Origin: an uncultured Pluralibacter sp.
GTDB lineage: Bacteria > Pseudomonadota > Gammaproteobacteria > Enterobacterales > Enterobacteriaceae
Reading direction: 5' to 3'
Length of the DNA: 64,000 nt
Assembly (NCBI RefSeq): GCF_913775985.1
Contig: NZ_CAJYMB010000032.1
Location: forward strand, 1-64,000
Both the position numbers and the translations under genes were made by a program. The stretch's first letter is position 1. Every line of letters starts with the position of its first letter. Below are positions 1 through 64,000 of the stretch, piece by piece. Under the pieces are notes generated by a model. That model ran no database searches. It was not told the origin of the DNA and saw only the letters and a program-made list of their open reading frames with translations.

Positions 1-403
1 CCACGATTTGCGGAACCGACATGTCCTGGTAGATGGCGTTCTGCCGGGTGCGGTCGAGCAGCGCCAGGCGCGGCGCCAGCGTCAGGGCGTAGCGGGTTTC
101 GTCCTTCGAGGTGCCGAGGCGCGCGAAATCCGACACCACGCCCTGAATCACCCGCACCGGCTGCTGTATTTTAATGCCGAAGCCCTGGTCTACCGGGGCC
201 TGCAGGGTCAGGGACGCCGCCTTCATCAGCATCGCCTCTTTGGCGATGGCGTGGTCGGGGCTGGTGAACTCGATGCGGTAGCTGAACGGCTGGCTCAGCG
301 CCTCGCGGCCCTCGAAGGCCAGCACGTCCAGCGCTGACCCGCAGCCCTTCACCGCCAGCAGGTGGTGGCTGTGGCTGAATCGCAGTATAGGGCTGTCGCT
401 CAT
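1..403 (-). CDS. vgrG: VgrG/TssI type VI secretion spike protein, N-terminal part (cut by window edge)
   Basis: Only the first 134 codons are inside the window; the frame stays open to the left edge. The translation begins MSDSPILRFSHSHHLL and continues with text typical of the VgrG N-terminal gp27-like domain (LSQPFSYRIEF, an 'ALTLAPRLALLDRT' stretch). VgrG trimers cap the Hcp tube and carry effectors. The ATG overlaps the clpV stop codon by three bases, so the two are translationally coupled. A second in-frame ATG lies four bases upstream on another frame and is not used. Any C-terminal effector extension cannot be judged here. Confidence 0.88.
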   Translation of the reverse strand, partial: MSDSPILRFSHSHHLLAVKGCGSALDVLAFEGREALSQPFSYRIEFTSPDHAIAKEAMLMKAASLTLQAPVDQGFGIKIQQPVRVIQGVVSDFARLGTSKDETRYALTLAPRLALLDRTRQNAIYQDMSVPQIV

Positions 404-3051
404 TCATCGCCTCCCGGCACTGCGTCAAACTCCAGCACGATCCCCTCTTCCTCGTCCCAGTCCAGGGTCAGCGTTGACGGCTTCTGTTTCGCGGCCATGT
501 GGACCAGCAGCTGCTGGCTCAGCACCGGCAGAATCTGCTGGTTCAGCAGGCTGTCAACGTTGCGCGCCCCGCTGTCCGGCAGCAGGCAGGCCGCGGTCAG
601 CGCGTCGTACAGCGTCTCGTCAACCCGCGTGCTCAGCCCGTAGTGGCGACTCAGGCGCGCGCTCACCTGCCCCAGCTTCATCTCCACGATAGTGCGCATC
701 GCCGCTCCGGCCAGCGGCCGGTAAATCACCGTCTGGAAACGCGCCAGCAGCGCAGGCTGGAAATGGTCGCGTAGCGTCGGGCGCAGCAGCTCCTGCAGAT
801 CGCCGTCGGTGGCCTCCGGCTGATCGTTCAGCAGGTCCATGATCGCGTCGCTGCCGAGGTTCGAGGTCATCAGAATAACCGTGTTGCGGAAGTCGATTTC
901 GCGCCCCTCGCCGTCGCGCATGAAGCCGCGATCAAACACCTGGTAGAACAGGTTCATCACGTCGCGGTGCGCCTTCTCCACTTCGTCCAGCAGCACCACG
1001 CTGTACGGCCGCTTGCGTACGGCCTCGGTCAGAATACCTCCCTGCCCGTAACCGACGTAGCCCGGAGGGGAGCCCTTCAGCTGGGAAACCGTGTGCGGCT
1101 CCTGATACTCCGACAGGTTGATGGTGATAAGCGACTTCTCCCCGCCGTACAGCACGTCAGCCAGCGCCAGCGCGGTCTCGGTTTTACCCACGCCGCTCGG
1201 GCCCACCAGCAGGAATACGCCCTGCGGACCGTTCTCCGGGGTCAGGCCGGTTTTCGCCGCGCGCAGCCGCTGGGCGATGGCGTTTAGCGAGGTGTCCTGA
1301 CCTACTACACGTCGGCCAATTTCATTTTCCAGGGACAGCAGTTCGGTTTGCTCGTCCTTCATCAGGGAGGAGAGCGGCACGCCGGTCCAGTCGGCGATGA
1401 CGTTGGCCACGGTGCGCGCGTCGACGTCCACCTGCACCAGCACCTCGCCGCGCTGCTCCGCCTCCAGCCGCTGCTGTAGCGCCGCAATTTCGGCCTGGCG
1501 GCTGATGTCCTGCCGGCTGGCCATCAGCTGCTGCGCAAGGTCTTTCTCCGCCTCAAAGCGGCTCTCGCGCTGGGCCAGCGTCTCTTCCAGCCCGGCCCGC
1601 TGCCGCTCAATGACGGCAAGGCGGTCGCCGTGCCCGCTGCGGCCCGCGGCGATATCCTCCAGTAGGGCCTGCTCCTCAAACCCCAGCGCCGCCAGCTGCG
1701 CCTTCAGGTGCACGATAGACTCCGGCACGGTGTCGAGGCTCATGCGCACCCGGGCAGCGGCGGTGTCCAGCAGATCCACAGCCTTATCCGGCAACTGACG
1801 CCCGGTCAGGTAGCGGCGCGACAGAGTGACCGCAGCGCGCACCGCGTCGTCAGTGATGTGTACACCGTGGTGCTCGGCATAGCGGGACTTGAGGCCGCGC
1901 AGCATCAGGCAGGCGGTGTCGTCGTCCGGCTCGTCCACCTTCACCATCTGGAAGCGGCGCTCCAGCGCGGCGTCGCGCTCGAAGTACTGCTTGTATTCAC
2001 TCCAGGTGGTGGCGGCAATGGTGCGCAGCTCCCCGCGCGCCAGCGCCGGCTTCAGCAGGTTGGCGGCGTCCGCACCGCCCGCCTGGTTACCGGCGCCGAT
2101 GATGGTGTGGGCCTCGTCGATAAACAGCAGGACCGGCACCGGCGACTGCTGGACCGCGTCGATAACGTTTTTCAGGCGCTGCTCGAACTCGCCCTTCACG
2201 CCGGCCCCTGCCTGCAGCAGGCCGAGGTCAAGAGTGCGCAGGACGACGGTTTTTAAAGATGCCGGGACATTGCCTTCGGCGATGCGCAGGGCGAGGCCTT
2301 CAACCAGCGCGGTTTTACCGACGCCGGGCTCGCCGACGAGAATCGGATTATTCTTGCGTCGCCGGGAGAGAATATCGACCATTTGTCTGATTTCGGAGTC
2401 GCGGCCGAACACCGGGTCGATGCTGCCCTCCCGGGCTTTGGCGGTAACGTCGAGGGTGAACTTGTCCAGCGCGCCCTGAAGGGCCTGGCTCAGCCCACCG
2501 GCGGTTGCGCCTGCTGCGTCCGGTTCGTCCGCAAGAGCCGCATCCTCGCCGCCGCGGGCCAGTTCGGCCTCCTGCTGCACCTCCGGGCGCTCCTCGGACT
2601 GCGCGTCCAGCAGCGGGCGCAGGCGCTCGAGCTGGCTCTGGCCGAGGGTCAGCAGCGGCCACAGGCCATCGCAGCGGGCCAGCTTCGGTTTCTCCACCAG
2701 CGCCATCAGCAGGTGGACGCTGCGAATGTGCTCCTCGCCGCTGAGAGAAGCCGCCAGCCAGGCCTGCTGCATCAGCGTCTGGATGTCGTCAGAAAGACGC
2801 GGGCGGTGGCGCACGGAGCGCGGCTGCGCATCCAGCCAGCCGAGCAGGCTCTGCCAGAGCGAATCCATATCCCACTCGTAGCGGCGGGCGAGCACCGTCA
2901 GGTCGCCCTCGCCCTGCTCCAGCAGCTTCAGCAGCCAGTGCTCGGGCAGGATTTCGGCATGGGCCCGGGTCTGGCACAGCGCAGCTGCCCCTTCCATGGC
3001 GCGGGCGCAGTACGGGTTCAGGCGGCGTAACAGGATGGCTGGATTTTCCAT
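400..3051 (-). CDS. clpV: ClpV (TssH) AAA+ ATPase of the type VI secretion system
   Basis: An 883-residue ClpB-like protein with an N-terminal domain (about 1-160), a first AAA module with Walker A GEPGVGKTA near residue 240 and Walker B LLFIDEAHT, a coiled middle domain, and a second AAA module with GPSGVGKTE near 610. Length and order match ClpV, which disassembles the contracted TssB/TssC sheath in the cytosol so that it can be reused. It lies between hcp and vgrG in the same direction. A strong terminator separates it from hcp, so it is read by leakage or from its own promoter. Its stop codon overlaps the vgrG start. Confidence 0.95.
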   Translation of the reverse strand: MENPAILLRRLNPYCARAMEGAAALCQTRAHAEILPEHWLLKLLEQGEGDLTVLARRYEWDMDSLWQSLLGWLDAQPRSVRHRPRLSDDIQTLMQQAWLAASLSGEEHIRSVHLLMALVEKPKLARCDGLWPLLTLGQSQLERLRPLLDAQSEERPEVQQEAELARGGEDAALADEPDAAGATAGGLSQALQGALDKFTLDVTAKAREGSIDPVFGRDSEIRQMVDILSRRRKNNPILVGEPGVGKTALVEGLALRIAEGNVPASLKTVVLRTLDLGLLQAGAGVKGEFEQRLKNVIDAVQQSPVPVLLFIDEAHTIIGAGNQAGGADAANLLKPALARGELRTIAATTWSEYKQYFERDAALERRFQMVKVDEPDDDTACLMLRGLKSRYAEHHGVHITDDAVRAAVTLSRRYLTGRQLPDKAVDLLDTAAARVRMSLDTVPESIVHLKAQLAALGFEEQALLEDIAAGRSGHGDRLAVIERQRAGLEETLAQRESRFEAEKDLAQQLMASRQDISRQAEIAALQQRLEAEQRGEVLVQVDVDARTVANVIADWTGVPLSSLMKDEQTELLSLENEIGRRVVGQDTSLNAIAQRLRAAKTGLTPENGPQGVFLLVGPSGVGKTETALALADVLYGGEKSLITINLSEYQEPHTVSQLKGSPPGYVGYGQGGILTEAVRKRPYSVVLLDEVEKAHRDVMNLFYQVFDRGFMRDGEGREIDFRNTVILMTSNLGSDAIMDLLNDQPEATDGDLQELLRPTLRDHFQPALLARFQTVIYRPLAGAAMRTIVEMKLGQVSARLSRHYGLSTRVDETLYDALTAACLLPDSGARNVDSLLNQQILPVLSQQLLVHMAAKQKPSTLTLDWDEEEGIVLEFDAVPGGDE

Positions 3052-3193
3052 TTCTCGATGTTCTCTCTGTTCGGATAATTGGGCACGCTACCGCCCTCGC
3101 CGTTTCCCATTGTTAAGGAGACCCGAAGGCGCGAGGTCAGTAAGGCAAAGGGTATTTTTGCGAAGGACCCGCCTGATGCAGGCGCTTCGCAAA

Positions 3194-3224
3194 CAAAAAA
3201 AGCGGGCAGAGAGGATCTGCCCGC
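3194..3224 (-). terminator. Intrinsic terminator after hcp
   Basis: On the minus strand a perfect nine-base stem (GCGGGCAGA / TCTGCCCGC, 3202-3224) is followed by seven T residues. It starts eight bases past the hcp stop codon and lies before clpV. It probably makes hcp the last efficiently transcribed gene of the upstream operon, fitting the high amounts of Hcp usually needed. Confidence 0.85.
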
Positions 3225-3231
3225 CTGAGGC

Positions 3232-3723
3232 TTAGGCGGTAACGCGTTCGTTCCAGGAGTCGGAATGAATGATGTTGCCGTCTTTATAGGTCCAGGTGAT
3301 TTTTTCGTAGCGCAGCTCGATGCGCTCCAGGTGGTTGTGCTTCTCTTTCGCCGGATCCTTGATGTCGTGCATCAGAGGCGCAATTTTCACCAGCTTGACG
3401 TTCTCCAGCGTGGTGTTGAAGTACTCCACTTCCTGGCCCGCGTCGTTAATGCGGTACCACTTAAACTCGGCAGACTTCAGGGTCTGGCCGGTGGTGACCG
3501 CCTTATACAGGTACGGGCTGGAGGCGTCGATTTCCTTGGTGAACAGGAACGGCGTGTGGACGCGGGTGCCGGTCAGCTTGCCGGTGTTGTTGTCGGTCGG
3601 GATGTACAGGTTATGCTCCTGCGCAACGACTTCGATGCTGCCTTCGCGATCCTTAACGTCCACGGAACCTTTAATGTCCGCGCCGCCGTCGTCCTTCAGC
3701 CACAGATAAACGGGAATTGCCAT
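3232..3723 (-). CDS. hcp: Hcp (TssD) type VI secretion tube protein
   Basis: A 163-residue protein starting MAIPVYLWLKDDGGADIKGS, a textbook Hcp1-family start, with the conserved ending ITWTYKDGNIIHSDSW. Hcp hexamers stack into the tube expelled by the contracting sheath. The frame is open further upstream, but the start at 3723 is chosen because AAAAGGAGAATAACACAATG gives a strong ribosome site and the family begins there. It follows the OmpA-domain gene by four bases and is followed by a terminator. Confidence 0.96.
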   Translation of the reverse strand: MAIPVYLWLKDDGGADIKGSVDVKDREGSIEVVAQEHNLYIPTDNNTGKLTGTRVHTPFLFTKEIDASSPYLYKAVTTGQTLKSAEFKWYRINDAGQEVEYFNTTLENVKLVKIAPLMHDIKDPAKEKHNHLERIELRYEKITWTYKDGNIIHSDSWNERVTA

Positions 3724-3727
3724 TGTG

Positions 3728-5452
3728 TTATTCTCCTTTTGGATATGAATCGCCATCTTCCTGCGATGGCGTTTTACTGACGTCCGGGATCCGGCAGGCG
3801 TCGGCCTGCGGAACCAGACTGATTTCGACGCGGCGGTTGAGCGCGCGGCCCTCCGTCGTGTCGTTAGTGGCCACAGGGCGGCTCGCGCCGTAGCCCTGTA
3901 CCGCAAAACAGCTCTCCGGCACGTCGCCGGTATCGCGCATCCAGTCGCGCACCGCTTCTGCACGCCTGAGGGAGAGCGTCTGGTTTAGCTGCGTATTGCC
4001 GGTGTTATCGGTGTGGCCAGCGACCACAATTAGCCAGCCGGGTTTGGCTTTGATGCCCACCAGGGAGTTAATCAGCATTTTGGTAGAGCCCGCCTTCAGC
4101 TGAGCTTTACCCGAGTCGAACAGGGACATGCTGTCGAGCCGCACAATTTCCGGCACCGGCTCTGCCTTCGGCTGAGGTGTCGGTTCTGGCTTCGGCGGAG
4201 GCGGCGGTGGCACGTACGAACGAATGGCATCCAGCACCGGCATGCGCAGGTGCTCGCCCTGATACAGTCCCAGGCTCAGCCGGGCAGGTACGCCATTACG
4301 CGTCCAGCCGTCCAGCTGCGCGGCATCCTCGCGTAAAATCGCTACGGCAGCCGCTTTCGGGGCGTAGTCATCCATCGGAATGCGGTAATAGCGGGCAATA
4401 TCAAAGCTCACGCGGTGCAGCAGCTGGCGGTTGTTCCAGCCGCTGCAGAGCAGCGCGGCAACGGCTGCCAGCGTGAAGATACTGAGCGCGCAGCGCAGCG
4501 CCCGACCGAGCGGGGTTAATCCGTGCCCCATCGGCAGCAGCGGCAGAATAAAATCCGGCAGTGGAGAGATGACCGTGCTGTCGGTGCCAACCGGCTGCCA
4601 GCCGCTAACCTGGCGCATAGCCGTGTGGCGGGCCAGCCACGCCGTCCAGGCCGAAGACGCCAGGCTTCCGGCAAGAATCGGCCCGATACCCCACAGCACC
4701 GCATCGGGCGTAACGGCCGGAACATCGGGGTTATCCTCCATGAACACCGCTTTGACATGCTGGTGAAACCAGCCCATCAGGCTGTTCATCAGCACCTGCT
4801 GCTGCATCGCCGGTACGCCGCCGGTTGTGACCCACGCGGCAATTGAACAGGGCGCGGAAGACTCGCGCCAGACCCGAAGACCCTCTCCGGCAACCGCCGC
4901 CTGCCAGAGCGTATCGTTCATCATCGCACTGCCCGTTTGCCCGCTCAGCACCAGCGGCACACGGTGCCCTGTCTCCTTACGCAGCCGACAAATTTGCCAG
5001 CGCAGGGCCATCAGCCGCCCGGTCAGCGCCTCGCTGTCAACGTGCTGCTGTGGGCAAACGCTGACCATCACCGACAGCTGGCGCCCCCAGTCCGGGCGCA
5101 GCCGCAGCACCTGTCGGGCTACCCGGTCCAGATCCTGATGTTCCTCGACCCGGATCCAGCAGCCCTGGGTCACGGTCATTACCGGCGACGGCTGCGGCCA
5201 GGCGAGCGGCAGATCGCCGCAGACCAGCACCACCGGCTGGCGATAGACGGCTTCCGGCAGGTTATCCAGCCGCAGAGCATCGTCGTGCGGAAGGCGATCG
5301 CGCGTGGCGTACCAGACCGCTGCGATCGCCCCGAGTACAACCAGCAGAACGAGTGCGGCGAGCGGCCAGGAGGCCGGCAGGAAACCCAGGCAGATAACGA
5401 CGCTCAGCAGGGCGGCCCACAGTGCCAGCCAGCGCCGCTGCGCAGGACTCAT
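3728..5452 (-). CDS. OmpA-domain membrane protein of the type VI secretion system (TagL-like)
   Basis: A 574-residue inner-membrane protein. Two hydrophobic helices lie at about residues 8-48 and a third near 320-340. A proline-rich linker (PPPPPPKPEPTPQPK) leads into a C-terminal OmpA/MotB peptidoglycan-binding domain at about 440-560, with the motif VVAGHTDNTGN and the usual NRRVEI ending. Such proteins anchor the secretion complex to peptidoglycan, either as an extension of TssL or as a separate subunit. Its ATG overlaps the tssL stop codon. The middle region is poorly conserved and I assign it no function. Confidence 0.85.
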   Translation of the reverse strand: MSPAQRRWLALWAALLSVVICLGFLPASWPLAALVLLVVLGAIAAVWYATRDRLPHDDALRLDNLPEAVYRQPVVLVCGDLPLAWPQPSPVMTVTQGCWIRVEEHQDLDRVARQVLRLRPDWGRQLSVMVSVCPQQHVDSEALTGRLMALRWQICRLRKETGHRVPLVLSGQTGSAMMNDTLWQAAVAGEGLRVWRESSAPCSIAAWVTTGGVPAMQQQVLMNSLMGWFHQHVKAVFMEDNPDVPAVTPDAVLWGIGPILAGSLASSAWTAWLARHTAMRQVSGWQPVGTDSTVISPLPDFILPLLPMGHGLTPLGRALRCALSIFTLAAVAALLCSGWNNRQLLHRVSFDIARYYRIPMDDYAPKAAAVAILREDAAQLDGWTRNGVPARLSLGLYQGEHLRMPVLDAIRSYVPPPPPPKPEPTPQPKAEPVPEIVRLDSMSLFDSGKAQLKAGSTKMLINSLVGIKAKPGWLIVVAGHTDNTGNTQLNQTLSLRRAEAVRDWMRDTGDVPESCFAVQGYGASRPVATNDTTEGRALNRRVEISLVPQADACRIPDVSKTPSQEDGDSYPKGE

Positions 5453-6138
5453 TTCACTACTCCCGGCAGCAGGGTCAGCAGCATCCTGTCGAGCCAGTGA
5501 TTAAGCCCCCACCACAGGACTACGATCGCAATCACGCTCAGGCCAATACGCACCGGCCACGATGCCAGCCAGCTGCTCATCCCTGTTCCGGCAGGGCTTT
5601 CCGCCAGCACCGGATGCGTTTGCGGATAGCTGAAGGGCGCAACGTGTTCATTCAGGGCACTCACCAGCTTTTGCCGGTCCGGATCGTTCAGGGAGCTGAA
5701 ACTGCCGAGGAATCCCAGCATCATCACCCGCTGGAAGCAGGTCAACACGGCGCTGTCGGGCGCCGGCTCGCGCAGTACATCGCGCATTCGGTCGCACAGC
5801 GTGTCGCCGGCGTCCATGGTGCCGAGGAAGTGGCCCTGCAGAGGAATGTCGTACCACTGCATGCAGGCATCGTCGTCAACGTTGCGGCTTTTTACCGCTT
5901 CATCGAGCAGCGCACACTGCGCGGTCATAATGTGCCGGCAGCTCACTTCGTCCAGATCGCTTGCTTTAAGCTCGCGCTGCACGCGCTCCACATCGGCGAT
6001 ACAGCGCTCCCACAGCACGCGTCCTTCGCCTTCCTGAAATTTCGGCCCGTGGCGCAGGCTGATAACCTGTAGCCAGGTGTCCTGCAGCAGGGCATCAATA
6101 TCAATGGGTGCGGCAGCGCCGCGCTTACGTTCACTCAT
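5449..6138 (-). CDS. tssL: TssL (DotU/IcmH family) inner-membrane subunit
   Basis: A 229-residue protein of the short TssL type: a cytoplasmic helical domain, then a single membrane helix at about 190-213 (VRIGLSVIAIVVLWWGLNHW) and a very short tail. TssL joins TssM and TssJ in the trans-envelope complex and contacts TssK. The OmpA-type anchor fused to TssL in some systems is encoded by the next gene instead. Its start overlaps the tssK stop, and its stop overlaps the next start, so the three genes are tightly coupled. Confidence 0.9.
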   Translation of the reverse strand: MSERKRGAAAPIDIDALLQDTWLQVISLRHGPKFQEGEGRVLWERCIADVERVQRELKASDLDEVSCRHIMTAQCALLDEAVKSRNVDDDACMQWYDIPLQGHFLGTMDAGDTLCDRMRDVLREPAPDSAVLTCFQRVMMLGFLGSFSSLNDPDRQKLVSALNEHVAPFSYPQTHPVLAESPAGTGMSSWLASWPVRIGLSVIAIVVLWWGLNHWLDRMLLTLLPGVVK

Positions 6139-7475
6139 GTTCTCAGTACCGCAAAGAGTTCAAGTTCAGGCTCGCCGAGCATCCCCGGGACGTAAAACAT
6201 GCAGGTGCCGCTCTGGATCATTTCCGCGGCCAGAGGATCGGAGAGAACGAGGCTGAAATACTGGTTTTCCAGACGCAGCGGAATAGCCGCGGGGACGTGG
6301 CGCAGCGGCATCAGCGGAACGCCAACCCGGGATGAGTTGACGATGTCGCGGACGTGATCCGGGCTGCCCACCTTGCACTGGCGCGGGAACTGCTCCTGCA
6401 GTTGCGCCGCCGGCATCGGCGATCGTACGGAAAGGTAGTAGTCCGCCCCTTCCCGCAGGCGCGGATCGTGCAGCCTTGCCTGCCAAAAGTGCAGACGGGC
6501 GTCGTAGTCAAGCTCCAGCGACACCACCCGCGACGGCAGGCTGGCCTCAAGCAGATCCCCAAGCAGGTTAAACAGCGGCGGGAAAACTGCATTCAGTTGC
6601 TCATGCTGCCAGACTGGAATAGCGCTCACCTGATGGGCCAGCGAAAAGGTCAGCAGGCTGCCGGCCAGCCGGGCAAGCTCCGGATAGAGGCGCTCGGGCG
6701 GGCTTTGCGGATTGCGCTGAAACTGCCCCAGCACCGGCTCGGCGCTGTTGAGAGCGTTAAGCAGCCAGAACAGGGAGACGTCGGCGACGGCAAAATCCGC
6801 CATTCGCTCATTGCTTTCCCGGCGCATCGCCATCAGCCGTCCCAGGCGCGCGCGTAGCTGGGTCAGCAGCTGTTCAAGCTGGGTCGACAGCCAGCGGCTG
6901 CCGCGCAGCGTCAGCAGCGGAGGAAGAAAGGTCTCGTCCAGGGTCCAGACGCCCTGTGAATCCTGCTGCACGCGGGCGACAGGACAGGTCAGGTAATCGC
7001 TGTTGTCCTGACGGGCAAAGCGCAGGGTCAGTTCGGGCTGCATGACCGCAATCTGGCGAGTGTCGTCGCCAAAAGTATTGCGCACATCTCGCCAGCGCTG
7101 GCGAAAGCGTACCGGGCGCTCGGCCACCTCATCGGGCTTCAGGCAGTTGCCGCCGTTGGCCCGCAGCAGCGGAAGCGCCAGCACTACCACCGCGTCCCGG
7201 GATTCACTTTCAAGGGACAGCGCCGGCGGCAGGGCGTCAGCGTTGTCGGTATCGATCAATGTGCCGTCCTGAAAGCGAACGTGCAGGTGCCGGGCCTGCA
7301 GGCGGCCCAGCTTTAGCGCATCCGGTTCAAAAGCGGCGTCAATCATTCCCCAGGGCTGGGAAAGTCCCAGCCGGGCAATGCACTCGGCAGACCAGGCCGC
7401 TTGCGCGGCCTGCTGCTGGAAGTGCTGGGGAGAGACCATAATGCCTCTGCCCCACAACGGTTGTTCCGTTTTCAT
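6135..7475 (-). CDS. tssK: TssK baseplate subunit
   Basis: 446 residues, the usual TssK length, beginning MKTEQPLWGRGIMVSPQHFQ; the W-x-x-G-x-x-V/L-x-P-x-H-F-Q pattern is diagnostic of the family. TssK trimers connect the cytoplasmic baseplate to the TssL/TssM membrane complex. The gene lies 17 bases after tssC and overlaps tssL by four bases. Gene order tssB-tssC-tssK-tssL is typical of enterobacterial systems. Confidence 0.94.
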   Translation of the reverse strand: MKTEQPLWGRGIMVSPQHFQQQAAQAAWSAECIARLGLSQPWGMIDAAFEPDALKLGRLQARHLHVRFQDGTLIDTDNADALPPALSLESESRDAVVVLALPLLRANGGNCLKPDEVAERPVRFRQRWRDVRNTFGDDTRQIAVMQPELTLRFARQDNSDYLTCPVARVQQDSQGVWTLDETFLPPLLTLRGSRWLSTQLEQLLTQLRARLGRLMAMRRESNERMADFAVADVSLFWLLNALNSAEPVLGQFQRNPQSPPERLYPELARLAGSLLTFSLAHQVSAIPVWQHEQLNAVFPPLFNLLGDLLEASLPSRVVSLELDYDARLHFWQARLHDPRLREGADYYLSVRSPMPAAQLQEQFPRQCKVGSPDHVRDIVNSSRVGVPLMPLRHVPAAIPLRLENQYFSLVLSDPLAAEMIQSGTCMFYVPGMLGEPELELFAVLRT

Positions 7476-7492
7476 CAGCTTCCGGTCCTACG

Positions 7493-9031
7493 TTACGACT
7501 TGGCCTTCGGCATCCGCGAAACCAGCGACAGGTTGACGTCCATCCCTTCCACCTGGAAGTGCGGCACCGCGAACAGCTTCACGCGGAAGAATCCCGGGTT
7601 GTCCTCGATGTCTTCCACCACCACCTTCGCATCGCGCAGCGGATGTGACGCCTGCAGCGCGTCGCCCGGATCGGTCATCTCCGTTACCAGGCTGCGCACC
7701 CAGGTGTTCAGCTCCAGCTCCAGCAGGCGCCGGTCCTTGGTCGAGCCGATGTTTTCGCGCTGGATTATTTTCAGGTAGTGCGCGATGCGCGACAGCAGGA
7801 AAATGTACGGCAGCCGCGCGTTGATGCGGCTGTTTGCCGTCGCCTCCGGGGTATCGTACAGCGCCGCCTTCTGGGTCGAGTTCGCCGAGAAGAAGCACGC
7901 GTAGTCCCGGTTCTTGTAGTACGACAGCGGGATGAAGCCCAGGTTGGCGAACTCGAACTCGCGGGTCTCCGGTATCATCACCTCGCTCGGGATTTTCACC
8001 TGGTTGCCGGTGCCGAGGTCGTACAGATGAATCGGCAGGTCCTGCACCGCACCGCCCGCCTGCGGGCCGCGTATCTGCACGCACCAGCCGTTGTTGATGA
8101 AGCTCTTCACCATGTTGGCCGCAAAGGCGAACGAGGCGTTGGTCCACAGGTATTTGTCGTGGTCCGGGCCCTTCACCTCTTCCACGTAGTTGAAGCTGCG
8201 CACCGGCACCGTGTCCGGTCCGTACGGCAGGCGGCCCAGCACCCGCGGCATCACCAGCCCCAGGTAGCGCGAGTCGTCCGTGTCGCGGAACGTCTTCCAC
8301 TTGATGTATTCGGCACGGTCAAAGTAGTTGCCGATGTCCTTGATGGCCGCCACCTCCTCCATCGAGTCCTTGAGGAAAAATTTCGGCCCGGCGGAGCCGA
8401 TAAACGGCATGTGCGCCGCGGCGGACACCTTCGAGATGTTGCGCATCAGCGCCACGTCCTGGGCCGAGGCGTCGAACTCGTAGGCCGAAATCACCGCCGC
8501 AATCGGCTCGCCGCCCGGGGTGTCGTACTCGTCGATGTAGGTGTGCTTGTACAGTCCGGACTGGATAATCTCCGGCGAGTCCTCGAAGTCCTGGCGCAGG
8601 TCGTCCTTCGACATGTCCAGCAGCTCCACCCGCACGTTCTGGCGGAAGTCGGTTTTGTCCACCAGCGACTTCACCCCGCGCCACAGGCTCTCCACCGCCT
8701 GAAATTCTTCATGGTGCATTACCGCGTCCAGCTGGCGGCTAATCTGCCAGTCCAGCTCGGCGATGTGGTGATCAATCAGGGTTTTGTCGAGCTTCTCCAC
8801 CTTCGCCCCGGCCTTGCTCAGGCACTCGAGGAACACCTGCATCCCGGCGGTCAGGCGCTCGTCGGCGCTGGCGTCGGACATCGCCTGCGCGTCCTGCCAG
8901 ACGTCCAGCGCGCTCAGCCCGGAGACCGGGTGCAGGTTGATTTTTTCAAACAGCGAGGCGTACACGCCGCCCGCCGGACGTTCGAGAACCACGCTTTCGC
9001 TGCCGGAAGCGTTTTCATTTTGTACAGACAT
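7493..9031 (-). CDS. tssC: TssC (VipB/ImpC) contractile sheath large subunit
   Basis: 512 residues with conserved TssC text: FVDKTDFRQNVRVELL-type region, PFIGSAGPKFF, and the C-terminal FRVKLFAVPHFQVEGM. It forms the contractile sheath with TssB. The frame has an ATG at 9037, but the one at 9031 (MSVQNENASG) is preferred because AAGGA sits seven bases upstream of it and directly abuts the earlier one. It is 39 bases after tssB. Confidence 0.95.
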   Translation of the reverse strand: MSVQNENASGSESVVLERPAGGVYASLFEKINLHPVSGLSALDVWQDAQAMSDASADERLTAGMQVFLECLSKAGAKVEKLDKTLIDHHIAELDWQISRQLDAVMHHEEFQAVESLWRGVKSLVDKTDFRQNVRVELLDMSKDDLRQDFEDSPEIIQSGLYKHTYIDEYDTPGGEPIAAVISAYEFDASAQDVALMRNISKVSAAAHMPFIGSAGPKFFLKDSMEEVAAIKDIGNYFDRAEYIKWKTFRDTDDSRYLGLVMPRVLGRLPYGPDTVPVRSFNYVEEVKGPDHDKYLWTNASFAFAANMVKSFINNGWCVQIRGPQAGGAVQDLPIHLYDLGTGNQVKIPSEVMIPETREFEFANLGFIPLSYYKNRDYACFFSANSTQKAALYDTPEATANSRINARLPYIFLLSRIAHYLKIIQRENIGSTKDRRLLELELNTWVRSLVTEMTDPGDALQASHPLRDAKVVVEDIEDNPGFFRVKLFAVPHFQVEGMDVNLSLVSRMPKAKS

Positions 9032-9070
9032 GAGCATTCCTTAATTAATCCGTTAAAAAGTCGCGGGGGG

Positions 9071-9565
9071 CTACTGTTTGGGGGTCAGGGCAGAGAGTTC
9101 GCCGCGCAGCTCGGCGCTGAGCGCCGGGTCGAGCAGGATTTTTTCCAGCTCCTTGCGGAAGGCCTGGTTGTCGAGCAGGTTAGCCTTGAGGTCGCGCAGC
9201 AGGCTGCGCATGGCGAGCATGGCCTTCAGCTGGGGTATCTGGCGGGCCACCTGCTCGGGGGTGAAGTCGCTCATACTGCGAAAGGTGAGGTCAACGTTCT
9301 CTTCGCTGCCGTCGCCGGCGAGGGTGTTTTTCACCGCGAGGTTCACCCGCGGCGCGTACTCGGCGAGCACCGAGTCGAAGTTGTTCTTGTTGATATTTTG
9401 CTTCTCGCGTTCAGACAGCGGGGCTTTTTCCTGCCCGTTGCTGAAATCCCCCGTCACCAGCAGCTTGAGCGGGAGTTCAGTCTTTTTCCCCGCGCCGCCG
9501 GTATGTAAGTCGAGTTTGAGATTAATACGTGCTTTGGGTACTTCACTCTGGAAGCTGTCGGCCAT
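9071..9565 (-). CDS. tssB: TssB (VipA/ImpB) contractile sheath small subunit
   Basis: 164 residues of the TssB family, beginning MADSFQSEVPKARINLKLDL and containing the conserved FNNFDSVLAEYAPRVNL-like segment and the ADFTPEQVA-type motif (SMSDFTPEQVARQIPQL). It pairs with TssC in the sheath. This is the first gene of the leftward operon; AAGGG lies ten bases before the ATG, and the promoter must lie in the AT-rich DNA upstream. Confidence 0.95.
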   Translation of the reverse strand: MADSFQSEVPKARINLKLDLHTGGAGKKTELPLKLLVTGDFSNGQEKAPLSEREKQNINKNNFDSVLAEYAPRVNLAVKNTLAGDGSEENVDLTFRSMSDFTPEQVARQIPQLKAMLAMRSLLRDLKANLLDNQAFRKELEKILLDPALSAELRGELSALTPKQ

Positions 9566-10290
9566 GTCATTATTCCCTTAGTTATTGCCACAGATATTTA
9601 TGCGTAAGATTTCTTGCGCGAAAACACATTAATTCAACACACTACAGAAAAAACAATAACGAGATCAAATTACTGATAAAAGAAAAATCCCAATATATCT
9701 TCCTGGTATAAAAAAAAGCACTCCATACGAGTTATTTGGTTTTATAAACTAAAATAAATAAAATAAACGAACAAAAAACCACAAAAGCAACGAAAAGTAA
9801 TTTAAAATTTTCATTGCATCGAAATTGATATAAATCAAAAAAAATATGAATTCAGGCAACAGGAGTGTAAATAATAATTACATACCACCGCCGATGAATA
9901 CATATAAAAATGAAATATATCTTTGTGGATTAATTATTAAAGTGAATAAGAGTTTTAGCACGAATAAATAAAAAAACAACTTTACTCTATTAATAACATT
10001 AGAGAATCAAATGTGTCATTTAAGGCAAACATCCACTTTCACCCTCTATAATTTAGCGAATCGCTTTACGACCATAAGCCAATTCAGTGCTAAAAATAAA
10101 AAACTGAACTTTCTCAAAATGAACATTATCGGCTTCTTTTACTCAAACCATATCAATTCAATAAAAATACTTTAGCGTAACTAATGATATAAAAGTAACC
10201 GTCGTGTTGTGATGCCATCCCACCAGACAGGGAGTTCAGAAGTACAAAAAACGTGCTGGCATCCCGTTCATTATGCGCCAGCAGACCATA
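9566..10290. promoter_or_regulatory. Long AT-rich gene-free region upstream of the T6SS operon
   Basis: About 720 bases with no credible gene, strikingly AT-rich beside neighbours near 60% GC, with many A and T tracts. It must contain the tssB promoter. DNA of this kind is a typical H-NS target, so silencing of the secretion operon is likely, but that is inference. Seven-base inverted arms GATGCCA/TGGCATC lie at 10211-10217 and 10257-10263. I saw no convincing sigma-54 site. Confidence 0.55.
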
Positions 10291-10326
10291 AAAAAACCCA
10301 CGTCGCCGCAGGCTTCGTGGGTTTTT
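10291..10326 (-). terminator. Intrinsic terminator after the ClpP-like gene
   Basis: On the minus strand AAAAACCCACG pairs with CGTGGGTTTTTT around a 13-base loop, and a T run follows. It lies 13 bases past the stop codon of the ClpP-like gene and insulates it from the T6SS promoter region. Confidence 0.85.
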
Positions 10327-10339
10327 CATCTTCGACTAA

Positions 10340-10948
10340 TTAGCCCAGATTCAGCTCGTCGAAGTGGGAAATGCGTTTGCCGACGATGCCGTAATCCAGC
10401 GCCTCGTCCGGGGACATCCATAAGTTACGGTCAGTATCTTTCTTGACGCGCTCCAGCGGCTGGCCGGTAGCATCGGCAATCAGGCGGTTAATGCGATCGT
10501 GCATGCGGATAATTTCGCGGGCTTCAATTTCGATGTCCGTCGCCTGGCCGCGCACGCCGCCTATCGGCTGGTGGATCATAAAGCGGGTGTTCGGCAGCGA
10601 GTAACGGTGCTCTTTCTTCGCCGCGAGGAAAATGGTGATACCCGCGCTGGCAACCCAGCCGGTACCGATAATGTGCACATCCGGACGGATAAACTTGATG
10701 AAGTCGTGGATAGTATCACCCGCTTCAACGTGGCCGCCCTGGCTGTTGAGGTAGATGCGGATCGGATCGTCGCTGATGCTCTGCAGCAGAATAAGCTGGG
10801 TCACCACTTTCTGCGCCAGCTCCTGATTGATTTCACCGGAGATAACAATCGAGCGGGACGACAGGAGCTTTTGCTGGATAAACGCCGGCTCGGCGCCTTC
10901 GGCGGCTTTCTTGTCGTCGCTATTTTCATTCATGATGGTGGGTAACAT
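10340..10948 (-). CDS. ClpP-like serine protease subunit (paralogue)
   Basis: A 202-residue protein of peptidase family S14. The catalytic Ser is in GWVASAG (the usual ClpP context is G-M-A-A-S), His in FMIHQP, and Asp in the KDTDRNLWM segment, so the triad looks intact. The N-terminus (MLPTIMNENSDDKKAAEG) differs from housekeeping ClpP, and no clpX or clpA lies beside it. This suggests a second, divergent ClpP found in some Enterobacteriaceae rather than the clpP of the tig-clpP-clpX-lon locus. GGAG eight bases before the first ATG supports this start. Partner ATPase and substrates are unknown. Confidence 0.85.
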   Translation of the reverse strand: MLPTIMNENSDDKKAAEGAEPAFIQQKLLSSRSIVISGEINQELAQKVVTQLILLQSISDDPIRIYLNSQGGHVEAGDTIHDFIKFIRPDVHIIGTGWVASAGITIFLAAKKEHRYSLPNTRFMIHQPIGGVRGQATDIEIEAREIIRMHDRINRLIADATGQPLERVKKDTDRNLWMSPDEALDYGIVGKRISHFDELNLG

Positions 10949-11150
10949 AGGTGTTGCTCCTTAACAGATACGGCCATAGTCAGATACATATAGCATATCA
11001 GGACAATCAGGCCCGCGTCTTTAAACGCGAACCGCCACCACACCTGAGAATGCGCGTCCGCCCGGGCGTCAGTTTTCCCGCCGCTAAAATGCCTGCGCCG
11101 CCAGAAGATGGCGGCGCAGAAGCATCAGCGTTATCTATTCAGAGGCTGTT

Positions 11151-11363
11151 TTATTTATACAGCTCGGCGCTCATCGACACGCGGTTACCCATCCGGGCGC
11201 TGGTGATTTTGTAGGAGCTTGCGTGCTGCGCTTTTGCCTTCTGGGCAATCACCGCCTCGGCAGAATCGAGCGTGGTGCCGGTAGCGGTAACGCTGTGTGC
11301 CGATGCGCCAAACGCGAGAGTTGAAAGAACGGCGGCGGTAATCAGAGTAGTCATGCTTTTCAT
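11151..11363 (-). CDS. Small periplasmic DUF1471 (YhcN/BhsA/McbA-like) protein
   Basis: 70 residues: a signal peptide with a predicted cut after SA in FGASAHSVTATG, then a short DUF1471 domain ending RMGNRVSMSAELYK. Members of this family are small periplasmic or surface proteins linked to stress and biofilm responses; the exact role here is unknown. The frame continues upstream, but the start at 11363 has AAGGA nine bases before it and begins a proper signal peptide. It is monocistronic, with 209 bases to pepE on the far side. Confidence 0.8.
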   Translation of the reverse strand: MKSMTTLITAAVLSTLAFGASAHSVTATGTTLDSAEAVIAQKAKAQHASSYKITSARMGNRVSMSAELYK

Positions 11364-11572
11364 AATCGTATCCTTGGGTAATGGAGTAAGTTGCCCGGTG
11401 CAACTTGATGGCAAGAAGGATACGACGGTTTACTTATGCCTTAAATAGCAATTATGGCAACATACTGTTGCTTAAAATAGAATAATAACGAGTTCCCCTA
11501 TAGCCCTACAGTCAAAGATACGTCTGCGGCCTCCCGGCCGCACCCGCCGGGCTCCCGCCTCTTTTAAAACCG

Positions 11573-12298
11573 TTAGCACACGCCCTGAATCATCGACAAA
11601 TCAAACGGCACATCCGGAGCAATCTTCTCGATATTGTCCGGCGCTTTAAACCACAGCCCCTCTTTCTCCCCCAGAATCCGACCCCGGACGCCTTCAATAT
11701 ACAGCGCAGACCCTTCATACAGGGCCAGCAGCTGTTCCTGTGGGTTAAAGGCCAGAAACTCGTTGAGGCGATCTTCGCGGCTCTCGCCGTTGTGGCCCGC
11801 CGTTTTACCCGAAATAAAGTGCGGGTTAATCTGAAACGGCGCGATATTAAGCGCGTTGAACGACGGCGGCTGTACAATCGGCATATCGTTGGTGGTGCGG
11901 ATCGTCGGCGTGGCGACATTGCTGCCCGCGCTCCAGCCGACATACGGCAGCTCGCCGGCGTTCACCCGTTCAGAAATCAGCTCCACAATGCCGGCCTGAT
12001 AGAGACGGGTCAGTAGCGCAAACGTATTGCCGCCGCCCACGGCGATAGCCTGCGCATTGCGCACTGCCGCAAGCGGATCGCTGAAGTGGTGAATAGACGT
12101 CAGGCCATAGCCCAGGCGGGAAAACGCGGGCTGAACGCGCTTCTCGAAAGCATCGAAGCTGGAAGATACCGCGGCAAACGGGATAAACAGCACCTCCACC
12201 GGCCCGGTGCCCAGCAGCGTGCGCAGCTGGGCGTCCGCGTGTTCCAGATAGCCCATGCTGCCCATCCGGGAACTGCTCATCAATAGTGCTCTTTTCAT
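11573..12298 (-). CDS. pepE: Dipeptidase E (alpha-aspartyl dipeptidase)
   Basis: About 241 residues of peptidase family S51. The nucleophile elbow is GWSAGSN, with the preceding AIAVGGGNTF segment as in E. coli PepE. The enzyme cleaves dipeptides with N-terminal aspartate in the cytosol. Two ATGs are adjacent (12301 and 12298); the second is preferred because AAGGAG is then five bases away. The gene is downstream of cynR in the same direction, but the 60-base gap and unrelated role suggest a separate unit. Confidence 0.92.
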   Translation of the reverse strand: MKRALLMSSSRMGSMGYLEHADAQLRTLLGTGPVEVLFIPFAAVSSSFDAFEKRVQPAFSRLGYGLTSIHHFSDPLAAVRNAQAIAVGGGNTFALLTRLYQAGIVELISERVNAGELPYVGWSAGSNVATPTIRTTNDMPIVQPPSFNALNIAPFQINPHFISGKTAGHNGESREDRLNEFLAFNPQEQLLALYEGSALYIEGVRGRILGEKEGLWFKAPDNIEKIAPDVPFDLSMIQGVC

Positions 12299-12358
12299 CA
12301 TGACTCCTTGATAATGTGCGAGATTCCGGCAACACGCCAGAATACCCGTGCGTTGATC

Positions 12359-13243
12359 TTATCCTATCGCCGCCGCCTGCTCGTGCGCCAGCGCGATAAA
12401 CGCCCGGGCGGCGGCCGTTTGCCACGCGCCTTTGCGCTGCAGCAGGGCCGCGGTGCGCTCCAGCAGCGGCGGTTCCAGCGCGATGGCAGTTATCTCGGAA
12501 TGCTGGACGGCAATGGCCGCCGGCAGCAGCGTGGCCAGCGACGTTCTGCGCACCATTTCCAGCACTGCGCTGATGGAATTCACTTCCATTATTACCGGCA
12601 GATGCAGGCTAACCTGCCGGCTGAAGCGATCGATCTGCTCCCGGGTGGCAAATTCGCCGCTGAGCAGCACAAATTTTTCGTCTTTAAGCTGGTGGAGATC
12701 TGCCGTTTCGCGCCCGGCCAGCGGATGGCCGTTAGCCACCACCAGCGCCAGAGTTTCGACCAGCAGCGGCCGGGCCGCGATCTCCGCTGAGTGAACGTCG
12801 GTAAAGGCAATGCCGACGTCCAGCTCGTCCCGCGCCAGCTGCATTTCAATTGCCTCCTGCGACATCTCCCGCAGCTGGAGCGTCACGCCGGGATAGCGCG
12901 CATGAAAGGCGGCCAGCAGCGGGCCGGTCAGATAGGCGGTAAAGGTCGGTGTTACCCCCACTTTCAGCTCGCCGCAGCTGAGATCCTCCACGTCATGAAT
13001 CGCCCGGCTGCCGGCTTTCAGGGCCTGCAGCGCCTGCCGGGCATAGCTCAGGTAGATCTCGCCGGCGTCGGTCAGGCGAACAGCGCGGCCGCTGCGATCA
13101 AATAGCGGCGCGCCGAGCGTCTCCTCCAGCTGCCTGATCTGCTGGGAAAGCGCGGGCTGAGAGACGTGCAGTGCTTCGGCGGCCCGGGTAAAACCCCGGT
13201 GCTCAGCGACAGCAAGGAAATAGTGGATATGGCGCAGCAGCAT
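12359..13243 (-). CDS. cynR: CynR, LysR-type activator of the cyanate operon
   Basis: 294 residues with an N-terminal winged HTH ([27 protein letters not shown], quoted by position about 17-41) and a LysR effector domain. The start [15 protein letters not shown] parallels E. coli CynR. It is divergent from cynTSX, the usual arrangement, and is expected to activate that operon in response to cyanate and repress itself. A GTG lies one codon upstream; the ATG at 13243 has the better spacing to AGG. Confidence 0.93.
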
Positions 13244-13249
13244 CACTCA

Positions 13250-13302
13250 CCTATAAGTAATAACAATAGTGTTCATTATAAATGCGTCTTTTACCTTATA
13301 GG
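13250..13302. promoter_or_regulatory. Divergent cynR/cynT control region with inverted repeats
   Basis: Eight-base inverted arms CCTATAAG (13250-13257) and CTTATAGG (13295-13302) flank an AT-rich stretch that itself contains the near-palindrome ATAACAATAGTGTTCAT. This is the only space between the divergent genes, so it must hold both promoters and the CynR site. The assignment to CynR is inference from position. Confidence 0.55.
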
Positions 13303-13349
13303 AAGCGGCGAGTAGCCTTGGCTCCATCATTTAGTGCCGAGGAGGCAGC

Positions 13350-14009
13350 ATGAAAGAAATTATTGATGGTTTCCTGAAATTTCAGCGCAGCGTCTTTCCC
13401 GAGCGCGCCGAACTGTTCAGGCACCTCGCCAGCCAGCAAAACCCCAGAGCGCTGTTTATCTCCTGCTCCGACAGCCGCCTGGTGCCGGAGTTGGTTACCC
13501 AGCGCGAGCCGGGCGACCTGTTCGTTATCCGCAATGCGGGCAACATCGTGCCGAGCTACGGCCCGGAGCCCGGCGGCGTAACGGCGTCCGTTGAATATGC
13601 CGTCGCGGCGCTGCGGGTATCGGACATCGTGATTTGCGGCCACTCGGACTGCGGTGCCATGACCGCCATCGCCGGCTGCCACTGCCTGGATCACATGCCT
13701 GCCGTCGGCCACTGGCTGCGCTACGCCGACTCTGCACGCGTCGTCAACGAGGCCCGCGATCACTGCACGGAAGCGGAAAAAGTGCATTCCATGGTGCGTG
13801 AAAACGTTATTGCCCAGCTGGCAAATATCCAGACGCATCCGTCGGTGCGCCTGGCGCTGGAAGAAGGCCGCATTGCGCTCCACGGCTGGGTTTATGACAT
13901 TGAGAGCGGCGATATCGCCGCCTATGACGGTACCCGTCGCCAGTTTGTGTCCCTGGCTGACAATCCCGACACCCGGGCCGTGCCGCTGCAGCACGCCCTG
14001 ACAGACTAA
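13350..14009 (+). CDS. cynT: Beta-class carbonic anhydrase of the cyanate operon
   Basis: 219 residues. Zinc ligands are visible as CSDSR and HSDCGAM, with the family text [10 protein letters not shown]. Carbonic anhydrase converts CO2 released by cyanase back to bicarbonate, which cyanase needs as a co-substrate, so cyanate breakdown does not drain bicarbonate. GAGGAGGC-like sequence precedes the ATG. First gene of cynTSX. Confidence 0.96.
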
Positions 14010-14040
14010 TTTTCCCCCTTAATTTACCGGAGGTTTATCC

Positions 14041-14511
14041 ATGATCCATTCCCAAATCAACCGCGACATTCGCCTGGCCCTGGCCGACCAGATCCTGCTT
14101 ATCAAAGCTAAGAAAGACTTTACCTTTGAACAGCTTGCCGACGGCACCGGGCTGTCAGAAGCGTTTGTGACCGCCGCTCTGCTGGGACAGCACGCGCTGC
14201 CGGTGCAGGCTGCCCGCCTGATCGGCGACAAGCTGGGCCTGGATGAAGATGCGGTTCTGCTGCTGCAGACCATCCCGCTGCGCGGCAGCATTGATGACCG
14301 CGTGCCGACCGATCCCACCATGTATCGCTTCTACGAGATGCTGCAGGTCTACGGCACCACCCTGAAAGCGCTGGTTCACGAAAAATTTGGCGACGGCATT
14401 ATCAGCGCCATCAACTTCAAGCTGGACGTGAAAAAAGTGGCCGATCCGGAAGGCGGTGAGCGGGCGGTGATTACCCTCGACGGCAAATATCTGCCGACGA
14501 AACCGTTTTGA
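14041..14511 (+). CDS. cynS: Cyanase (cyanate hydratase)
   Basis: 156 residues, the standard length. It catalyses cyanate plus bicarbonate to ammonia plus two CO2. The N-terminal half is an HTH-like fold; the C-terminal half carries the conserved [18 protein letters not shown] segment with the catalytic Arg, Glu and Ser region near YRFYE and GDGIISAI. It sits 31 bases after cynT with a GGAGG ribosome site. Confidence 0.97.
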
Positions 14512-14655
14512 TCAATAACGCCCCAGCCCGCGGGCGTATCGTTACGATTGAACCTTAATCGTCGATAAATCAAACAGTCTCACCCACGCCGTCCGGTTCC
14601 CCCGGGCGGCGCTGCGCTTTCCGACACTGCTGCGCTGACAGAACAAGGAGAAAAA

Positions 14656-15858
14656 ATGATTACGGATGCGCGCGTCCGCCACCAGCTGATAATGCTGCTG
14701 GTTCTGGTACTTATCGGCATTAATATGCGCCCCCTGCTCACCTCCGTTGGCCCGCTGCTGCCGCAGCTGCGCGCCGCCACAGGCATGCATTTCACCACCG
14801 CGTCGCTGCTGACCGCCCTGCCGGTTATCGCCATGGGCGCGCTGGCGCTGGCGGGAAGCTGGATCAACGCGCGCGTTAGCGAACGTCACAGCGTGGCACT
14901 CGGCCTGCTGCTGGTTGCTGCCGGGGCGCTGCTGCGCGAGATGGCACCGCAGAGCTGCCTGCTTATCAGCAGCGCCCTGCTGGGCGGAATTGGCATCGGC
15001 ATTATTCAGATGATTATGCCGGCGGTGATAAAGCGCCTGTTCCAGCGCCGGATGCCGCAGGTAATGGGTCTGTGGTCGGCGGCGCTAATGGGCGGCGGCG
15101 GACTGGGGGCGGCAATCACGCCCTGGCTGGCCGATCGCAGTGAGCTGTGGTACCGCTCGCTGGCCTGGTGGGCGCTTCCGGCCATTATTGCGCTGGCAGG
15201 CTGGCTGGCGCTGCGCGGTCGGGCACCGCAGGAAGAGCACCGCGCTCCGCCGGCATCTGTTCGCGTATCAGCCAGCCCGCGCGCGTGGCTGCTGGGCCTC
15301 TATTTTGGCGTGATTAACGGCGGCTATGCGAGCCTGATAGCCTGGCTGCCGCCTTATTACATTCAGCTCGGGGCCAGCGCCCAGCACAGCGGATCGCTGC
15401 TGGCGCTGATGACGGTGGGGCAAACCCTGGGGGCACTCGCGCTACCGCTGTTCGCCCGGCAGCAGGATCGCCGCGGGCTGCTCATATTGACGCTTGCGCT
15501 TCAGCTGATCGGCTTTTGTGGATTTATCTTCGCGCCGCTGTCGCTGTCGGCGCTGTGGGCAATGCTGTGCGGCGCGGGGCTCGGCGGCGCGTTTCCGCTG
15601 TGTCTGGTGCTGGCCCTCGATCACGCCGGGCATCCCGCCATCGGCGGGCGGCTGGTGGCGTTTATGCAGGGAATTGGCTTTATCATTGCCGGACTCTCGC
15701 CGTGGCTTTCCGGCTTGTTGCGCAGCGCGAGCGGCAACTTTCTGCTGGACTGGACGGTACACGCCGCGGCCGCGGCCGCGCTGATACTGCTGACGCTGCG
15801 CTTTAAACCAGCGGGGTATCCAAAGGCCTGGCGTGTAGAGAATGAGTTGAAGGGTTAA
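14656..15858 (+). CDS. cynX: CynX, major-facilitator cyanate transporter
   Basis: 400 residues with about 12 hydrophobic segments, starting [20 protein letters not shown] and containing the [14 protein letters not shown] motif shared by CynX/NimT-type transporters. ACAAGGAGAAAAAATG gives a good ribosome site. The 144-base gap after cynS is longer than in E. coli and contains a short GC palindrome (about 14526-14535). The gene converges with the DeoR gene and overlaps it by four bases. Confidence 0.88.
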
Positions 15859-16616
15859 TCGGCAACAGTAAAGCGGATGTCCAGGCTGGTCATTTTCTCA
15901 ATGACGTCCGGTGTAATGTGACTGTCGGTAATGATATCGGTCAGGGAGTGCAGTCGGGCAACGTTAAATAGAGCCCACTTGCCATATTTTGAACTGTCCG
16001 CCAGCAGCACGCGGCGCGTAGCATTGACAATAAGATCGCGCTTTAACGCCGCTTTTTCTTCCGTTGGTGAAGTAATTCCCCTGTCAAAATCCCAGCCGTT
16101 ACAGCTGGCAAAAGCGATGTCAGGCCAGATGTCATTGAGGAAGCGGCGTGCATGCTCGCCAACGCACGACTGGCTGCTGTCGTCTATGCGCCCGCCAATA
16201 ATGGTCACCTCGATCTGCTTATATTCCGCCAGAAAGAGAGCGATGTGTAAGTCGCTGGTGATAACGCGCAGCGGAAGGTGCGTTAAATGACGCGCCAGCT
16301 CGATCATCGTCGTGCCGGCATCAAGTACAACAGCATCGCCGGCTTTGACGAGACTGGCAGCCCGCGCGGCAATCGCCCGCTTTTCAGCAAGATGACGCTG
16401 GGATTTCTCTAATGTGGTGGGCTGAGCAGGGATAAACCGATTGAGCGTCACGCCGCCGTGCGTGCGGCTGATTACGCCTTCCTGATCAAGTTTGATCAGA
16501 TCCCGGCGGATCGTCGCCGGTGACGCATCCGTCACCGACACTAACTCATCAACCGTGACAAGATTATGGCTCTTCAGGTAATCCATAATTTGTTCAAGAC
16601 GGTTATATCCCTTCAT
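15855..16616 (-). CDS. DeoR/GlpR-family repressor of the sugar-acid cluster
   Basis: 253 residues. The N-terminal DeoR HTH contains [20 protein letters not shown] and [17 protein letters not shown]; the C-terminal DeoR sensor domain contains [17 protein letters not shown], which binds a phosphorylated effector in this family. It starts one base after pdxA2, so it is the last gene of the leftward dtnK-pdxA2 operon. Two copies of a 16-bp palindrome in the divergent promoter region are its likely operators. A phosphorylated intermediate such as D-threonate 4-phosphate or DHAP is a plausible inducer (inference). Confidence 0.9.
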
Positions 16617-16617
16617 C

Positions 16618-17604
16618 TTAATTCCGCGTTATTTGCATGGCGAGTTTGATCGAAGTAGCCATGCTCTCAGACTTGGCTTTTCCTGTCCAGGCAATATCAA
16701 ATGCCGTACCGTGGTCGGCTGATGTGCGAATAAACGGCAGTCCGGCGGTAATATTTACGCCGTCGTAAAAGCCAAGTAGCTTAAGCGGGATGTGCCCCTG
16801 ATCGTGATACATCGCGACCACCATGTCATACATTCCTTCATGGCACTGCATGAATACCGTATCTGGCGGGCAGGGGCCGGTGACGTTGAAACCTTCCGTT
16901 TTCATGGCCTCTACTGCAGGCGCCACGATCTTGATCTCCTCATCGCCAAACAGGCCATTTTCACCTGCGTGAGGGTTTACGCCCGCCACTGCAATGTGCG
17001 GATTGTCATAGCCAACGCGTTTTAAAAAATCATCAGCAACCCGAATAACCGTTTTGATACGATCCTGATTGAGAGTATCGAGGAATTTGCGCAGAGCGAT
17101 GTGGGTCGTAACATGAATAACTTTGAGTTTATCCGTGTACAGCACCATCGCGTAATCCTGCGTATGCGTTAACTTCGCCAGCAGCTCCGTATGTCCCGGG
17201 TAGAAATGGCCGCCGGTATGCAGCGCTTCTTTATTCAGCGGCGCTGTCGCAATGGCCTTCACTTCGCCTGACATTGCCAGCTCGGTCGCCCGCTTAATAC
17301 AGCGGTAGGCCAGATCGCCCGCCTGCGCCTGTACGATGCCCGGCTTGAGCGCCTGGGGATCGGCCAGCGGCTCATCAATGACGTTGATTACATTGGGAGA
17401 AAAACGCGCGTCCGCAACGCTATTAATAACGCGCATCTGCGCGGCAGGAACGATCCCCAGCCCCATAATACGCTCAAAGGTTTTCGCGCAGCCGACCACC
17501 ACCACAGGCGCACCGGAGAGTTCACCCTCCGCCAGCGACTTAATAATAATCTCAGGACCAATACCTGCCGGGTCACCCATCGTTACAGCGATAATATTAG
17601 ACAC
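16618..17604 (-). CDS. pdxA2: PdxA2-type dehydrogenase, probably D-threonate 4-phosphate dehydrogenase
   Basis: 328 residues of the PdxA family: [11 protein letters not shown] at the N-terminus and the metal-site histidines in FYPGHTELL and [11 protein letters not shown]. Housekeeping PdxA makes vitamin B6; PdxA2 paralogues beside DUF1537 kinases oxidise and decarboxylate D-threonate 4-phosphate to DHAP and CO2 with NAD+. Linkage to the kinase (eight-base overlap) and to sugar-acid genes supports the catabolic role. The start is GTG, backed by GAGGAG nine bases upstream. Confidence 0.87.
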
Positions 17605-18859
17605 TTACGTTCTCCTCGATAAAATGCAAAACCTTGAGCAGGGTTGTTTCATCACCAAAGCCCCCGGCCTTAGTCATGACTGGCATGTGCCAGTTACTTC
17701 CTAAAAAATGACCCCACGGCACGCACTGCGCCACGCAGCCTGTAATTCGAAATCCCGTTGCCCCCAGCGCGCGCGCGGCGGCCAGCGCAACATCACCGCC
17801 GGATAAATAGAGCGCATCGGGTACGCTGATGCTCGCGGCATCCCGGACGAGCGCGCCTAAAAAAGCGCAAATGTTTTCGCCAAGCTCGCTGCGGCTGAGC
17901 TGCCGCTGGCGGCACACGTCGTCGATACGATGGCGCGCAGCGCTGTCTGAGCAGGTATGCACAATGCAGTGCTGCCCGCTTTCCAGCGCATTCGCTATTT
18001 GTGTGAGGTAGCTTTCCGGCCTGTCGTTCAGCGCGTCATCAATATTGATAAGTATCAGGCGCGCATCGGACTGCTGCTTAAGCACCTCGATTTGCTGCTG
18101 CGCCATTTCACTCATCGAGCCCACCACCGCCAGCAGGCAGGGGCGAGAGTGTGATGTGACAACCCGGGCAAAGGCATCGCACAGACCTGCCGAGCCGACC
18201 AGTAGCGGAGAGGAGGGTAGGCGCCTGGCCGCCTCCATTACATAATCGAGATCAGCATCCGTTTCGCCGTCAATAATGACCAGTGTCGGCGCAGATATTT
18301 GTGCAAGACATTCGCTGAGTTTTCCTGCACGCAAAACATCAAGGCCGATATGCAGACAGGGGAGCTCGCTTTGTGATTGAAAAACGAAACCAACATCTGC
18401 ACTGTGCACCGGCGTTTTGGGATCGGTCGCGAATTCCGTTTCGGTCAACGGTCGGTGGTTAACCAAACACTGGCCGTCGCGGATCGTTCTCCCTGCAGCG
18501 GGAAATGCCGGTGCCACGAGCGCGATGTCGATCTCCAGCGCCCGCATCATCGCCAGGGTTTCTGCCCCCGGATTCCCCCGGAGAGTGGAATCTATTTTTT
18601 TTATCCGCCAGCGGTAAGGCTGCCGCTCTCCGACAGAAGCGGCCAGTGAAAGTGCGCGATCGTAAGCCTGCTCCACGGGCAGCGCCCGGCTATCACTATT
18701 GAGAATGCACACGTCGGCCCGGCCATCGCGCTGATAATCCGCATGCAGCACGACATCAACGATATTTCCGCACTTCGCCAGGGTAACTCCGGCATCATTC
18801 GCGCCAGTGAAGTCATCAGCGATGATAAGAATAGAGTTATCAGTATTCCGTCCCGCCAT
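17597..18859 (-). CDS. dtnK: Four-carbon acid sugar kinase (DUF1537), probably D-threonate kinase
   Basis: About 420 residues. The N-terminal DUF1537 part starts ILIIADDFTGANDAGV, the family signature, and the C-terminal nucleotide-binding part contains LYLSGGDVALAAARALG. The family phosphorylates D-threonate, D-erythronate or 3-oxo-tetronates at C4; pairing with PdxA2 points to D-threonate. Of two in-frame ATGs (18871 and 18859), the inner one has GGGAG at good spacing. First gene of the leftward operon. Confidence 0.87.
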   Translation of the reverse strand: MAGRNTDNSILIIADDFTGANDAGVTLAKCGNIVDVVLHADYQRDGRADVCILNSDSRALPVEQAYDRALSLAASVGERQPYRWRIKKIDSTLRGNPGAETLAMMRALEIDIALVAPAFPAAGRTIRDGQCLVNHRPLTETEFATDPKTPVHSADVGFVFQSQSELPCLHIGLDVLRAGKLSECLAQISAPTLVIIDGETDADLDYVMEAARRLPSSPLLVGSAGLCDAFARVVTSHSRPCLLAVVGSMSEMAQQQIEVLKQQSDARLILINIDDALNDRPESYLTQIANALESGQHCIVHTCSDSAARHRIDDVCRQRQLSRSELGENICAFLGALVRDAASISVPDALYLSGGDVALAAARALGATGFRITGCVAQCVPWGHFLGSNWHMPVMTKAGGFGDETTLLKVLHFIEENVSV

Positions 18860-18889
18860 CGTCACTCCCATTGTGTAATTATCCGCTTA

Positions 18890-18905
18890 TGATTATATTC
18901 AATCA
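18890..18905. promoter_or_regulatory. Palindromic operator copy 1 (predicted DeoR-family site)
   Basis: TGATTATATTCAATCA: arms TGATT/AATCA around a six-base centre; the flanks extend the palindrome to TATGATT/AATCATA (18888-18907). A near-identical copy lies at 18996-19011. It sits 31 bases upstream of the dtnK start codon. Confidence 0.7.
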
Positions 18906-18995
18906 TAATTGATTATATGTGAGCAACATCAATCTTTTCATTTTCGGTTTAAATTATAAATTTAGCCATCAAAGTGCGAGAGCCGCGAGAGCGAT

Positions 18996-19011
18996 TGATT
19001 AAATTCAATCA
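18996..19011. promoter_or_regulatory. Palindromic operator copy 2 (predicted DeoR-family site)
   Basis: TGATTAAATTCAATCA differs from copy 1 at a single central base. It lies 23 bases before the GTG of the alcohol dehydrogenase gene, so one site serves each side of the divergent promoter. Binding by the linked DeoR protein is inference from location and repetition. Confidence 0.7.
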
Positions 19012-19033
19012 CCTCCGGCAACAGGAGAATATC

Positions 19034-20179
19034 GTGATTACCATTAACAGTACGTTGATTAGCGGAGCCGGAGCGATCCCCGCCCTTGCTCCTGTATTAG
19101 CGGGCAGGCAGCGCGTTTTGCTGCTCTCAGATGCCAATATCATCAAGCTTGAAGAAACACAGCAAATCGTGGCGCTGCTGCGTAATGAGGGAAGAGATGT
19201 TTACATTATTGACAGCGTTCCCGCAGAACCAAGCCAGCACGACGTAGCCAACATCGTGCGCGAGCTGCCGGATCGGACAATAGATATTGTGGTGGGTATT
19301 GGCGGCGGCAGCGTTCTGGATGTAGCCAAACTGCTGTCGGTACTGTGTGCTCCTGAATCAAAAAGCCTTGAAGCGCTGCTGGCCGGGGAAAAACCAACGC
19401 ACCGTGTCACTTCCCTGCTGATACCCACCACCGCGGGAACCGGCTCTGAGGCGACACCAAACGCCATTCTGGCCATCCCGGAACAGAGTACAAAAGTGGG
19501 TATTATCTCACCAGTTCTGCTACCCGATTACGTCGCTCTCCTGCCTGAACTGACCACCAGCATGCCGGCACATATTGCCTCCTCAACCGGAATTGATGCC
19601 CTGTGCCATTTGCTGGAATGCTATACCTCTACGGTGGCGAATCCTGTCAGCGATAACGTGGCGCTGACCGGACTGTATAAGCTGCTGCGCAATATTGACG
19701 TTGCGGTAAGTGAACCTCATAACCTCAATGCCCGGCTTGAGATGCTCTGGGCATCCTATTACGGCGGTGCTGCGATTGCGCATGCCGGCACCCACTTGGT
19801 CCACGCGCTCTCTTATCCTCTGGGCGGCAAATACCATCTGCCCCACGGCGTGGCCAATGCCATTCTGCTGGCGCCCTGCATGAAAGTCGTGCGCCCGCAC
19901 GCCGTGGAAAAATTTGCCAGGGTATGGGATCTCATTCCCGGTGCTGATACAGCGCTGAGCGATGATGAAAAATCCCATGCACTGGTGGCCTATCTTGCCG
20001 ATCTGGTTAAGCGCCTGAACCTGCCTGATAACCTGGAAACGATGGGCGTTCCCCGCAGCGATATTTCGTCGTTGAGCGATGCTGCGCTAAATGTGAAGCG
20101 CTTAATGAATAACGCCCCCTGCACCGTCAGCCATGATGAGGTACAGGGCATCTATCACACTCTTTTTCCTAAAAATTAA
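19034..20179 (+). CDS. Iron-containing (group III) alcohol dehydrogenase
   Basis: 381 residues. The NAD(P) motif is VVGIGGGSVLDVAKLL; PTTAGTGSEATPNAIL is the family substrate loop; metal ligands are the Asp and His in GIDALCHLLE and two His in HALSYPLGGKYHLPHG. Family members interconvert aldehydes and alcohols. Here it may reduce the C4 aldehyde-acid released by the neighbouring aldolase, which is inference. GTG at 19034 is chosen over earlier in-frame starts because ACAGGAG lies six bases before it and Fe-ADH homology begins there. First gene of the six-gene rightward operon. Confidence 0.87.
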   Translation: MITINSTLISGAGAIPALAPVLAGRQRVLLLSDANIIKLEETQQIVALLRNEGRDVYIIDSVPAEPSQHDVANIVRELPDRTIDIVVGIGGGSVLDVAKLLSVLCAPESKSLEALLAGEKPTHRVTSLLIPTTAGTGSEATPNAILAIPEQSTKVGIISPVLLPDYVALLPELTTSMPAHIASSTGIDALCHLLECYTSTVANPVSDNVALTGLYKLLRNIDVAVSEPHNLNARLEMLWASYYGGAAIAHAGTHLVHALSYPLGGKYHLPHGVANAILLAPCMKVVRPHAVEKFARVWDLIPGADTALSDDEKSHALVAYLADLVKRLNLPDNLETMGVPRSDISSLSDAALNVKRLMNNAPCTVSHDEVQGIYHTLFPKN

Positions 20180-20196
20180 GCGCTGCGGAGTCCGTT

Positions 20197-21081
20197 ATGA
20201 CAAATAACATTCAGGGAGTATTAACGGCGGTAATAACGCCTTTTGACGCGCAGGGAGAGCTCAATTTTCCCGCATTAAAATCTCAGGTAAATCGCCAGCT
20301 CGCTGCCGGAAACGGTATTTTCTGCGGCGGCACCAACGGCGAGTTTTTTGTGCTCAACGAGCGTGAAAAAATCGCCGTTACCGAAACCTGCGTCGCGGAA
20401 GTGGCCGGACGCGCAAATGTAGTCGCACATATCGGCGAAATATCTACCCGGGAAACTATCCGACTGGGTAAGCAGATTGAAACGCTGGGTGTTGATGCGG
20501 TATCCGCCATCGTGCCTTATTTCGTGCCGCTCTCGCAGGAAGAGCTGATTGCGCACTATAGCGAGATTGCCGATGCGCTCAGCGTGCCTGTTTTTCTCTA
20601 TAACATCCCGGTCCGGACCGGCAACGTCCTTGAGCCGCAGACCGTGCGTCGGCTGGCCGCTCATCCCAATATTATTGGCATAAAAGATAGCGCGGGCAGT
20701 TATGAAAGCCTGAACGGTTTTCTGACAGCGGTAAAAGATATTGAAAACTTTACGGTGTTAAACGGCCCGGACTCTCTGATTCATAGAGGATTTGTAGAGG
20801 GCTGCTCGGCCTGTATTTCCGGTTTAGCCAATGTCGCCCCCGCAGAGATCAATGCTATCTGGTCCCGCTTCAATGCCGGTGATATTGAGGGTTCAGCGCG
20901 GGCCCAGGAGAGTGTCACCGGCCTGCGTACCGATCTGTATCGCGTGGCGTTCTCACCTGCAGCAGTGAAAAAAGCGCTGCAGCTCATGGGGCACGATACC
21001 GGCGAAAGCCGCTACGCGGTGCGCTTTACCCCGGATCAGGAACAGCAAATTCGCCAGATTGTGACCCAGTACCTCCAATAA
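20197..21081 (+). CDS. DapA/NanA-superfamily class I pyruvate aldolase
   Basis: 294 residues, a complete TIM barrel. Schiff-base Lys163 is in IIGIKDSAG, Tyr135 in FLYNIP, and the pyruvate-binding loop is GGTNGE at 44-49. Arg140 in NIPVRTG aligns with E. coli DapA Arg138, which holds the carboxylate of aspartate semialdehyde; sialic-acid lyases have a different sequence there. The substrate fragment is therefore probably an aldehyde that also carries a carboxylate. Seventeen bases after the dehydrogenase gene. The likely reaction is cleavage of a 2-keto-3-deoxy dicarboxylic sugar acid to pyruvate; biosynthetic DapA is unlikely in this setting. Confidence 0.85.
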   Translation: MTNNIQGVLTAVITPFDAQGELNFPALKSQVNRQLAAGNGIFCGGTNGEFFVLNEREKIAVTETCVAEVAGRANVVAHIGEISTRETIRLGKQIETLGVDAVSAIVPYFVPLSQEELIAHYSEIADALSVPVFLYNIPVRTGNVLEPQTVRRLAAHPNIIGIKDSAGSYESLNGFLTAVKDIENFTVLNGPDSLIHRGFVEGCSACISGLANVAPAEINAIWSRFNAGDIEGSARAQESVTGLRTDLYRVAFSPAAVKKALQLMGHDTGESRYAVRFTPDQEQQIRQIVTQYLQ

Positions 21082-21159
21082 TTAACACACTCTGACTAAT
21101 AACCAGAAAGCTGGGCACATTGACGTGCCCGGGTTTTATACGCCCTAAGAGAGGTCTGT

Positions 21160-22575
21160 ATGAACCATTTTTCAGCTGAAGATACCCTACTTATTATCGG
21201 CATTGTCATTGCCTATATTATTTTCACAACCTGGCTGACATTCCGCTTACGCAGTAAAAACAGCGGCGACTTTATGGAAGGCTCACGCGCAATGCCGGCT
21301 TTTGTCGTCGGTATTTTATTGATGTCTGAATTCATCGGTGCTAAATCCACCATTGGTACCGCGCAGGCTGCATTCGAAGATGGCTTTGCCGCGTCCTGGT
21401 CTGTTATTGGTGCTGCCATTGGCTTTCCGCTCTTCGGACTTCTGCTGGTGAAGCGTATTTACAGCACCGGAAAGATTACGATCTCCGGCGCAATTGCAGA
21501 AAAATACGGTACAACAACTAAAAATATTATTTCGCTAATCATGATTTACGCACTGCTGCTGGTAAACGTAGGTAATTATGTTAGCGGCGCGGCGGCTATT
21601 TCCACCGTATTAAAAGTCAACCTGCCTGTTGCAGCCTTTATTACCGCCATCGTCAGTACATTCTATTTTGCCTTTGGTGGTATGAAAGGGATGGCGCTGG
21701 TGACGGTGATTCACAGTGCGCTGAAATATTTTGGCGTCATCGCGATCCTGTGGTTTGCCCTGTCGCAAACCGGCGGCCTACAGCCAATGATCGATCACAT
21801 GCCGGACTACTACTGGACCTGGGATGGCAATATTGGTGCCACCACCATTGTGGCCTGGCTCATTGGTACAATCGGATCTATTTTCTGCACCCAGTTTGTC
21901 ATTCAGGCGATCTCGTCGACTAAAGATGTGAAATCGGCCAAGCGCGCGACTTGGGTTGCCTTCTTCTTCTGTATGCCTATCGCACTGGCTATTGGCGTCA
22001 TCGGCGTCGCGGCTAAATATCTGCATCCGGAAATTAATAGCCTGTACGCGATGCCGGTATTCCTGCAGGACATGCGCCCCTGGATGGCAGGCCTGGTCAC
22101 AACCTCGCTGGTAGCTTCCATTTTTGTGAGCGTCAGTACGGTTGCGCTGGCCATTGCTTCTCTGGTGGTCAAAGATTTTTATGTGCCTTATCGCAAGCCG
22201 ACGCCGGAGCAGGAATTTAAAGCGACCCGCTGGCTGTCGCTGTTTATCGGCTTTCTACCGCTGATTTTCGTGCTGTTCGTGCCGGAAGTACTGAAGCTGT
22301 CGTTCTTTACCCGTGCCATTCGCCTCTCCATTTCGGTCGTCGCGGTTATCGCATTCTATGCCCCGTTCTTTAAAAGCGCCCGCGGCGCAAATGCCGGCCT
22401 GATAGGCGCATGCGTGATGACTTCTGTGTGGTATATGCTCGGCGATCCCTTTGGTATTAATAACATGTACATCGCGCTGATCACCCCGGCCATTATTATG
22501 GCGCTGGACTACCTGATCCCGAACAAAGCGAAAAACTCAACACTCTCCACCTCTGTCGAAAATAATGGAGCCTGA
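21160..22575 (+). CDS. Sodium:solute symporter (SSS family)
   Basis: 471 residues with about 13 membrane helices. Family features include GSRAMPAFVVGILLMSEFIGA in helices 1-2 and the SVSTVALAIASLVVKDFY region, where SSS proteins bind the second sodium ion. It probably takes up the sugar acid or its small glycoside used by this operon. GAGAGG precedes the ATG. A six-base inverted repeat GGGCAC/GTGCCC lies in the 78-base gap before it and may reduce expression of the distal genes or protect the message. Confidence 0.88.
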   Translation: MNHFSAEDTLLIIGIVIAYIIFTTWLTFRLRSKNSGDFMEGSRAMPAFVVGILLMSEFIGAKSTIGTAQAAFEDGFAASWSVIGAAIGFPLFGLLLVKRIYSTGKITISGAIAEKYGTTTKNIISLIMIYALLLVNVGNYVSGAAAISTVLKVNLPVAAFITAIVSTFYFAFGGMKGMALVTVIHSALKYFGVIAILWFALSQTGGLQPMIDHMPDYYWTWDGNIGATTIVAWLIGTIGSIFCTQFVIQAISSTKDVKSAKRATWVAFFFCMPIALAIGVIGVAAKYLHPEINSLYAMPVFLQDMRPWMAGLVTTSLVASIFVSVSTVALAIASLVVKDFYVPYRKPTPEQEFKATRWLSLFIGFLPLIFVLFVPEVLKLSFFTRAIRLSISVVAVIAFYAPFFKSARGANAGLIGACVMTSVWYMLGDPFGINNMYIALITPAIIMALDYLIPNKAKNSTLSTSVENNGA

Positions 22576-22576
22576 C

Positions 22577-24213
<1,637 letters not shown>

Positions 24214-24894
24214 ATGCAGCTTGCAATAGTGACCGGGGCAAGTTCCGGGATTGGACAGGCAACGGTCCGACTGCTACTGGAAAGAGGCTGGTCCGTTATC
24301 GGGCTCAGCCGCCGACCCACGGCAATTGACGATCCGCATTTTCGCAGTATCAGCGTCGATCTTACCTGCAGTGATGCTCTGAGGGAAACCCTTGCCGGGC
24401 TCGAAACGCCGCAGGCGATTATTCACGCTGCCGGTATCATGGCCGCCGCGCCGCTGGGCAAACTTGAAAGCGATATCGGCCAGCAGCTGTGGGCGCTTCA
24501 CGTTCAGGCTGCAGAAACCGTTATGAATCACTTTGCCCCCCAGATGCAGGCCGGAGGCCGCCTGGTTGTCGTAGGAAGCCGCACCTCTCGCGGCGCGGCA
24601 AATCGTTCACAGTACGTTGCAACCAAAGCCGCGCTAGTGGGGATGGTACGCAGCTGGGCGATGGAGCTGGCGTCGCGCGGGATCACTGCAAACGTGGTCG
24701 CCCCCGGCGCAACCGCGACGCCGATGCTGACTCAGCCAGGCCGCGCGGCATCAGCGCCAATCATGCCGCCAATAGGCCGTCTGATCCAGCCCCAGGAGGT
24801 AGCAGCGCTGATCGCCTTCCTGCTTCAACCTGAGGCCGGAGCCATTACCGGTCAGGAGATCGCGATTTGCGGCGGCGCGTCGCTGGGTAAATAG
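24214..24894 (+). CDS. Short-chain dehydrogenase/reductase
   Basis: 226 residues with the NAD(P) motif TGASSGIG at residues 8-15, a catalytic Ser in VVGSRTSRG, and YVATK for the Tyr/Lys pair. The C-terminus GQEIAICGGASLG is typical of classical SDRs. Its place at the end of the operon suggests it oxidises or reduces a pathway intermediate: the C4 aldehyde-acid, or the sugar freed from the glycoside. The substrate cannot be told from sequence. It is followed by a terminator. Confidence 0.85.
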   Translation: MQLAIVTGASSGIGQATVRLLLERGWSVIGLSRRPTAIDDPHFRSISVDLTCSDALRETLAGLETPQAIIHAAGIMAAAPLGKLESDIGQQLWALHVQAAETVMNHFAPQMQAGGRLVVVGSRTSRGAANRSQYVATKAALVGMVRSWAMELASRGITANVVAPGATATPMLTQPGRAASAPIMPPIGRLIQPQEVAALIAFLLQPEAGAITGQEIAICGGASLGK

Positions 24895-24923
24895 CACTTT
24901 CATTAGCAGCTTGTTATATCAAT

Positions 24924-24950
24924 AAGCGCCGCACCTCCGCGGCGCTTTTT
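24924..24950 (+). terminator. Intrinsic terminator of the sugar-acid operon
   Basis: AAGCGCCGC / GCGGCGCTT stem with a six-base loop and five T residues, 30 bases past the SDR stop codon. It marks the right end of the cluster. Confidence 0.88.
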
Positions 24951-25092
24951 ACGTTTACTGAGAAAAGCCATCATCGGCGGATGTGGCAAACCGCAGCTTG
25001 AGGCGGATATCAGCGCTCTAAGAACAACAAAAAATTAAGTTTCACCGGGCCCGTGCCGCCTTTAAAAGCAAACCTTTGCCGGAGCCTCAAGG

Positions 25093-25527
25093 ATGAAACT
25101 CGCCTTTATACTTCTGTTTTCGCTGCTGTTGACCGGCTGCGCCACCATTGTTGGCCGCAGCGACGAGCGCGTGCTCATTGACAGCATTCCCTCACGCGCC
25201 ACGTTTACCATTACCGATAAGTACGGGCAGATTGCCGCCTCCGGGACCACGCCGCAGTACGTGGTGCTGAAAAAATACGACGGCGGCTATTTCGGCGGAT
25301 TCCGCTACACGCTGACGCTGTCCCATCCGGGCTACAGCTCGGTGAACGTGCCGCTGGCGACCCGTCTCAGCAACTGGTACACCTTCGGCAATCTGGTGTT
25401 CCTGGGGCTGCCGGGCTGGCTGGGCGTCGATCCGTTCTCCGGCAAAATGTACACCCTGAAGCAGAATCCCGTGCAATACCGCCTGCGCCCCTGCCCGCGC
25501 GGGCCCTACTTTTATACCTGTATCTGA
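25093..25527 (+). CDS. Small outer-membrane lipoprotein of unknown function
   Basis: 144 residues. Signal peptide with lipobox LLTGC (Cys16), then a compact domain beginning RVLIDSIPSRATFTITDKYG; this resembles the PEGA-like fold of small envelope lipoproteins, but I do not recognise a named family. A hydrophobic stretch NLVFLGLPGWLGVDPFSG lies at about 99-116. It stands alone between two terminators, so it is a single-gene unit. CAAGGATG gives the ribosome site. Function unknown. Confidence 0.78.
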   Translation: MKLAFILLFSLLLTGCATIVGRSDERVLIDSIPSRATFTITDKYGQIAASGTTPQYVVLKKYDGGYFGGFRYTLTLSHPGYSSVNVPLATRLSNWYTFGNLVFLGLPGWLGVDPFSGKMYTLKQNPVQYRLRPCPRGPYFYTCI

Positions 25528-25537
25528 TCGCAGAATG

Positions 25538-25563
25538 AAAACGGGCCAGCATCCTGCCGGCCC
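25538..25563 (-). terminator. Intrinsic terminator after nlpA
   Basis: On the minus strand GGGCCGGCA pairs with TGCTGGCCC (one mismatch) and GTTTTC follows. It lies 22 bases past the nlpA stop codon. On the plus strand the hairpin lacks a T run, so it is weak for the lipoprotein gene. Confidence 0.65.
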
Positions 25564-25584
25564 TCGTTGCTACAGGTGACGCTC

Positions 25585-26397
25585 TCACTCCCAGCCGGGC
25601 ACCGCCCCGCCGTTAAAAATGCGCTCGGCGGCGCTGGCAACTTCCGGCGACTGATAGGCCTTGACGAAGTTTTTCACCTTCTCTGCGTCTTTGTTGTCCT
25701 CGCGGGCCACCACGATATTGACGTAGGGCGAGTTCCGGTCTTCGATAAAGATGCTATCGCGCACCGGCGACAGGCCGGTCTGCTGGATGTAGGTGGTGCT
25801 GATAATCGCCACATCGACTTTCGGATCGTCGAGCACCCGCGGCAGCTGCGCGCCCTCCAGCTCGATAATATTTAAATGATGCGGATTATCGACGATATCC
25901 ACCGCCGTCGGCAGCAGCCCTTTATCCGGGCGCAGGGTAATCAGCTTCTCGTTTTGCAGCAGCAGCAGTGCCCGGCCAAGGTTGGTGGGATCGTTGGGAA
26001 TGGCGATGGTCGCGCCGTCACCCAACGCCGAAACGGATTTTATCTTGCGTGAATAGCCCGCCATCGGAAAGACAAAGGTGTTGCCCACTGCCACCAGGTG
26101 ATAGCCGTGGGCTTTGTTATCCTGCTCCAGGAACGGGCGGTGCTGGAAAACGTTGGCATCCAGCTCTCCGGCATTGGTCGCATCATTAGGCAGCAGCGAG
26201 CCGCTGAAGCCCACCAGCTCGACGTCGAGGCCGTACTTCTCTTTCGCCACTTTTTTGGCTACTTCGGCCACGTCCTGTTCAGCGCCGTTAATCACACCGA
26301 CTTTAATATGCTTTGCATCGCTGCTGCCGCCGTCGCAGCCTGCGAGCAACAGCCCGGCCAGCGCCAGCGCGCCGAGAGAAGGTAACGCTATTTTCAC
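25585..26397 (-). CDS. nlpA: NlpA inner-membrane lipoprotein (MetQ-like)
   Basis: 270 residues, lipobox LLAGC then Asp, the retention signal for inner-membrane lipoproteins. The mature protein is nearly the same as E. coli NlpA (HIKVGVINGAEQDVAEVAKK, and the ending FNGGAVPGWE). It is a substrate-binding homologue of MetQ that can bind methionine. No metN or metI is linked, as in E. coli. The start is GTG with GAGGAAAT upstream. It keeps the E. coli order nlpA-(yicL)-nepI region. Confidence 0.95.
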   Translation of the reverse strand: MKIALPSLGALALAGLLLAGCDGGSSDAKHIKVGVINGAEQDVAEVAKKVAKEKYGLDVELVGFSGSLLPNDATNAGELDANVFQHRPFLEQDNKAHGYHLVAVGNTFVFPMAGYSRKIKSVSALGDGATIAIPNDPTNLGRALLLLQNEKLITLRPDKGLLPTAVDIVDNPHHLNIIELEGAQLPRVLDDPKVDVAIISTTYIQQTGLSPVRDSIFIEDRNSPYVNIVVAREDNKDAEKVKNFVKAYQSPEVASAAERIFNGGAVPGWE

Positions 26398-26508
26398 GCC
26401 CGATTTCCTCTTTAAAAACAGGACTCTCCTGTGGATATCGACTATAGCGAGTTTGCTGCCGGGAGGTTTAAAACGAAAAGGAATGAATCAGAACGAAAAC
26501 GACTAACG

Positions 26509-26543
26509 AAAATGCGCGCGCTGCTGCGTGAGCGGCGCGCGCG
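26509..26543 (-). terminator. Probable terminator after the serine hydrolase gene
   Basis: On the minus strand CGCGCGC and GCGCGCG arms close a 15-base loop, and ATTTTCG follows. It starts seven bases after the stop codon. The T run is short, so strength is uncertain. Confidence 0.5.
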
Positions 26544-26549
26544 GGGATG

Positions 26550-27863
26550 TTATTTGGCGAGGGTATTGGCGATGGCGTTGAACATCAGCGACGCCTCCAG
26601 CGGCTGGGCGCTGAATGACGGCTCCGCCTTCGGCCACGTTGACCACTGCACAATCACCAGCTGCTCTTTCGGGTTAACGACAATCACCTGGCCAAAGATG
26701 CCGAGCGCCCACATCGTATCCCGGCTCTCAAGCCCCTTCACCGGCGCGACGTCTTTGGCATTGACCGGCACGCTGTTGTTCCACCACTGATAGCCGTAGC
26801 TGCCGTCAGGGTGGCCGGCCGTCACCGATTTGTCGGCGGTATTCCAGGTTCTGGCGTCTTTCACCCAATTATCCGGCAGCACGCGGGTGCCGTCAGGCAG
26901 CACGCCGTCGTTCATAATAAACAGGCCAAACTTGCCCCAGTCTTCCAGCGTGGCGTTAAAGCCGTGGGCGCCAACGTCGTGCTTGCCGGGCTGGTAGCTG
27001 TGCCACACGCCGTCGTGGGTCATACCGTACGGCTGCCAGATTTTTTCCTGCAGATATTGCGCCAGCGATTTGCCGGTGGCTTTTTCCAGCGTATCTCCGA
27101 GCAGCCACGCGCCGCCGGAGGAGTATGACCACGCTTCGCCAGGCTTCGCGTAAGCTTTGCGCGCCGGATCGTTAACCAGCGCCTTCACGCAGTCGTAGGT
27201 GCCCTTGTTGGCTTCACACTGGGTCAGCTTCGCGAAGTCAGACTGCGGGTTGGTATAGTCCTCGTTCCACTTTACGCCGGAGGTGTGCTGCATCAGCTGG
27301 CGTACGGTGACGTGTTCCCAGGCAGTGCCCTTCACGTCCGGGTTGTACTTCACGATCTCATCGTCGAGCGAGGCAATTTTGCCCTCTTTTACCGCTGCAC
27401 CTACCAGCGTAGAGACTACGGATTTGCCCACCGAGCGGGAGGTCCAGAGCGTGGTCGGCGTGTTGCCGCTGCCGTAATACTGGTATGCAATGCTGCCGTT
27501 TTTAATCACCATCATCCCGGTGACGTCATTGCGCTTGATGTAATCCTCCACACCGTAGCGGTGGCCGTGGTACTCGTAAGTCGCCTCCTTCAGGGAGCGC
27601 GATACCAGCGGGATCGGACGGGGCTCGCCGGCTTTGAATACGTCCCCCGGATAGGCGCGGAAGTCGCTGCGAAAACCCACTACACGCTGCTGGCGATCCC
27701 AGGTGAGCATATCTTTAACGTCGGGAAGCCGGGTATCCGCAGGCTGCGGGCAGGCGGCCAGCTGCGGCACGCCGCAATCGTTAGCGGGCTGCGCCGCAGC
27801 GGCATTAAGGCTGAAGCCCAGGCAGAGGGCGAGGAGGCAGAGTTCAGTTTTCATCTTGCGCAT
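26550..27863 (-). CDS. Exported serine hydrolase of the beta-lactamase class C/esterase family
   Basis: 437 residues from the chosen start. A signal peptide (MRKMKTELCLLALCLGFSL, cut near NAAAA) precedes a penicillin-binding-protein fold. The S-x-x-K motif is SVGK in TSRSVGKSVVS, the Tyr motif is YSSG, and HTSG lies between. Such proteins include esterases, 6-aminohexanoate-dimer hydrolases and D-aminopeptidases; the lack of a KTG box argues against a true beta-lactamase. Earlier in-frame ATGs exist (27905, 27878), but AAGG sits nine bases before this one and a normal signal peptide begins here. Substrate unknown. Confidence 0.82.
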   Translation of the reverse strand: MRKMKTELCLLALCLGFSLNAAAAQPANDCGVPQLAACPQPADTRLPDVKDMLTWDRQQRVVGFRSDFRAYPGDVFKAGEPRPIPLVSRSLKEATYEYHGHRYGVEDYIKRNDVTGMMVIKNGSIAYQYYGSGNTPTTLWTSRSVGKSVVSTLVGAAVKEGKIASLDDEIVKYNPDVKGTAWEHVTVRQLMQHTSGVKWNEDYTNPQSDFAKLTQCEANKGTYDCVKALVNDPARKAYAKPGEAWSYSSGGAWLLGDTLEKATGKSLAQYLQEKIWQPYGMTHDGVWHSYQPGKHDVGAHGFNATLEDWGKFGLFIMNDGVLPDGTRVLPDNWVKDARTWNTADKSVTAGHPDGSYGYQWWNNSVPVNAKDVAPVKGLESRDTMWALGIFGQVIVVNPKEQLVIVQWSTWPKAEPSFSAQPLEASLMFNAIANTLAK

Positions 27864-27974
27864 AAAGTTGGCCTTCATCGGTAAAGTAAATGATGCAGGC
27901 CACACTGTAGGTGAAGAGATTCGGGCAGGTGCAGTCAGTAAGCGGGGGAAAATCCCCCGCAGCGGATTGTCTTG

Positions 27975-28445
27975 CTACAGCCCCAGCAGGCTCAGCCCCG
28001 GATGATCGTCCGGGCGGCGGCCCTGCGGCCAGTGGAACATCCGCTCGCTGTCGGCGATAGCCAGATCGTTGATACAGGCGAAGCGGGTGCGCATCAGGCC
28101 GCTGCTGTCGAATTCCCAGTTCTCATTGCCGTAAGAGCGAAACCAGCTGCCGCTGTCGTCGCGCCACTCGTAGGCGAAGCGCACGGCGATGCGGGTATCG
28201 CCGAAGGCCCACAGCTCTTTAATCAGGCGATACTCCAGCTCGCGGGCCCACTTGCGCTGTAAAAAATCCACGATCTGCGCGCGGCCGTCGATAAATTCGC
28301 TGCGGTTGCGCCACTGGCTGTCCGGCGTATATGCCAGCGCAACCTTGTGCGGATCGCGGCTGTTCCAGCCGTCCTCGGCGGCGCGGACTTTCTGAATGGC
28401 GGACTCAAGGGTAAAGGGCGGCAGCGGCGGGCGAGATTCTGTCAT
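27975..28445 (-). CDS. DUF1348 NTF2-like protein
   Basis: 156 residues with the DUF1348 signature: [20 protein letters not shown] near the start and [21 protein letters not shown] near the end. It has the SnoaL/NTF2 fold, often used for small-molecule binding or catalysis; no activity is established for this family to my knowledge. It is 68 bases downstream of the efflux gene in the same direction and could be co-transcribed. A GC-rich hairpin without a T run (27942-27960) follows it. Confidence 0.85.
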
Positions 28446-28513
28446 AGTGTTCTCCGGGAGTTAGCTCGGGGCGTATCAGGCATCCTGCCACAGCCCCGGG
28501 CAAACGTAACCGA

Positions 28514-30058
<1,545 letters not shown>

Positions 30059-30099
30059 ATTTGTAGAAGTCACCGTTCAGGTCAAGGGATATTGCGTAA

Positions 30100-30756
30100 A
30101 TGACAGCATCAGCCGACAAAGATAAATCTGATAAACCGCGGCGTCCGGGCCGCCCGCGCGGCAAAAAACCGGGCACCGCCAATCGCGAACAGCTGATAGA
30201 TATTGCCCTGGCGCTGTTTGCCCGGGACGGTATCGCCCGGGTATCGCTTAACGCCATTGCCCGCGAAGCGGGCGTCACGCCGGCGATGCTTCACTACTAT
30301 TTCAACTCCCGCGAAGCGCTGGTGGAGGAACTGCTGGAAGCCCGCTTTATGCCGCTGTGCGACCGCATCGGCGCGGTTTTTCTGCAGCACGCCGACAATC
30401 CCGTCAGCGCCTTTACCGGAATGGCACAGGTGCTGGCCGACATGGCCGGAAAGCACCCCTGGTTCGCCCCGCTGTGGATGCACGAGATGATTGGCGAGGT
30501 GCCGGTGCTGCGCCAGCAGATGAATGCCCGCTTCGGGGAAGAAAGCTATCGCCAGATGCTGGACAGAATTGCCGGCTGGCAGGCAGCGGGAAAACTCAAT
30601 CCCGGCCTGACGCCGGAGCTGGTTTTCCCCACCCTGATAAGCCTGGTGCTGATGCCGTTTTCACGCGCCCGCAGCGACGCGCGCATTCAGGGCATCAGCG
30701 CCGAACGCATTGTCAGCCACGCGCTGGCGATGATGAATCAGGGGATACGGGGTTAG
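30100..30756 (+). CDS. TetR-family repressor, likely of the divergent efflux gene
   Basis: 218 residues. A basic N-terminal arm (RRPGRPRGKKPG) precedes the HTH (VSLNAIAREAGVTPAMLHYY, about 48-67), followed by a helical ligand domain. Divergence from the DHA2 transporter and the palindrome between them suggest local repression relieved by a transported compound. The ligand is unknown. The AT-hook-like arm is common in the family. Confidence 0.87.
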   Translation: MTASADKDKSDKPRRPGRPRGKKPGTANREQLIDIALALFARDGIARVSLNAIAREAGVTPAMLHYYFNSREALVEELLEARFMPLCDRIGAVFLQHADNPVSAFTGMAQVLADMAGKHPWFAPLWMHEMIGEVPVLRQQMNARFGEESYRQMLDRIAGWQAAGKLNPGLTPELVFPTLISLVLMPFSRARSDARIQGISAERIVSHALAMMNQGIRG

Positions 30757-30873
30757 AGCCTGTTTCAACAGGCATATATGCCGCAGTCAGTTTCGCGCCG
30801 GCCCGCGCGGAGAAACCGCCGCGTACTGAAGTCCGTGAGGATGCCGGGCGCGGCCCGGCGCTAAAATTGCACG

Positions 30874-31304
30874 TCAATTAACCTGATGCGCCAGGCTCTT
30901 CGTCAGGTAGTGGCGCTGCATCCCCTCATAGGGGAAATCCTGCAGGGTATGGCTCAGCGTGAAGCCACACTTCTGATAAAACGGCAGCGCCTGAAAGCTG
31001 GCGGTGTCCACCAGCATCTGGCGGCAGCCCACTGGCGAATGCGCGCCTCTGCCTCGGCGATAAGCGTGCTGCCGAGCCCGCACCCACGAGCTTCCTCGCT
31101 GACCCACAGGTAGTCGATGCACAGCCAGTCGCCCTTGCGCTTGCCGATCAGCCCGCCGCGCATTTTCCCCTGCGCGTCACGGGCGTACACCCCGAGACTG
31201 TACCAGTCACGGGTATCAATAAACTGGCTGTTGTAGGCCCGCAGGCCGGCAAAGAGTTCTTCCTGATCTTGCGCGGTAATAACGTCCGTAACGTCGATCT
31301 TCAT
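30874..31304 (-). pseudogene. GNAT acetyltransferase gene broken by a one-base deletion
   Basis: The first frame (from 31304) reads [20 protein letters not shown]... through [20 protein letters not shown] and the acetyl-CoA loop [14 protein letters not shown]. It then falls out of frame. The shifted frame continues the same domain with [19 protein letters not shown] and ends QVN at 30874. Adding one G/C to the three-base run at 31028-31030 restores 143 residues, with ...[16 protein letters not shown]..., exactly as expected for the family. It is either a true frameshift mutation or a sequencing error in a homopolymer. Confidence 0.85.
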
Positions 31305-31475
31305 CTTATTCTCCCGTTCAGCCTGCTTTTTATTTTCATTTATTTATAACATCCGCCTGCGATATGCGGTATTCGCCGCACATCGAGCCAGATTGAGCAG
31401 ATGTGACGGCGGCAACTTCCGTTTTGTTCCTTCTGCGACTATTCTTCGAGCAAACAGTAAGTTATCGAGGGAAAG

Positions 31476-32390
31476 ATGGGATCCACCAGAAAAGGGATGC
31501 TGAACGTTCTGATTGCCGCCGTGCTGTGGGGAAGTTCAGGAGTGTGCGCGCAGTACATCATGGAGCAGAGCCAGATATCGTCGCCGTTTTTGACCATGGT
31601 GCGGCTGATTTTCGCCGGATTTATTCTGCTGATGCTGGGCTTCGTGCACGGCGATAAAATTTTCCGCATTCTGAAAAACCGCCGGGACGCGCTGAGCCTG
31701 CTGCTGTTTTCGGTGGCCGGCGCGCTCACCGTGCAGCTGACCTTTCTGCAAACCATTGAAAAATCTAACGCCGCTACCGCTACCGTGCTGCAGTTCCTGT
31801 CGCCGACGCTTATCGTCAGCTGGTTTGCGCTGGCGCGCAAGGCCCGGCCCGGCTGGCCGGTGATAGCCGCTATCTGCACGTCGCTGGCGGGCACTTTTTT
31901 GCTGGTCACCCACGGCAGCCCTACTTCGCTCTCTATCTCGCCAGCGGCGCTGCTGTGGGGCATCGCCTCGGCTTTCGCGGCGGCGTTTTACACCACTTAT
32001 CCCTCAACCCTGATTGCCCGCTACGGCACGCTGGCGATTGTCGGCTGGAGCATGCTGATCGGCGGCGCCTGCCTGCTGCCGTTCTACGCCGGATCGGGGA
32101 CACACGTGACGATGAGCGGCAGCCTGGTGCTGGCGTTTTTCTATCTGGTGGTGATTGGAACCTCGCTGACCTTCAGCCTCTATCTGAAGGGCGCGCAGAT
32201 GATCGGCGGCCCGAAGGCCAGCATCCTCAGCTGCGCGGAGCCGCTCAGCAGCGCCCTGCTGTCGGTGCTGCTGCTCGGCGTCAGCTTTGCCCTGCCGGAC
32301 TGGCTGGGCACGCTGCTGATCCTCTCTTCGGTGGTGCTTATCTCCCTCGACTCCCGCCGCCAGGCAAAGGTCAACCGCAGGGCTACTTGA
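31476..32390 (+). CDS. yicL: YicL, EamA/DMT-family transporter
   Basis: 304 residues with ten membrane helices in two EamA repeats. The start [20 protein letters not shown] and the stretch [20 protein letters not shown] are essentially those of E. coli YicL. The substrate is unknown; the family exports metabolites. The gene keeps its E. coli neighbourhood (nlpA, yicL, nepI, yicN). It converges on nepI with an eight-base overlap. GAGGGAAAG precedes the ATG. Confidence 0.92.
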
Positions 32391-33564
32391 TCCGCACCTT
32401 GAGCAGCACCAGCAGCGCGGTAAACAGCATCAGGGAACCGGAGAGCGCAATCGGTGACAGCAGGCCAAAGTGGTCCAGCGCGATGCCGCCAAAGGCGGCA
32501 CCGCAGGTGTTTGCCATCTGGATCACCGCCACCTGAATGGAGCCGGCCTTTTCAGCCTGATCCGACAGCGAGCGCGTTACCCACGTTGACCAGCCCACCG
32601 GCACCACCGCGAAGGCGGCGCCCCAGACAATCGCCACGCCCACCGCCACCGCTTTTTCATGGCCCCACAGCAGCAGTAACGCCGCGCAGATCGCCAGCAG
32701 CAGCGGCGCGAGGGCCAGCGTTGCCTTCACCGAGAGCTTCATCAGCAGCGAAGAGAAAGAGGTGCTGACGAAGCTGGCGATGCCGAAGCTCAGCAGAACC
32801 AGCGTCAGGCCGTTAACATCAAACCCGGCCAGGCTCATATAGATCGGCCTGATGTAGGTGAAGAAGGAAAACTGACCGACAAATGAGGTGAAAATAGCGA
32901 GCATACCGGCCACCACGCCGGGACGCCTAAGCAGCGCCAGCATGTTGGCGCGCGGCCCGGTATCGCCCGGCAGCGAAGGCAGCGCCTTCCATACCCAGAA
33001 AATACAGAGCACGCCCATCACCGCCGCGACGTTAAAAACGTTGCGCCAGCCGATCAGCGCGCCGAGGAAGCTGCCCAGCGGTGCGGCGATCACCAGCGCA
33101 ATCGACAGGGCACCAAAGATAATCGACAGCGCTTTCGGCACGAACAGCGTCGGCACGAGACGAATGACCAGCGACGCCGACATTGCCCAGAAGCCGCCGA
33201 GCGCCAGGCCCAGACAGGCGCGTCCGAGCAGCAGCATGGTAAAACTTGTGGCAAAGGAGACCAGCAGGCAGGAGAAGGTGAGCAGCGCGGCGAAAGCGAT
33301 CACCACGTAGCGGCGGTCGGTGCGGCCAATGGCGTGGGTGATGAACAGGCTGGAGAACATGGCAACAAATGAGGTCGTGGTCACCGACTGCCCGGCCAAA
33401 CCTTCGGAAATGCCGAGCTCCTGCGCCATCGGCGTCAGCAGGCTGACCGGTAGAAACTCGACGGTAATCAGGCCGGCAACGCAGCAGGCAACGGCAAACA
33501 CGGCAGACCAGTTGGGCCGCGCCAGCGTTGTGGAGGAAGTTAACGTCCCGGAAGTTACACTCAT
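32383..33564 (-). CDS. nepI: NepI, purine ribonucleoside efflux protein
   Basis: 393 residues of the major facilitator DHA1 family, 12 helices. [14 protein letters not shown] and [20 protein letters not shown] match E. coli NepI closely, as does [13 protein letters not shown]. NepI exports inosine and related nucleosides. The frame is open upstream to 33624, but the start at 33564 ([11 protein letters not shown]) agrees with the family length; its ribosome site is weak. Confidence 0.92.
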
Positions 33565-33665
33565 TGATTTACCGCGCAAAAAATTGTAATAGTTGCGCAG
33601 TGTAACATTATAACCGTGACACAATTAACAATTCGCCAACTTTAGCTATGCATTTTTGCTACTTG

Positions 33666-34118
33666 CTAATGCAGCCAGCTGACGCCCGTATCCTGCATAA
33701 ACAGCGCGTTATAGCGGTGCTGGAGGGCGTTAAAGTCGGCGATATCCGGTTCCAGCTCGCGCAGAAAGCCCAGCGCCAGCCGAACCTGCGCGTCGGTCAA
33801 CGGCGATGCGAGCCGCCCCTTTTGCAGATGGCGGTGCCACCACAGCAGGTTGCTTTCGCTGCCGTTAACAATCGCCACCTGCCAGATAAGCAGGATCTGA
33901 GCGGCATTCAGCAGGTGCGCCTCATTGGGGCGCTCCAGATAGCGCAGATACTCTTCGCCCGCGCTTTTTCCCATCTGATCGATCATCGATTCCACCGGCT
34001 CCGGCGTCACGCCGAGGCGCTCGCTCAGGCGCTTAATTGCCCGGCGAGAGCCGGAGGTCAGGATGCGAAATCCCACCACAAAAACCGCCACCAGAGTGGC
34101 TATCATCACCCAGACCAT
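33666..34118 (-). CDS. yicN: YicN, DUF1198 membrane protein
   Basis: 150 residues, the same length as E. coli YicN, with one N-terminal membrane helix (MVWVMIATLVAVFVVGFRIL) and a soluble helical domain containing ESMIDQMGKSAGEE and TDAQVRLALGFLRE, both conserved. Function unknown. An upstream in-frame ATG (34169) is rejected because the family starts at 34118. In E. coli ade, adeQ and uhp genes lie between yicN and ilvN; here they are absent. Confidence 0.92.
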   Translation of the reverse strand: MVWVMIATLVAVFVVGFRILTSGSRRAIKRLSERLGVTPEPVESMIDQMGKSAGEEYLRYLERPNEAHLLNAAQILLIWQVAIVNGSESNLLWWHRHLQKGRLASPLTDAQVRLALGFLRELEPDIADFNALQHRYNALFMQDTGVSWLH

Positions 34119-34199
34119 GCATCCTCTCTCTTCGCCGCTGCCCGGACATAATAAGGACATCCGTTCCAAAAGCCAGACCGGCGCGGCGATTAGTGAGAA

Positions 34200-34490
34200 T
34201 CAGTCAAAATACTGTCCCAGCGTATTGAATACCCCCGGATCGCTCTGGTGGCGGATAACCTGGCTGACGTCTTCCAGCTTGTCTATCTGGCTAATCATCT
34301 GCTCCAGCCGCGTGTCGTTGTTGACCAGCAGCCAGATGCGGCTGCGGTCGCTGTGCTGGATCGGCAGGCAGAGAATACCCTCAACGTTGAAGGCCCGGCG
34401 GGCGAACAGGCCGCAGACGTGGGTCATTACCCCCGGATGGTTGCGGACAGTTAGCTCAAGAATAACGTTGTCATGAGTCGCGTTTTGCAT
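34200..34490 (-). CDS. ilvN: Acetolactate synthase I small (regulatory) subunit
   Basis: 96 residues: a single ACT domain beginning [20 protein letters not shown]. It binds valine and confers feedback inhibition on IlvB. It is three bases downstream of ilvB and therefore in the ivbL-ilvBN operon. Confidence 0.97.
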
Positions 34491-34493
34491 GGC

Positions 34494-36209
34494 TTATTCC
34501 CCCACCATTTCAGTATTTGCCGCACCCGGCGGCACCATCGGCCAGACTTTTTGTTCAGGATCGATCCTGACGTGAATTAACGCCGGGCCGGGACGCGAGA
34601 TAATCGCCTGCAGCGCCGCGTGCGGATCGGCTTCGGCATTAAGATCGCAAGTTTGCAGGCCAAATCCGGCGGCAATCTGCATAAAGTTGATGGTGCCGGG
34701 ATAGGTCGCGGCGAACACGCCCTGCTGGTAGAACAGGCTCTGCTGCTGGTGCACCAGCCCCAGGGCCTGGTTGTTCATCAGGATAATTTTTACATCGAGC
34801 TGGTTTTCCGCCGCGGTCGCCATCTCCTGAATGTTCATCATCAGGCTGCCGTCACCGGAGAAGCAGATAACCTTGCGGTGCGGGTTCGCCAGCGCCGCGC
34901 CGACGGCGGCGGGCAGGCCAAATCCCATAGTGCCGAGGCCGCCGGAGGTGAGCCACTGGCGCGGGCGGTTCAGCGGATAGGCCTGGGCGGTCCACATCTG
35001 GTGCTGGCCGACGTCGGTGCTGATAATCGCCTCGTCGTCCACGCAGGCGGCAACCGCGTTAATCAGCCCGTAGTGGCTCAGGGGATCGCGCTCCTGAGCG
35101 ATAGCGGAGGGAAATTCCTGCTGCAGGTCAGAAACCAGCTGGCGCCATTCGGCACGCGGCCGGGCTTCAATCAGCGGGATCAGCTGATCCAATACTTCGC
35201 CAACATCCGCCTGCATCGCCACGTGCGGCTGCTTGATTTTGCCCAGCTCGGCGCGGTCGATATCCACGTGGATGATTTTGGCATTCGGGCAAAATTCCGC
35301 GGTTTTGCCGATCGCCCGGTCATCAAAACGCGCCCCCAGCACAATCAACAAATCTGACTCCTGCAAAATGTAGTTGGTGCTGCGCGCGCCGTGCATCCCG
35401 AGCATGCCCAGCGACAGCGGATGCGCCTTGGGCAGCATACCGAGCGCCATCAGCGTCATGGTGGTGGGCAGGTTCGCTTTTTCCGCCAGCGTGCGGATCT
35501 GCGCCGGGGCGTTGATCACCCCGCCGCCCAGATAGAGCACCGGGCGCCGGGCAGCGTTAATCATCGCCGCCGCCGCGCGCACGTCGGCAAGATCGAATAC
35601 CGGCGCCGGGGCTTTGCAGCCGGGCATCGGCAGATCGGTGATGTCGATTTCCGCCGTCTGCACGTCCTTAGGAATATCTATCCACACCGGCCCCGGACGC
35701 CCGGACTGGGCGATGCGGAAAGCGTCGCTCATCACCTGCGGAAGCTCGCTGATGTGGCGCACTAAGTAGTTGTGTTTGGTGATGGGGATAGAGATGCCGT
35801 AGGTATCCACTTCCTGGAACGCATCGGTACCAATCATTGAAGCCGGCACCTGTCCGGTAATACACACCAGCGGAATCGAGTCGAGCCGCGCGTCGGCAAT
35901 GGCGGTCACCAGGTTAGTGGCGCCCGGCCCGCTGCAGGCGATGCACACCGCCGGTTTACCCTGGGTGCGCGCCATGCCCTGGGCGATAAAGCCCGCGCCC
36001 TGCTCGTGGCGGGCCAGCACGTGACGAATCTGGCTGCTCTGGCTCAGGGCATCGTACAGCGGCAGCACCGTGCCGCCGGGGATACCGGCAACGGTGGTAA
36101 TACCCTGGCGCTCGAGTAAATGAACGATTAACTGCGCGCCGGTAAAGCGCTTTGCCTGCGGGGCAGGTCGTGACGGTGCGGTGCCCGACATTGTGTCCGA
36201 AGTTGCCAT
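34494..36209 (-). CDS. ilvB: Acetolactate synthase I large (catalytic) subunit
   Basis: 571 residues. It joins two pyruvate molecules, or pyruvate and 2-oxobutanoate, in branched-chain amino-acid synthesis, using thiamine diphosphate, Mg2+ and FAD. Visible are the catalytic Glu region (VHLLERQGITTVAGIPGG then HEQGAGFIAQG) and the ThDP motif GDGSLMMN...NN near residue 453. The frame is open to 36344, but the start at 36209 has GGACTGGAG before it and matches IlvB. Confidence 0.97.
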   Translation of the reverse strand: MATSDTMSGTAPSRPAPQAKRFTGAQLIVHLLERQGITTVAGIPGGTVLPLYDALSQSSQIRHVLARHEQGAGFIAQGMARTQGKPAVCIACSGPGATNLVTAIADARLDSIPLVCITGQVPASMIGTDAFQEVDTYGISIPITKHNYLVRHISELPQVMSDAFRIAQSGRPGPVWIDIPKDVQTAEIDITDLPMPGCKAPAPVFDLADVRAAAAMINAARRPVLYLGGGVINAPAQIRTLAEKANLPTTMTLMALGMLPKAHPLSLGMLGMHGARSTNYILQESDLLIVLGARFDDRAIGKTAEFCPNAKIIHVDIDRAELGKIKQPHVAMQADVGEVLDQLIPLIEARPRAEWRQLVSDLQQEFPSAIAQERDPLSHYGLINAVAACVDDEAIISTDVGQHQMWTAQAYPLNRPRQWLTSGGLGTMGFGLPAAVGAALANPHRKVICFSGDGSLMMNIQEMATAAENQLDVKIILMNNQALGLVHQQQSLFYQQGVFAATYPGTINFMQIAAGFGLQTCDLNAEADPHAALQAIISRPGPALIHVRIDPEQKVWPMVPPGAANTEMVGE

Positions 36210-36256
36210 GCTCCAGTCCTTTTTATTCTGGGCCGACTTTCCGGGGGGCGTCTTAA

Positions 36257-36292
36257 TAAAAAACCCCGCCCGGTTTGCGCCGGCGGGGTTTT
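36257..36292 (-). terminator. ilvBN attenuator
   Basis: On the minus strand AAAACCCCGCC pairs with GGCGGGGTTTT and six T residues run on. It lies 21 bases after the ivbL stop codon and before ilvB: the attenuation terminator controlled by translation of the Val/Leu-rich leader. Confidence 0.92.
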
Positions 36293-36312
36293 GGAATCGT
36301 GTGTTCCGGACC

Positions 36313-36411
36313 CTACGGCGCGTTGCCGACGACCACCACCACACGCACGACGACTACCGCGGCGGAGTGCGCGGTAAGTAGTAGGTTCTGTGCGTTGCGG
36401 ATAGCGTTCAT
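36313..36411 (-). CDS. ivbL: IvbL leader peptide
   Basis: 32 residues reading MNAIRNAQNLL, then LTAHSAAVVVVRVVVVVGNA and a final P. There are nine valines in ten residues around one Arg, plus three leucines; the VVVVRVVVVVGNAP ending is the E. coli IvbL ending. Ribosome stalling at valine or leucine codons prevents formation of the attenuator just downstream. Found by reading the minus strand before ilvB. Confidence 0.95.
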   Translation of the reverse strand: MNAIRNAQNLLLTAHSAAVVVVRVVVVVGNAP

Positions 36412-36442
36412 TAGGGACCATGACGTTTTTTTGGATGACCGA

Positions 36443-36474
36443 ATTATACAAACACAGCTTGCGGCAGCTGACAA
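36443..36474 (-). promoter_or_regulatory. Candidate ivbL-ilvBN promoter
   Basis: On the minus strand a perfect -10 box TATAAT (36443-36448) lies 31 bases before the ivbL start codon. A TTGTCA match to the -35 box is 20 bases further up, too long for good spacing, so an activator such as CRP may be needed, as known for ilvB in E. coli. Confidence 0.6.
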
Positions 36475-36586
36475 TGAAATTATCGGGCAGCATGGAAAAA
36501 GAGGATAAAGATCGCGTGCCGCCGCCGCTGCGCACCAAATCGTGCCGCTGATAGCGATCCGCGCAGAATTAAAAAAGCTAAAAGGG

Positions 36587-36619
36587 TCAGTTTGGTTATC
36601 GAAAATTATTGTACGTTAA
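36587..36619 (+). repeat. Left copy of a 33-bp inverted repeat bounding the AT-rich island
   Basis: It begins TCAGTTTGG, ends GTACGTTAA, and contains ATCGAAAATTATT. The right copy at 41883-41915 is its reverse complement with one mismatch (36596). Similarity extends weakly outward (GGG before TCAG). The repeats face inward and enclose the LacI/kinase/EIIC/epimerase genes. Confidence 0.85.
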
Positions 36620-36811
36620 AGTTGTTGTTTGACTTTTCGACTTTAGATGGCCTCAGCCGGAAACTCACCGAAACATTATATGTTATTGTTTTTAATGATA
36701 TAATTTCATATAAGGTTGATGTACACCCAGCCTAACGGCAACAAATGTGATAGCAGTCACTCGTTGATCTCTGCCCCTTTACGCTTTAAGGCATAGACCG
36801 CTCTGTACGTA

Positions 36812-36938
36812 TATACCCTAAATAATTCGAGTTGCTTGAAGGCGGCAAATGAGTGAATCCACGGGAGCTTGACTTTCGTAAGTCACCGGGGTGAACGAGC
36901 GCAGCCAACGCACAAGCAGCTTAAGTATAACGGGTATA
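36812..36938. repeat. ERIC element (enterobacterial repetitive intergenic consensus)
   Basis: A full-length 127-bp ERIC with terminal TATACCC/GGGTATA, AATAATTCGAGTTGC, and the core GGGAGCTTGAC...GTAAGTCACCGGGGTGA. ERICs are non-autonomous, MITE-like repeats that fold into long hairpins. This copy is intergenic, inside the inverted-repeat island. Confidence 0.93.
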
Positions 36939-37448
36939 GACTGTATTCCACAGGGATATGGCAGTTGTCTGGAGCGTTAGTCCACTGGCGTGATAGCTCT
37001 AATTTCGGTCCTTGATTTCACCCAAACAGTGTAGGAATAGCGCGCGCGAGCGCGTTACGGACTTCTCCTTTATTCAGCTTCGCCTGTACCTGCCAACAAA
37101 GTGCCGGAGCGCGGAGCCAGTCAAGCATAAGCAGATGTAGCGACATGACGTATTTCCTCCAGACTGGCAACAAATTCAGTCCATAGGAGTATATTTTCTA
37201 TTACAAGCCATGGATCATCCTCAGCAGTCTGCTTTCAAGATAGTCACTATGCTGCTGGCCTCGGTTTGGGGTAATCAATGGGCATTACCGCATTAACGAC
37301 TGATGGCCGCACCTGCCTCTCACCTTTGATGATCTTATTGTGATGGTTATCAAAAAAATGAAATGCCAATAATCTTTGATTATCATGTTTTGTACCAGAA
37401 TTTCAGAGGGTTGGGTGGAGTACGTCCACTTATCCCTCTGAACACTAA
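36939..37448. other. Gene-poor stretch before the LacI gene
   Basis: Apart from a possible 42-codon reading frame (37018-37146, minus strand), no gene is credible. The stretch holds two inverted repeats: GGTAAT/ATTACC (37271-37290) and CAGAGGG/CCCTCTG (37404-37440), the latter just upstream of the LacI promoter. The 75-codon open frame crossing the LacI start on the minus strand has no ribosome site or recognisable content. The composition is patchy and may include remnants of lost mobile DNA, but I recognise no transposase fragment. Confidence 0.5.
37018..37146 (-). CDS. Possible small protein, 42 residues
   Basis: Reads MSLHLLMLDWLRAPALCWQV, then QAKLNKGEVRNALARAIPTL and FG. A strong ribosome site (CTGGAGGAAATACGTC) directly precedes the ATG, which is the main reason to list it. 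The N-terminal half is amphipathic or hydrophobic, the C-terminal half basic. I do not recognise a family. It could be a small regulatory or toxin-like peptide, or a chance frame; no clear promoter was identified. Confidence 0.3.
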   Translation of the reverse strand: MSLHLLMLDWLRAPALCWQVQAKLNKGEVRNALARAIPTLFG

Positions 37449-37494
37449 TTGACATCAAATCATCACCGGTAGTATTGTTTCGTAACCGGTTACG
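37449..37494 (+). promoter_or_regulatory. Promoter and autoregulatory LacI-type operator
   Basis: TTGACA (37449-37454), 18-base spacer, then TATTGT (37473-37478) form a plausible sigma-70 promoter. The perfect 14-base palindrome CGTAACCGGTTACG (37481-37494), with the central CG typical of LacI-family operators, covers the predicted start of transcription and ends just before the GGAGAAA ribosome site. Binding of the downstream LacI protein here would block the whole operon. Confidence 0.72.
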
Positions 37495-37502
37495 GAGAAA
37501 GA

Positions 37503-38498
37503 ATGACAACAATTAAAGATATAGCAAAAAAAGCCGGGGTATCCGTAGCAACTGTATCTAGAGCAATAAACAACAAAAGTGATATCAGCGAAGATATGCG
37601 GAAGTACATTCTGAAAATTATCGACGATATGGGCTACGTACCGAATTCCATAGCAAAAAACCTGTCCCATGGCCGGACGAACCTTATTGCCGTCATGCTG
37701 CCGACGTTAAACAACCAGTTCTTTTCGGATTTATTATCTGAAATAGAGAAAGAAGCTAACAAAAACGGGTATAACACACTGTTCTTTAATAGCAGTGATG
37801 ATCGGACCAAGGTTGAATATTACCTTAACTCGATGCGCAGTAATTTTGTCTGCGGAGCCATAATTAACTCACTGTCGGTCACCGGTAAGGATCTGGAGAA
37901 TCTCGAAAAGAATGGTATTAAAACCATCACAATAGACCGTTCAGGCTCTGATCCTCATTATTCATCAGTGACGGTAGACCATAGAATTGGTGGCAGGTTA
38001 GCGACAGAACACCTGTTTGAAAGAGGCTGTGTAAATCCGATCATGCTTTCGGGGACGCCAGATGATGAGATTGCGAATGAGCGTATGGCGGGATTTTCTG
38101 AGGTTGTATCATCAAAAACAGGTCGTAAAAATATTACCGTCGTCCACAGTGATTTAACATCGACGGGTGGATATCATGCCTTTATGGAATTTATTAATAA
38201 AGGTGAAAAATTTGACGGTTTATTCTGTTCGAACGATGCCATGGCATTCGGCGCCATCCGTGCCTGTATCGACTCAGGAATAAAAGTACCCGATGATGTG
38301 CTGGTGGTTGGATACGATAATTCATCGATGGATGAGATTTTTATACCAAGGCTAAGTTCGATAAATCAGCATCTAAATAAAATTGGCCAACTCTCAATTA
38401 AAAGCATGATTGAGCTCATCAATGGTAAAGCTGAAATTAAGCATTTAATTATCACACCAGAACTAGTTATAAGAGAATCAACCTTCAAACGAGAATAG
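37503..38498 (+). CDS. LacI-family transcriptional regulator
   Basis: 331 residues: HTH TTIKDIAKKAGVSVATVSRA at 2-21, a hinge helix near NSIAKNLSHG, and a ribose-binding-protein-like sensor domain (FDGLFCSNDAMAFGA, then PDDVLVVGYDN). It is first in the operon with the kinase, EIIC and epimerase genes and probably represses it in the absence of the sugar. Low GC and the use of rarer codons (AGA, ATA) set it apart from the high-GC flanks, suggesting transfer. Confidence 0.9.
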   Translation: MTTIKDIAKKAGVSVATVSRAINNKSDISEDMRKYILKIIDDMGYVPNSIAKNLSHGRTNLIAVMLPTLNNQFFSDLLSEIEKEANKNGYNTLFFNSSDDRTKVEYYLNSMRSNFVCGAIINSLSVTGKDLENLEKNGIKTITIDRSGSDPHYSSVTVDHRIGGRLATEHLFERGCVNPIMLSGTPDDEIANERMAGFSEVVSSKTGRKNITVVHSDLTSTGGYHAFMEFINKGEKFDGLFCSNDAMAFGAIRACIDSGIKVPDDVLVVGYDNSSMDEIFIPRLSSINQHLNKIGQLSIKSMIELINGKAEIKHLIITPELVIRESTFKRE

Positions 38499-38513
38499 AA
38501 ATAAGGAGTCATT

Positions 38514-39437
38514 ATGTACGATATCGTCGTCATGGGCAGTATTAATATGGATGTGATTGTGAACTGCCATGAATTTCCAAAGAGTGGAGATAATACATTC
38601 TGTAAATCCATTCAGATGACAGCCGGCGGGAAAGGCAATAATCAAGCGGTCAGCGCCGCCCGTTACGGAAAAAAAGTCTGTTTTATTGGCTGTATTGGTG
38701 ATGATGATGCCGGACGTCAGCTGCGTCAGAATCTAAAAAAACGCCGGATTGACGATTCGTACATGATCGTAAAAGAAGGGGCGAAAACGGGCTCCTGTGT
38801 AGGTCTGGTTGAGCCGAGTGGTGATAACACACTGTTGGTGAACCTCGGCGCCAACTTCGCTTTCGGTCCGGAAGATGTCAGCAAAGCACTGGAAGAGATC
38901 AGCGGGAAGATCCTGCTGATTCAGATGGAAACCAGCCAGGAATCCGTCCTTGCTGCCATGCGAATGGGACGTGCAAAAGGCATGTTTGTAATCCTGGACC
39001 CGGCACCGGTACAGGGCATTAATCCTGAATGCTTCCCTTATGCTGATTTAATTGTTCCGAATAGCAGTGAAACCCATCATATTACCGGTGTTACCGTGAA
39101 TGATGAAAAAAGTGCACTGGAAGCCGCAAAAATCATTTATAAAATGGGAGTAAAAAACGTCATTATTAAAATGGGTGGTGATGGTTGCCTGCTTTATCAG
39201 AATGAAAAATCCGTCTTTATTCCAGCACTGAGAGTTAATGCAGTCGATACTGTCGGTGCGGGTGATTGTTTTGCCGGAGCGCTAGCCAATTATCTAATCG
39301 ACGACGAAAATAATATAGAAGATGCTATCCGATTTGCACAGGTTGTCGCTGGCATTAAAGTTTCAAGGGCAGGTGGTCATGATGCGATCCCGGCGATGGA
39401 TGAAGTGAAAGCCGTTATCGAAAGTATTACTGCCTGA
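38514..39437 (+). CDS. Ribokinase-like PfkB-family sugar kinase
   Basis: 307 residues. The N-terminal signature GGKGNNQAVSAARYG and the C-terminal DTVGAGDCFAGALANYL with the catalytic Asp are both intact; MGSINMDVIV is the ribokinase start. It phosphorylates a sugar in the cytosol with ATP. The substrate is not evident: ribose, allulose and other ketoses are possible. It lies 15 bases after the LacI gene with AAGGAG. A cytosolic kinase beside an EIIC is unusual, because a complete PTS would deliver phosphorylated sugar. Confidence 0.87.
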   Translation: MYDIVVMGSINMDVIVNCHEFPKSGDNTFCKSIQMTAGGKGNNQAVSAARYGKKVCFIGCIGDDDAGRQLRQNLKKRRIDDSYMIVKEGAKTGSCVGLVEPSGDNTLLVNLGANFAFGPEDVSKALEEISGKILLIQMETSQESVLAAMRMGRAKGMFVILDPAPVQGINPECFPYADLIVPNSSETHHITGVTVNDEKSALEAAKIIYKMGVKNVIIKMGGDGCLLYQNEKSVFIPALRVNAVDTVGAGDCFAGALANYLIDDENNIEDAIRFAQVVAGIKVSRAGGHDAIPAMDEVKAVIESITA

Positions 39438-39500
39438 TTAAACAACCAATAATATTAACTCTGTATTAACTATTCCTGTTATTCAGGAAGGGTGGGCTAC

Positions 39501-40922
39501 ATGCTTTCGCAATTAAATTCATATTTCTCATCGTTTATATCGTTGGGTGCACCGGCAATGATGTTTTTCATCATTACGCTACTTTCATTGTTGTTTCGTG
39601 TAAAAATATCAAAAGCCCTCGAAGGAGGGATTCTGATGGCGGTTGCCCTGACCGGAATGGGGGCTGTTATTTCATTATTAACCGGGGCATTTGCACCGGC
39701 GCTGAATAAATTCGTTGAATCAACCGGGGTTTCTCTCTCAATTACGGACCTGGGGTGGGCCCCGCTGGCAGTAATCACCTGGGGTTCAATGTATACACTT
39801 TATTTCGCGACGGTCTGCATTATTATTAATGTCCTGTTGCTTTCTCTGAAGCGTGTTAAAACTCTGAACGTCGATTTGTTTAACATCTGGAACATCTCAG
39901 TGATTGGACTATTGACACTGTATTATTCAGAAAACAACCTAGTTCTGACGACGTTTGTGGTAGGTGTGATTTATATTCTGATGCTGGTTAATTCAGATGT
40001 AATGCAACCACAGATAAAAAAATTACTGAAGTATGAACAGAGTAGTATTACCACTACCGCGCACCCTTCTTTACTCATCTGTCCTCCGGTTCTGATGGTG
40101 AATGAACTTATTTCACGCTTCATTCCATTTATCGACAAGTACGATTTTGATGCAGAAAAGCTGAACGAAAAAATTGGCTTCTGGGGTTCGAAATTTGCTA
40201 TCGGCGTCTACCTTGGATTCTTTGTCGGTATTCTTGGCAAGCTGCCGATGAGCGAGTTGTTTGCGTTGGCCTTTACTGCCGGAGTCTCCCTGGAGCTGTT
40301 CAGTGCAGTCGGTAACTGGTTTGGTCCGGCTATCAAACCGTTGTCTGATGGTATTGCCAATATGATGGAGAAGCGTTTCAAAGGTCGCCAGATTTATGTA
40401 GCAATTGATTGGCCAATTCTGGCGTCCCGCGCAGAGCTGTGGGCCGTGGCGAATATCCTGGCGCCAGTGTTACTGGTGGCGGCCATTATTCTACCCGGAA
40501 ACAAAGTATTGCCACTGGGGGGGATTTTACTGACCGTACTGGCCCCAGCCTTGCTGATTATTACTCAGGGTAAGGTAATCCGTATGACCCTGATTGGGAC
40601 GGTGCTGATCCCACTATTTTTATGGGCCGCCACGCTGATTGCCGAGTTTGTAACCAGGACGTCTATCGCTATGAATAGCTTCCCAAAAGGACTCTCGCAT
40701 GACCAGCTATTCTCCTCCGTGGACTCTGATCCACTTGAAAAAATGCTTTCCATGTTAATCGCCAAAGCCAGCGTGTCTCTCGATATGCAGATGGTGGTGA
40801 TGTCTGTTATCGCGGTCGTAGTCTATCTGAGTATGTTTATTTGGTATTTCCGCCGGATGCAGCAAATTAATACGGTCCGTTTTGTATGTGATCCTTCTGT
40901 AAATTTTGAGGTGGTTAAATGA
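39501..40922 (+). CDS. GatC-type PTS EIIC protein without linked EIIA or EIIB
   Basis: 473 residues of the galactitol EIIC family, with about 11-12 hydrophobic segments, the GAPAMMFFIITLLSLLFRVK opening and FTAGVSLELFSAVGNWFGP in the middle. GatC normally works with GatA and GatB; neither is present here, and a kinase gene is. It may act as a facilitator or ion-coupled carrier for free sugar, or borrow EIIA/EIIB from elsewhere. An in-frame GTG nine bases upstream is rejected because AGGAAGG is correctly spaced for this ATG. Confidence 0.85.
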   Translation: MLSQLNSYFSSFISLGAPAMMFFIITLLSLLFRVKISKALEGGILMAVALTGMGAVISLLTGAFAPALNKFVESTGVSLSITDLGWAPLAVITWGSMYTLYFATVCIIINVLLLSLKRVKTLNVDLFNIWNISVIGLLTLYYSENNLVLTTFVVGVIYILMLVNSDVMQPQIKKLLKYEQSSITTTAHPSLLICPPVLMVNELISRFIPFIDKYDFDAEKLNEKIGFWGSKFAIGVYLGFFVGILGKLPMSELFALAFTAGVSLELFSAVGNWFGPAIKPLSDGIANMMEKRFKGRQIYVAIDWPILASRAELWAVANILAPVLLVAAIILPGNKVLPLGGILLTVLAPALLIITQGKVIRMTLIGTVLIPLFLWAATLIAEFVTRTSIAMNSFPKGLSHDQLFSSVDSDPLEKMLSMLIAKASVSLDMQMVVMSVIAVVVYLSMFIWYFRRMQQINTVRFVCDPSVNFEVVK

Positions 40923-41596
40923 GACTTTTAGGGGCATCCCTGATGTGTGCCGATTTCCTTCAACTTGGTGGGCAAATTCTGGAGCTGGAGAAAGGAGGTA
41001 TCGATTTCTATCACATCGATATCATGGATGGCCAGTTTGTCGATAATTTTGCGCTGAGCATTGATTTTATCCGTTCAATAAAACCACTGACGACGCGTCC
41101 TATTGATGTGCATCTGATGGTGGATAAACCGGAGCGCTACATTGAGCCGCTGGTCAAAGCTGGTGCGGATATTATCACTGTTCATGCCGAAGCAGTCACC
41201 CATCTGCACGGTGTGCTGAGCACCATTCGCAGTTGTGGTGTAAAAGCCGGGGTCGCACTGAATCCGTCCACAAACGTGGAATCTTTAGGATACGTAGTTG
41301 ATCTGATTGATGTGCTCCTCATTATGACCGTAAATCCAGGTTTTGCGGGGCAGAAATTCATTGAGACGATGCACGAAAAGGTTCGTTTTGCACATACCTG
41401 GCTTAAAGAGCACGGCAGTGATGCCGTCATCGAAGTTGACGGGAATATAGGTCACCACACCATTCCACCATGTGTCGCGGAGGGTGCAGGAATGTTCGTA
41501 TTGGGTACCAGTGCACTGTTCCATAACCGCGGAACGCTCACTGAAAATCTGGCGGAAACCCGGGCAATCACTGACACTGTCTCAATGGAATCATGA
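40919..41596 (+). CDS. AlsE/Rpe-family ketose-phosphate 3-epimerase
   Basis: 225 residues, a TIM barrel of the ribulose-phosphate 3-epimerase family. Metal-site motifs are YHIDIMDGQF and DVHLMVDKP, and the catalytic Asp is in VIEVDGNI. Details such as SLMCADFL and VLGTSALF look more like AlsE (allulose-6-phosphate 3-epimerase) than Rpe, whose sequences have NPGFGGQ and AGSAIF. With a sugar kinase upstream, a route ketose to ketose-phosphate to its C3 epimer is likely. The ATG overlaps the EIIC stop. Confidence 0.85.
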   Translation: MRLLGASLMCADFLQLGGQILELEKGGIDFYHIDIMDGQFVDNFALSIDFIRSIKPLTTRPIDVHLMVDKPERYIEPLVKAGADIITVHAEAVTHLHGVLSTIRSCGVKAGVALNPSTNVESLGYVVDLIDVLLIMTVNPGFAGQKFIETMHEKVRFAHTWLKEHGSDAVIEVDGNIGHHTIPPCVAEGAGMFVLGTSALFHNRGTLTENLAETRAITDTVSMES

Positions 41597-41626
41597 ATAT
41601 ATTAAGATCTCCAATGTGACCATAAT

Positions 41627-41651
41627 AAAGGCCCCTCTTTTGGGGTCTTTT
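41627..41651 (+). terminator. Intrinsic terminator of the LacI/kinase/EIIC operon
   Basis: AAAGGCCCC pairs with GGGGTCTTT across a short TCTTTT loop, and T residues follow. It lies 30 bases after the epimerase stop codon. Confidence 0.78.
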
Positions 41652-42063
41652 CAAAAAAATCGCAATTATTCCGTTCTTTCTTTTGAACAGCGTCCTGCCT
41701 TATTTCTCCCATTCCCCATAATAATGAATTGATGTTCGCATATGGAATTAAACAAAAACGCCCATCTACGATGCTTCCCGGACAGACAGATAGCAATTTC
41801 CTATCAGTCACCTTGCTGACCCATCCGCACCTCGCTCAAAATTGGCAAGCTCGACTACATCTTAGAGGTACAAAAAACCGTCTTAACGTACAATAATTTT
41901 CGATATCCAAACTGATCCCTAAGACAGCCCTCCAATAATAACTTCTGCTAACCGCCACTCCGTTTTTGCAGGCGAGATCCGCGCCTTTTGACCGCCATCA
42001 CATAAAGCAAGGTTCCCCTCTGGACTTGGCGCTGCACAGCCATTAGTTTTAGGACGTCTACCG
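41652..42063. promoter_or_regulatory. Region between the island and the bgl operon
   Basis: No gene is seen in about 410 bases. It contains the right inverted repeat (41883-41915) and must hold the bgl promoter. TTTGA-N6-TCACA at 41987-42002 resembles a CRP site (consensus TGTGA-N6-TCACA), and glucose repression of a beta-glucoside operon would be expected. I found no clear -35/-10 pair downstream of it. Confidence 0.5.
41883..41915 (-). repeat. Right copy of the 33-bp inverted repeat
   Basis: Reverse complement of the copy at 36587-36619 with 32 of 33 bases the same. On the minus strand it is preceded by GGGA rather than GGG. Just outside, TAAGA here compares with TAAAA at the left end: at best an imperfect five-base target duplication. 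Together the copies delimit 5.3 kb. Confidence 0.85.
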
Positions 42064-42088
42064 GGATTGTTACTGAACCCAGGCAAAA

Positions 42089-42091
<3 letters not shown>
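42064..42091 (+). promoter_or_regulatory. RAT: BglG-type ribonucleic antiterminator site
   Basis: GGATTGTTACTG, then AACCCA, then GGCAAAACCT: the RNA target bound by BglG/LicT-family antiterminators, almost unchanged from the E. coli bgl leader. Its last three bases are also the first three of the terminator stem that follows, so the two folds exclude each other. Sugar-dependent binding of an antiterminator would open the PTS operon. Confidence 0.92.
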
Positions 42092-45457
<3,366 letters not shown>

Positions 45458-45489
45458 CCGAATGCGCCGGCAAATAGCCTGGAGATAAG

Positions 45490-45933
45490 ATGCAATACGT
45501 CATTGTGGCGATAACCCCTGACGCAGCAGGCTTTGATGAGCTAAAAGCGGAAAGCCTTACTGAGAATTTCAATATGCTGCGCCGGCTCGACGCGGGCTGG
45601 CGCACCGGGGAGAACCGCTTTGAGGCGCCGGGGGAAAAGCTGCTGGGTCTGTATATTGATGACCGGCTGGCGGGTGTCTGCGGCCTGAACCGCGATCCGT
45701 TCAGCGAATGCGCCCGGGCCGGGCGCATTCGCCATCTTTACCTCAGTAAACAACATCGAGGCACCGGCGCAGGCAGGCACCTTCTGCTGGCGGTAATGTC
45801 CGGCGCTGCCGGCGCATTTGATTACCTCAACACCCACGCGCCGGCCTCCGCCAGCGGCTTTTATCTGCGTATGGGGTTTACGGCAGTGGTCGACGAGCCG
45901 CGCATCACTCACCGTATTTTCTGCCGCGCATAA
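45490..45933 (+). CDS. GNAT-family N-acetyltransferase
   Basis: 147 residues. The acetyl-CoA loop is HRGTGAGRHLL (R/Q-x-x-G-x-G/A), preceded by the beta strand IRHLYLS, with the ending ASGFYLRMGF typical of the fold. The substrate is unknown. It is 32 bases after bglB with GGAGAT before the ATG, so it may be read from the bgl operon although the function need not be related. Confidence 0.85.
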   Translation: MQYVIVAITPDAAGFDELKAESLTENFNMLRRLDAGWRTGENRFEAPGEKLLGLYIDDRLAGVCGLNRDPFSECARAGRIRHLYLSKQHRGTGAGRHLLLAVMSGAAGAFDYLNTHAPASASGFYLRMGFTAVVDEPRITHRIFCRA

Positions 45934-45995
45934 TCCGCTGGCAGCCCAACATACGCAATGTTACATTCGTGTGAAATTCATCACAGAATTGCACC

Positions 45996-46829
45996 ATGAC
46001 GCTCAACGTCTTCTTTATACTGCTGTTTGCCGCCCTGCTGCACGCCACCTGGAATGCCATTGTGAAAGCGGGCAGCGACAAGCTGCTGGCCGCGGTCAGC
46101 GTTACCGGCACGTCGGCGCTGATCGCCGCGGCGACGCTGCCGTTTTCTCCCCAGCCTGCTCTCGCCAGCGTGCCCTGGCTTATTATCTCCTGCGTACTGC
46201 AAGTGGTGTACACCCTGCTGGTGGCAAAGACCTACCAGATTGCCGACATGAGCCAGACCTATCCGCTGATGCGCGGTACCGCCCCGCTGCTGGTAGCGGC
46301 CGTCAGCCTGTTTTTGCCCGGCGAGCATCTCTCGCTGCTGGCGTGGGCCGGGATCGGCGTTATCTGCCTCTCTATCCTGCTGATGGCGATGCAAAGCCGC
46401 GGCGGCTCCCGCAAGGGCGTGGCGCTCGCGCTGATTAACGCCTGCTTTATTGCCAGCTACACGCTGGTGGACGGCACCGGCGTGCGTCTCTCCGGCTCCG
46501 CCCTCGGCTACACGCTGTGGACGTTTATGCTGAACGGCACCTGTATGGTGGCCTGCGGGCTGTACGCCCGGCGCCGTGAGGTGCCGCGCTATATGCTGCG
46601 CCACTGGCGCAAGGGCCTGCTCGGCGGCGTCGGCACCCTTGGCTCGTACGGTCTGGCGCTGTGGGCGATGACCCAGGCGCCGCTGGCGGTCGTGGCCGCC
46701 CTGAGGGAAACATCTATTCTGTTCGGCGCAGTTATCGCCGTACTGATCCTCAAAGAGCGGCTTTCCCTGCCGCGCATTATCGCCGCCTGCGGCATTGCCT
46801 GCGGAGCGATTCTGCTGCGCGTCGCCTGA
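45996..46829 (+). CDS. DMT-superfamily (EamA) transporter
   Basis: 277 residues with two EamA repeats and about ten helices, starting MTLNVFFILLFAALLHATWN and ending GIACGAILLRVA. Such proteins usually export amino acids or other metabolites. No ribosome site is clear before the chosen ATG, but hydrophobic homology begins there. It is not part of the E. coli ivbL-emrD interval. A six-base hairpin (GGCAAC/GTTGCC, 46838-46853) lies after it. Confidence 0.85.
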   Translation: MTLNVFFILLFAALLHATWNAIVKAGSDKLLAAVSVTGTSALIAAATLPFSPQPALASVPWLIISCVLQVVYTLLVAKTYQIADMSQTYPLMRGTAPLLVAAVSLFLPGEHLSLLAWAGIGVICLSILLMAMQSRGGSRKGVALALINACFIASYTLVDGTGVRLSGSALGYTLWTFMLNGTCMVACGLYARRREVPRYMLRHWRKGLLGGVGTLGSYGLALWAMTQAPLAVVAALRETSILFGAVIAVLILKERLSLPRIIAACGIACGAILLRVA

Positions 46830-47005
46830 TACAGGCTGGCAACATTTGTTGCCGTCATTCGTGGATAAAAACTGCCTGCCGGGCGGGCAGTATTCCGCCA
46901 GCGCCCGTTGTTCTGCCGCGCCACTGTGGTAGATTCCTCCGCATAATAGCCAGATGGCTAGAGTCATAATCTACATTTCTCTCAAATAACAAAGTATTCA
47001 TCGAC

Positions 47006-48190
47006 ATGAAAAGGCATAAAAATATCAGCATGCTGCTGATGCTTATTCTGCTGGTTGCCGTCGGGCAGATGGCGCAGACCATCTATATTCCGGCTATCGC
47101 CAACATGGCACAGTCGCTGAGCGTACGCGAAGGGGCAGTGCAGAGCGTGATGGCCGCCTATTTGCTGACTTACGGTATCTCCCAGCTTTTTTACGGCCCG
47201 CTGTCGGACAGGGTCGGACGCAGGCCGGTAATTTTGGTCGGGATGTCGATTTTCCTGCTGGCAACGCTGGTCGCCATTTCTACCCACAGCCTGACGACGC
47301 TGATCGTCGCCAGCGCCGTGCAGGGTATGGGCACCGGCGTCGGCGGCGTCATGGCCCGCACCCTGCCCCGCGATCTGTACGAAGGTACGCAGCTGCGCCA
47401 CGCCAACAGCATGCTGAACATGGGCATTCTGGTGAGCCCGCTGCTGGCACCGCTGATCGGCGGGATGCTCGACACGCTGTGGGGCTGGCGGGCCTGCTAC
47501 GGTTTTCTGCTGGTACTGTGCGCGGTGGTGATTTACAGCATGGCGCGCTGGATGCCGGAAACCCGCCCGCAGGAGGCACCGAGAACCCGGCTGCTGACCA
47601 GCTACAAGACGCTGTTTCGCAACAGCGCCTTCAGCTGCTATCTGCTGATGCTGGTGGGCGGCCTGGCGGGCGTGGCGGCGTTTGAAGCCAGCTCCGGGGT
47701 GCTGCTGGGCGCCGGACTGGGGCTCAGCAGCATGGCGGTAAGCATTCTGTTTATTCTGCCGATCCCGGCCGCCTTTTTCGGCTCCTGGTTCGCCGGACGG
47801 CCAAACAAGCGCTTTTCGACGCTGATGTGGCAATCGGTGCTGAGCTGCCTGCTGGCGGGCCTGATGATGTGGATCCCCGGCCTGCTCGGGGTGATGAACG
47901 TCTGGACGCTGCTGATCCCCGCCGCGCTGTTCTTCTTCGGGGCCGGGATGCTGTTTCCGCTGGCTACCAGCGGCGCAATGGAGCCGTTCCCCTTCCTCGC
48001 CGGTACCGCCGGGGCGCTGGTGGGCGGCCTGCAAAACATCGGTTCCGGGGCGCTGGCGTGGCTCTCCGCGCTGCTGCCGCAAAACGGTCAGGGCAGCCTC
48101 GGCCTGCTGATGACCCTGATGGGTCTGCTGATCCTGGTGTGCTGGCTGCCGCTGGCTTCGCGCTTCCACCACCAGCAACAGGCGGTTTAG
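47006..48190 (+). CDS. emrD: EmrD multidrug transporter
   Basis: 394 residues, the E. coli EmrD length, with near-identical segments such as VAVGQMAQTIYIPAIA and LFYGPLSDRVGRRPVILVG. It is a 12-helix proton antiporter for hydrophobic compounds. In E. coli it follows ivbL after a short gap with tisB/istR; here about 10 kb of extra genes separates ivbL from emrD. It converges with the sulfatase maturase gene at a distance of eight bases. Confidence 0.96.
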   Translation: MKRHKNISMLLMLILLVAVGQMAQTIYIPAIANMAQSLSVREGAVQSVMAAYLLTYGISQLFYGPLSDRVGRRPVILVGMSIFLLATLVAISTHSLTTLIVASAVQGMGTGVGGVMARTLPRDLYEGTQLRHANSMLNMGILVSPLLAPLIGGMLDTLWGWRACYGFLLVLCAVVIYSMARWMPETRPQEAPRTRLLTSYKTLFRNSAFSCYLLMLVGGLAGVAAFEASSGVLLGAGLGLSSMAVSILFILPIPAAFFGSWFAGRPNKRFSTLMWQSVLSCLLAGLMMWIPGLLGVMNVWTLLIPAALFFFGAGMLFPLATSGAMEPFPFLAGTAGALVGGLQNIGSGALAWLSALLPQNGQGSLGLLMTLMGLLILVCWLPLASRFHHQQQAV

Positions 48191-48198
48191 CTGCCGCG

Positions 48199-49311
48199 CT
48201 AGCGCAGCATCGCCATCAGCTCCGCCGGCGAGCGGCGCAGCCTGATAAGATCGCGCATCGCTTTCATATAAGGCGCGCTGTGGGTGAAGAAGTCGAGATA
48301 GCCCGCGCACAGCGCGCTTTTGCCGCTTTCGTCGCGGTGCTTCGGGCAGTCGCCGTGGCACAGGCGCAGCATCTCGCAGCGGCGGCACGCCGGGGCCAGC
48401 GAGGTAGATTTATACTCCCCAAACGTCACTGCCCGGGCGCTAAGGTTCATCTCGCCCAGCGTCTCGCAGTGAATATTCCCCAGCAGGTGCTGCGGATAAA
48501 CATAGTGATCGCACTGGTAAAGATCGCCGTTGGCCTCCAGCGCAAAGGCGTGGCCGCAGGTTTTACTCAAAGAGCACATCTGCGGCGCGTAGCCGCTCCA
48601 GACGCCGAGCGTAGAATCGAAAAGCTGGATAAAGATGCGCCCGATATCCTCACGCACCCAGAGATCGAAAACCTCACGCAGAAAGCGGCCCCAGGTCGCT
48701 GCAGAAACCGACAGATCGTCCGGCCTGCGCTGGTCGTCCAGCTCCATCAGCGGAATAAACTGAATGTGGGCGGTGCCAAGCTCGCGTAAATAGCGGTACA
48801 TGCGCCGTGGAGATTCGCCGTTGTGGCTGTTGACCACCACCAGCAGGTTAAACTCCACGCGGCAGGCCCTGAGCATGCCTATCGCCCGCAGCACTTTATG
48901 GTGCGTGGCGTTGCCGCTGCGGCTGACCCGGCAGGCGTCATGCAGATCCGCCGGGCCGTCCAGCGAGATCCCCACCAGCCAGCCGTTATCGTGGAAGAAC
49001 TGGCACCAGGCTTCATTGAGCAGCACGCCGTTGGTCTGAAAAGCATTGTGGATCCGCTTGCCGTCCGCATACCGGCGCTGCAGCGCCGCCGCCCGGCGAA
49101 AGAAATCCAGCCCGCAGAGCGTGGGCTCGCCGCCCTGCCAGGCAAACTGCACCTCTTCCCCCGGCTGCGCCTCAATGTGCTGGCGGATAAACTGTTCAAG
49201 CGTGGCGTCATCCATCACCGGCTGGCGCTGTTTTTCAAGGTAGAAGCAGTAGCGGCAGCTGAGATTACAGCGTGAACTGGCCGGTTTGGCCATGACGTGA
49301 CATCCTGTCAT
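48199..49311 (-). CDS. Anaerobic sulfatase-maturating enzyme (radical SAM)
   Basis: 370 residues. The radical-SAM cluster motif C-x3-C-x2-C is CNLSCRYC (Cys15, 19, 22). The C-terminal SPASM region has two further cysteine groups (CSLSKTCGHAFALEANGDLY, and CRRCEMLRLCHGDC). The enzyme oxidises a Cys or Ser of sulfatases to formylglycine without oxygen. Its target is surely YidJ, three genes upstream, which has the needed Cys motif. E. coli K-12 has only a short yidF here; this copy is full length. ATGs at 49311 and 49293 both have usable ribosome sites. Confidence 0.9.
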   Translation of the reverse strand: MTGCHVMAKPASSRCNLSCRYCFYLEKQRQPVMDDATLEQFIRQHIEAQPGEEVQFAWQGGEPTLCGLDFFRRAAALQRRYADGKRIHNAFQTNGVLLNEAWCQFFHDNGWLVGISLDGPADLHDACRVSRSGNATHHKVLRAIGMLRACRVEFNLLVVVNSHNGESPRRMYRYLRELGTAHIQFIPLMELDDQRRPDDLSVSAATWGRFLREVFDLWVREDIGRIFIQLFDSTLGVWSGYAPQMCSLSKTCGHAFALEANGDLYQCDHYVYPQHLLGNIHCETLGEMNLSARAVTFGEYKSTSLAPACRRCEMLRLCHGDCPKHRDESGKSALCAGYLDFFTHSAPYMKAMRDLIRLRRSPAELMAMLR

Positions 49312-49354
49312 AACACTCCATTAAAAAAGATAAGCGGCTGTTTTAATTGGGTCA

Positions 49355-49485
49355 TACATCCTAAATAATTCGAGCTGGATGCAGGCGGCAAATGAGCAAG
49401 TCCTCGGCAGCTTACGGGAATAAGTGACCGGGATGAACCGAGTCACGTAGTCAACATACATGCAGCTCGAAGTATGACGGGTATA
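49355..49485. repeat. ERIC element, diverged copy
   Basis: About 131 bp. The left end TACATCCTAAATAATTCG is a mutated ERIC terminus; the right end GGGTATA is intact. The core (GGCAGCTTACGGGAATAAG) has several changes. It abuts the next ERIC, sharing its last four bases (TATA). Confidence 0.88.
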
Positions 49486-49608
49486 CCCTAAATAATTCGA
49501 GTTGCATGCAGGCGGCAAGTGAGCGAATCCCCGGGAGCTTACTGAAGTAAGTGACCGGGGTGAGCAAATGCAGCCAACACACATGCAGCTCGAAGTATGA
49601 CGGGTATA
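49482..49608. repeat. ERIC element inserted in the 3' end of yidG
   Basis: A full 127-bp ERIC with intact TATACCC/GGGTATA ends and the classic core CCGGGAGCTTACTGAAGTAA. It directly follows the diverged ERIC. The yidG reading frame runs into it from the right and stops inside it at 49539. Confidence 0.94.
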
Positions 49609-49922
49609 GAAAACAGCAATGCGAGCGCCAGTACTGCGAGTGCGATCAAAAATTTATCCCGTACGGCGCCCGGTTGGTCAAAATGACAGCGGGTCACGTC
49701 CATCAGGTTGCGCTTGAGGGTGTAGCGCCAGAGGATAAACGCCACCACCATCAGCACCGCCACCGAAAGCCAGAACGGCACGCCGGCCCGGTGCCAGCTG
49801 TGCTTGAGCGCCAGCGTCATCAGCGCGCCGTAGCCGAGCAGCGTGCGGAACCAGGCCAGTGCGGTGCGCTCCGGCTGCAGGCCGGGATCGCTGATGCGTC
49901 GCGCCCTGCGGCTATCCGCCAT
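49539..49922 (-). CDS. yidG: YidG, DUF202 membrane protein with an ERIC-encoded C-terminus
   Basis: 127 residues. Residues 1-104 match E. coli YidG (RRISDPGLQPERTALAWFRT, then DVTRCHFDQPGAVRDKFLIA) and include membrane helices near 30-45, 50-67 and 90-104. After ALALLF the frame enters the ERIC, which supplies about 23 new residues (SIPVILRAACVLAAFAHPG and four more) and the stop. The native tail is lost. DUF202 proteins are small inner-membrane proteins of unknown function. The start overlaps yidH by 11 bases. The protein may still fold, since the core helices are kept. Confidence 0.88.
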   Translation of the reverse strand: MADSRRARRISDPGLQPERTALAWFRTLLGYGALMTLALKHSWHRAGVPFWLSVAVLMVVAFILWRYTLKRNLMDVTRCHFDQPGAVRDKFLIALAVLALALLFSIPVILRAACVLAAFAHPGHLLQ

Positions 49923-50259
49923 ACAGCACCAGTCCCGCCACTGCGGCGACGACCGCCACCAGAATGAGGCTTATCAGCAGCAGCCCGCGGGTATAGGGCA
50001 GGTCCTGCTTCAGGCGCATCGCCTTCTCGTTGTTCAGCCAGCGCAGATAGCCGTATACCGCCAGCCCGCCGCCAAACAGACACAGCACCAGCGCCAGCAC
50101 CTCGCGGATCAGCGGCGTGGCAAACTCCGGCGCCAGCTGGTCAAGCCCCACTCCGGCGGCGAGAAATCCCAGCGCGGTGCGGATCCACGCCAGAAAGGTG
50201 CGCTCATTGGCCAGAGAGAAGCGGTAGTCTGGCGCTTCGCCGAGGCGGGAAATCTTCAT
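49912..50259 (-). CDS. yidH: YidH, DUF202 membrane protein
   Basis: 115 residues, three membrane helices, with the DUF202 signature RFSLANERTFLAWIRTALGF. Function unknown; always paired with yidG. The start at 50259 has CAAGGAG before it, and the open frame further upstream is not family-like. It lies 53 bases after yidJ, so the sulfatase operon probably continues through it. Confidence 0.93.
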   Translation of the reverse strand: MKISRLGEAPDYRFSLANERTFLAWIRTALGFLAAGVGLDQLAPEFATPLIREVLALVLCLFGGGLAVYGYLRWLNNEKAMRLKQDLPYTRGLLLISLILVAVVAAVAGLVLYGG

Positions 50260-50312
50260 TGCGGCTCCTTGTGATGGGTTGCCTCCTGCAGGTTCACGGG
50301 AGGCAACGCGGA

Positions 50313-51806
50313 TCAAAACTTCTGCTTTTTCTCTTCGACCTTAACACCCTGCGTCGGCAGGCCGGTATCGTAATCCCGCACCACTGGCGAATAGCCGTCT
50401 TCGGGCCGCGGGCGAAACGCGCCCATCCAGCGCGGCGCGACGTCGGTACGCCAGGGGCGCAGGCTCCACTGATAGCTGCGGAACGGATCGCGTATTTTAT
50501 CCATATAATCCAGCAGGCTATCGTGGAGATCGTTACGGATCTGCGCGTAGTCGCTGTTTTCAATCAGATTGTGCATCTCATCGGGATCGCGATGCCTGTC
50601 GTACAGCTCGTCGCTGGTGAACAAGTTAAGCACCAGCTTCCAGCGGTCGGTCACCCAGCAGCGCACTGGAATAAAGCCGCCGAAGCTATCGTGCTCAATC
50701 TCATAGCGGTTGAACTCGACCATCACGCCGCGATCGGATCGCGCACCCAGGATATTCTCGCCGGGCAGGATGGGCGGCTTATCGATGCCCGCCAGCGCCA
50801 TCATGGTCGGCAGCAGATCGATATGGCTTACGGGCGTGTCCACCTGCGCCGGCTGGCCCTTCGGCGGACGCATAATCAGCGGAATGCGGGTGATGTCATC
50901 GTACATGGCTGCGCCTTTGCTGATGAGTTTATGCGCCCCCATCATTTCACCGTGATCGGAAGTATAGATAACCCAGGTATTCTCGCGCTGTTCCGGGGTC
51001 AGTGCCTCTATCACCCGACCAATCTGGTCGTCCACGAAATCATTGCAAGCAAAGTACAGCGGATGATGATAGCGGTTATCTTCGCCCACCGGCGACGGCA
51101 TCGCCCCGGCCCACAGACGATGGTGCTCTGGTTTACCCTCAAGGCTATCGCGCCCTTTTTCACCCAGCGGATAGTAGAAATCCTGATATTTCTCAAGATA
51201 TTCGACAGGACAGGTAAAGGGATGGTGCGGCTCGTCGTAGGACACCACCATTAAAAATGGCTCATCCTCCCGCGCGGGCTGGCTGAGGAAATCCACCGCC
51301 CGGTTGCTGATGCGGTGCGCCCAGGTGAAGGTCTCGTCAATATTGTGCTTTTGCAGATCTTCGACGCTGTTAAGCCCGTTGCGCCAGAGGCCAATTTCCT
51401 CGTCGGTCAACTCCGCCAGATAGTTAGCGCCGTCGTACCAGTAGTCAGCATCCCACTCCGGCGGGCAAATGCCAGTGCCAAAATAGTCATGGCCGTCGAG
51501 GTGCCACTTGCCGATGTAGCAGGTGTGGTAGCCCGCGTCCTGAAAGTAGCGTCCCATAGTAGAGATGTTTTTGCCCGGCGCTACGTTGTTGGTCCAGGGA
51601 CCGGACTGGTTAGCATAGATGCCGGTAAACAGCCCGGCGCGCGCGGGGGTACACACCGGCGAGCAGGTGTAGGCGGAGTTGAAGCGGATCCCCTCTTCTG
51701 CAAGCTGGTCAATATGGTTGGTATTCAGCGGCTTGCCGCTGTAGCAGCCCACCATATTGGTGGCCTGGGTATCGGTCATGATGAAGAGAAAGTTTGGGCG
51801 TTGCAT
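50313..51806 (-). CDS. yidJ: YidJ, Cys-type sulfatase
   Basis: 497 residues of the alkaline-phosphatase-like sulfatase family. The modification site C-T-P-A-R is at 52-56 within AYTCSPVCTPARAG; Cys52 is converted to formylglycine by a maturase. The N-terminal metal site is PNFLFIMTDTQ, and VIYTSDHGEMMGAH gives the second Asp/His pair. No signal peptide is seen, so it acts in the cytosol on an imported sulfate ester; the neighbouring SSS transporter is the obvious importer. The natural substrate is unknown. Confidence 0.93.
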   Translation of the reverse strand: MQRPNFLFIMTDTQATNMVGCYSGKPLNTNHIDQLAEEGIRFNSAYTCSPVCTPARAGLFTGIYANQSGPWTNNVAPGKNISTMGRYFQDAGYHTCYIGKWHLDGHDYFGTGICPPEWDADYWYDGANYLAELTDEEIGLWRNGLNSVEDLQKHNIDETFTWAHRISNRAVDFLSQPAREDEPFLMVVSYDEPHHPFTCPVEYLEKYQDFYYPLGEKGRDSLEGKPEHHRLWAGAMPSPVGEDNRYHHPLYFACNDFVDDQIGRVIEALTPEQRENTWVIYTSDHGEMMGAHKLISKGAAMYDDITRIPLIMRPPKGQPAQVDTPVSHIDLLPTMMALAGIDKPPILPGENILGARSDRGVMVEFNRYEIEHDSFGGFIPVRCWVTDRWKLVLNLFTSDELYDRHRDPDEMHNLIENSDYAQIRNDLHDSLLDYMDKIRDPFRSYQWSLRPWRTDVAPRWMGAFRPRPEDGYSPVVRDYDTGLPTQGVKVEEKKQKF

Positions 51807-51809
51807 CTT

Positions 51810-53393
51810 TTATCCTTCTGAACGGGCCAGCGCGGAGCGGCGCGCCTGCCGGCTGCTGTAAATCAGGTAAATCACGACGGCGGCGACAATCAAATAGCTG
51901 ATAACCGTGAGCCAGGTGCTGTTGTAGCCACCGAAGCGAGCCAGCGCCGAGTAGACGCCAATAATGAGCATCAGGGCCACGTTAATGAGGAAAGTGCAGG
52001 CCAGCACGTAGAGGAAATGCATCTCTACATGTACCAGATAGTTAAGAGTGATGTAGCTGAGGATACCGAACAGCATCGCCGCTTTGGCCGCCGCAGCAGG
52101 AATACGTGGGAAAAAGAAGCCCATAATGACAATGGTCACCAGCGGCACGTTATAAATACCGTTAAGCTGCTTCATCCATGAATAAAGCCCTTCCGGCGCG
52201 TTAGCTATCCACGGTGCCACCAGCACGGAGACAATCGCCACGACGAAGCCAAAGCGCCTGCCGACCACCACCAGCCTATCCGGCGTCGCCTGCTGATTGA
52301 TGATGCGGCGGTAAATGCCCATGCTGAACAGGGTCGAGGCGCTGTTGAGGAAGCCGCAGAAAGCACTAATAATTGCGCCAAAAAGCACCGCGCTGAAGAA
52401 ACCAACCAGCGGAAGAGGCATTACTTTATTCACCAGCGCCGGATAGGCCATGTCTGCTGCCGGCAGATCCGCAAACAGGTGAAAGGCAATAACACCAGGC
52501 AGCACCAGAATCAGCGGATCGAGCATCTTTAACACCGCCGTCAACAGCGCCCCCTTCTGTCCTTCCGCCAGACTTCTTGATGCCAGCGTGCGCTGCACGA
52601 TGCCCTGGTTAGTGCACCAGTAAAACGTATTGACCAGAATCAGGCCGGTCAACGCCGCGCCGATCGGCACCGGATCGCTGCTGCCGCCGATGGAGTTCAT
52701 CATCTGGCTATGCTCAGTCGTGAGCTTCTCAATACCGGCGCTAACGCTGCCGTCGCCCATCGCCATCAGCCCGAAAAAAGGCACCATCAGGCCGCCGATC
52801 ACCAGTCCAATACCGTTAATAACGTCAGCGATAGCAATGGCGCGCATCCCGCCGATCACCGCATACAGGATCCCGCAAATCCCCAGCACCGTAGCCATCG
52901 CCCAGATAGCCGCATTTTGCGAAATGCCAAAGGCTTCAGTGATGTGGAACATGCTGTTAAAAGCCAGCGATCCCGAATAAAGGATAATCGGCAGAAAGCA
53001 GATGCCGGTCGCAATCAAAAAGCAGCAGTCGATAATGATGCGGGTGGTTTTATCGTAGCGCTCTTCAATAAAGTCCGGAATGGTGGCGATATCGCGCTGC
53101 AGATAGCGCGGTAAAAAAACCAGCGCCAGAAAAATAAGCGGAATGGCCGAGATAACTTCCCAGGCCATCACCGACATGCCGCTGCGGTAGGCTTGTCCGG
53201 TTAGCCCCACCAGCTGCTCAGTAGACAGGTTGGTCAACATCAGCGACGCGGCAATCACCGGTGCTTTTAGCGAACGTCCGGCCAGGAAATAGCCCTGCTG
53301 AGAGGAGTTATCTGTTTTGCGTAATTTCCACCAGGTTATGACGGCGACCAGTAGGGTAAATGCTATAAAGCTCACAATTTGTAGGATGTTCAT
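51810..53393 (-). CDS. yidK: YidK, sodium:solute symporter
   Basis: 527 residues of the SSS family (SGLT-like branch), with about 14 helices, GYFLAGRSLKAPVIAASLML in the first loop and ASTLFSMGIYRR in the sodium-site helix. It probably imports a sulfated sugar or other sulfate ester for YidJ; this is inferred from three-base spacing to the sulfatase gene. It is the first gene of the leftward yidKJHG-maturase operon and divergent from yidL. Confidence 0.9.
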   Translation of the reverse strand: MNILQIVSFIAFTLLVAVITWWKLRKTDNSSQQGYFLAGRSLKAPVIAASLMLTNLSTEQLVGLTGQAYRSGMSVMAWEVISAIPLIFLALVFLPRYLQRDIATIPDFIEERYDKTTRIIIDCCFLIATGICFLPIILYSGSLAFNSMFHITEAFGISQNAAIWAMATVLGICGILYAVIGGMRAIAIADVINGIGLVIGGLMVPFFGLMAMGDGSVSAGIEKLTTEHSQMMNSIGGSSDPVPIGAALTGLILVNTFYWCTNQGIVQRTLASRSLAEGQKGALLTAVLKMLDPLILVLPGVIAFHLFADLPAADMAYPALVNKVMPLPLVGFFSAVLFGAIISAFCGFLNSASTLFSMGIYRRIINQQATPDRLVVVGRRFGFVVAIVSVLVAPWIANAPEGLYSWMKQLNGIYNVPLVTIVIMGFFFPRIPAAAAKAAMLFGILSYITLNYLVHVEMHFLYVLACTFLINVALMLIIGVYSALARFGGYNSTWLTVISYLIVAAVVIYLIYSSRQARRSALARSEG

Positions 53394-53477
53394 CGTTGCA
53401 GCCCTTCAACGTTTTATTATGCGGGAGTTACTATCCCGTTTTGTATTCGGCTGATAATTGAGCGAGCGCGAAATTAA

Positions 53478-54350
53478 ATGAATGGAAAAAGCCATATTTC
53501 GCATGTAAAAAACGAAACCACATACAATATTCCGCTGGTTCTTGACGAAAATGTGATCTCCAGCGGAATCTCACTGCTCTCGCTGTGGCACACGCTGGCC
53601 GATGAAAGCTATCGGGTAATCTGGCCGCGGGACAAGCGCAAGCCGCTTATTCCGAACTCGTGGGTGGCGGTCTATACGCTGCAGGGATGCGGCAAGCTGC
53701 TGCTGCGCGACGGCCGGGAAATTATCCTTAACGGCAACTGTATTATCTTTTTAAAACCTACCGATATTCAGGCCTACCACTGCGCGGGACTGGTGTGGGA
53801 GCAGTACTGGATGGAGTTTATTCCCACCAGCGTCATGCAAATTCCGCTATTGCAGACGGGGGTTATCTACAATGGTGAGCACTATAATCGCGAGCTGGAA
53901 GAAGTTGCCGAGATGATTACGGCAAAAGACTCAATGCGCAATAACCTGGCGGTGGCGTTTCTGACGAAAATTATTTATCAGTGGATCTGCCTCATCTCAG
54001 AAAATGAAAAAAAAGAGCCTGGGGTTGTTCAGATAGAAAATCTGCTGTCGGTACTGCACAGCGATTTACAGCGCAACTGGCGGGTGCAGGAGATGGCGCA
54101 GAAGATGCAGTGTAGCGAACAGTATCTGCGTCGCCTGTTTCTGCGCTATACCGGCAAAACGCCGAAAGAGTATTACCTGGACGCAAGGCTGGATCTGGCC
54201 CACTCTCTGCTCAGGCAGGAGGGCCAAACCGTGGGCCGGGTGGCGGACATGCTCAACTTTTTCGATGCTTTTCACTTCAGCAAGGCCTTCAAACGGCGGT
54301 TCGGGATGGCGCCCTCGGTGCTGCTCAAACCCGGCAGCAAAGGCGAATAG
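53478..54350 (+). CDS. yidL: YidL, AraC-family regulator
   Basis: 290 residues: an N-terminal AraC cupin-like sensor and a C-terminal double HTH at about 190-285 (WRVQEMAQKMQCSEQYLRRL and TVGRVADMLNFFDAFHFSKA). It is divergent from yidK with an 84-base gap and is the probable activator of the sulfatase operon, responding to its substrate. No strong ribosome site lies before the first ATG. Followed by a two-way terminator. Confidence 0.9.
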   Translation: MNGKSHISHVKNETTYNIPLVLDENVISSGISLLSLWHTLADESYRVIWPRDKRKPLIPNSWVAVYTLQGCGKLLLRDGREIILNGNCIIFLKPTDIQAYHCAGLVWEQYWMEFIPTSVMQIPLLQTGVIYNGEHYNRELEEVAEMITAKDSMRNNLAVAFLTKIIYQWICLISENEKKEPGVVQIENLLSVLHSDLQRNWRVQEMAQKMQCSEQYLRRLFLRYTGKTPKEYYLDARLDLAHSLLRQEGQTVGRVADMLNFFDAFHFSKAFKRRFGMAPSVLLKPGSKGE

Positions 54351-54362
54351 CGGACACTAAAA

Positions 54363-54384
54363 AGCCCCGCCAGTGCGGGGCTCA
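54363..54384. terminator. Bidirectional terminator between yidL and ibpB
   Basis: AGCCCCGC / GCGGGGCT stem (54364-54383) with a four-base loop. A residues lie on the left side and CAGTTT on the right, serving yidL on the plus strand and ibpB on the minus strand. Confidence 0.8.
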
Positions 54385-54401
54385 GTTTACGGCGGCGGTA
54401 A

Positions 54402-54830
54402 TTAGCTATGCAGCGCCGGGCGTTCGCTAATGGCGATACGCTGCGGGGCGACGGCTTCCGGCTCGTTGCGGGTTAAGTCAATGTGCAGCAGGCCGTTGGT
54501 GAAGGTCGCGCCGGAAACTTCCATATGTTCGGCCAGCGTGAAGCTCAGGCTGAACGGCTGAGTCACCAGACCCTGATGCAGCCATTTCGGCTCGTTTTCC
54601 GGCTTTTGCGGCGTGCCTTTAATGCCCAGTCGGGTACCTTCGAGCTGAATATCCAGATCTTCCTGACGAAATCCCGCCAGCGCAAGGGTGATGCGGTAGT
54701 GGTTATCGTCGCTTTTTTCGATGTTGTACGGCGGGAAGCCCTGGGTTTCAGCGGTATTGAGCATGGCATTAGCCAGTTTATCGAAGCCAATCCACTGACG
54801 GAACATGGGGGATAAATCGAAGTTACGCAT
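54402..54830 (-). CDS. ibpB: Small heat-shock protein IbpB
   Basis: 142 residues: [21 protein letters not shown]-terminus, alpha-crystallin domain, and the conserved C-terminal anchor motif I-x-I within [10 protein letters not shown]. It binds unfolding proteins at heat shock together with IbpA and hands them to DnaK/ClpB. Second gene of ibpAB, with a thermosensor before its start. Confidence 0.96.
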
Positions 54831-54935
54831 GTGTTTTCTCCTTCTGAGAAGCGAGTTGAAGTCTGCGAAATAATTCGCATATGCTCCCTGACGGCAAGCA
54901 TGGGTTATTTCGGGCGGCGTCGCCGCCCGCGGGAA
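54831..54935 (-). promoter_or_regulatory. ibpA-ibpB intergenic region with RNA thermometer
   Basis: On the minus strand CGCTTCTCAG faces AGAAGGAG just before the ibpB ATG, so CTTCT can pair with the ribosome site AGAAG and mask it at low temperature: a ROSE-like element. A strong GC hairpin (GGGCGG/CCGCCC, 54912-54928) further up may mark partial termination or an RNA-processing site. Confidence 0.65.
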
Positions 54936-55349
54936 TTAGTTAATTTCGATGCGGCGCGGCTTATTTGCTTCGGGGATCACGCGCTCAAGATCGATATACA
55001 GCAGGCCGTTCACCAGGTTTGCGCCTTTAATATGAATATTATCGGCAAGCTGGAATTTGCGCTCGAAGTTGCGCTCGGCGATGCCCTGATAGAGATAGGT
55101 ACGCTCTTTCTGCTCTGCCTCGTGGGAGCCTTTGACCACCAGCAGGTTATCCTGGGCGGTAATATCCAGTTCGCTCTCGGCAAAACCGGCTACGGCAATC
55201 GCCACGCGGTAGTGGTTATCGTCAACCAGCTCGACGTTATACGGAGGATAGCTGCCGTTGCCCTGGCCCTGGTTATTTTCCAGTAAATTGAAAAGGCGGT
55301 CGAAACCAATGGCGGAACGATAAAGCGGAGAGAGATCGAAGTTACGCAT
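54936..55349 (-). CDS. ibpA: Small heat-shock protein IbpA
   Basis: 137 residues, the standard length, starting [20 protein letters not shown] and ending with PRRIEIN, whose I-x-I motif mediates oligomer contacts. It has the conserved crystallin core ([20 protein letters not shown]). It is first in the operon, behind a sigma-32 promoter and an RNA thermometer. Confidence 0.97.
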
Positions 55350-55456
55350 AGTTCAAAGCTCCTGAAATCAGCGAGAATTTACTGACCTTCTACATTGGAC
55401 AGGTCTTAATTAGCCGGAGCACCCCTCAGGCGCGCTCCCAAATGGCCTTAATCATA
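55350..55456 (-). promoter_or_regulatory. ibpA 5' leader with ROSE-type RNA thermometer
   Basis: The leader ends TTCTCGCTGATTTCAGGAGC followed by TTTGAACT and the ATG. The CGCTGA segment faces TCAGGAG, the ribosome site, as in the known ibpA ROSE element of enterobacteria. Melting at high temperature permits translation. Confidence 0.72.
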
Positions 55457-55484
55457 AAATGGGTCCGGGGGCAGTCTTTTCAAG
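55457..55484 (-). promoter_or_regulatory. Sigma-32 heat-shock promoter of ibpAB
   Basis: On the minus strand CTTGAAA (55478-55484), 14 bases, then CCCATTT (55457-55463). This fits the RpoH consensus CTTGAAA-N(13-17)-CCCCATNT well, about 108 bases before the ibpA start. Confidence 0.85.
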
Positions 55485-55592
55485 TCAGGGGATCTTATTT
55501 TTTTGCACTTTCGCCTTCAGCGCTTAGACTGGAAAGTGCGACCGGCGCCACAGCGCGCCGCTAAGGGACTACCCATTTGGCGGACGAGAAGT

Positions 55593-55648
55593 TATACCCA
55601 TGAAAACCAGACTGCTGGATTAGAAACAGCTCGAATTATTAGGGTATA
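55593..55648. repeat. Internally deleted ERIC remnant
   Basis: 56 bp with the ERIC termini TATACCC and GGGTATA. The right part CAGCTCGAATTATTAGGGTA is the reverse complement of an ERIC left end; the core is missing. Confidence 0.7.
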
Positions 55649-55672
55649 TCTCTCACCCGATATGCATCCGCG

Positions 55673-56026
55673 ATGCGAATAATGATGATACTCATGATGA
55701 AAACATTACTGCTTAAACCGATTTTATGGTCAGGGATTATCGCGCTGGCGGGCTGCTCCAGCGTCATGTCACACACCGGCGGCAAAGAAGGAACCTATCC
55801 GGGCACCCGGGCGAGCGCCCAGATGCTGGGAGACGACAGCAACGGCTGGGGAACTAAATCGCTGGTGGCGGTGGATATGCCGCTAACCGCCGTCATGGAC
55901 ACCCTGCTGCTTCCCTGGGATATGTTCCGCACCGACGACTCGGTGAAGAGCCGGGTTGAGAAAAGCGAACAGGCGAATCAGTCGATTAACGACGTTATTC
56001 CGCCTGCCGACATGAATATGCCTTAA
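55673..56026 (+). CDS. yidQ: YidQ lipoprotein
   Basis: Up to 117 residues. Lipobox LAGC, then the highly conserved SSVMSHTGGKEGTYPGTRAS of YidQ and a DUF1375 domain with DTLLLPWD. The protein is probably anchored in the outer membrane; function unknown. Several ATGs are in frame (55673, 55685, 55688, 55694, 55697). No clear ribosome site decides between them; 55697 gives the most normal signal peptide and about 109 residues, like E. coli. It converges on yidR with a four-base overlap. Confidence 0.9.
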   Translation: MRIMMILMMKTLLLKPILWSGIIALAGCSSVMSHTGGKEGTYPGTRASAQMLGDDSNGWGTKSLVAVDMPLTAVMDTLLLPWDMFRTDDSVKSRVEKSEQANQSINDVIPPADMNMP

Positions 56027-57243
56027 TTCACCGGCGTCATCCACAGCTGGCGAAAACCAGCGGTATCCTGCATCCAGGCAATCTGCTCGCCGTCCGGTGA
56101 AAACACCACGGCATCAGCAGAAGGCGCACTTTCGCCTTTTTGCGTCAGAAAACGAACCTCGCCGTCCGTCGCGCCCACTGTAGCGATGCGCCCGTCGATA
56201 ACACATCCCAAACACTGACCGGAAGGATGCCAGTTAAAGGCCGACTCGATGCCGCCGCAGCGCGTCAGCTGGCGCAGCCCGCTGCCGTCTGGCGCGATCA
56301 GCCACATCTGCACCGCACCGCCATCGTCGCGCATCAGGAAGGCAATTTGATCGCCCTGCGGATTGCCGCGCACCCAGTGGCGGGGAACGTTAACCAAACC
56401 GGGATATTTCCTCCCGTGGGTAAACGTCAGACGCCGCTGGTGAACGCCCGCGGGCGGCGCGGGCAGCGCTGATTCGGTGCCGCACAGCGGCGCGTCTCCC
56501 GCCCGCTTCCAGCTGGCCTCATCCTGCGGCAGATCGACGATAAACAGCTCCGGCACTTTTTCCCCCTGCGCCGAAAGGGTATCGCCGATAAATGCCAGCT
56601 GCCGATCCCCTACCCAGCCCTCTTCGTAGGCGCGGTTAATGTCATCGCTGCCCGGCACCGGCGCGGGCACCGTGCGGCTAACTAGCACGCACCAGCGGCT
56701 GCCCGGATACTCCCGCGGATGCCTGCCCGCGGGCGCGACCGGCCCGAACGGTGCGGCAACCCCAACATTGCGCAGATCCAGCGCCGGATTGAGGGCGTGC
56801 ATCACGTGATCGTTATAGGTAAAGCTGACGTACTCGCCGCCCGGGCTCCAGACGTGAACGTGGCTGCCGCCGCGCAGCGCCCCCGGCGTAAAGGGCGGCG
56901 TAATGTCCATCGCATCCAGATTGCTCACACTGCCGCCGGCGCTGATGACGCCCCGACGGTGGTGAAAATCGTAGCGCCAGCTGTCGTCCGGATGTTCCGG
57001 CCCGTGAATAAACACGTATTCATCCCGCGAGGGATGCACGGTTACCACGCCAACGTGCGCGCCCGCACCGGCGCGGTAAATCACCTGCACCTCGCCGGTA
57101 TCAACATTCACCCGCTCAATCGTCTCGCCGGTAAAGGAGGCACCGGAAGGACGCACGTCGAACACCAGCCAGCGGCTGTCGGCAGTCCAGGTTCGGGTGT
57201 TGGTGAGCTGGTGGTGGCGGGAAGCGAAGGTTACCTGTTTCAT
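56023..57243 (-). CDS. yidR: YidR, WD40/TolB-like propeller protein
   Basis: 406 residues, close to E. coli YidR (WLVFDVRPSGASFTGETIER, then VFIHGPEHPDDSW). It has a DUF3748 beta-propeller with TolB-like repeats (FSPDGEQIAWMQD near the end) and no signal peptide. Its biological role is not established. The start at 57243 matches the family; the earlier in-frame ATG (57288) lies inside the dgoT terminator region. The ribosome site is the AGGG at the end of that terminator's 3' arm. Confidence 0.92.
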   Translation of the reverse strand: MKQVTFASRHHQLTNTRTWTADSRWLVFDVRPSGASFTGETIERVNVDTGEVQVIYRAGAGAHVGVVTVHPSRDEYVFIHGPEHPDDSWRYDFHHRRGVISAGGSVSNLDAMDITPPFTPGALRGGSHVHVWSPGGEYVSFTYNDHVMHALNPALDLRNVGVAAPFGPVAPAGRHPREYPGSRWCVLVSRTVPAPVPGSDDINRAYEEGWVGDRQLAFIGDTLSAQGEKVPELFIVDLPQDEASWKRAGDAPLCGTESALPAPPAGVHQRRLTFTHGRKYPGLVNVPRHWVRGNPQGDQIAFLMRDDGGAVQMWLIAPDGSGLRQLTRCGGIESAFNWHPSGQCLGCVIDGRIATVGATDGEVRFLTQKGESAPSADAVVFSPDGEQIAWMQDTAGFRQLWMTPVN

Positions 57244-57247
57244 AAAT

Positions 57248-57281
57248 AAAAAACCCTGATGCGCGGTGTTGGCATCAGGGT
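57248..57281 (-). terminator. Terminator of the dgo operon
   Basis: On the minus strand ACCCTGATGC / GCATCAGGGT, a perfect ten-base stem with a nine-base loop, then six T residues. It lies 16 bases after dgoT and ends four bases before the yidR ATG. Confidence 0.92.
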
Positions 57282-57297
57282 ATAGCAACTACAAAGA

Positions 57298-58590
57298 TTA
57301 GCCCACCCGTTTAACATCCCCAACCAGCAGGATATAAGAGAGCGCGCCGAGCAGCGCCACCGCAGAGATATAAACCAGCGCCGGACCAAAACCGTAGTCC
57401 TGCGCAAGGTAGCCAATAACCAGCGGAACGGTAATACCGCCTAAACCGCCGACAAAGTTAAACATCCCGCCGGTTAAGCCAATCAGGCGCATCGGCGCCA
57501 GAGAGGAAACCAGCGACCAGGTGATAGACGCAAAGCCGTTACCGAAGAACGCAACGGCCATCAGCGTCATGATCCAGATAGGATCGTTAGTGTAGTTCGC
57601 GCCCATGATGCAGGTGGAAATCAGCAGGCCGCAAATAATTGGCGTTTTACGCGCTGCGCCAAGCGAAAAGCCTTTTTTCACCAGCTTATCCGCGAGCCAG
57701 CCGGAAAGCAGCACGCCAAAAAAGGCCGCCAGAAACGGAACGGTGGTCATAAAGCCCGCTTTCAGGGCGGTAATTCCCTTTTCCTGCGTCAGATAGTTCG
57801 GGAACCAGGTCAGGAAGAACCACAGCGTTGAGGTGACGGCAAACTGCCCGAGATAAACACCTACCAGCTTGCGGTGGAATACCAGCTTCCAGTCGGCCCT
57901 GGTCATGGGCTGGCGCGCAGATTTTTTCACCGGCGCATCACCGTCCACCAGCCCCCCGCCTTCGCGGATATACTCCAGCTCTGCCTGGCTAATGCTTTTA
58001 GTCAGGCGCGGCGGCTGATAAACCTTGAACCAAATCAGCGACCAGATGATGCCGATCCCGCCGGTGACAATAAACACCCAGTGCCAGCTTAAAAGCTCCT
58101 GGATCCAGATCAGCAGCGGCGTTAGAAAGGCCAGCCCGACAAACTGTCCGGAGGTGTAAAAACCGACCGCCGATGCGCGCTCGTGTTCCGGAAACCAGCT
58201 GGTCACCATGCGGTTGTTGGTGGGAAATGCCGGAGCTTCAAAAATCCCGGTGATGGCGCGCAGGCCAATCAGCGACATCAGCCCGGTAGCAAATCCCTGA
58301 AAGAGGGTGGCAACCGACCAGCCGAAAATAGCAATAAAATAGGTCAGACGAGAGCCGACCCGGTCCAGGAACCAGCCGCCGGGGATCTGGCACAGCGTAT
58401 ACAGCCAGGCAAAGGCGGAAAAGATATAGCCCATCTCCGCTTTTGTGATCCCAAACTCCTCCTGAATATGCGCTGAAGCGACGGCAAGATTGGCGCGGTC
58501 AACGTAGCAAATCACCACGGTAATAAAGATCATCAGCAGCGTCAGGTAACGCCGACGGCCGGGTTTTGAGGCTGTAACAGGAATATCCAT
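57298..58590 (-). CDS. dgoT: DgoT, D-galactonate:H+ symporter
   Basis: 430 residues, the E. coli DgoT length; major facilitator family, anion:cation symporter branch, with [20 protein letters not shown] in helix 1. It imports D-galactonate. The start at 58590 ([15 protein letters not shown]) is the family start; the open frame beyond is not. It lies 124 bases after dgoD, last in dgoRKADT. Confidence 0.96.
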
Positions 58591-58714
58591 CGCTATCCGT
58601 CTCCAGATTTTGGGCATAGCGAAGCCGCTCACCATGCCCTGTAGTAAGTACAGAGGGTTATGTTTTTATTTAAAATTTAATTCCCGGCGCGCTGCCGGTA
58701 TTACGACAGGAGAT

Positions 58715-59863
58715 TTACCATTCAGCGACGCTGCCATCCTGATAGCGCCACAGCGGGTTGCGCCAGTCCGGTGCGTTTTTACTCATTTCAATCACTTTCT
58801 CTTCATCAACCTCAACGCCGAGGCCCGGCTTCATCAGCGGTTTAAAGAAGCCGCCGTCCATGCTGAAGTCCTCTTTATTTTTTACAAAATCGAGCAGCTC
58901 CGCGCCTTTGTTATAGTGAATGCCCATACTCTGCTCCTGTAGAACGGCATTGCGGGAAACAAAGTCCAGGTGCAGGCAGGCCGCCAGCGCAATCGGCCCC
59001 AGCGGGCAGTGCGGTGCCAGCGCCACATCGTAGGCTTCCGCCATTGCGGCGATTTTGTAGCACTCGGTGATACCGCCGGCATGAGAGAGATCGGGCTGTA
59101 GAATGGACAGGCCACCCGCTTCCAGCACGCGCTTGAACTCAAAGCGGGAGAACATACGCTCTCCGGCAGCAATTGGAATGGAAGTCTGCTCAGCCAGTTT
59201 GGGATAGTATTCGGCCTGCTCGGCCAGCACCGGCTCTTCGATAAACAGCGGGCGGTATGGCTCAAGCTCCTTGATAAGCACTCTGGCCATTGGTGCGCTA
59301 ACGCGACCGTGGAAATCGAGACCAAACTCTATGTCGCTACCAAAAGCTTCGCGGATCTGCGCGACGGTATTCACCGCGGCGTCGACTTTGCGCGAATCAT
59401 CAATGATGCCCATCTCTTCGCAGCCGTTGAGCTTAAACGTATCAAAACCGATATTGCGCAGGGTTTTAATTCCGTCGATAACCTCTGCCGGGCGGTCGCC
59501 GCCCACCCAGCTGTACGCTTTAATTTTATCGCGCACCAGACCGCCCATCAGCTGCCAGACCGGCGCGTTAAGCACTTTGCCTTTGATATCCCACAGCGCC
59601 TGATCGATACCGGCGATGGCGCTCATCATAATGGGCCCACCACGATAAAAGCCGCCGCGGTACATCACCTGCCATAAATCGTTAATGCGGGCGGGATCCT
59701 GACCCACCAGGTAATCGCCAAATTCGTGCACGGCGGCTTCCACCGTACGCGCGCGACCTTCAATCACCGGCTCGCCCCAGCCAACGATGCCTTCATCGGT
59801 TTCAATCTTCAGAAACATCCAGCGCGGGGGTAAACGATACGTCGTGAGTTTGGTTATTTTCAT
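58715..59863 (-). CDS. dgoD: D-galactonate dehydratase
   Basis: 382 residues of the enolase superfamily (mandelate racemase group), starting [20 protein letters not shown]. Metal-binding acids are visible in EFGLDFHGR (Asp plus the partner His), LFIEEPV and AAGERMFSR; the second catalytic His is in LAPHCPLGP. It dehydrates D-galactonate to 2-keto-3-deoxy-D-galactonate. Its start overlaps the dgoA stop by four bases. Confidence 0.97.
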
Positions 59864-60477
59864 TGCACTGCCTCTCGGTACGCTTTCACAAATGCGGCAG
59901 CCTGCTGCGCGGTGCGCGTAACTGGCTGGCCTGCACGGTATAAATCACTGCCCAACCCGGCACCGGCGCAGCCGGCTTTCAGCCAGACGGCGAGGTTCTC
60001 CGGCGTTACGCCGCCGACGGCAAACACCGGAACATCGGCGGGAAGTACCGCTTTCAGCGCCTTGATGTAGTCCGGGCCAAAGGCCGAAGAGGGGAAGATT
60101 TTTAGCGCCTGCGCGCCGGCCTCCAGGGCTGCAAACGCTTCAGAGGCGGTGGCGCAGCCCGCACAGACCGTCATGCCAGAAGATACCGCCCGGCGAATAA
60201 CCTCCGGCTGGGTATTGGGCGTCACCACCAGCCGGCTGCCAATGCGCGCCAGGCTATCAACGTGCGCCGGAGTGAGTACTGTTCCGGCGCCAATCAGCGC
60301 CCGATCGGCAAATGCGGCTACCGTTGCGGCAATGCTGGTTTCCCACTCGGGAGAGTTGAGCGGAATTTCCACGGCATCAAATCCGGCGTCGAGGACGGCG
60401 GCAACGTGATCGTGAACCTCTTCGGGGGTGATGCCGCGTAAAATAGCGATCAGCGGAAGTTTAGTTGGCCACTGCAT
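59860..60477 (-). CDS. dgoA: 2-keto-3-deoxy-6-phosphogalactonate aldolase
   Basis: 205 residues of the KDPG aldolase family. [10 protein letters not shown] and the catalytic Glu in [11 protein letters not shown] are visible, with the Schiff-base Lys in [15 protein letters not shown]. It cleaves KDPGal to pyruvate and glyceraldehyde 3-phosphate. It overlaps dgoK by 17 bases and dgoD by four. Confidence 0.96.
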
Positions 60478-61339
60478 AGGCGATGCTCCTTATACCTGCC
60501 TGGAATGCCGCATCGCCGGAAACCGCAGTGACAATGCGTCCTGCGGCGCGGAGCGCCTGCTGGTAGCGCACCGCCAGTGAAGGTCCGGCAACGAGCGTAA
60601 TGGCCTGCAGACCGGGGAAGCGGGCGCACATACTCGCCACTTCTGCACCAATCAGCAGACCAGAAAGAAATTCGCTCACCTGTTCGCGGGGCAGCGCACC
60701 CAGCACGTGGCGGGCGCGCACCTCAAAGAGCTGAGGAAGCAGCGTCAGGTCGTTAAGGCCTTTATCCAGCCCTGAAGCAAACGCCTGTGACGACGGCTGC
60801 TGTTCTGGCAGGCCAGCGCCAATCAGGGAGTAATGAAGCAGCAGGTGATGCAGCTCACCGGTCAGCACGGTGCGAAAATCCAGGATCTGCTGCCTGTCGG
60901 CCTGTACCCATTTGCAGTGGGTGCCCGGCATGACGTACAGCTCGGCAGGGGCCAGTTCTTTTGCCCCAAGAAGCTGAGTCTCTTCACCGCGCATCACGTT
61001 GTTGTTATCTTCGCGAGAAACAGAAAGGCCGGGCACAATCCAGACGCCATCATCGGCGGACGTCAGCTGCTGCCCGATGGCGGAAAAGGCAGCCGGTACC
61101 TCAAGGTAGGGCACGTTGATCCAGCCGACGTTGCTGCCGACCATCCCCGCCATCACGACGGGCGTAGCATCCTGCCGCCAGCCTTCGGTTATTTCAGCTA
61201 ACACCGCCCGGGGAGATCTTCCATTGAGCCGGGTTACCCCCGCTTCGGACTGCCGGCTATCCCGGCATTTATCGCCTTCATACAGCCAGGCGCGCAGGTT
61301 GGTCGATCCCCAGTCAATAGCGATGTAGCGTGATGTCAT
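60461..61339 (-). CDS. dgoK: 2-keto-3-deoxygalactonokinase
   Basis: 292 residues of the DgoK sugar-kinase family, with the N-terminal phosphate motif IAIDWGSTNLRAWLY and the conserved VMPGTHCKWV. It phosphorylates 2-keto-3-deoxygalactonate at C6. Its start overlaps the dgoR stop by four bases. Confidence 0.96.
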   Translation of the reverse strand: MTSRYIAIDWGSTNLRAWLYEGDKCRDSRQSEAGVTRLNGRSPRAVLAEITEGWRQDATPVVMAGMVGSNVGWINVPYLEVPAAFSAIGQQLTSADDGVWIVPGLSVSREDNNNVMRGEETQLLGAKELAPAELYVMPGTHCKWVQADRQQILDFRTVLTGELHHLLLHYSLIGAGLPEQQPSSQAFASGLDKGLNDLTLLPQLFEVRARHVLGALPREQVSEFLSGLLIGAEVASMCARFPGLQAITLVAGPSLAVRYQQALRAAGRIVTAVSGDAAFQAGIRSIAYAVAN

Positions 61340-62025
61340 GTAATTTCCTTAAGCCTCTGTGTCGAGCTGGCGATCATGGTGAGCGCCGCCTGCTCTGCCG
61401 CATCGCTGTCCTGATGCCGGATGGCGTCAAACAGCGCCTTATGCTCCTGCAGGGTTTTGGGCATATTGGCCTCATCTCCCATCCAGGTTCGTTCAAACAC
61501 CGCTCGCTGCAGTGAGCTGATAGCGACGCTTAATTGCTGCAATACCGGGTTATGCACCGAACCCAGAACCGCTTCGTGATAGCGGATATCAGCCTCGTTA
61601 AACGCGTCACGATCCTGATTGTTGGCAATCATGTCATTCAGCGCCGCCTCGATAAGCGCAAGGTCGCCGGACGTTGCCCGCTCGGCGGCCCAGCGGGCAA
61701 TCGCGGGCTCTACCAGGTTACGCACTTCACTCATCGCGCTGATAAGCCGCGGGTCATAGTCATTTTCCAGCACCCACTGGAGCACCTCTGTATCGAGGTA
61801 GTTCCACTGATTGCGGGGCGTTACGAACGCGCCGCGATAGCGCTTCATCTCTATCAGCCGCTTCGCCATCAGCGAGCGGTACACTTCGCGAATAATATTG
61901 CGCGACGTTTCAAACTCTTCGCACAGCTCCGCTTCTGCAGGTAGCGGGGAGCCGGGGATGTATTTGCCGCCAACAATTTGCTGGCCGAGCGTAATAACAA
62001 TGCGGTCGGTTTTATTCAGGGTCAT
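61336..62025 (-). CDS. dgoR: DgoR, GntR/FadR-type repressor of galactonate use
   Basis: 229 residues: GntR HTH (LPAEAELCEEFETSRNIIRE, about 26-45) and an FCD ligand domain with the metal-site acids and histidines (DIRYHEAVLGSVHNP). It represses dgoRKADT until D-galactonate binds. First gene of the operon; an inverted repeat lies 112-139 bases upstream of its start codon. Confidence 0.95.
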   Translation of the reverse strand: MTLNKTDRIVITLGQQIVGGKYIPGSPLPAEAELCEEFETSRNIIREVYRSLMAKRLIEMKRYRGAFVTPRNQWNYLDTEVLQWVLENDYDPRLISAMSEVRNLVEPAIARWAAERATSGDLALIEAALNDMIANNQDRDAFNEADIRYHEAVLGSVHNPVLQQLSVAISSLQRAVFERTWMGDEANMPKTLQEHKALFDAIRHQDSDAAEQAALTMIASSTQRLKEIT

Positions 62026-62136
62026 GGAGAGTCCTTATGCTCTGTTTTTCTCTCCGCTACTTTACCGCGATTGTTTAATTCAGATGCAACATTGCAGTAC
62101 AGATGATGTTCACTGTTTGTTTCCAATGTCAGCAAT

Positions 62137-62164
62137 GTAGTACAAACCATTATTGTTGTACTAC
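62137..62164. promoter_or_regulatory. Inverted repeat upstream of dgoR (probable DgoR operator)
   Basis: GTAGTACAA (62137-62145) and TTGTACTAC (62156-62164): perfect nine-base arms ten bases apart. A half-like TTGCAGTACA lies at 62092-62101. FadR-type regulators bind such palindromes, and this is the only strong one near the dgo promoter. Confidence 0.65.
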
Positions 62165-62196
62165 AATTTAGATCACAAAAAGAACATCTCGCAGGC

Positions 62197-62228
62197 AAAA
62201 AAAAGCGCCGACCCGTCAGGGTCAGCGC
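62197..62228 (-). terminator. Terminator after the DUF4056 gene
   Basis: On the minus strand GCGCTGACCC / GGGTCGGCGC (one T-G pair) and then eight T residues, starting 22 bases past the stop codon. Confidence 0.9.
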
Positions 62229-62249
62229 GAGAGGATGGGAAAGTGGGCG

Positions 62250-63380
62250 CTACCGGCTTTTTTCAGCGATATCGCTTTTTTTCGCGAAAGCCGCGAGCCG
62301 GGAGAAGCTCGCCGCGGTGTAATAGCTTTTTGGCGCCGGCAGGCGGGCCATGCGTTTGCCGGGCAATAGCTTCAGGGTCGCCAGGGAGTCGAGGCTGTAG
62401 TTTTCCCAGCGCTGCGGCAGGGAAAGCGGCAGCGGCGCAGCCTTCTCGCCCGGGACCGGCGTCGGGATGCGGGCATCGCTGACGTCGTAGTTACGGTGGA
62501 GCACCAGGTACTTTTCCGGCACCCGGCGCTGGCTGTTCCACCAGTGCCCGTCCAGCATATCGAACTGGAAGCGCGTCATCTGTGCCGGCTTCGCATCCAG
62601 TACTGTAAGCGCCTGCATTAACGCGTTGTCCATCGCCGCATCGTACATCTCCAGGCTGGCGGTTTGCCCACTGCGGATCAGCGACACGGCGATGCGGGCG
62701 CCGAGCAGGTTAGAGTAGAGATCTTCTGGTGAAAACGCGGACACACCTTCAGAGAAGCCCGGAACGGATTCCCAGCCGTACCACTGGGCGATTTCGTGCC
62801 ACGCGGCAAGCTGGAACGCCAGCCGGGCCGAAATCCAGGCGGCCAGCGTGTAGCGGTCGAGCGCATTGTCGGGCGGCGTGAAGGCGTTAAACACGATCCG
62901 GCGCTTCGCCAGCTCACTCTTCAGGCGCAGGGTAAATGCCTGTCCCAGTTTCGGCTGCAGGTGGCTGAAAATAAACAGCGTTAAGTCTGCGGTATCGCGC
63001 ACGTGGGCGGTATCAATAAACCCGCCGCGGGCGGTATAGATAATGCCGTTGTTTTCACTGCCTATCCCGGCAAGGTTCGCCAGCCCCAGCAGCATATTGT
63101 CGTTATAGCGGTGGTGGCCAAGACCATCGACAGTAATCACGTTATCCAGCTCGTAAAACGGCACCGGAATATTGAGCAGTTCAGCCTTGAGATCGTAGCC
63201 AAACGCGCAGCAGGGCCGCAGGCCTTTGGGCTGCGGCAGCGGCGGCGTGGTGGGCCACGCGGTATCGTAGATTCGCTCCAGATCGTCTTTAAGCTGCAGC
63301 GACACGGGCAGCGCCGCCTGCGCCACCGTGCCCACGCCTAACAGCAATAATCCTGCCAGCAGGGCTTTCCCTTTCCTCAA
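62250..63380 (-). CDS. Exported DUF4056 protein
   Basis: 376 residues with a signal peptide (KALLAGLLLLGVGTVAQAAL, cut after QAA). The mature part has DUF4056 features: RPCCAFGYDLKAELLNIPVP and FQLAAWHEIAQWYGWESVPG, whose AAWHEIAQW resembles a short metallopeptidase HE motif but lacks the full HExxH. Function unknown. The start is TTG, with TAGGAG seven bases before it, and overlaps the stop of the upstream outer-membrane gene (TTGA), so the two proteins are probably made together. Confidence 0.85.
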   Translation of the reverse strand: MRKGKALLAGLLLLGVGTVAQAALPVSLQLKDDLERIYDTAWPTTPPLPQPKGLRPCCAFGYDLKAELLNIPVPFYELDNVITVDGLGHHRYNDNMLLGLANLAGIGSENNGIIYTARGGFIDTAHVRDTADLTLFIFSHLQPKLGQAFTLRLKSELAKRRIVFNAFTPPDNALDRYTLAAWISARLAFQLAAWHEIAQWYGWESVPGFSEGVSAFSPEDLYSNLLGARIAVSLIRSGQTASLEMYDAAMDNALMQALTVLDAKPAQMTRFQFDMLDGHWWNSQRRVPEKYLVLHRNYDVSDARIPTPVPGEKAAPLPLSLPQRWENYSLDSLATLKLLPGKRMARLPAPKSYYTAASFSRLAAFAKKSDIAEKSR

Positions 63381-64000
63381 AATGCTTCTCCTACCTGAAA
63401 ATAAAATCCGCTACTGCCTTTACCGACGCCGTAGTCCAGCCGGACATTCATCCGCGGCTTAAACTCAAAGCGATATCCCACGCCCGCAGAGGGCAAAATC
63501 CGCCGGTTATCTAACTCACGGACGGCGGGAGCCATTGTACCCGCGCCCAGCCACGCAACAACACCGTGTCGCCAGGCCAGCTTGCGGCGATACTCCAGCT
63601 GGCCGCTGACCACATTTCTATCACGATAGCGCCCTTCATAATAGCCGCGCATGCGCTGATTGCTGCCGAGCAGCGGCAGCATATTCCACGGCACGTGGCC
63701 CTGGGTGAAATCACCGTTAACTTCCCACGCCAGCACGCTTTTCTGGCTCAGCGGATGATAGCGGCTGGCATGCAGAGACCAGGCATCAAATCGTGTGTCG
63801 CTGCCAATTTTCGGAGAATACCTTGTATAGCGAATATTTGCCGTCTGCCCGGTGCGGGGATTGGGCACAAAATCGCGATCGTCCCAGCTCAGCGCCACGC
63901 TCAGGCCAGAGCTTAGCACCGAGGCACCGCCGGGCGCGTTCTCTATTCGCCGTGGATCGCCGTGCCTGATATGCGCGGCATCCAGCACCGACAGCGCGCT
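63377..64000 (-). CDS. BamA/TamA-family outer-membrane protein, C-terminal part (cut by window edge)
   Basis: 207 codons are visible; the frame is open to the right edge. The sequence shows alternating beta strands of an Omp85/D15 barrel: GLSVALSWDDRDFVPNPRTG is the typical opening strand, GSNQRMRGYYEGRYRD is the conserved R-G-x/Y region of the lid loop, and it ends FYFQVGEAF with the terminal Phe needed for barrel assembly. POTRA domains, if any, lie outside. It may be a substrate-specific exporter or insertase paired with the DUF4056 protein. Confidence 0.85.
   Translation of the reverse strand, partial: SALSVLDAAHIRHGDPRRIENAPGGASVLSSGLSVALSWDDRDFVPNPRTGQTANIRYTRYSPKIGSDTRFDAWSLHASRYHPLSQKSVLAWEVNGDFTQGHVPWNMLPLLGSNQRMRGYYEGRYRDRNVVSGQLEYRRKLAWRHGVVAWLGAGTMAPAVRELDNRRILPSAGVGYRFEFKPRMNVRLDYGVGKGSSGFYFQVGEAF

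Follow-up and report, generated by a model that had tools for sequence, protein, structure and literature searches.

The galactitol PTS GatABC and its relatives of the GAT family (TC 4.A.5) share the EIIC fold and family PF03611. The EIIC studied here belongs with them. It is encoded in a 64,000-nucleotide stretch of DNA from an uncultured Pluralibacter sp. (contig NZ_CAJYMB010000032.1), referred to as the window. Its nearest non-orphan kin are GAT-family EIICs linked to EIIA and EIIB genes (EIIAB-linked), which are 47-52% identical to it (best 80 of 267 relatives). Unlike GatABC, the system in the window lacks EIIA and EIIB, is paired with a kinase and an epimerase, and belongs to a separate clade on a long stem.

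GatC-type proteins that act without phosphoryl transfer have been described. In the excerpts available, F340 variants of GatC transport glucose without ptsHI (PMC12089948) and EcolC_1642 transports unphosphorylated xylose (PMC10989795), with a soluble kinase acting afterwards. Both are side activities that laboratory selection brought out in complete PTSs; the orphan state described here occurs in nature, is fixed, and goes together with dedicated enzymes. Lactobacilli carry orphan ('incomplete') PTS genes, including two galactitol-type EIICs in L. gasseri, 23C and 24C. These EIICs are likewise partnerless, but in the available part of the report they are counted as incomplete, with neither a partner kinase nor a mechanism given (PMC2848229).

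The same plan of permease, ribokinase-type kinase, and allulose-6-phosphate 3-epimerase is seen in the psicose locus of K. pneumoniae, KP1_RS12820-12850, where deletion of the permease impairs growth on psicose. According to the available excerpt, which names no family for the permease, that locus differs in having an annotated DeoR-type regulator and deoxyribose-phosphate-type aldolase (PMC6020474). The E. coli als (allose) operon has in common the AlsE epimerase step, which leads to fructose-6-phosphate, but its sugar is brought in by the ABC importer AlsABC and its kinase is AlsK. AlsK is a ROK-type kinase.

The operon at 37503-41596 comprises genes for a LacI-type repressor, a ribokinase-type kinase, a GatC-type EIIC, and an Rpe/AlsE-type epimerase (Table 1). 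It contains no EIIA or EIIB, and a profile search of positions 27001-52000 of the window also found none. The open reading frames and the Pfam and NCBIfam matches agree here with the sequence-only reading, which had both PTS partners absent and a kinase and AlsE-like epimerase present. The next PTS gene, at 42147-44039, encodes a glucose-superfamily EIIBCA adjoining a GH1 glycosidase and is a distinct system. Among the NCBIfam models, those of the RbsR type score best for the repressor, every one of them under its cut-off. The EIIC has an alternative GTG start at 39492, and the E. hormaechei record starts at the equivalent of 39501; the 3' end of the EIIC gene shares 4 nt with the epimerase frame. 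In comparisons of the window with the E. hormaechei (L050) and E. coli (L056) copies, dN/dS is 0.012-0.093 across the four genes, which marks them as real genes under selection. Comparison with L058 was dropped because silent sites were saturated. Scans for promoters (11 found, 10.6 expected) and terminators (4 found, 5.3 expected) were at chance level. No description of the four-gene set, and for its members no assay of transport, binding, or enzyme activity, was found in open-access PMC full texts; subscription papers were outside the search.

Table 1. Features of the orphan EIIC locus (positions in the window)
Feature	Position	Strand	Evidence or remark
Left terminal inverted repeat	36584..36622	+	Inner edge trimmed by eye; bounds inserted segment
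Proposed LacI-type operator, perfect 14-nt palindrome CGTAACCGGTTACG	37481..37494	.	Palindrome scan and conservation
LacI/RbsR-type repressor	37503..38498	+	Pfam LacI 68 bits and Peripla_BP_3
RbsK-like PfkB sugar kinase	38514..39437	+	PF00294 228 bits
Orphan GatC-type EIIC, proposed free-sugar carrier	39501 (ATG)..40922	+	PF03611 168 bits
Proposed AlsE-type hexulose-6-phosphate 3-epimerase	40919..41596	+	PF00834 (Ribul_P_3_epim) 219.9 bits
Right terminal inverted repeat	41880..41918	-	Inner edge trimmed by eye

We consider it probable that these genes form a horizontally mobile rare-sugar regulon with a PTS-independent EIIC carrier, a kinase, and an AlsE-type epimerase, the probable substrate being D-allulose. 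The LacI-type repressor would bind CGTAACCGGTTACG, a site picked out by its conservation immediately before the repressor's own start codon, and so keep the operon silent until the sugar, the presumed inducer, is present. The EIIC, of PTS galactitol-type descent, would transport the free ketose unphosphorylated, either as a facilitator or as a secondary carrier. Judging by its family, the ribokinase-type enzyme may use ATP to phosphorylate the terminal hydroxyl; the AlsE-type epimerase, judging by family and loop, may invert C3 of the ketose phosphate. D-allulose would thereby be converted to allulose-6-phosphate by the kinase and to fructose-6-phosphate by the epimerase.

The EIIC lies well above the curated cut-off of PF03611 (EIIC-GAT; 24.2 bits). 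Its score against TIGR00827 (galactitol IIC) is 187.6 bits, far under the cut-off of 542.2, which sets it apart from true galactitol EIICs. An AlphaFold2 model (pLDDT 79.9, pTM 0.81) has as its top structural match the GatC of Leminorella grimontii, 9u82 (Z 34.7 over 443 residues, rmsd 3.9), and also matches UlaA 4rp8 (Z 22.3); the GatC/UlaA elevator fold is present. A weak profile comparison with UlaA (probability 10%), useful as a lead only, places His188 of the window EIIC on His194 of UlaA.

How widespread is the orphan state? A genome scan was seeded with two peptide patterns drawn from five aligned EIICs, four orphan and one linked, which leaves more distant EIICs under-sampled; the best 80 of 267 relatives were taken. 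Within these best 80 of 267, the 19 closest chromosomal EIICs are orphans, 58-85% identical to the window EIIC. EIIB is found in 0/19 of their loci and an adjacent EIIA in 0/19, while both the kinase and the epimerase are present in 17/19. The next 61 EIICs of the same 80 make up the linked kin. EIIB lies within 1.5 kb in 60 of these 61, an adjacent EIIA is found in 58 (that of L101 being a weak match, 1e-5, and probably a regulator), and an epimerase within 4 kb in none. Only an adjacent EIIA was counted, as the EIIA profile, with 128 hits, also picks up regulators; an EIIA match in E. raffinosus (L054 and L072, one locus from two sources) was rejected as a WYL/HTH regulator. Seven copies on plasmids or in E. 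coli all have the three partners, with EIIB in 0/7 and adjacent EIIA in 0/7.

In a quick tree, with SH-aLRT supports only, the 27 orphan EIIC rows form one clade on a long stem (support 100), nested among the linked EIICs by a branch with support 87. The EIIB-less state is a conserved trait of a single EIIC clade, tightly linked to the kinase and the epimerase. The survey of similar operons that the sequence-only reading had proposed reveals a conserved system in which the orphan state recurs with both enzymes. That reading had also suggested a switch of the EIIC to free-sugar transport, phosphorylation being left to a soluble kinase, and the clade-wide loss of EIIB and the linkage of kinase and epimerase lend this comparative support. 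We think it very likely that the EIIC works independently of the PTS.

Which sugar would be carried? An unlikely alternative is that the EIIC is a PTS-independent carrier of a pentose or pentulose (D-ribose, D-ribulose), followed by a ribokinase-like kinase and a ribulose-phosphate 3-epimerase that would lead to xylulose-5-phosphate. The curated NCBIfam cut-offs (those for ribokinase and Rpe are reached, that for AlsE is not) would favor such a pentose. The kinase passes TIGR02152 (ribokinase) marginally, with 301.4 bits against 299.65, and falls below the ribokinase equivalog NF008353 (PRK11142; 279.7 against 341 bits). The epimerase passes TIGR01163 (rpe; 227.2 against 212.6 bits), a model that does not discriminate between Rpe and AlsE, since cassette epimerases with the long loop in other genomes pass it too; its 214.6 bits against the AlsE equivalog NF007266 are under the cut-off of 271. 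All six annotated relatives that were opened carry the names rbsK and rpe. The kinase is 37% identical to E. coli RbsK, and Asn14, Asp16, Gly42, Lys43, Asn46, Glu143, Gly254, and Asp255 of RbsK, which we take to be ribose or catalytic contacts, are kept in 21/21 clade rows, some of them near-copies. However, 18/21 and 20/21 rows depart from the E. coli enzyme at RbsK positions 98 and 100, respectively.

The epimerase loop also argues against a pentose. Work by Chan et al. in 2008 reportedly found the AlsE loop after strand 8 to be one residue longer than that of Rpe. The long, AlsE-length loop is present in 25/25 full-length cassette epimerases (21 distinct), whereas 12/12 housekeeping Rpes from carrier genomes have the short one. 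Neighboring genes likewise point to hexulose phosphates. The Staphylococcus simiae locus (L067) also has RpiB and a beta-glucoside-type EIIBCA, which could be the makings of an allose route, and the E. raffinosus locus (L072) contains a 6-phospho-3-hexuloisomerase-type gene. The allulose-like ketose route that had earlier been thought possible gains from the loop and the S. simiae locus, with the pentose or pentulose still its rival, and on this comparison we lean towards D-allulose (psicose) as the most likely substrate.

Is an EIIB partner supplied from elsewhere in the genome? It is improbable that the EIIC still performs group translocation with a borrowed EIIA and EIIB, the kinase serving a second substrate or salvage. 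All 19 orphan genomes and the window genome have some PTS_IIB protein, so PTS cross-talk may occur, and 12 of the 19 hold a GatB-type EIIB somewhere (>55 bits). In six further orphan genomes, however, the GatB-profile matches are at most 30.4 bits. The best match in the window genome has only 26.5 bits and lies beside an ascorbate-type EIIC; the two other EIIC-GAT matches of this genome are of the ascorbate type, with their own partners alongside. The profile gives ascorbate-type EIIBs about 25 bits, and a very diverged GatB could escape it. Six EIIAB-linked control genomes score 149.5-159.7 bits; five of them gave a row to the profile, and L084, which gave none, scores 149.5. For the Bartonella tamiae genome, Pfam and the GatB profile reveal no GatA/GatB-type partner: the sole PTS_IIB sits in a fructose EIIBC, and the PTS_EIIA_2 domains are those of PtsN and of an EIIA-HPr-EI fusion adjoining that EIIBC. 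A weak GatB-profile match in this genome was rejected as an EIIB, being a piece of an autotransporter.

A dedicated unlinked GatA/GatB was dropped as a requirement of the family, as it was not found in the window genome or in B. tamiae, though 12/19 orphan genomes hold a GatB-type EIIB. The sequence-only reading had named an unlinked EIIA/EIIB pair as the finding that would speak against it; none was found in these two genomes, but such a pair may exist elsewhere in the clade, where 12 orphan genomes hold a GatB-type EIIB. Two further observations weigh against borrowed partners. The kinase and epimerase are kept across phyla and would be redundant under group translocation, and 18 sites are fixed differently between the orphan and linked clades (six near-identical rows were removed before this comparison, and L073 was omitted from alignment A4). 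Replacement of His131 by Asn was rejected as a general signature of departure from the PTS, as 7 distant PTS-linked EIICs have Gly at 131; Asn at 123 also occurs in 13/31 distant EIIC rows.

It is very improbable that the EIIC is a regulator, an exporter, or a decaying relic rather than an importer: the whole cassette is in one place in only three of the ten E. coli genomes with a match, but the EIIC dN/dS values of 0.012 and 0.022, which show strong purifying selection, reject a degenerate protein, and among the window, Enterococcus, and Staphylococcus copies the EIIC is more conserved (61-67% identity) than the kinase (43-49%) or the epimerase (37-48%).

Within the bacterial family to which the window belongs, a second orphan GatC adjoins an FGGY kinase, which suggests that the switch away from the PTS was repeated. 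On balance, we incline to the view that a whole natural EIIC clade left group translocation permanently and became a family of stand-alone carriers, fixed through its soluble kinase and epimerase partners and carried from phylum to phylum in a mobile, repressor-controlled allulose regulon, and that GAT-type EIICs made this switch in at least two independent events, the second involving the FGGY kinase. A relation between group translocation and secondary transport has been discussed for PTS permeases. If a PTS-independent carrier is indeed present, it would illustrate in nature the step that separates group translocation from ordinary secondary transport, and engineering would gain a ready-made, PEP-sparing ketose importer. 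The sister group with an intact PTS, at about 50% identity, allows direct residue swaps.

The putative operator also separates the orphan loci from the linked ones. With no more than one mismatch, 26 sites were found in 24 orphan loci (449 kb), 15 of which have one; 50 permuted palindromes averaged 0.04 sites in the same loci, and the 61 EIIAB-linked loci (1148 kb) contain none. The search covered 24 of the 26 orphan loci besides the window, excluding the near-copies L051 and L057. Of the nine loci without a site at this threshold, five, all staphylococcal, carry a variant with 3 mismatches and L073 has one with 2; L059, L060, and L075 have none near the cassette. The operator is common to loci of the Pseudomonadota, Bacillota, and Actinomycetota. 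The gene set itself extends from gut bacteria to staphylococci.

By means of this mobile gene set, gut bacteria may be able to grow on or otherwise use allulose, a sweetener regarded as poorly metabolized. In 246 genomes of the family, the best kinase matches after G011 are only 37-40% identical. The window's repeat arms (36584-36631 and 41871-41918) are 85% complementary over 48 nt, and their cores (36587-36619 and 41883-41915) fit one 33-nt pattern with one free position at 0 mismatches, with 0 expected by chance. This pattern may be Tn3-like, the terminal inverted repeats of Tn3-family transposons being about 38 bp long. With up to 2 mismatches allowed, a 23-nt repeat core occurs nowhere in the genome but in these two arms. 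A 5-bp target duplication, TAAAA / TAAGA by eye, is imperfect and is not claimed. There is no Tn3 transposase or resolvase between 36584 and 41918, where the coding-strand frames besides the four genes are overlapping or short, and searches of L057, L050, and G011 did not turn up the inverted repeats. Cassette copies are also found on plasmids. In E. coli, the L056 copy adjoins a Tn3 transposase fragment and the L057 copy a serine recombinase. Among 72,556 plasmid records, 3,468 have a match to some portion of the 101 nt at 41830-41930, and in 61 the match extends over at least 80% of this stretch.

The cassette's extent (37503–41596) and gene calls as given by the sequence-only reading proved correct, the ORFs and family matches agreeing. 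The galactitol-specific cut-off of the curated model is not reached by the window EIIC (187.6 vs 542.2 bits). As that reading had also held, neither EIIA nor EIIB lies alongside the cassette genes in the window, and the nearest other PTS gene is a separate glucose-superfamily EIIBCA (42147–44039) adjoining a GH1 glycosidase. Directly ahead of this EIIBCA gene, at 42085–42136, a perfect 18-nt inverted repeat stands before a run of T and may serve in termination or antitermination.

Features of the cassette, its predicted boundaries and the second orphan locus
Feature	Position	Strand	Remarks
LacI-type regulator	37503–38498	+	all four cassette genes in the same direction
PfkB/ribokinase-type kinase	38514–39437	+	marginally above ribokinase cut-off
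GatC-type EIIC	39501–40922	+	EIIC-GAT family; alternative GTG start 39492
Rpe/AlsE-family epimerase	40919–41596	+	above Rpe cut-off, under AlsE cut-off; 4-nt overlap with EIIC
Candidate operator CGTAACCGGTTACG	37481–37494		perfect palindrome immediately ahead of regulator start codon
Inverted repeats bracketing operon	36584–36631 and 41871–41918		33-nt pattern match; outer ends 36584, 41918
Second-type EIIC	L200 (G002:C1:538500–552500), 6271–7533		last in gene run; also at L201, L203

Is the cassette peculiar to this genome? A tblastn search of plasmids found the EIIC in Enterobacter hormaechei and Citrobacter braakii (98.7% identity), Enterococcus faecium/faecalis (67–69%) and staphylococci (63.5%). 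Food-grade bacteria such as Heyndrickxia coagulans and Sporolactobacillus are also sources of the cassette. The LacI regulator, rbsK and rpe are present in all six annotated orphan regions, in varying order, and EIIA and EIIB are absent from all six; the ORFs of the unannotated E. raffinosus region encode the same genes. The E. gilvus EIIC, 50% identical, has both EIIA and EIIB. In the window's family (392 genomes), a close EIIC copy is present only in the window's own genome and in G011 (89%), the next best being 33%. Some piece of the cassette was found in 10 of 5,426 E. coli genomes and the whole in three. Seven of the ten carry only a partial cassette in any one place (NZ_CP047574, NZ_CP082101 and NZ_CP101916 are among the E. 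coli records).

A survey of similar operons had been called for by the sequence-only reading, and the combination of orphan EIIC, kinase and epimerase is indeed recurrent. A chromosomal scan taking a single genome for each species gave 267 relatives, of which the best 80 split cleanly into 19 orphan loci (58–85% EIIC identity) and 61 linked loci with EIIA/EIIB alongside (47–52%). None of these 19 has an EIIB or an adjacent EIIA; 17 have the kinase, 17 the epimerase, and 15 a LacI regulator within 6 kb. A contig edge truncates one orphan locus (L066), and another (L075) is a bare EIIC adjoining an integrase. Of the 61 linked loci among the same best 80, 60 have an EIIB within 1.5 kb, the exception (L101) beginning at a contig edge, and 58 have an adjacent EIIA by profile, one a weak match; no epimerase occurs within 4 kb of any of them, nor a LacI regulator within 6 kb. 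The cassette is a conserved mobile regulon and not a one-off, a real finding and a stronger one than could be known from the sequence of a single stretch.

The sequence-only reading would have been contradicted by an unlinked, dedicated EIIA/EIIB pair shown to act with the EIIC. No such pair was found in the window's genome or in Bartonella tamiae, although a GatB-type EIIB is present somewhere in 12 of the 19 orphan genomes (above 55 bits with the GatB-type EIIB profile). That profile gave 149.5–159.7 bits in six control genomes with EIIAB-linked loci; rows of the profile itself came from five of the six. Its best score in the window's genome, which is 98.55% complete, is only 26.5 bits, for a match on contig C106 adjoining an EIIC called ascorbate-type by NCBIfam; the EIIC on contig C100 is likewise ascorbate-type. 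The latter (C100:16173–18065) has its own EIIA/EIIB, followed by another Rpe/AlsE-family epimerase gene. Scores of at most 30.4 bits were obtained in the other seven orphan genomes (G394, G397, G398, G399, G402, G405 and G409). The cleanest case of a host without Gat-type partners is B. tamiae (G394). Its sole PTS_IIB domain lies within a fructose-type EIIBC, and its two PTS_EIIA_2 domains belong to PtsN (164.4 bits, cut-off 138.7) and to an EIIA-HPr-EI fusion adjoining the fructose EIIBC. A weak B. tamiae match to the GatB-type profile was rejected as a piece of an autotransporter. A dedicated Gat-type pair therefore cannot be required by the orphan EIIC family; cross-talk from another EIIB is possible in principle.

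A maximum likelihood tree built from 96 EIICs unites the 27 orphan rows in a single clade (SH-aLRT 100), whose stem is long at 1.41 changes per column, and the orphan label needs one change, against a mean of 23.8 for shuffled labels. Members come from Enterobacterales, the alphaproteobacterium B. tamiae, many Bacilli and one actinobacterial bin. The clade is placed among the EIIAB-linked EIICs, but because that branch has a support of only 87 it is possibly their sister and not nested within them. Comparing 21 orphan rows (six near-copies dropped) with 62 linked rows, 18 positions are fixed differently (at least 90%). From linked to orphan these include Asp to Asn at 123, His to Asn at 131, Thr to Ala at 187 and Glu to Ser at 409, each 62/62 versus 27/27; position 91 also belongs to the fixed sites. 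The sugar in UlaA is reported to be held by residues on HP1, TM4a, HP2, HP3, HP4 and TM9a (PMC6048161). Several of the 18 sites appear to fall in stretches matching these elements, which is no more than a lead. Neither 123 nor 131 alone is diagnostic of the orphan state, as both vary among 31 more distant EIIC rows: Asn 123 occurs in 13, and position 131 is His in 19, Gly in seven (all adjoining EIIA/EIIB), Ile in two, Tyr in two and Asn in one, the window EIIC's own orthologue in G011.

The predicted EIIC model (pLDDT 79.9, pTM 0.81) matches GatC solved with D-xylose present (9u82, Z 34.7) and UlaA (Z 22.3), so the modelled orphan EIIC retains the elevator fold. GatC F340 variants are reported to carry glucose in a ptsHI-less strain, galactitol uptake still being PTS-dependent (PMC12089948), and EcolC_1642 to supply xylose in unphosphorylated form, since both xylA and xylB were required (PMC10989795). 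Those reports of free-sugar passage concern the laboratory, whereas in the cassette the same side activity of GatC-type EIICs seems to have been fixed in nature. The orphan EIIC would transport free sugar, the cassette kinase would be the site of phosphorylation and the cassette epimerase that of epimerisation, with carrier, kinase and epimerase working as one regulon; the repressor would bind the operator, in response to an inducer that, like the sugar, is presumed. Direct observation covers the gene content and its conservation, the single clade, selection, the shared operator sequence, loop length and the lack of Gat-type partners in at least one host. The arrangement of a PTS-derived EIIC with known enzyme families is new and the families are not. 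Orphan PTS genes as such were already described (PMC2848229); searches of open-access papers turned up no account of an orphan EIIC paired with a soluble kinase.

Measured against the copies of E. coli (L056) and E. hormaechei (L050), in that order, the EIIC has dN/dS values of 0.022 and 0.012, the kinase 0.020 and 0.020, the epimerase 0.058 and 0.041, and the regulator 0.089 and 0.093; comparison with L058 is saturated. Between the window, Enterococcus and Staphylococcus, EIIC identity (61–67%) exceeds that of the kinase (43–49%) and epimerase (37–48%). Allowing one mismatch, CGTAACCGGTTACG has 26 sites in 449 kb, in 15 of 24 orphan loci, where 50 permuted palindromes average 0.04, and none in the 1,148 kb of 61 linked loci. 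In five staphylococcal loci its place is taken by the variant TGTAACCGATTACA, and the form in L073 has two mismatches. The pattern is missing from L060 and L075, neither with a LacI gene in view; for L059, likewise with no such gene in view, the sole match has three mismatches and lies several kb away. Repressor and predicted operator thus appear to have moved jointly between phyla.

The hexulose-6-phosphate preference of AlsE was reportedly tied by Chan et al. in 2008 to a single additional residue in the loop that follows strand 8. This long loop (G-T/S-S-x-x-F/Y) is present in all 25 full-length cassette epimerases (21 distinct); that of E. coli Rpe is short. For a control, 30 loci were taken and eight without a usable ORF left out of scoring: the best-scoring Rpe was short-looped in 12 of 12 carrier genomes, the recognised cassette epimerases long-looped in 8 of 8, and of two further paralogues L199 was long and L190 short. 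A pentose or pentulose, to which the curated names ribokinase and Rpe would point, is a rather unlikely substrate given the AlsE-length loop in every full-length cassette epimerase against the short loops of the carrier-genome Rpes. We consider allulose the probable substrate. A similar grouping of permease, ribokinase-type kinase and allulose-6-phosphate epimerase is described for the psicose locus of K. pneumoniae, where permease deletion impaired growth on psicose (PMC6020474). The orphan locus of Staphylococcus simiae (L067, 4670–11374) also has RpiB and a beta-glucoside-type EIIBCA, which could turn allose into allulose-6-phosphate, the entry point to the cassette being its epimerase; this points to one locus for both allose and allulose. 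In E. raffinosus (L072) a 6-phospho-3-hexuloisomerase-type gene (11437–11985) directly follows the orphan EIIC. In Schleiferilactobacillus perolens (L069) a xylose-isomerase-like TIM barrel protein (6082–7023), which matches rhamnose isomerase and ketose 3-epimerases weakly, lies directly 3' of the kinase.

The inverted repeats bracketing the operon, presumably of the Tn3 family, both match a 33-nt pattern with one free position at 0 mismatches (0 expected), and their 23-nt core, at up to two mismatches, occurs in the genome at these two places only. DNA like part of the right-end stretch is on 3,468 of 72,556 plasmid records. No transposase was seen among the window ORFs inside the bracketed segment, and a search of L050, L057 and G011 for the repeats found none. 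Of the E. coli copies, that of L057 neighbours a serine recombinase and that of L056 a Tn3 transposase fragment. In our reading, a Tn3-type element carried the segment as a passenger and inserted next to the acetolactate synthase genes (34200–36344).

Three genomes of the window's family (G002, G027, G061) have a different GAT EIIC, 30–31% identical to that of the window, with no EIIA/EIIB match within the 13.5–14 kb around the locus and, in G002, an FGGY-family kinase nearby. Orphan EIIC and soluble kinase may on this ground have been paired more than once. Also upstream of the EIIC in G002 are genes for a DhnA-type aldolase, a glycerol-3-phosphate-antiterminator-like protein, an SDR and a 2-hydroxyacid dehydrogenase; the large ORFs of G027 and G061 agree with this run in size and order.
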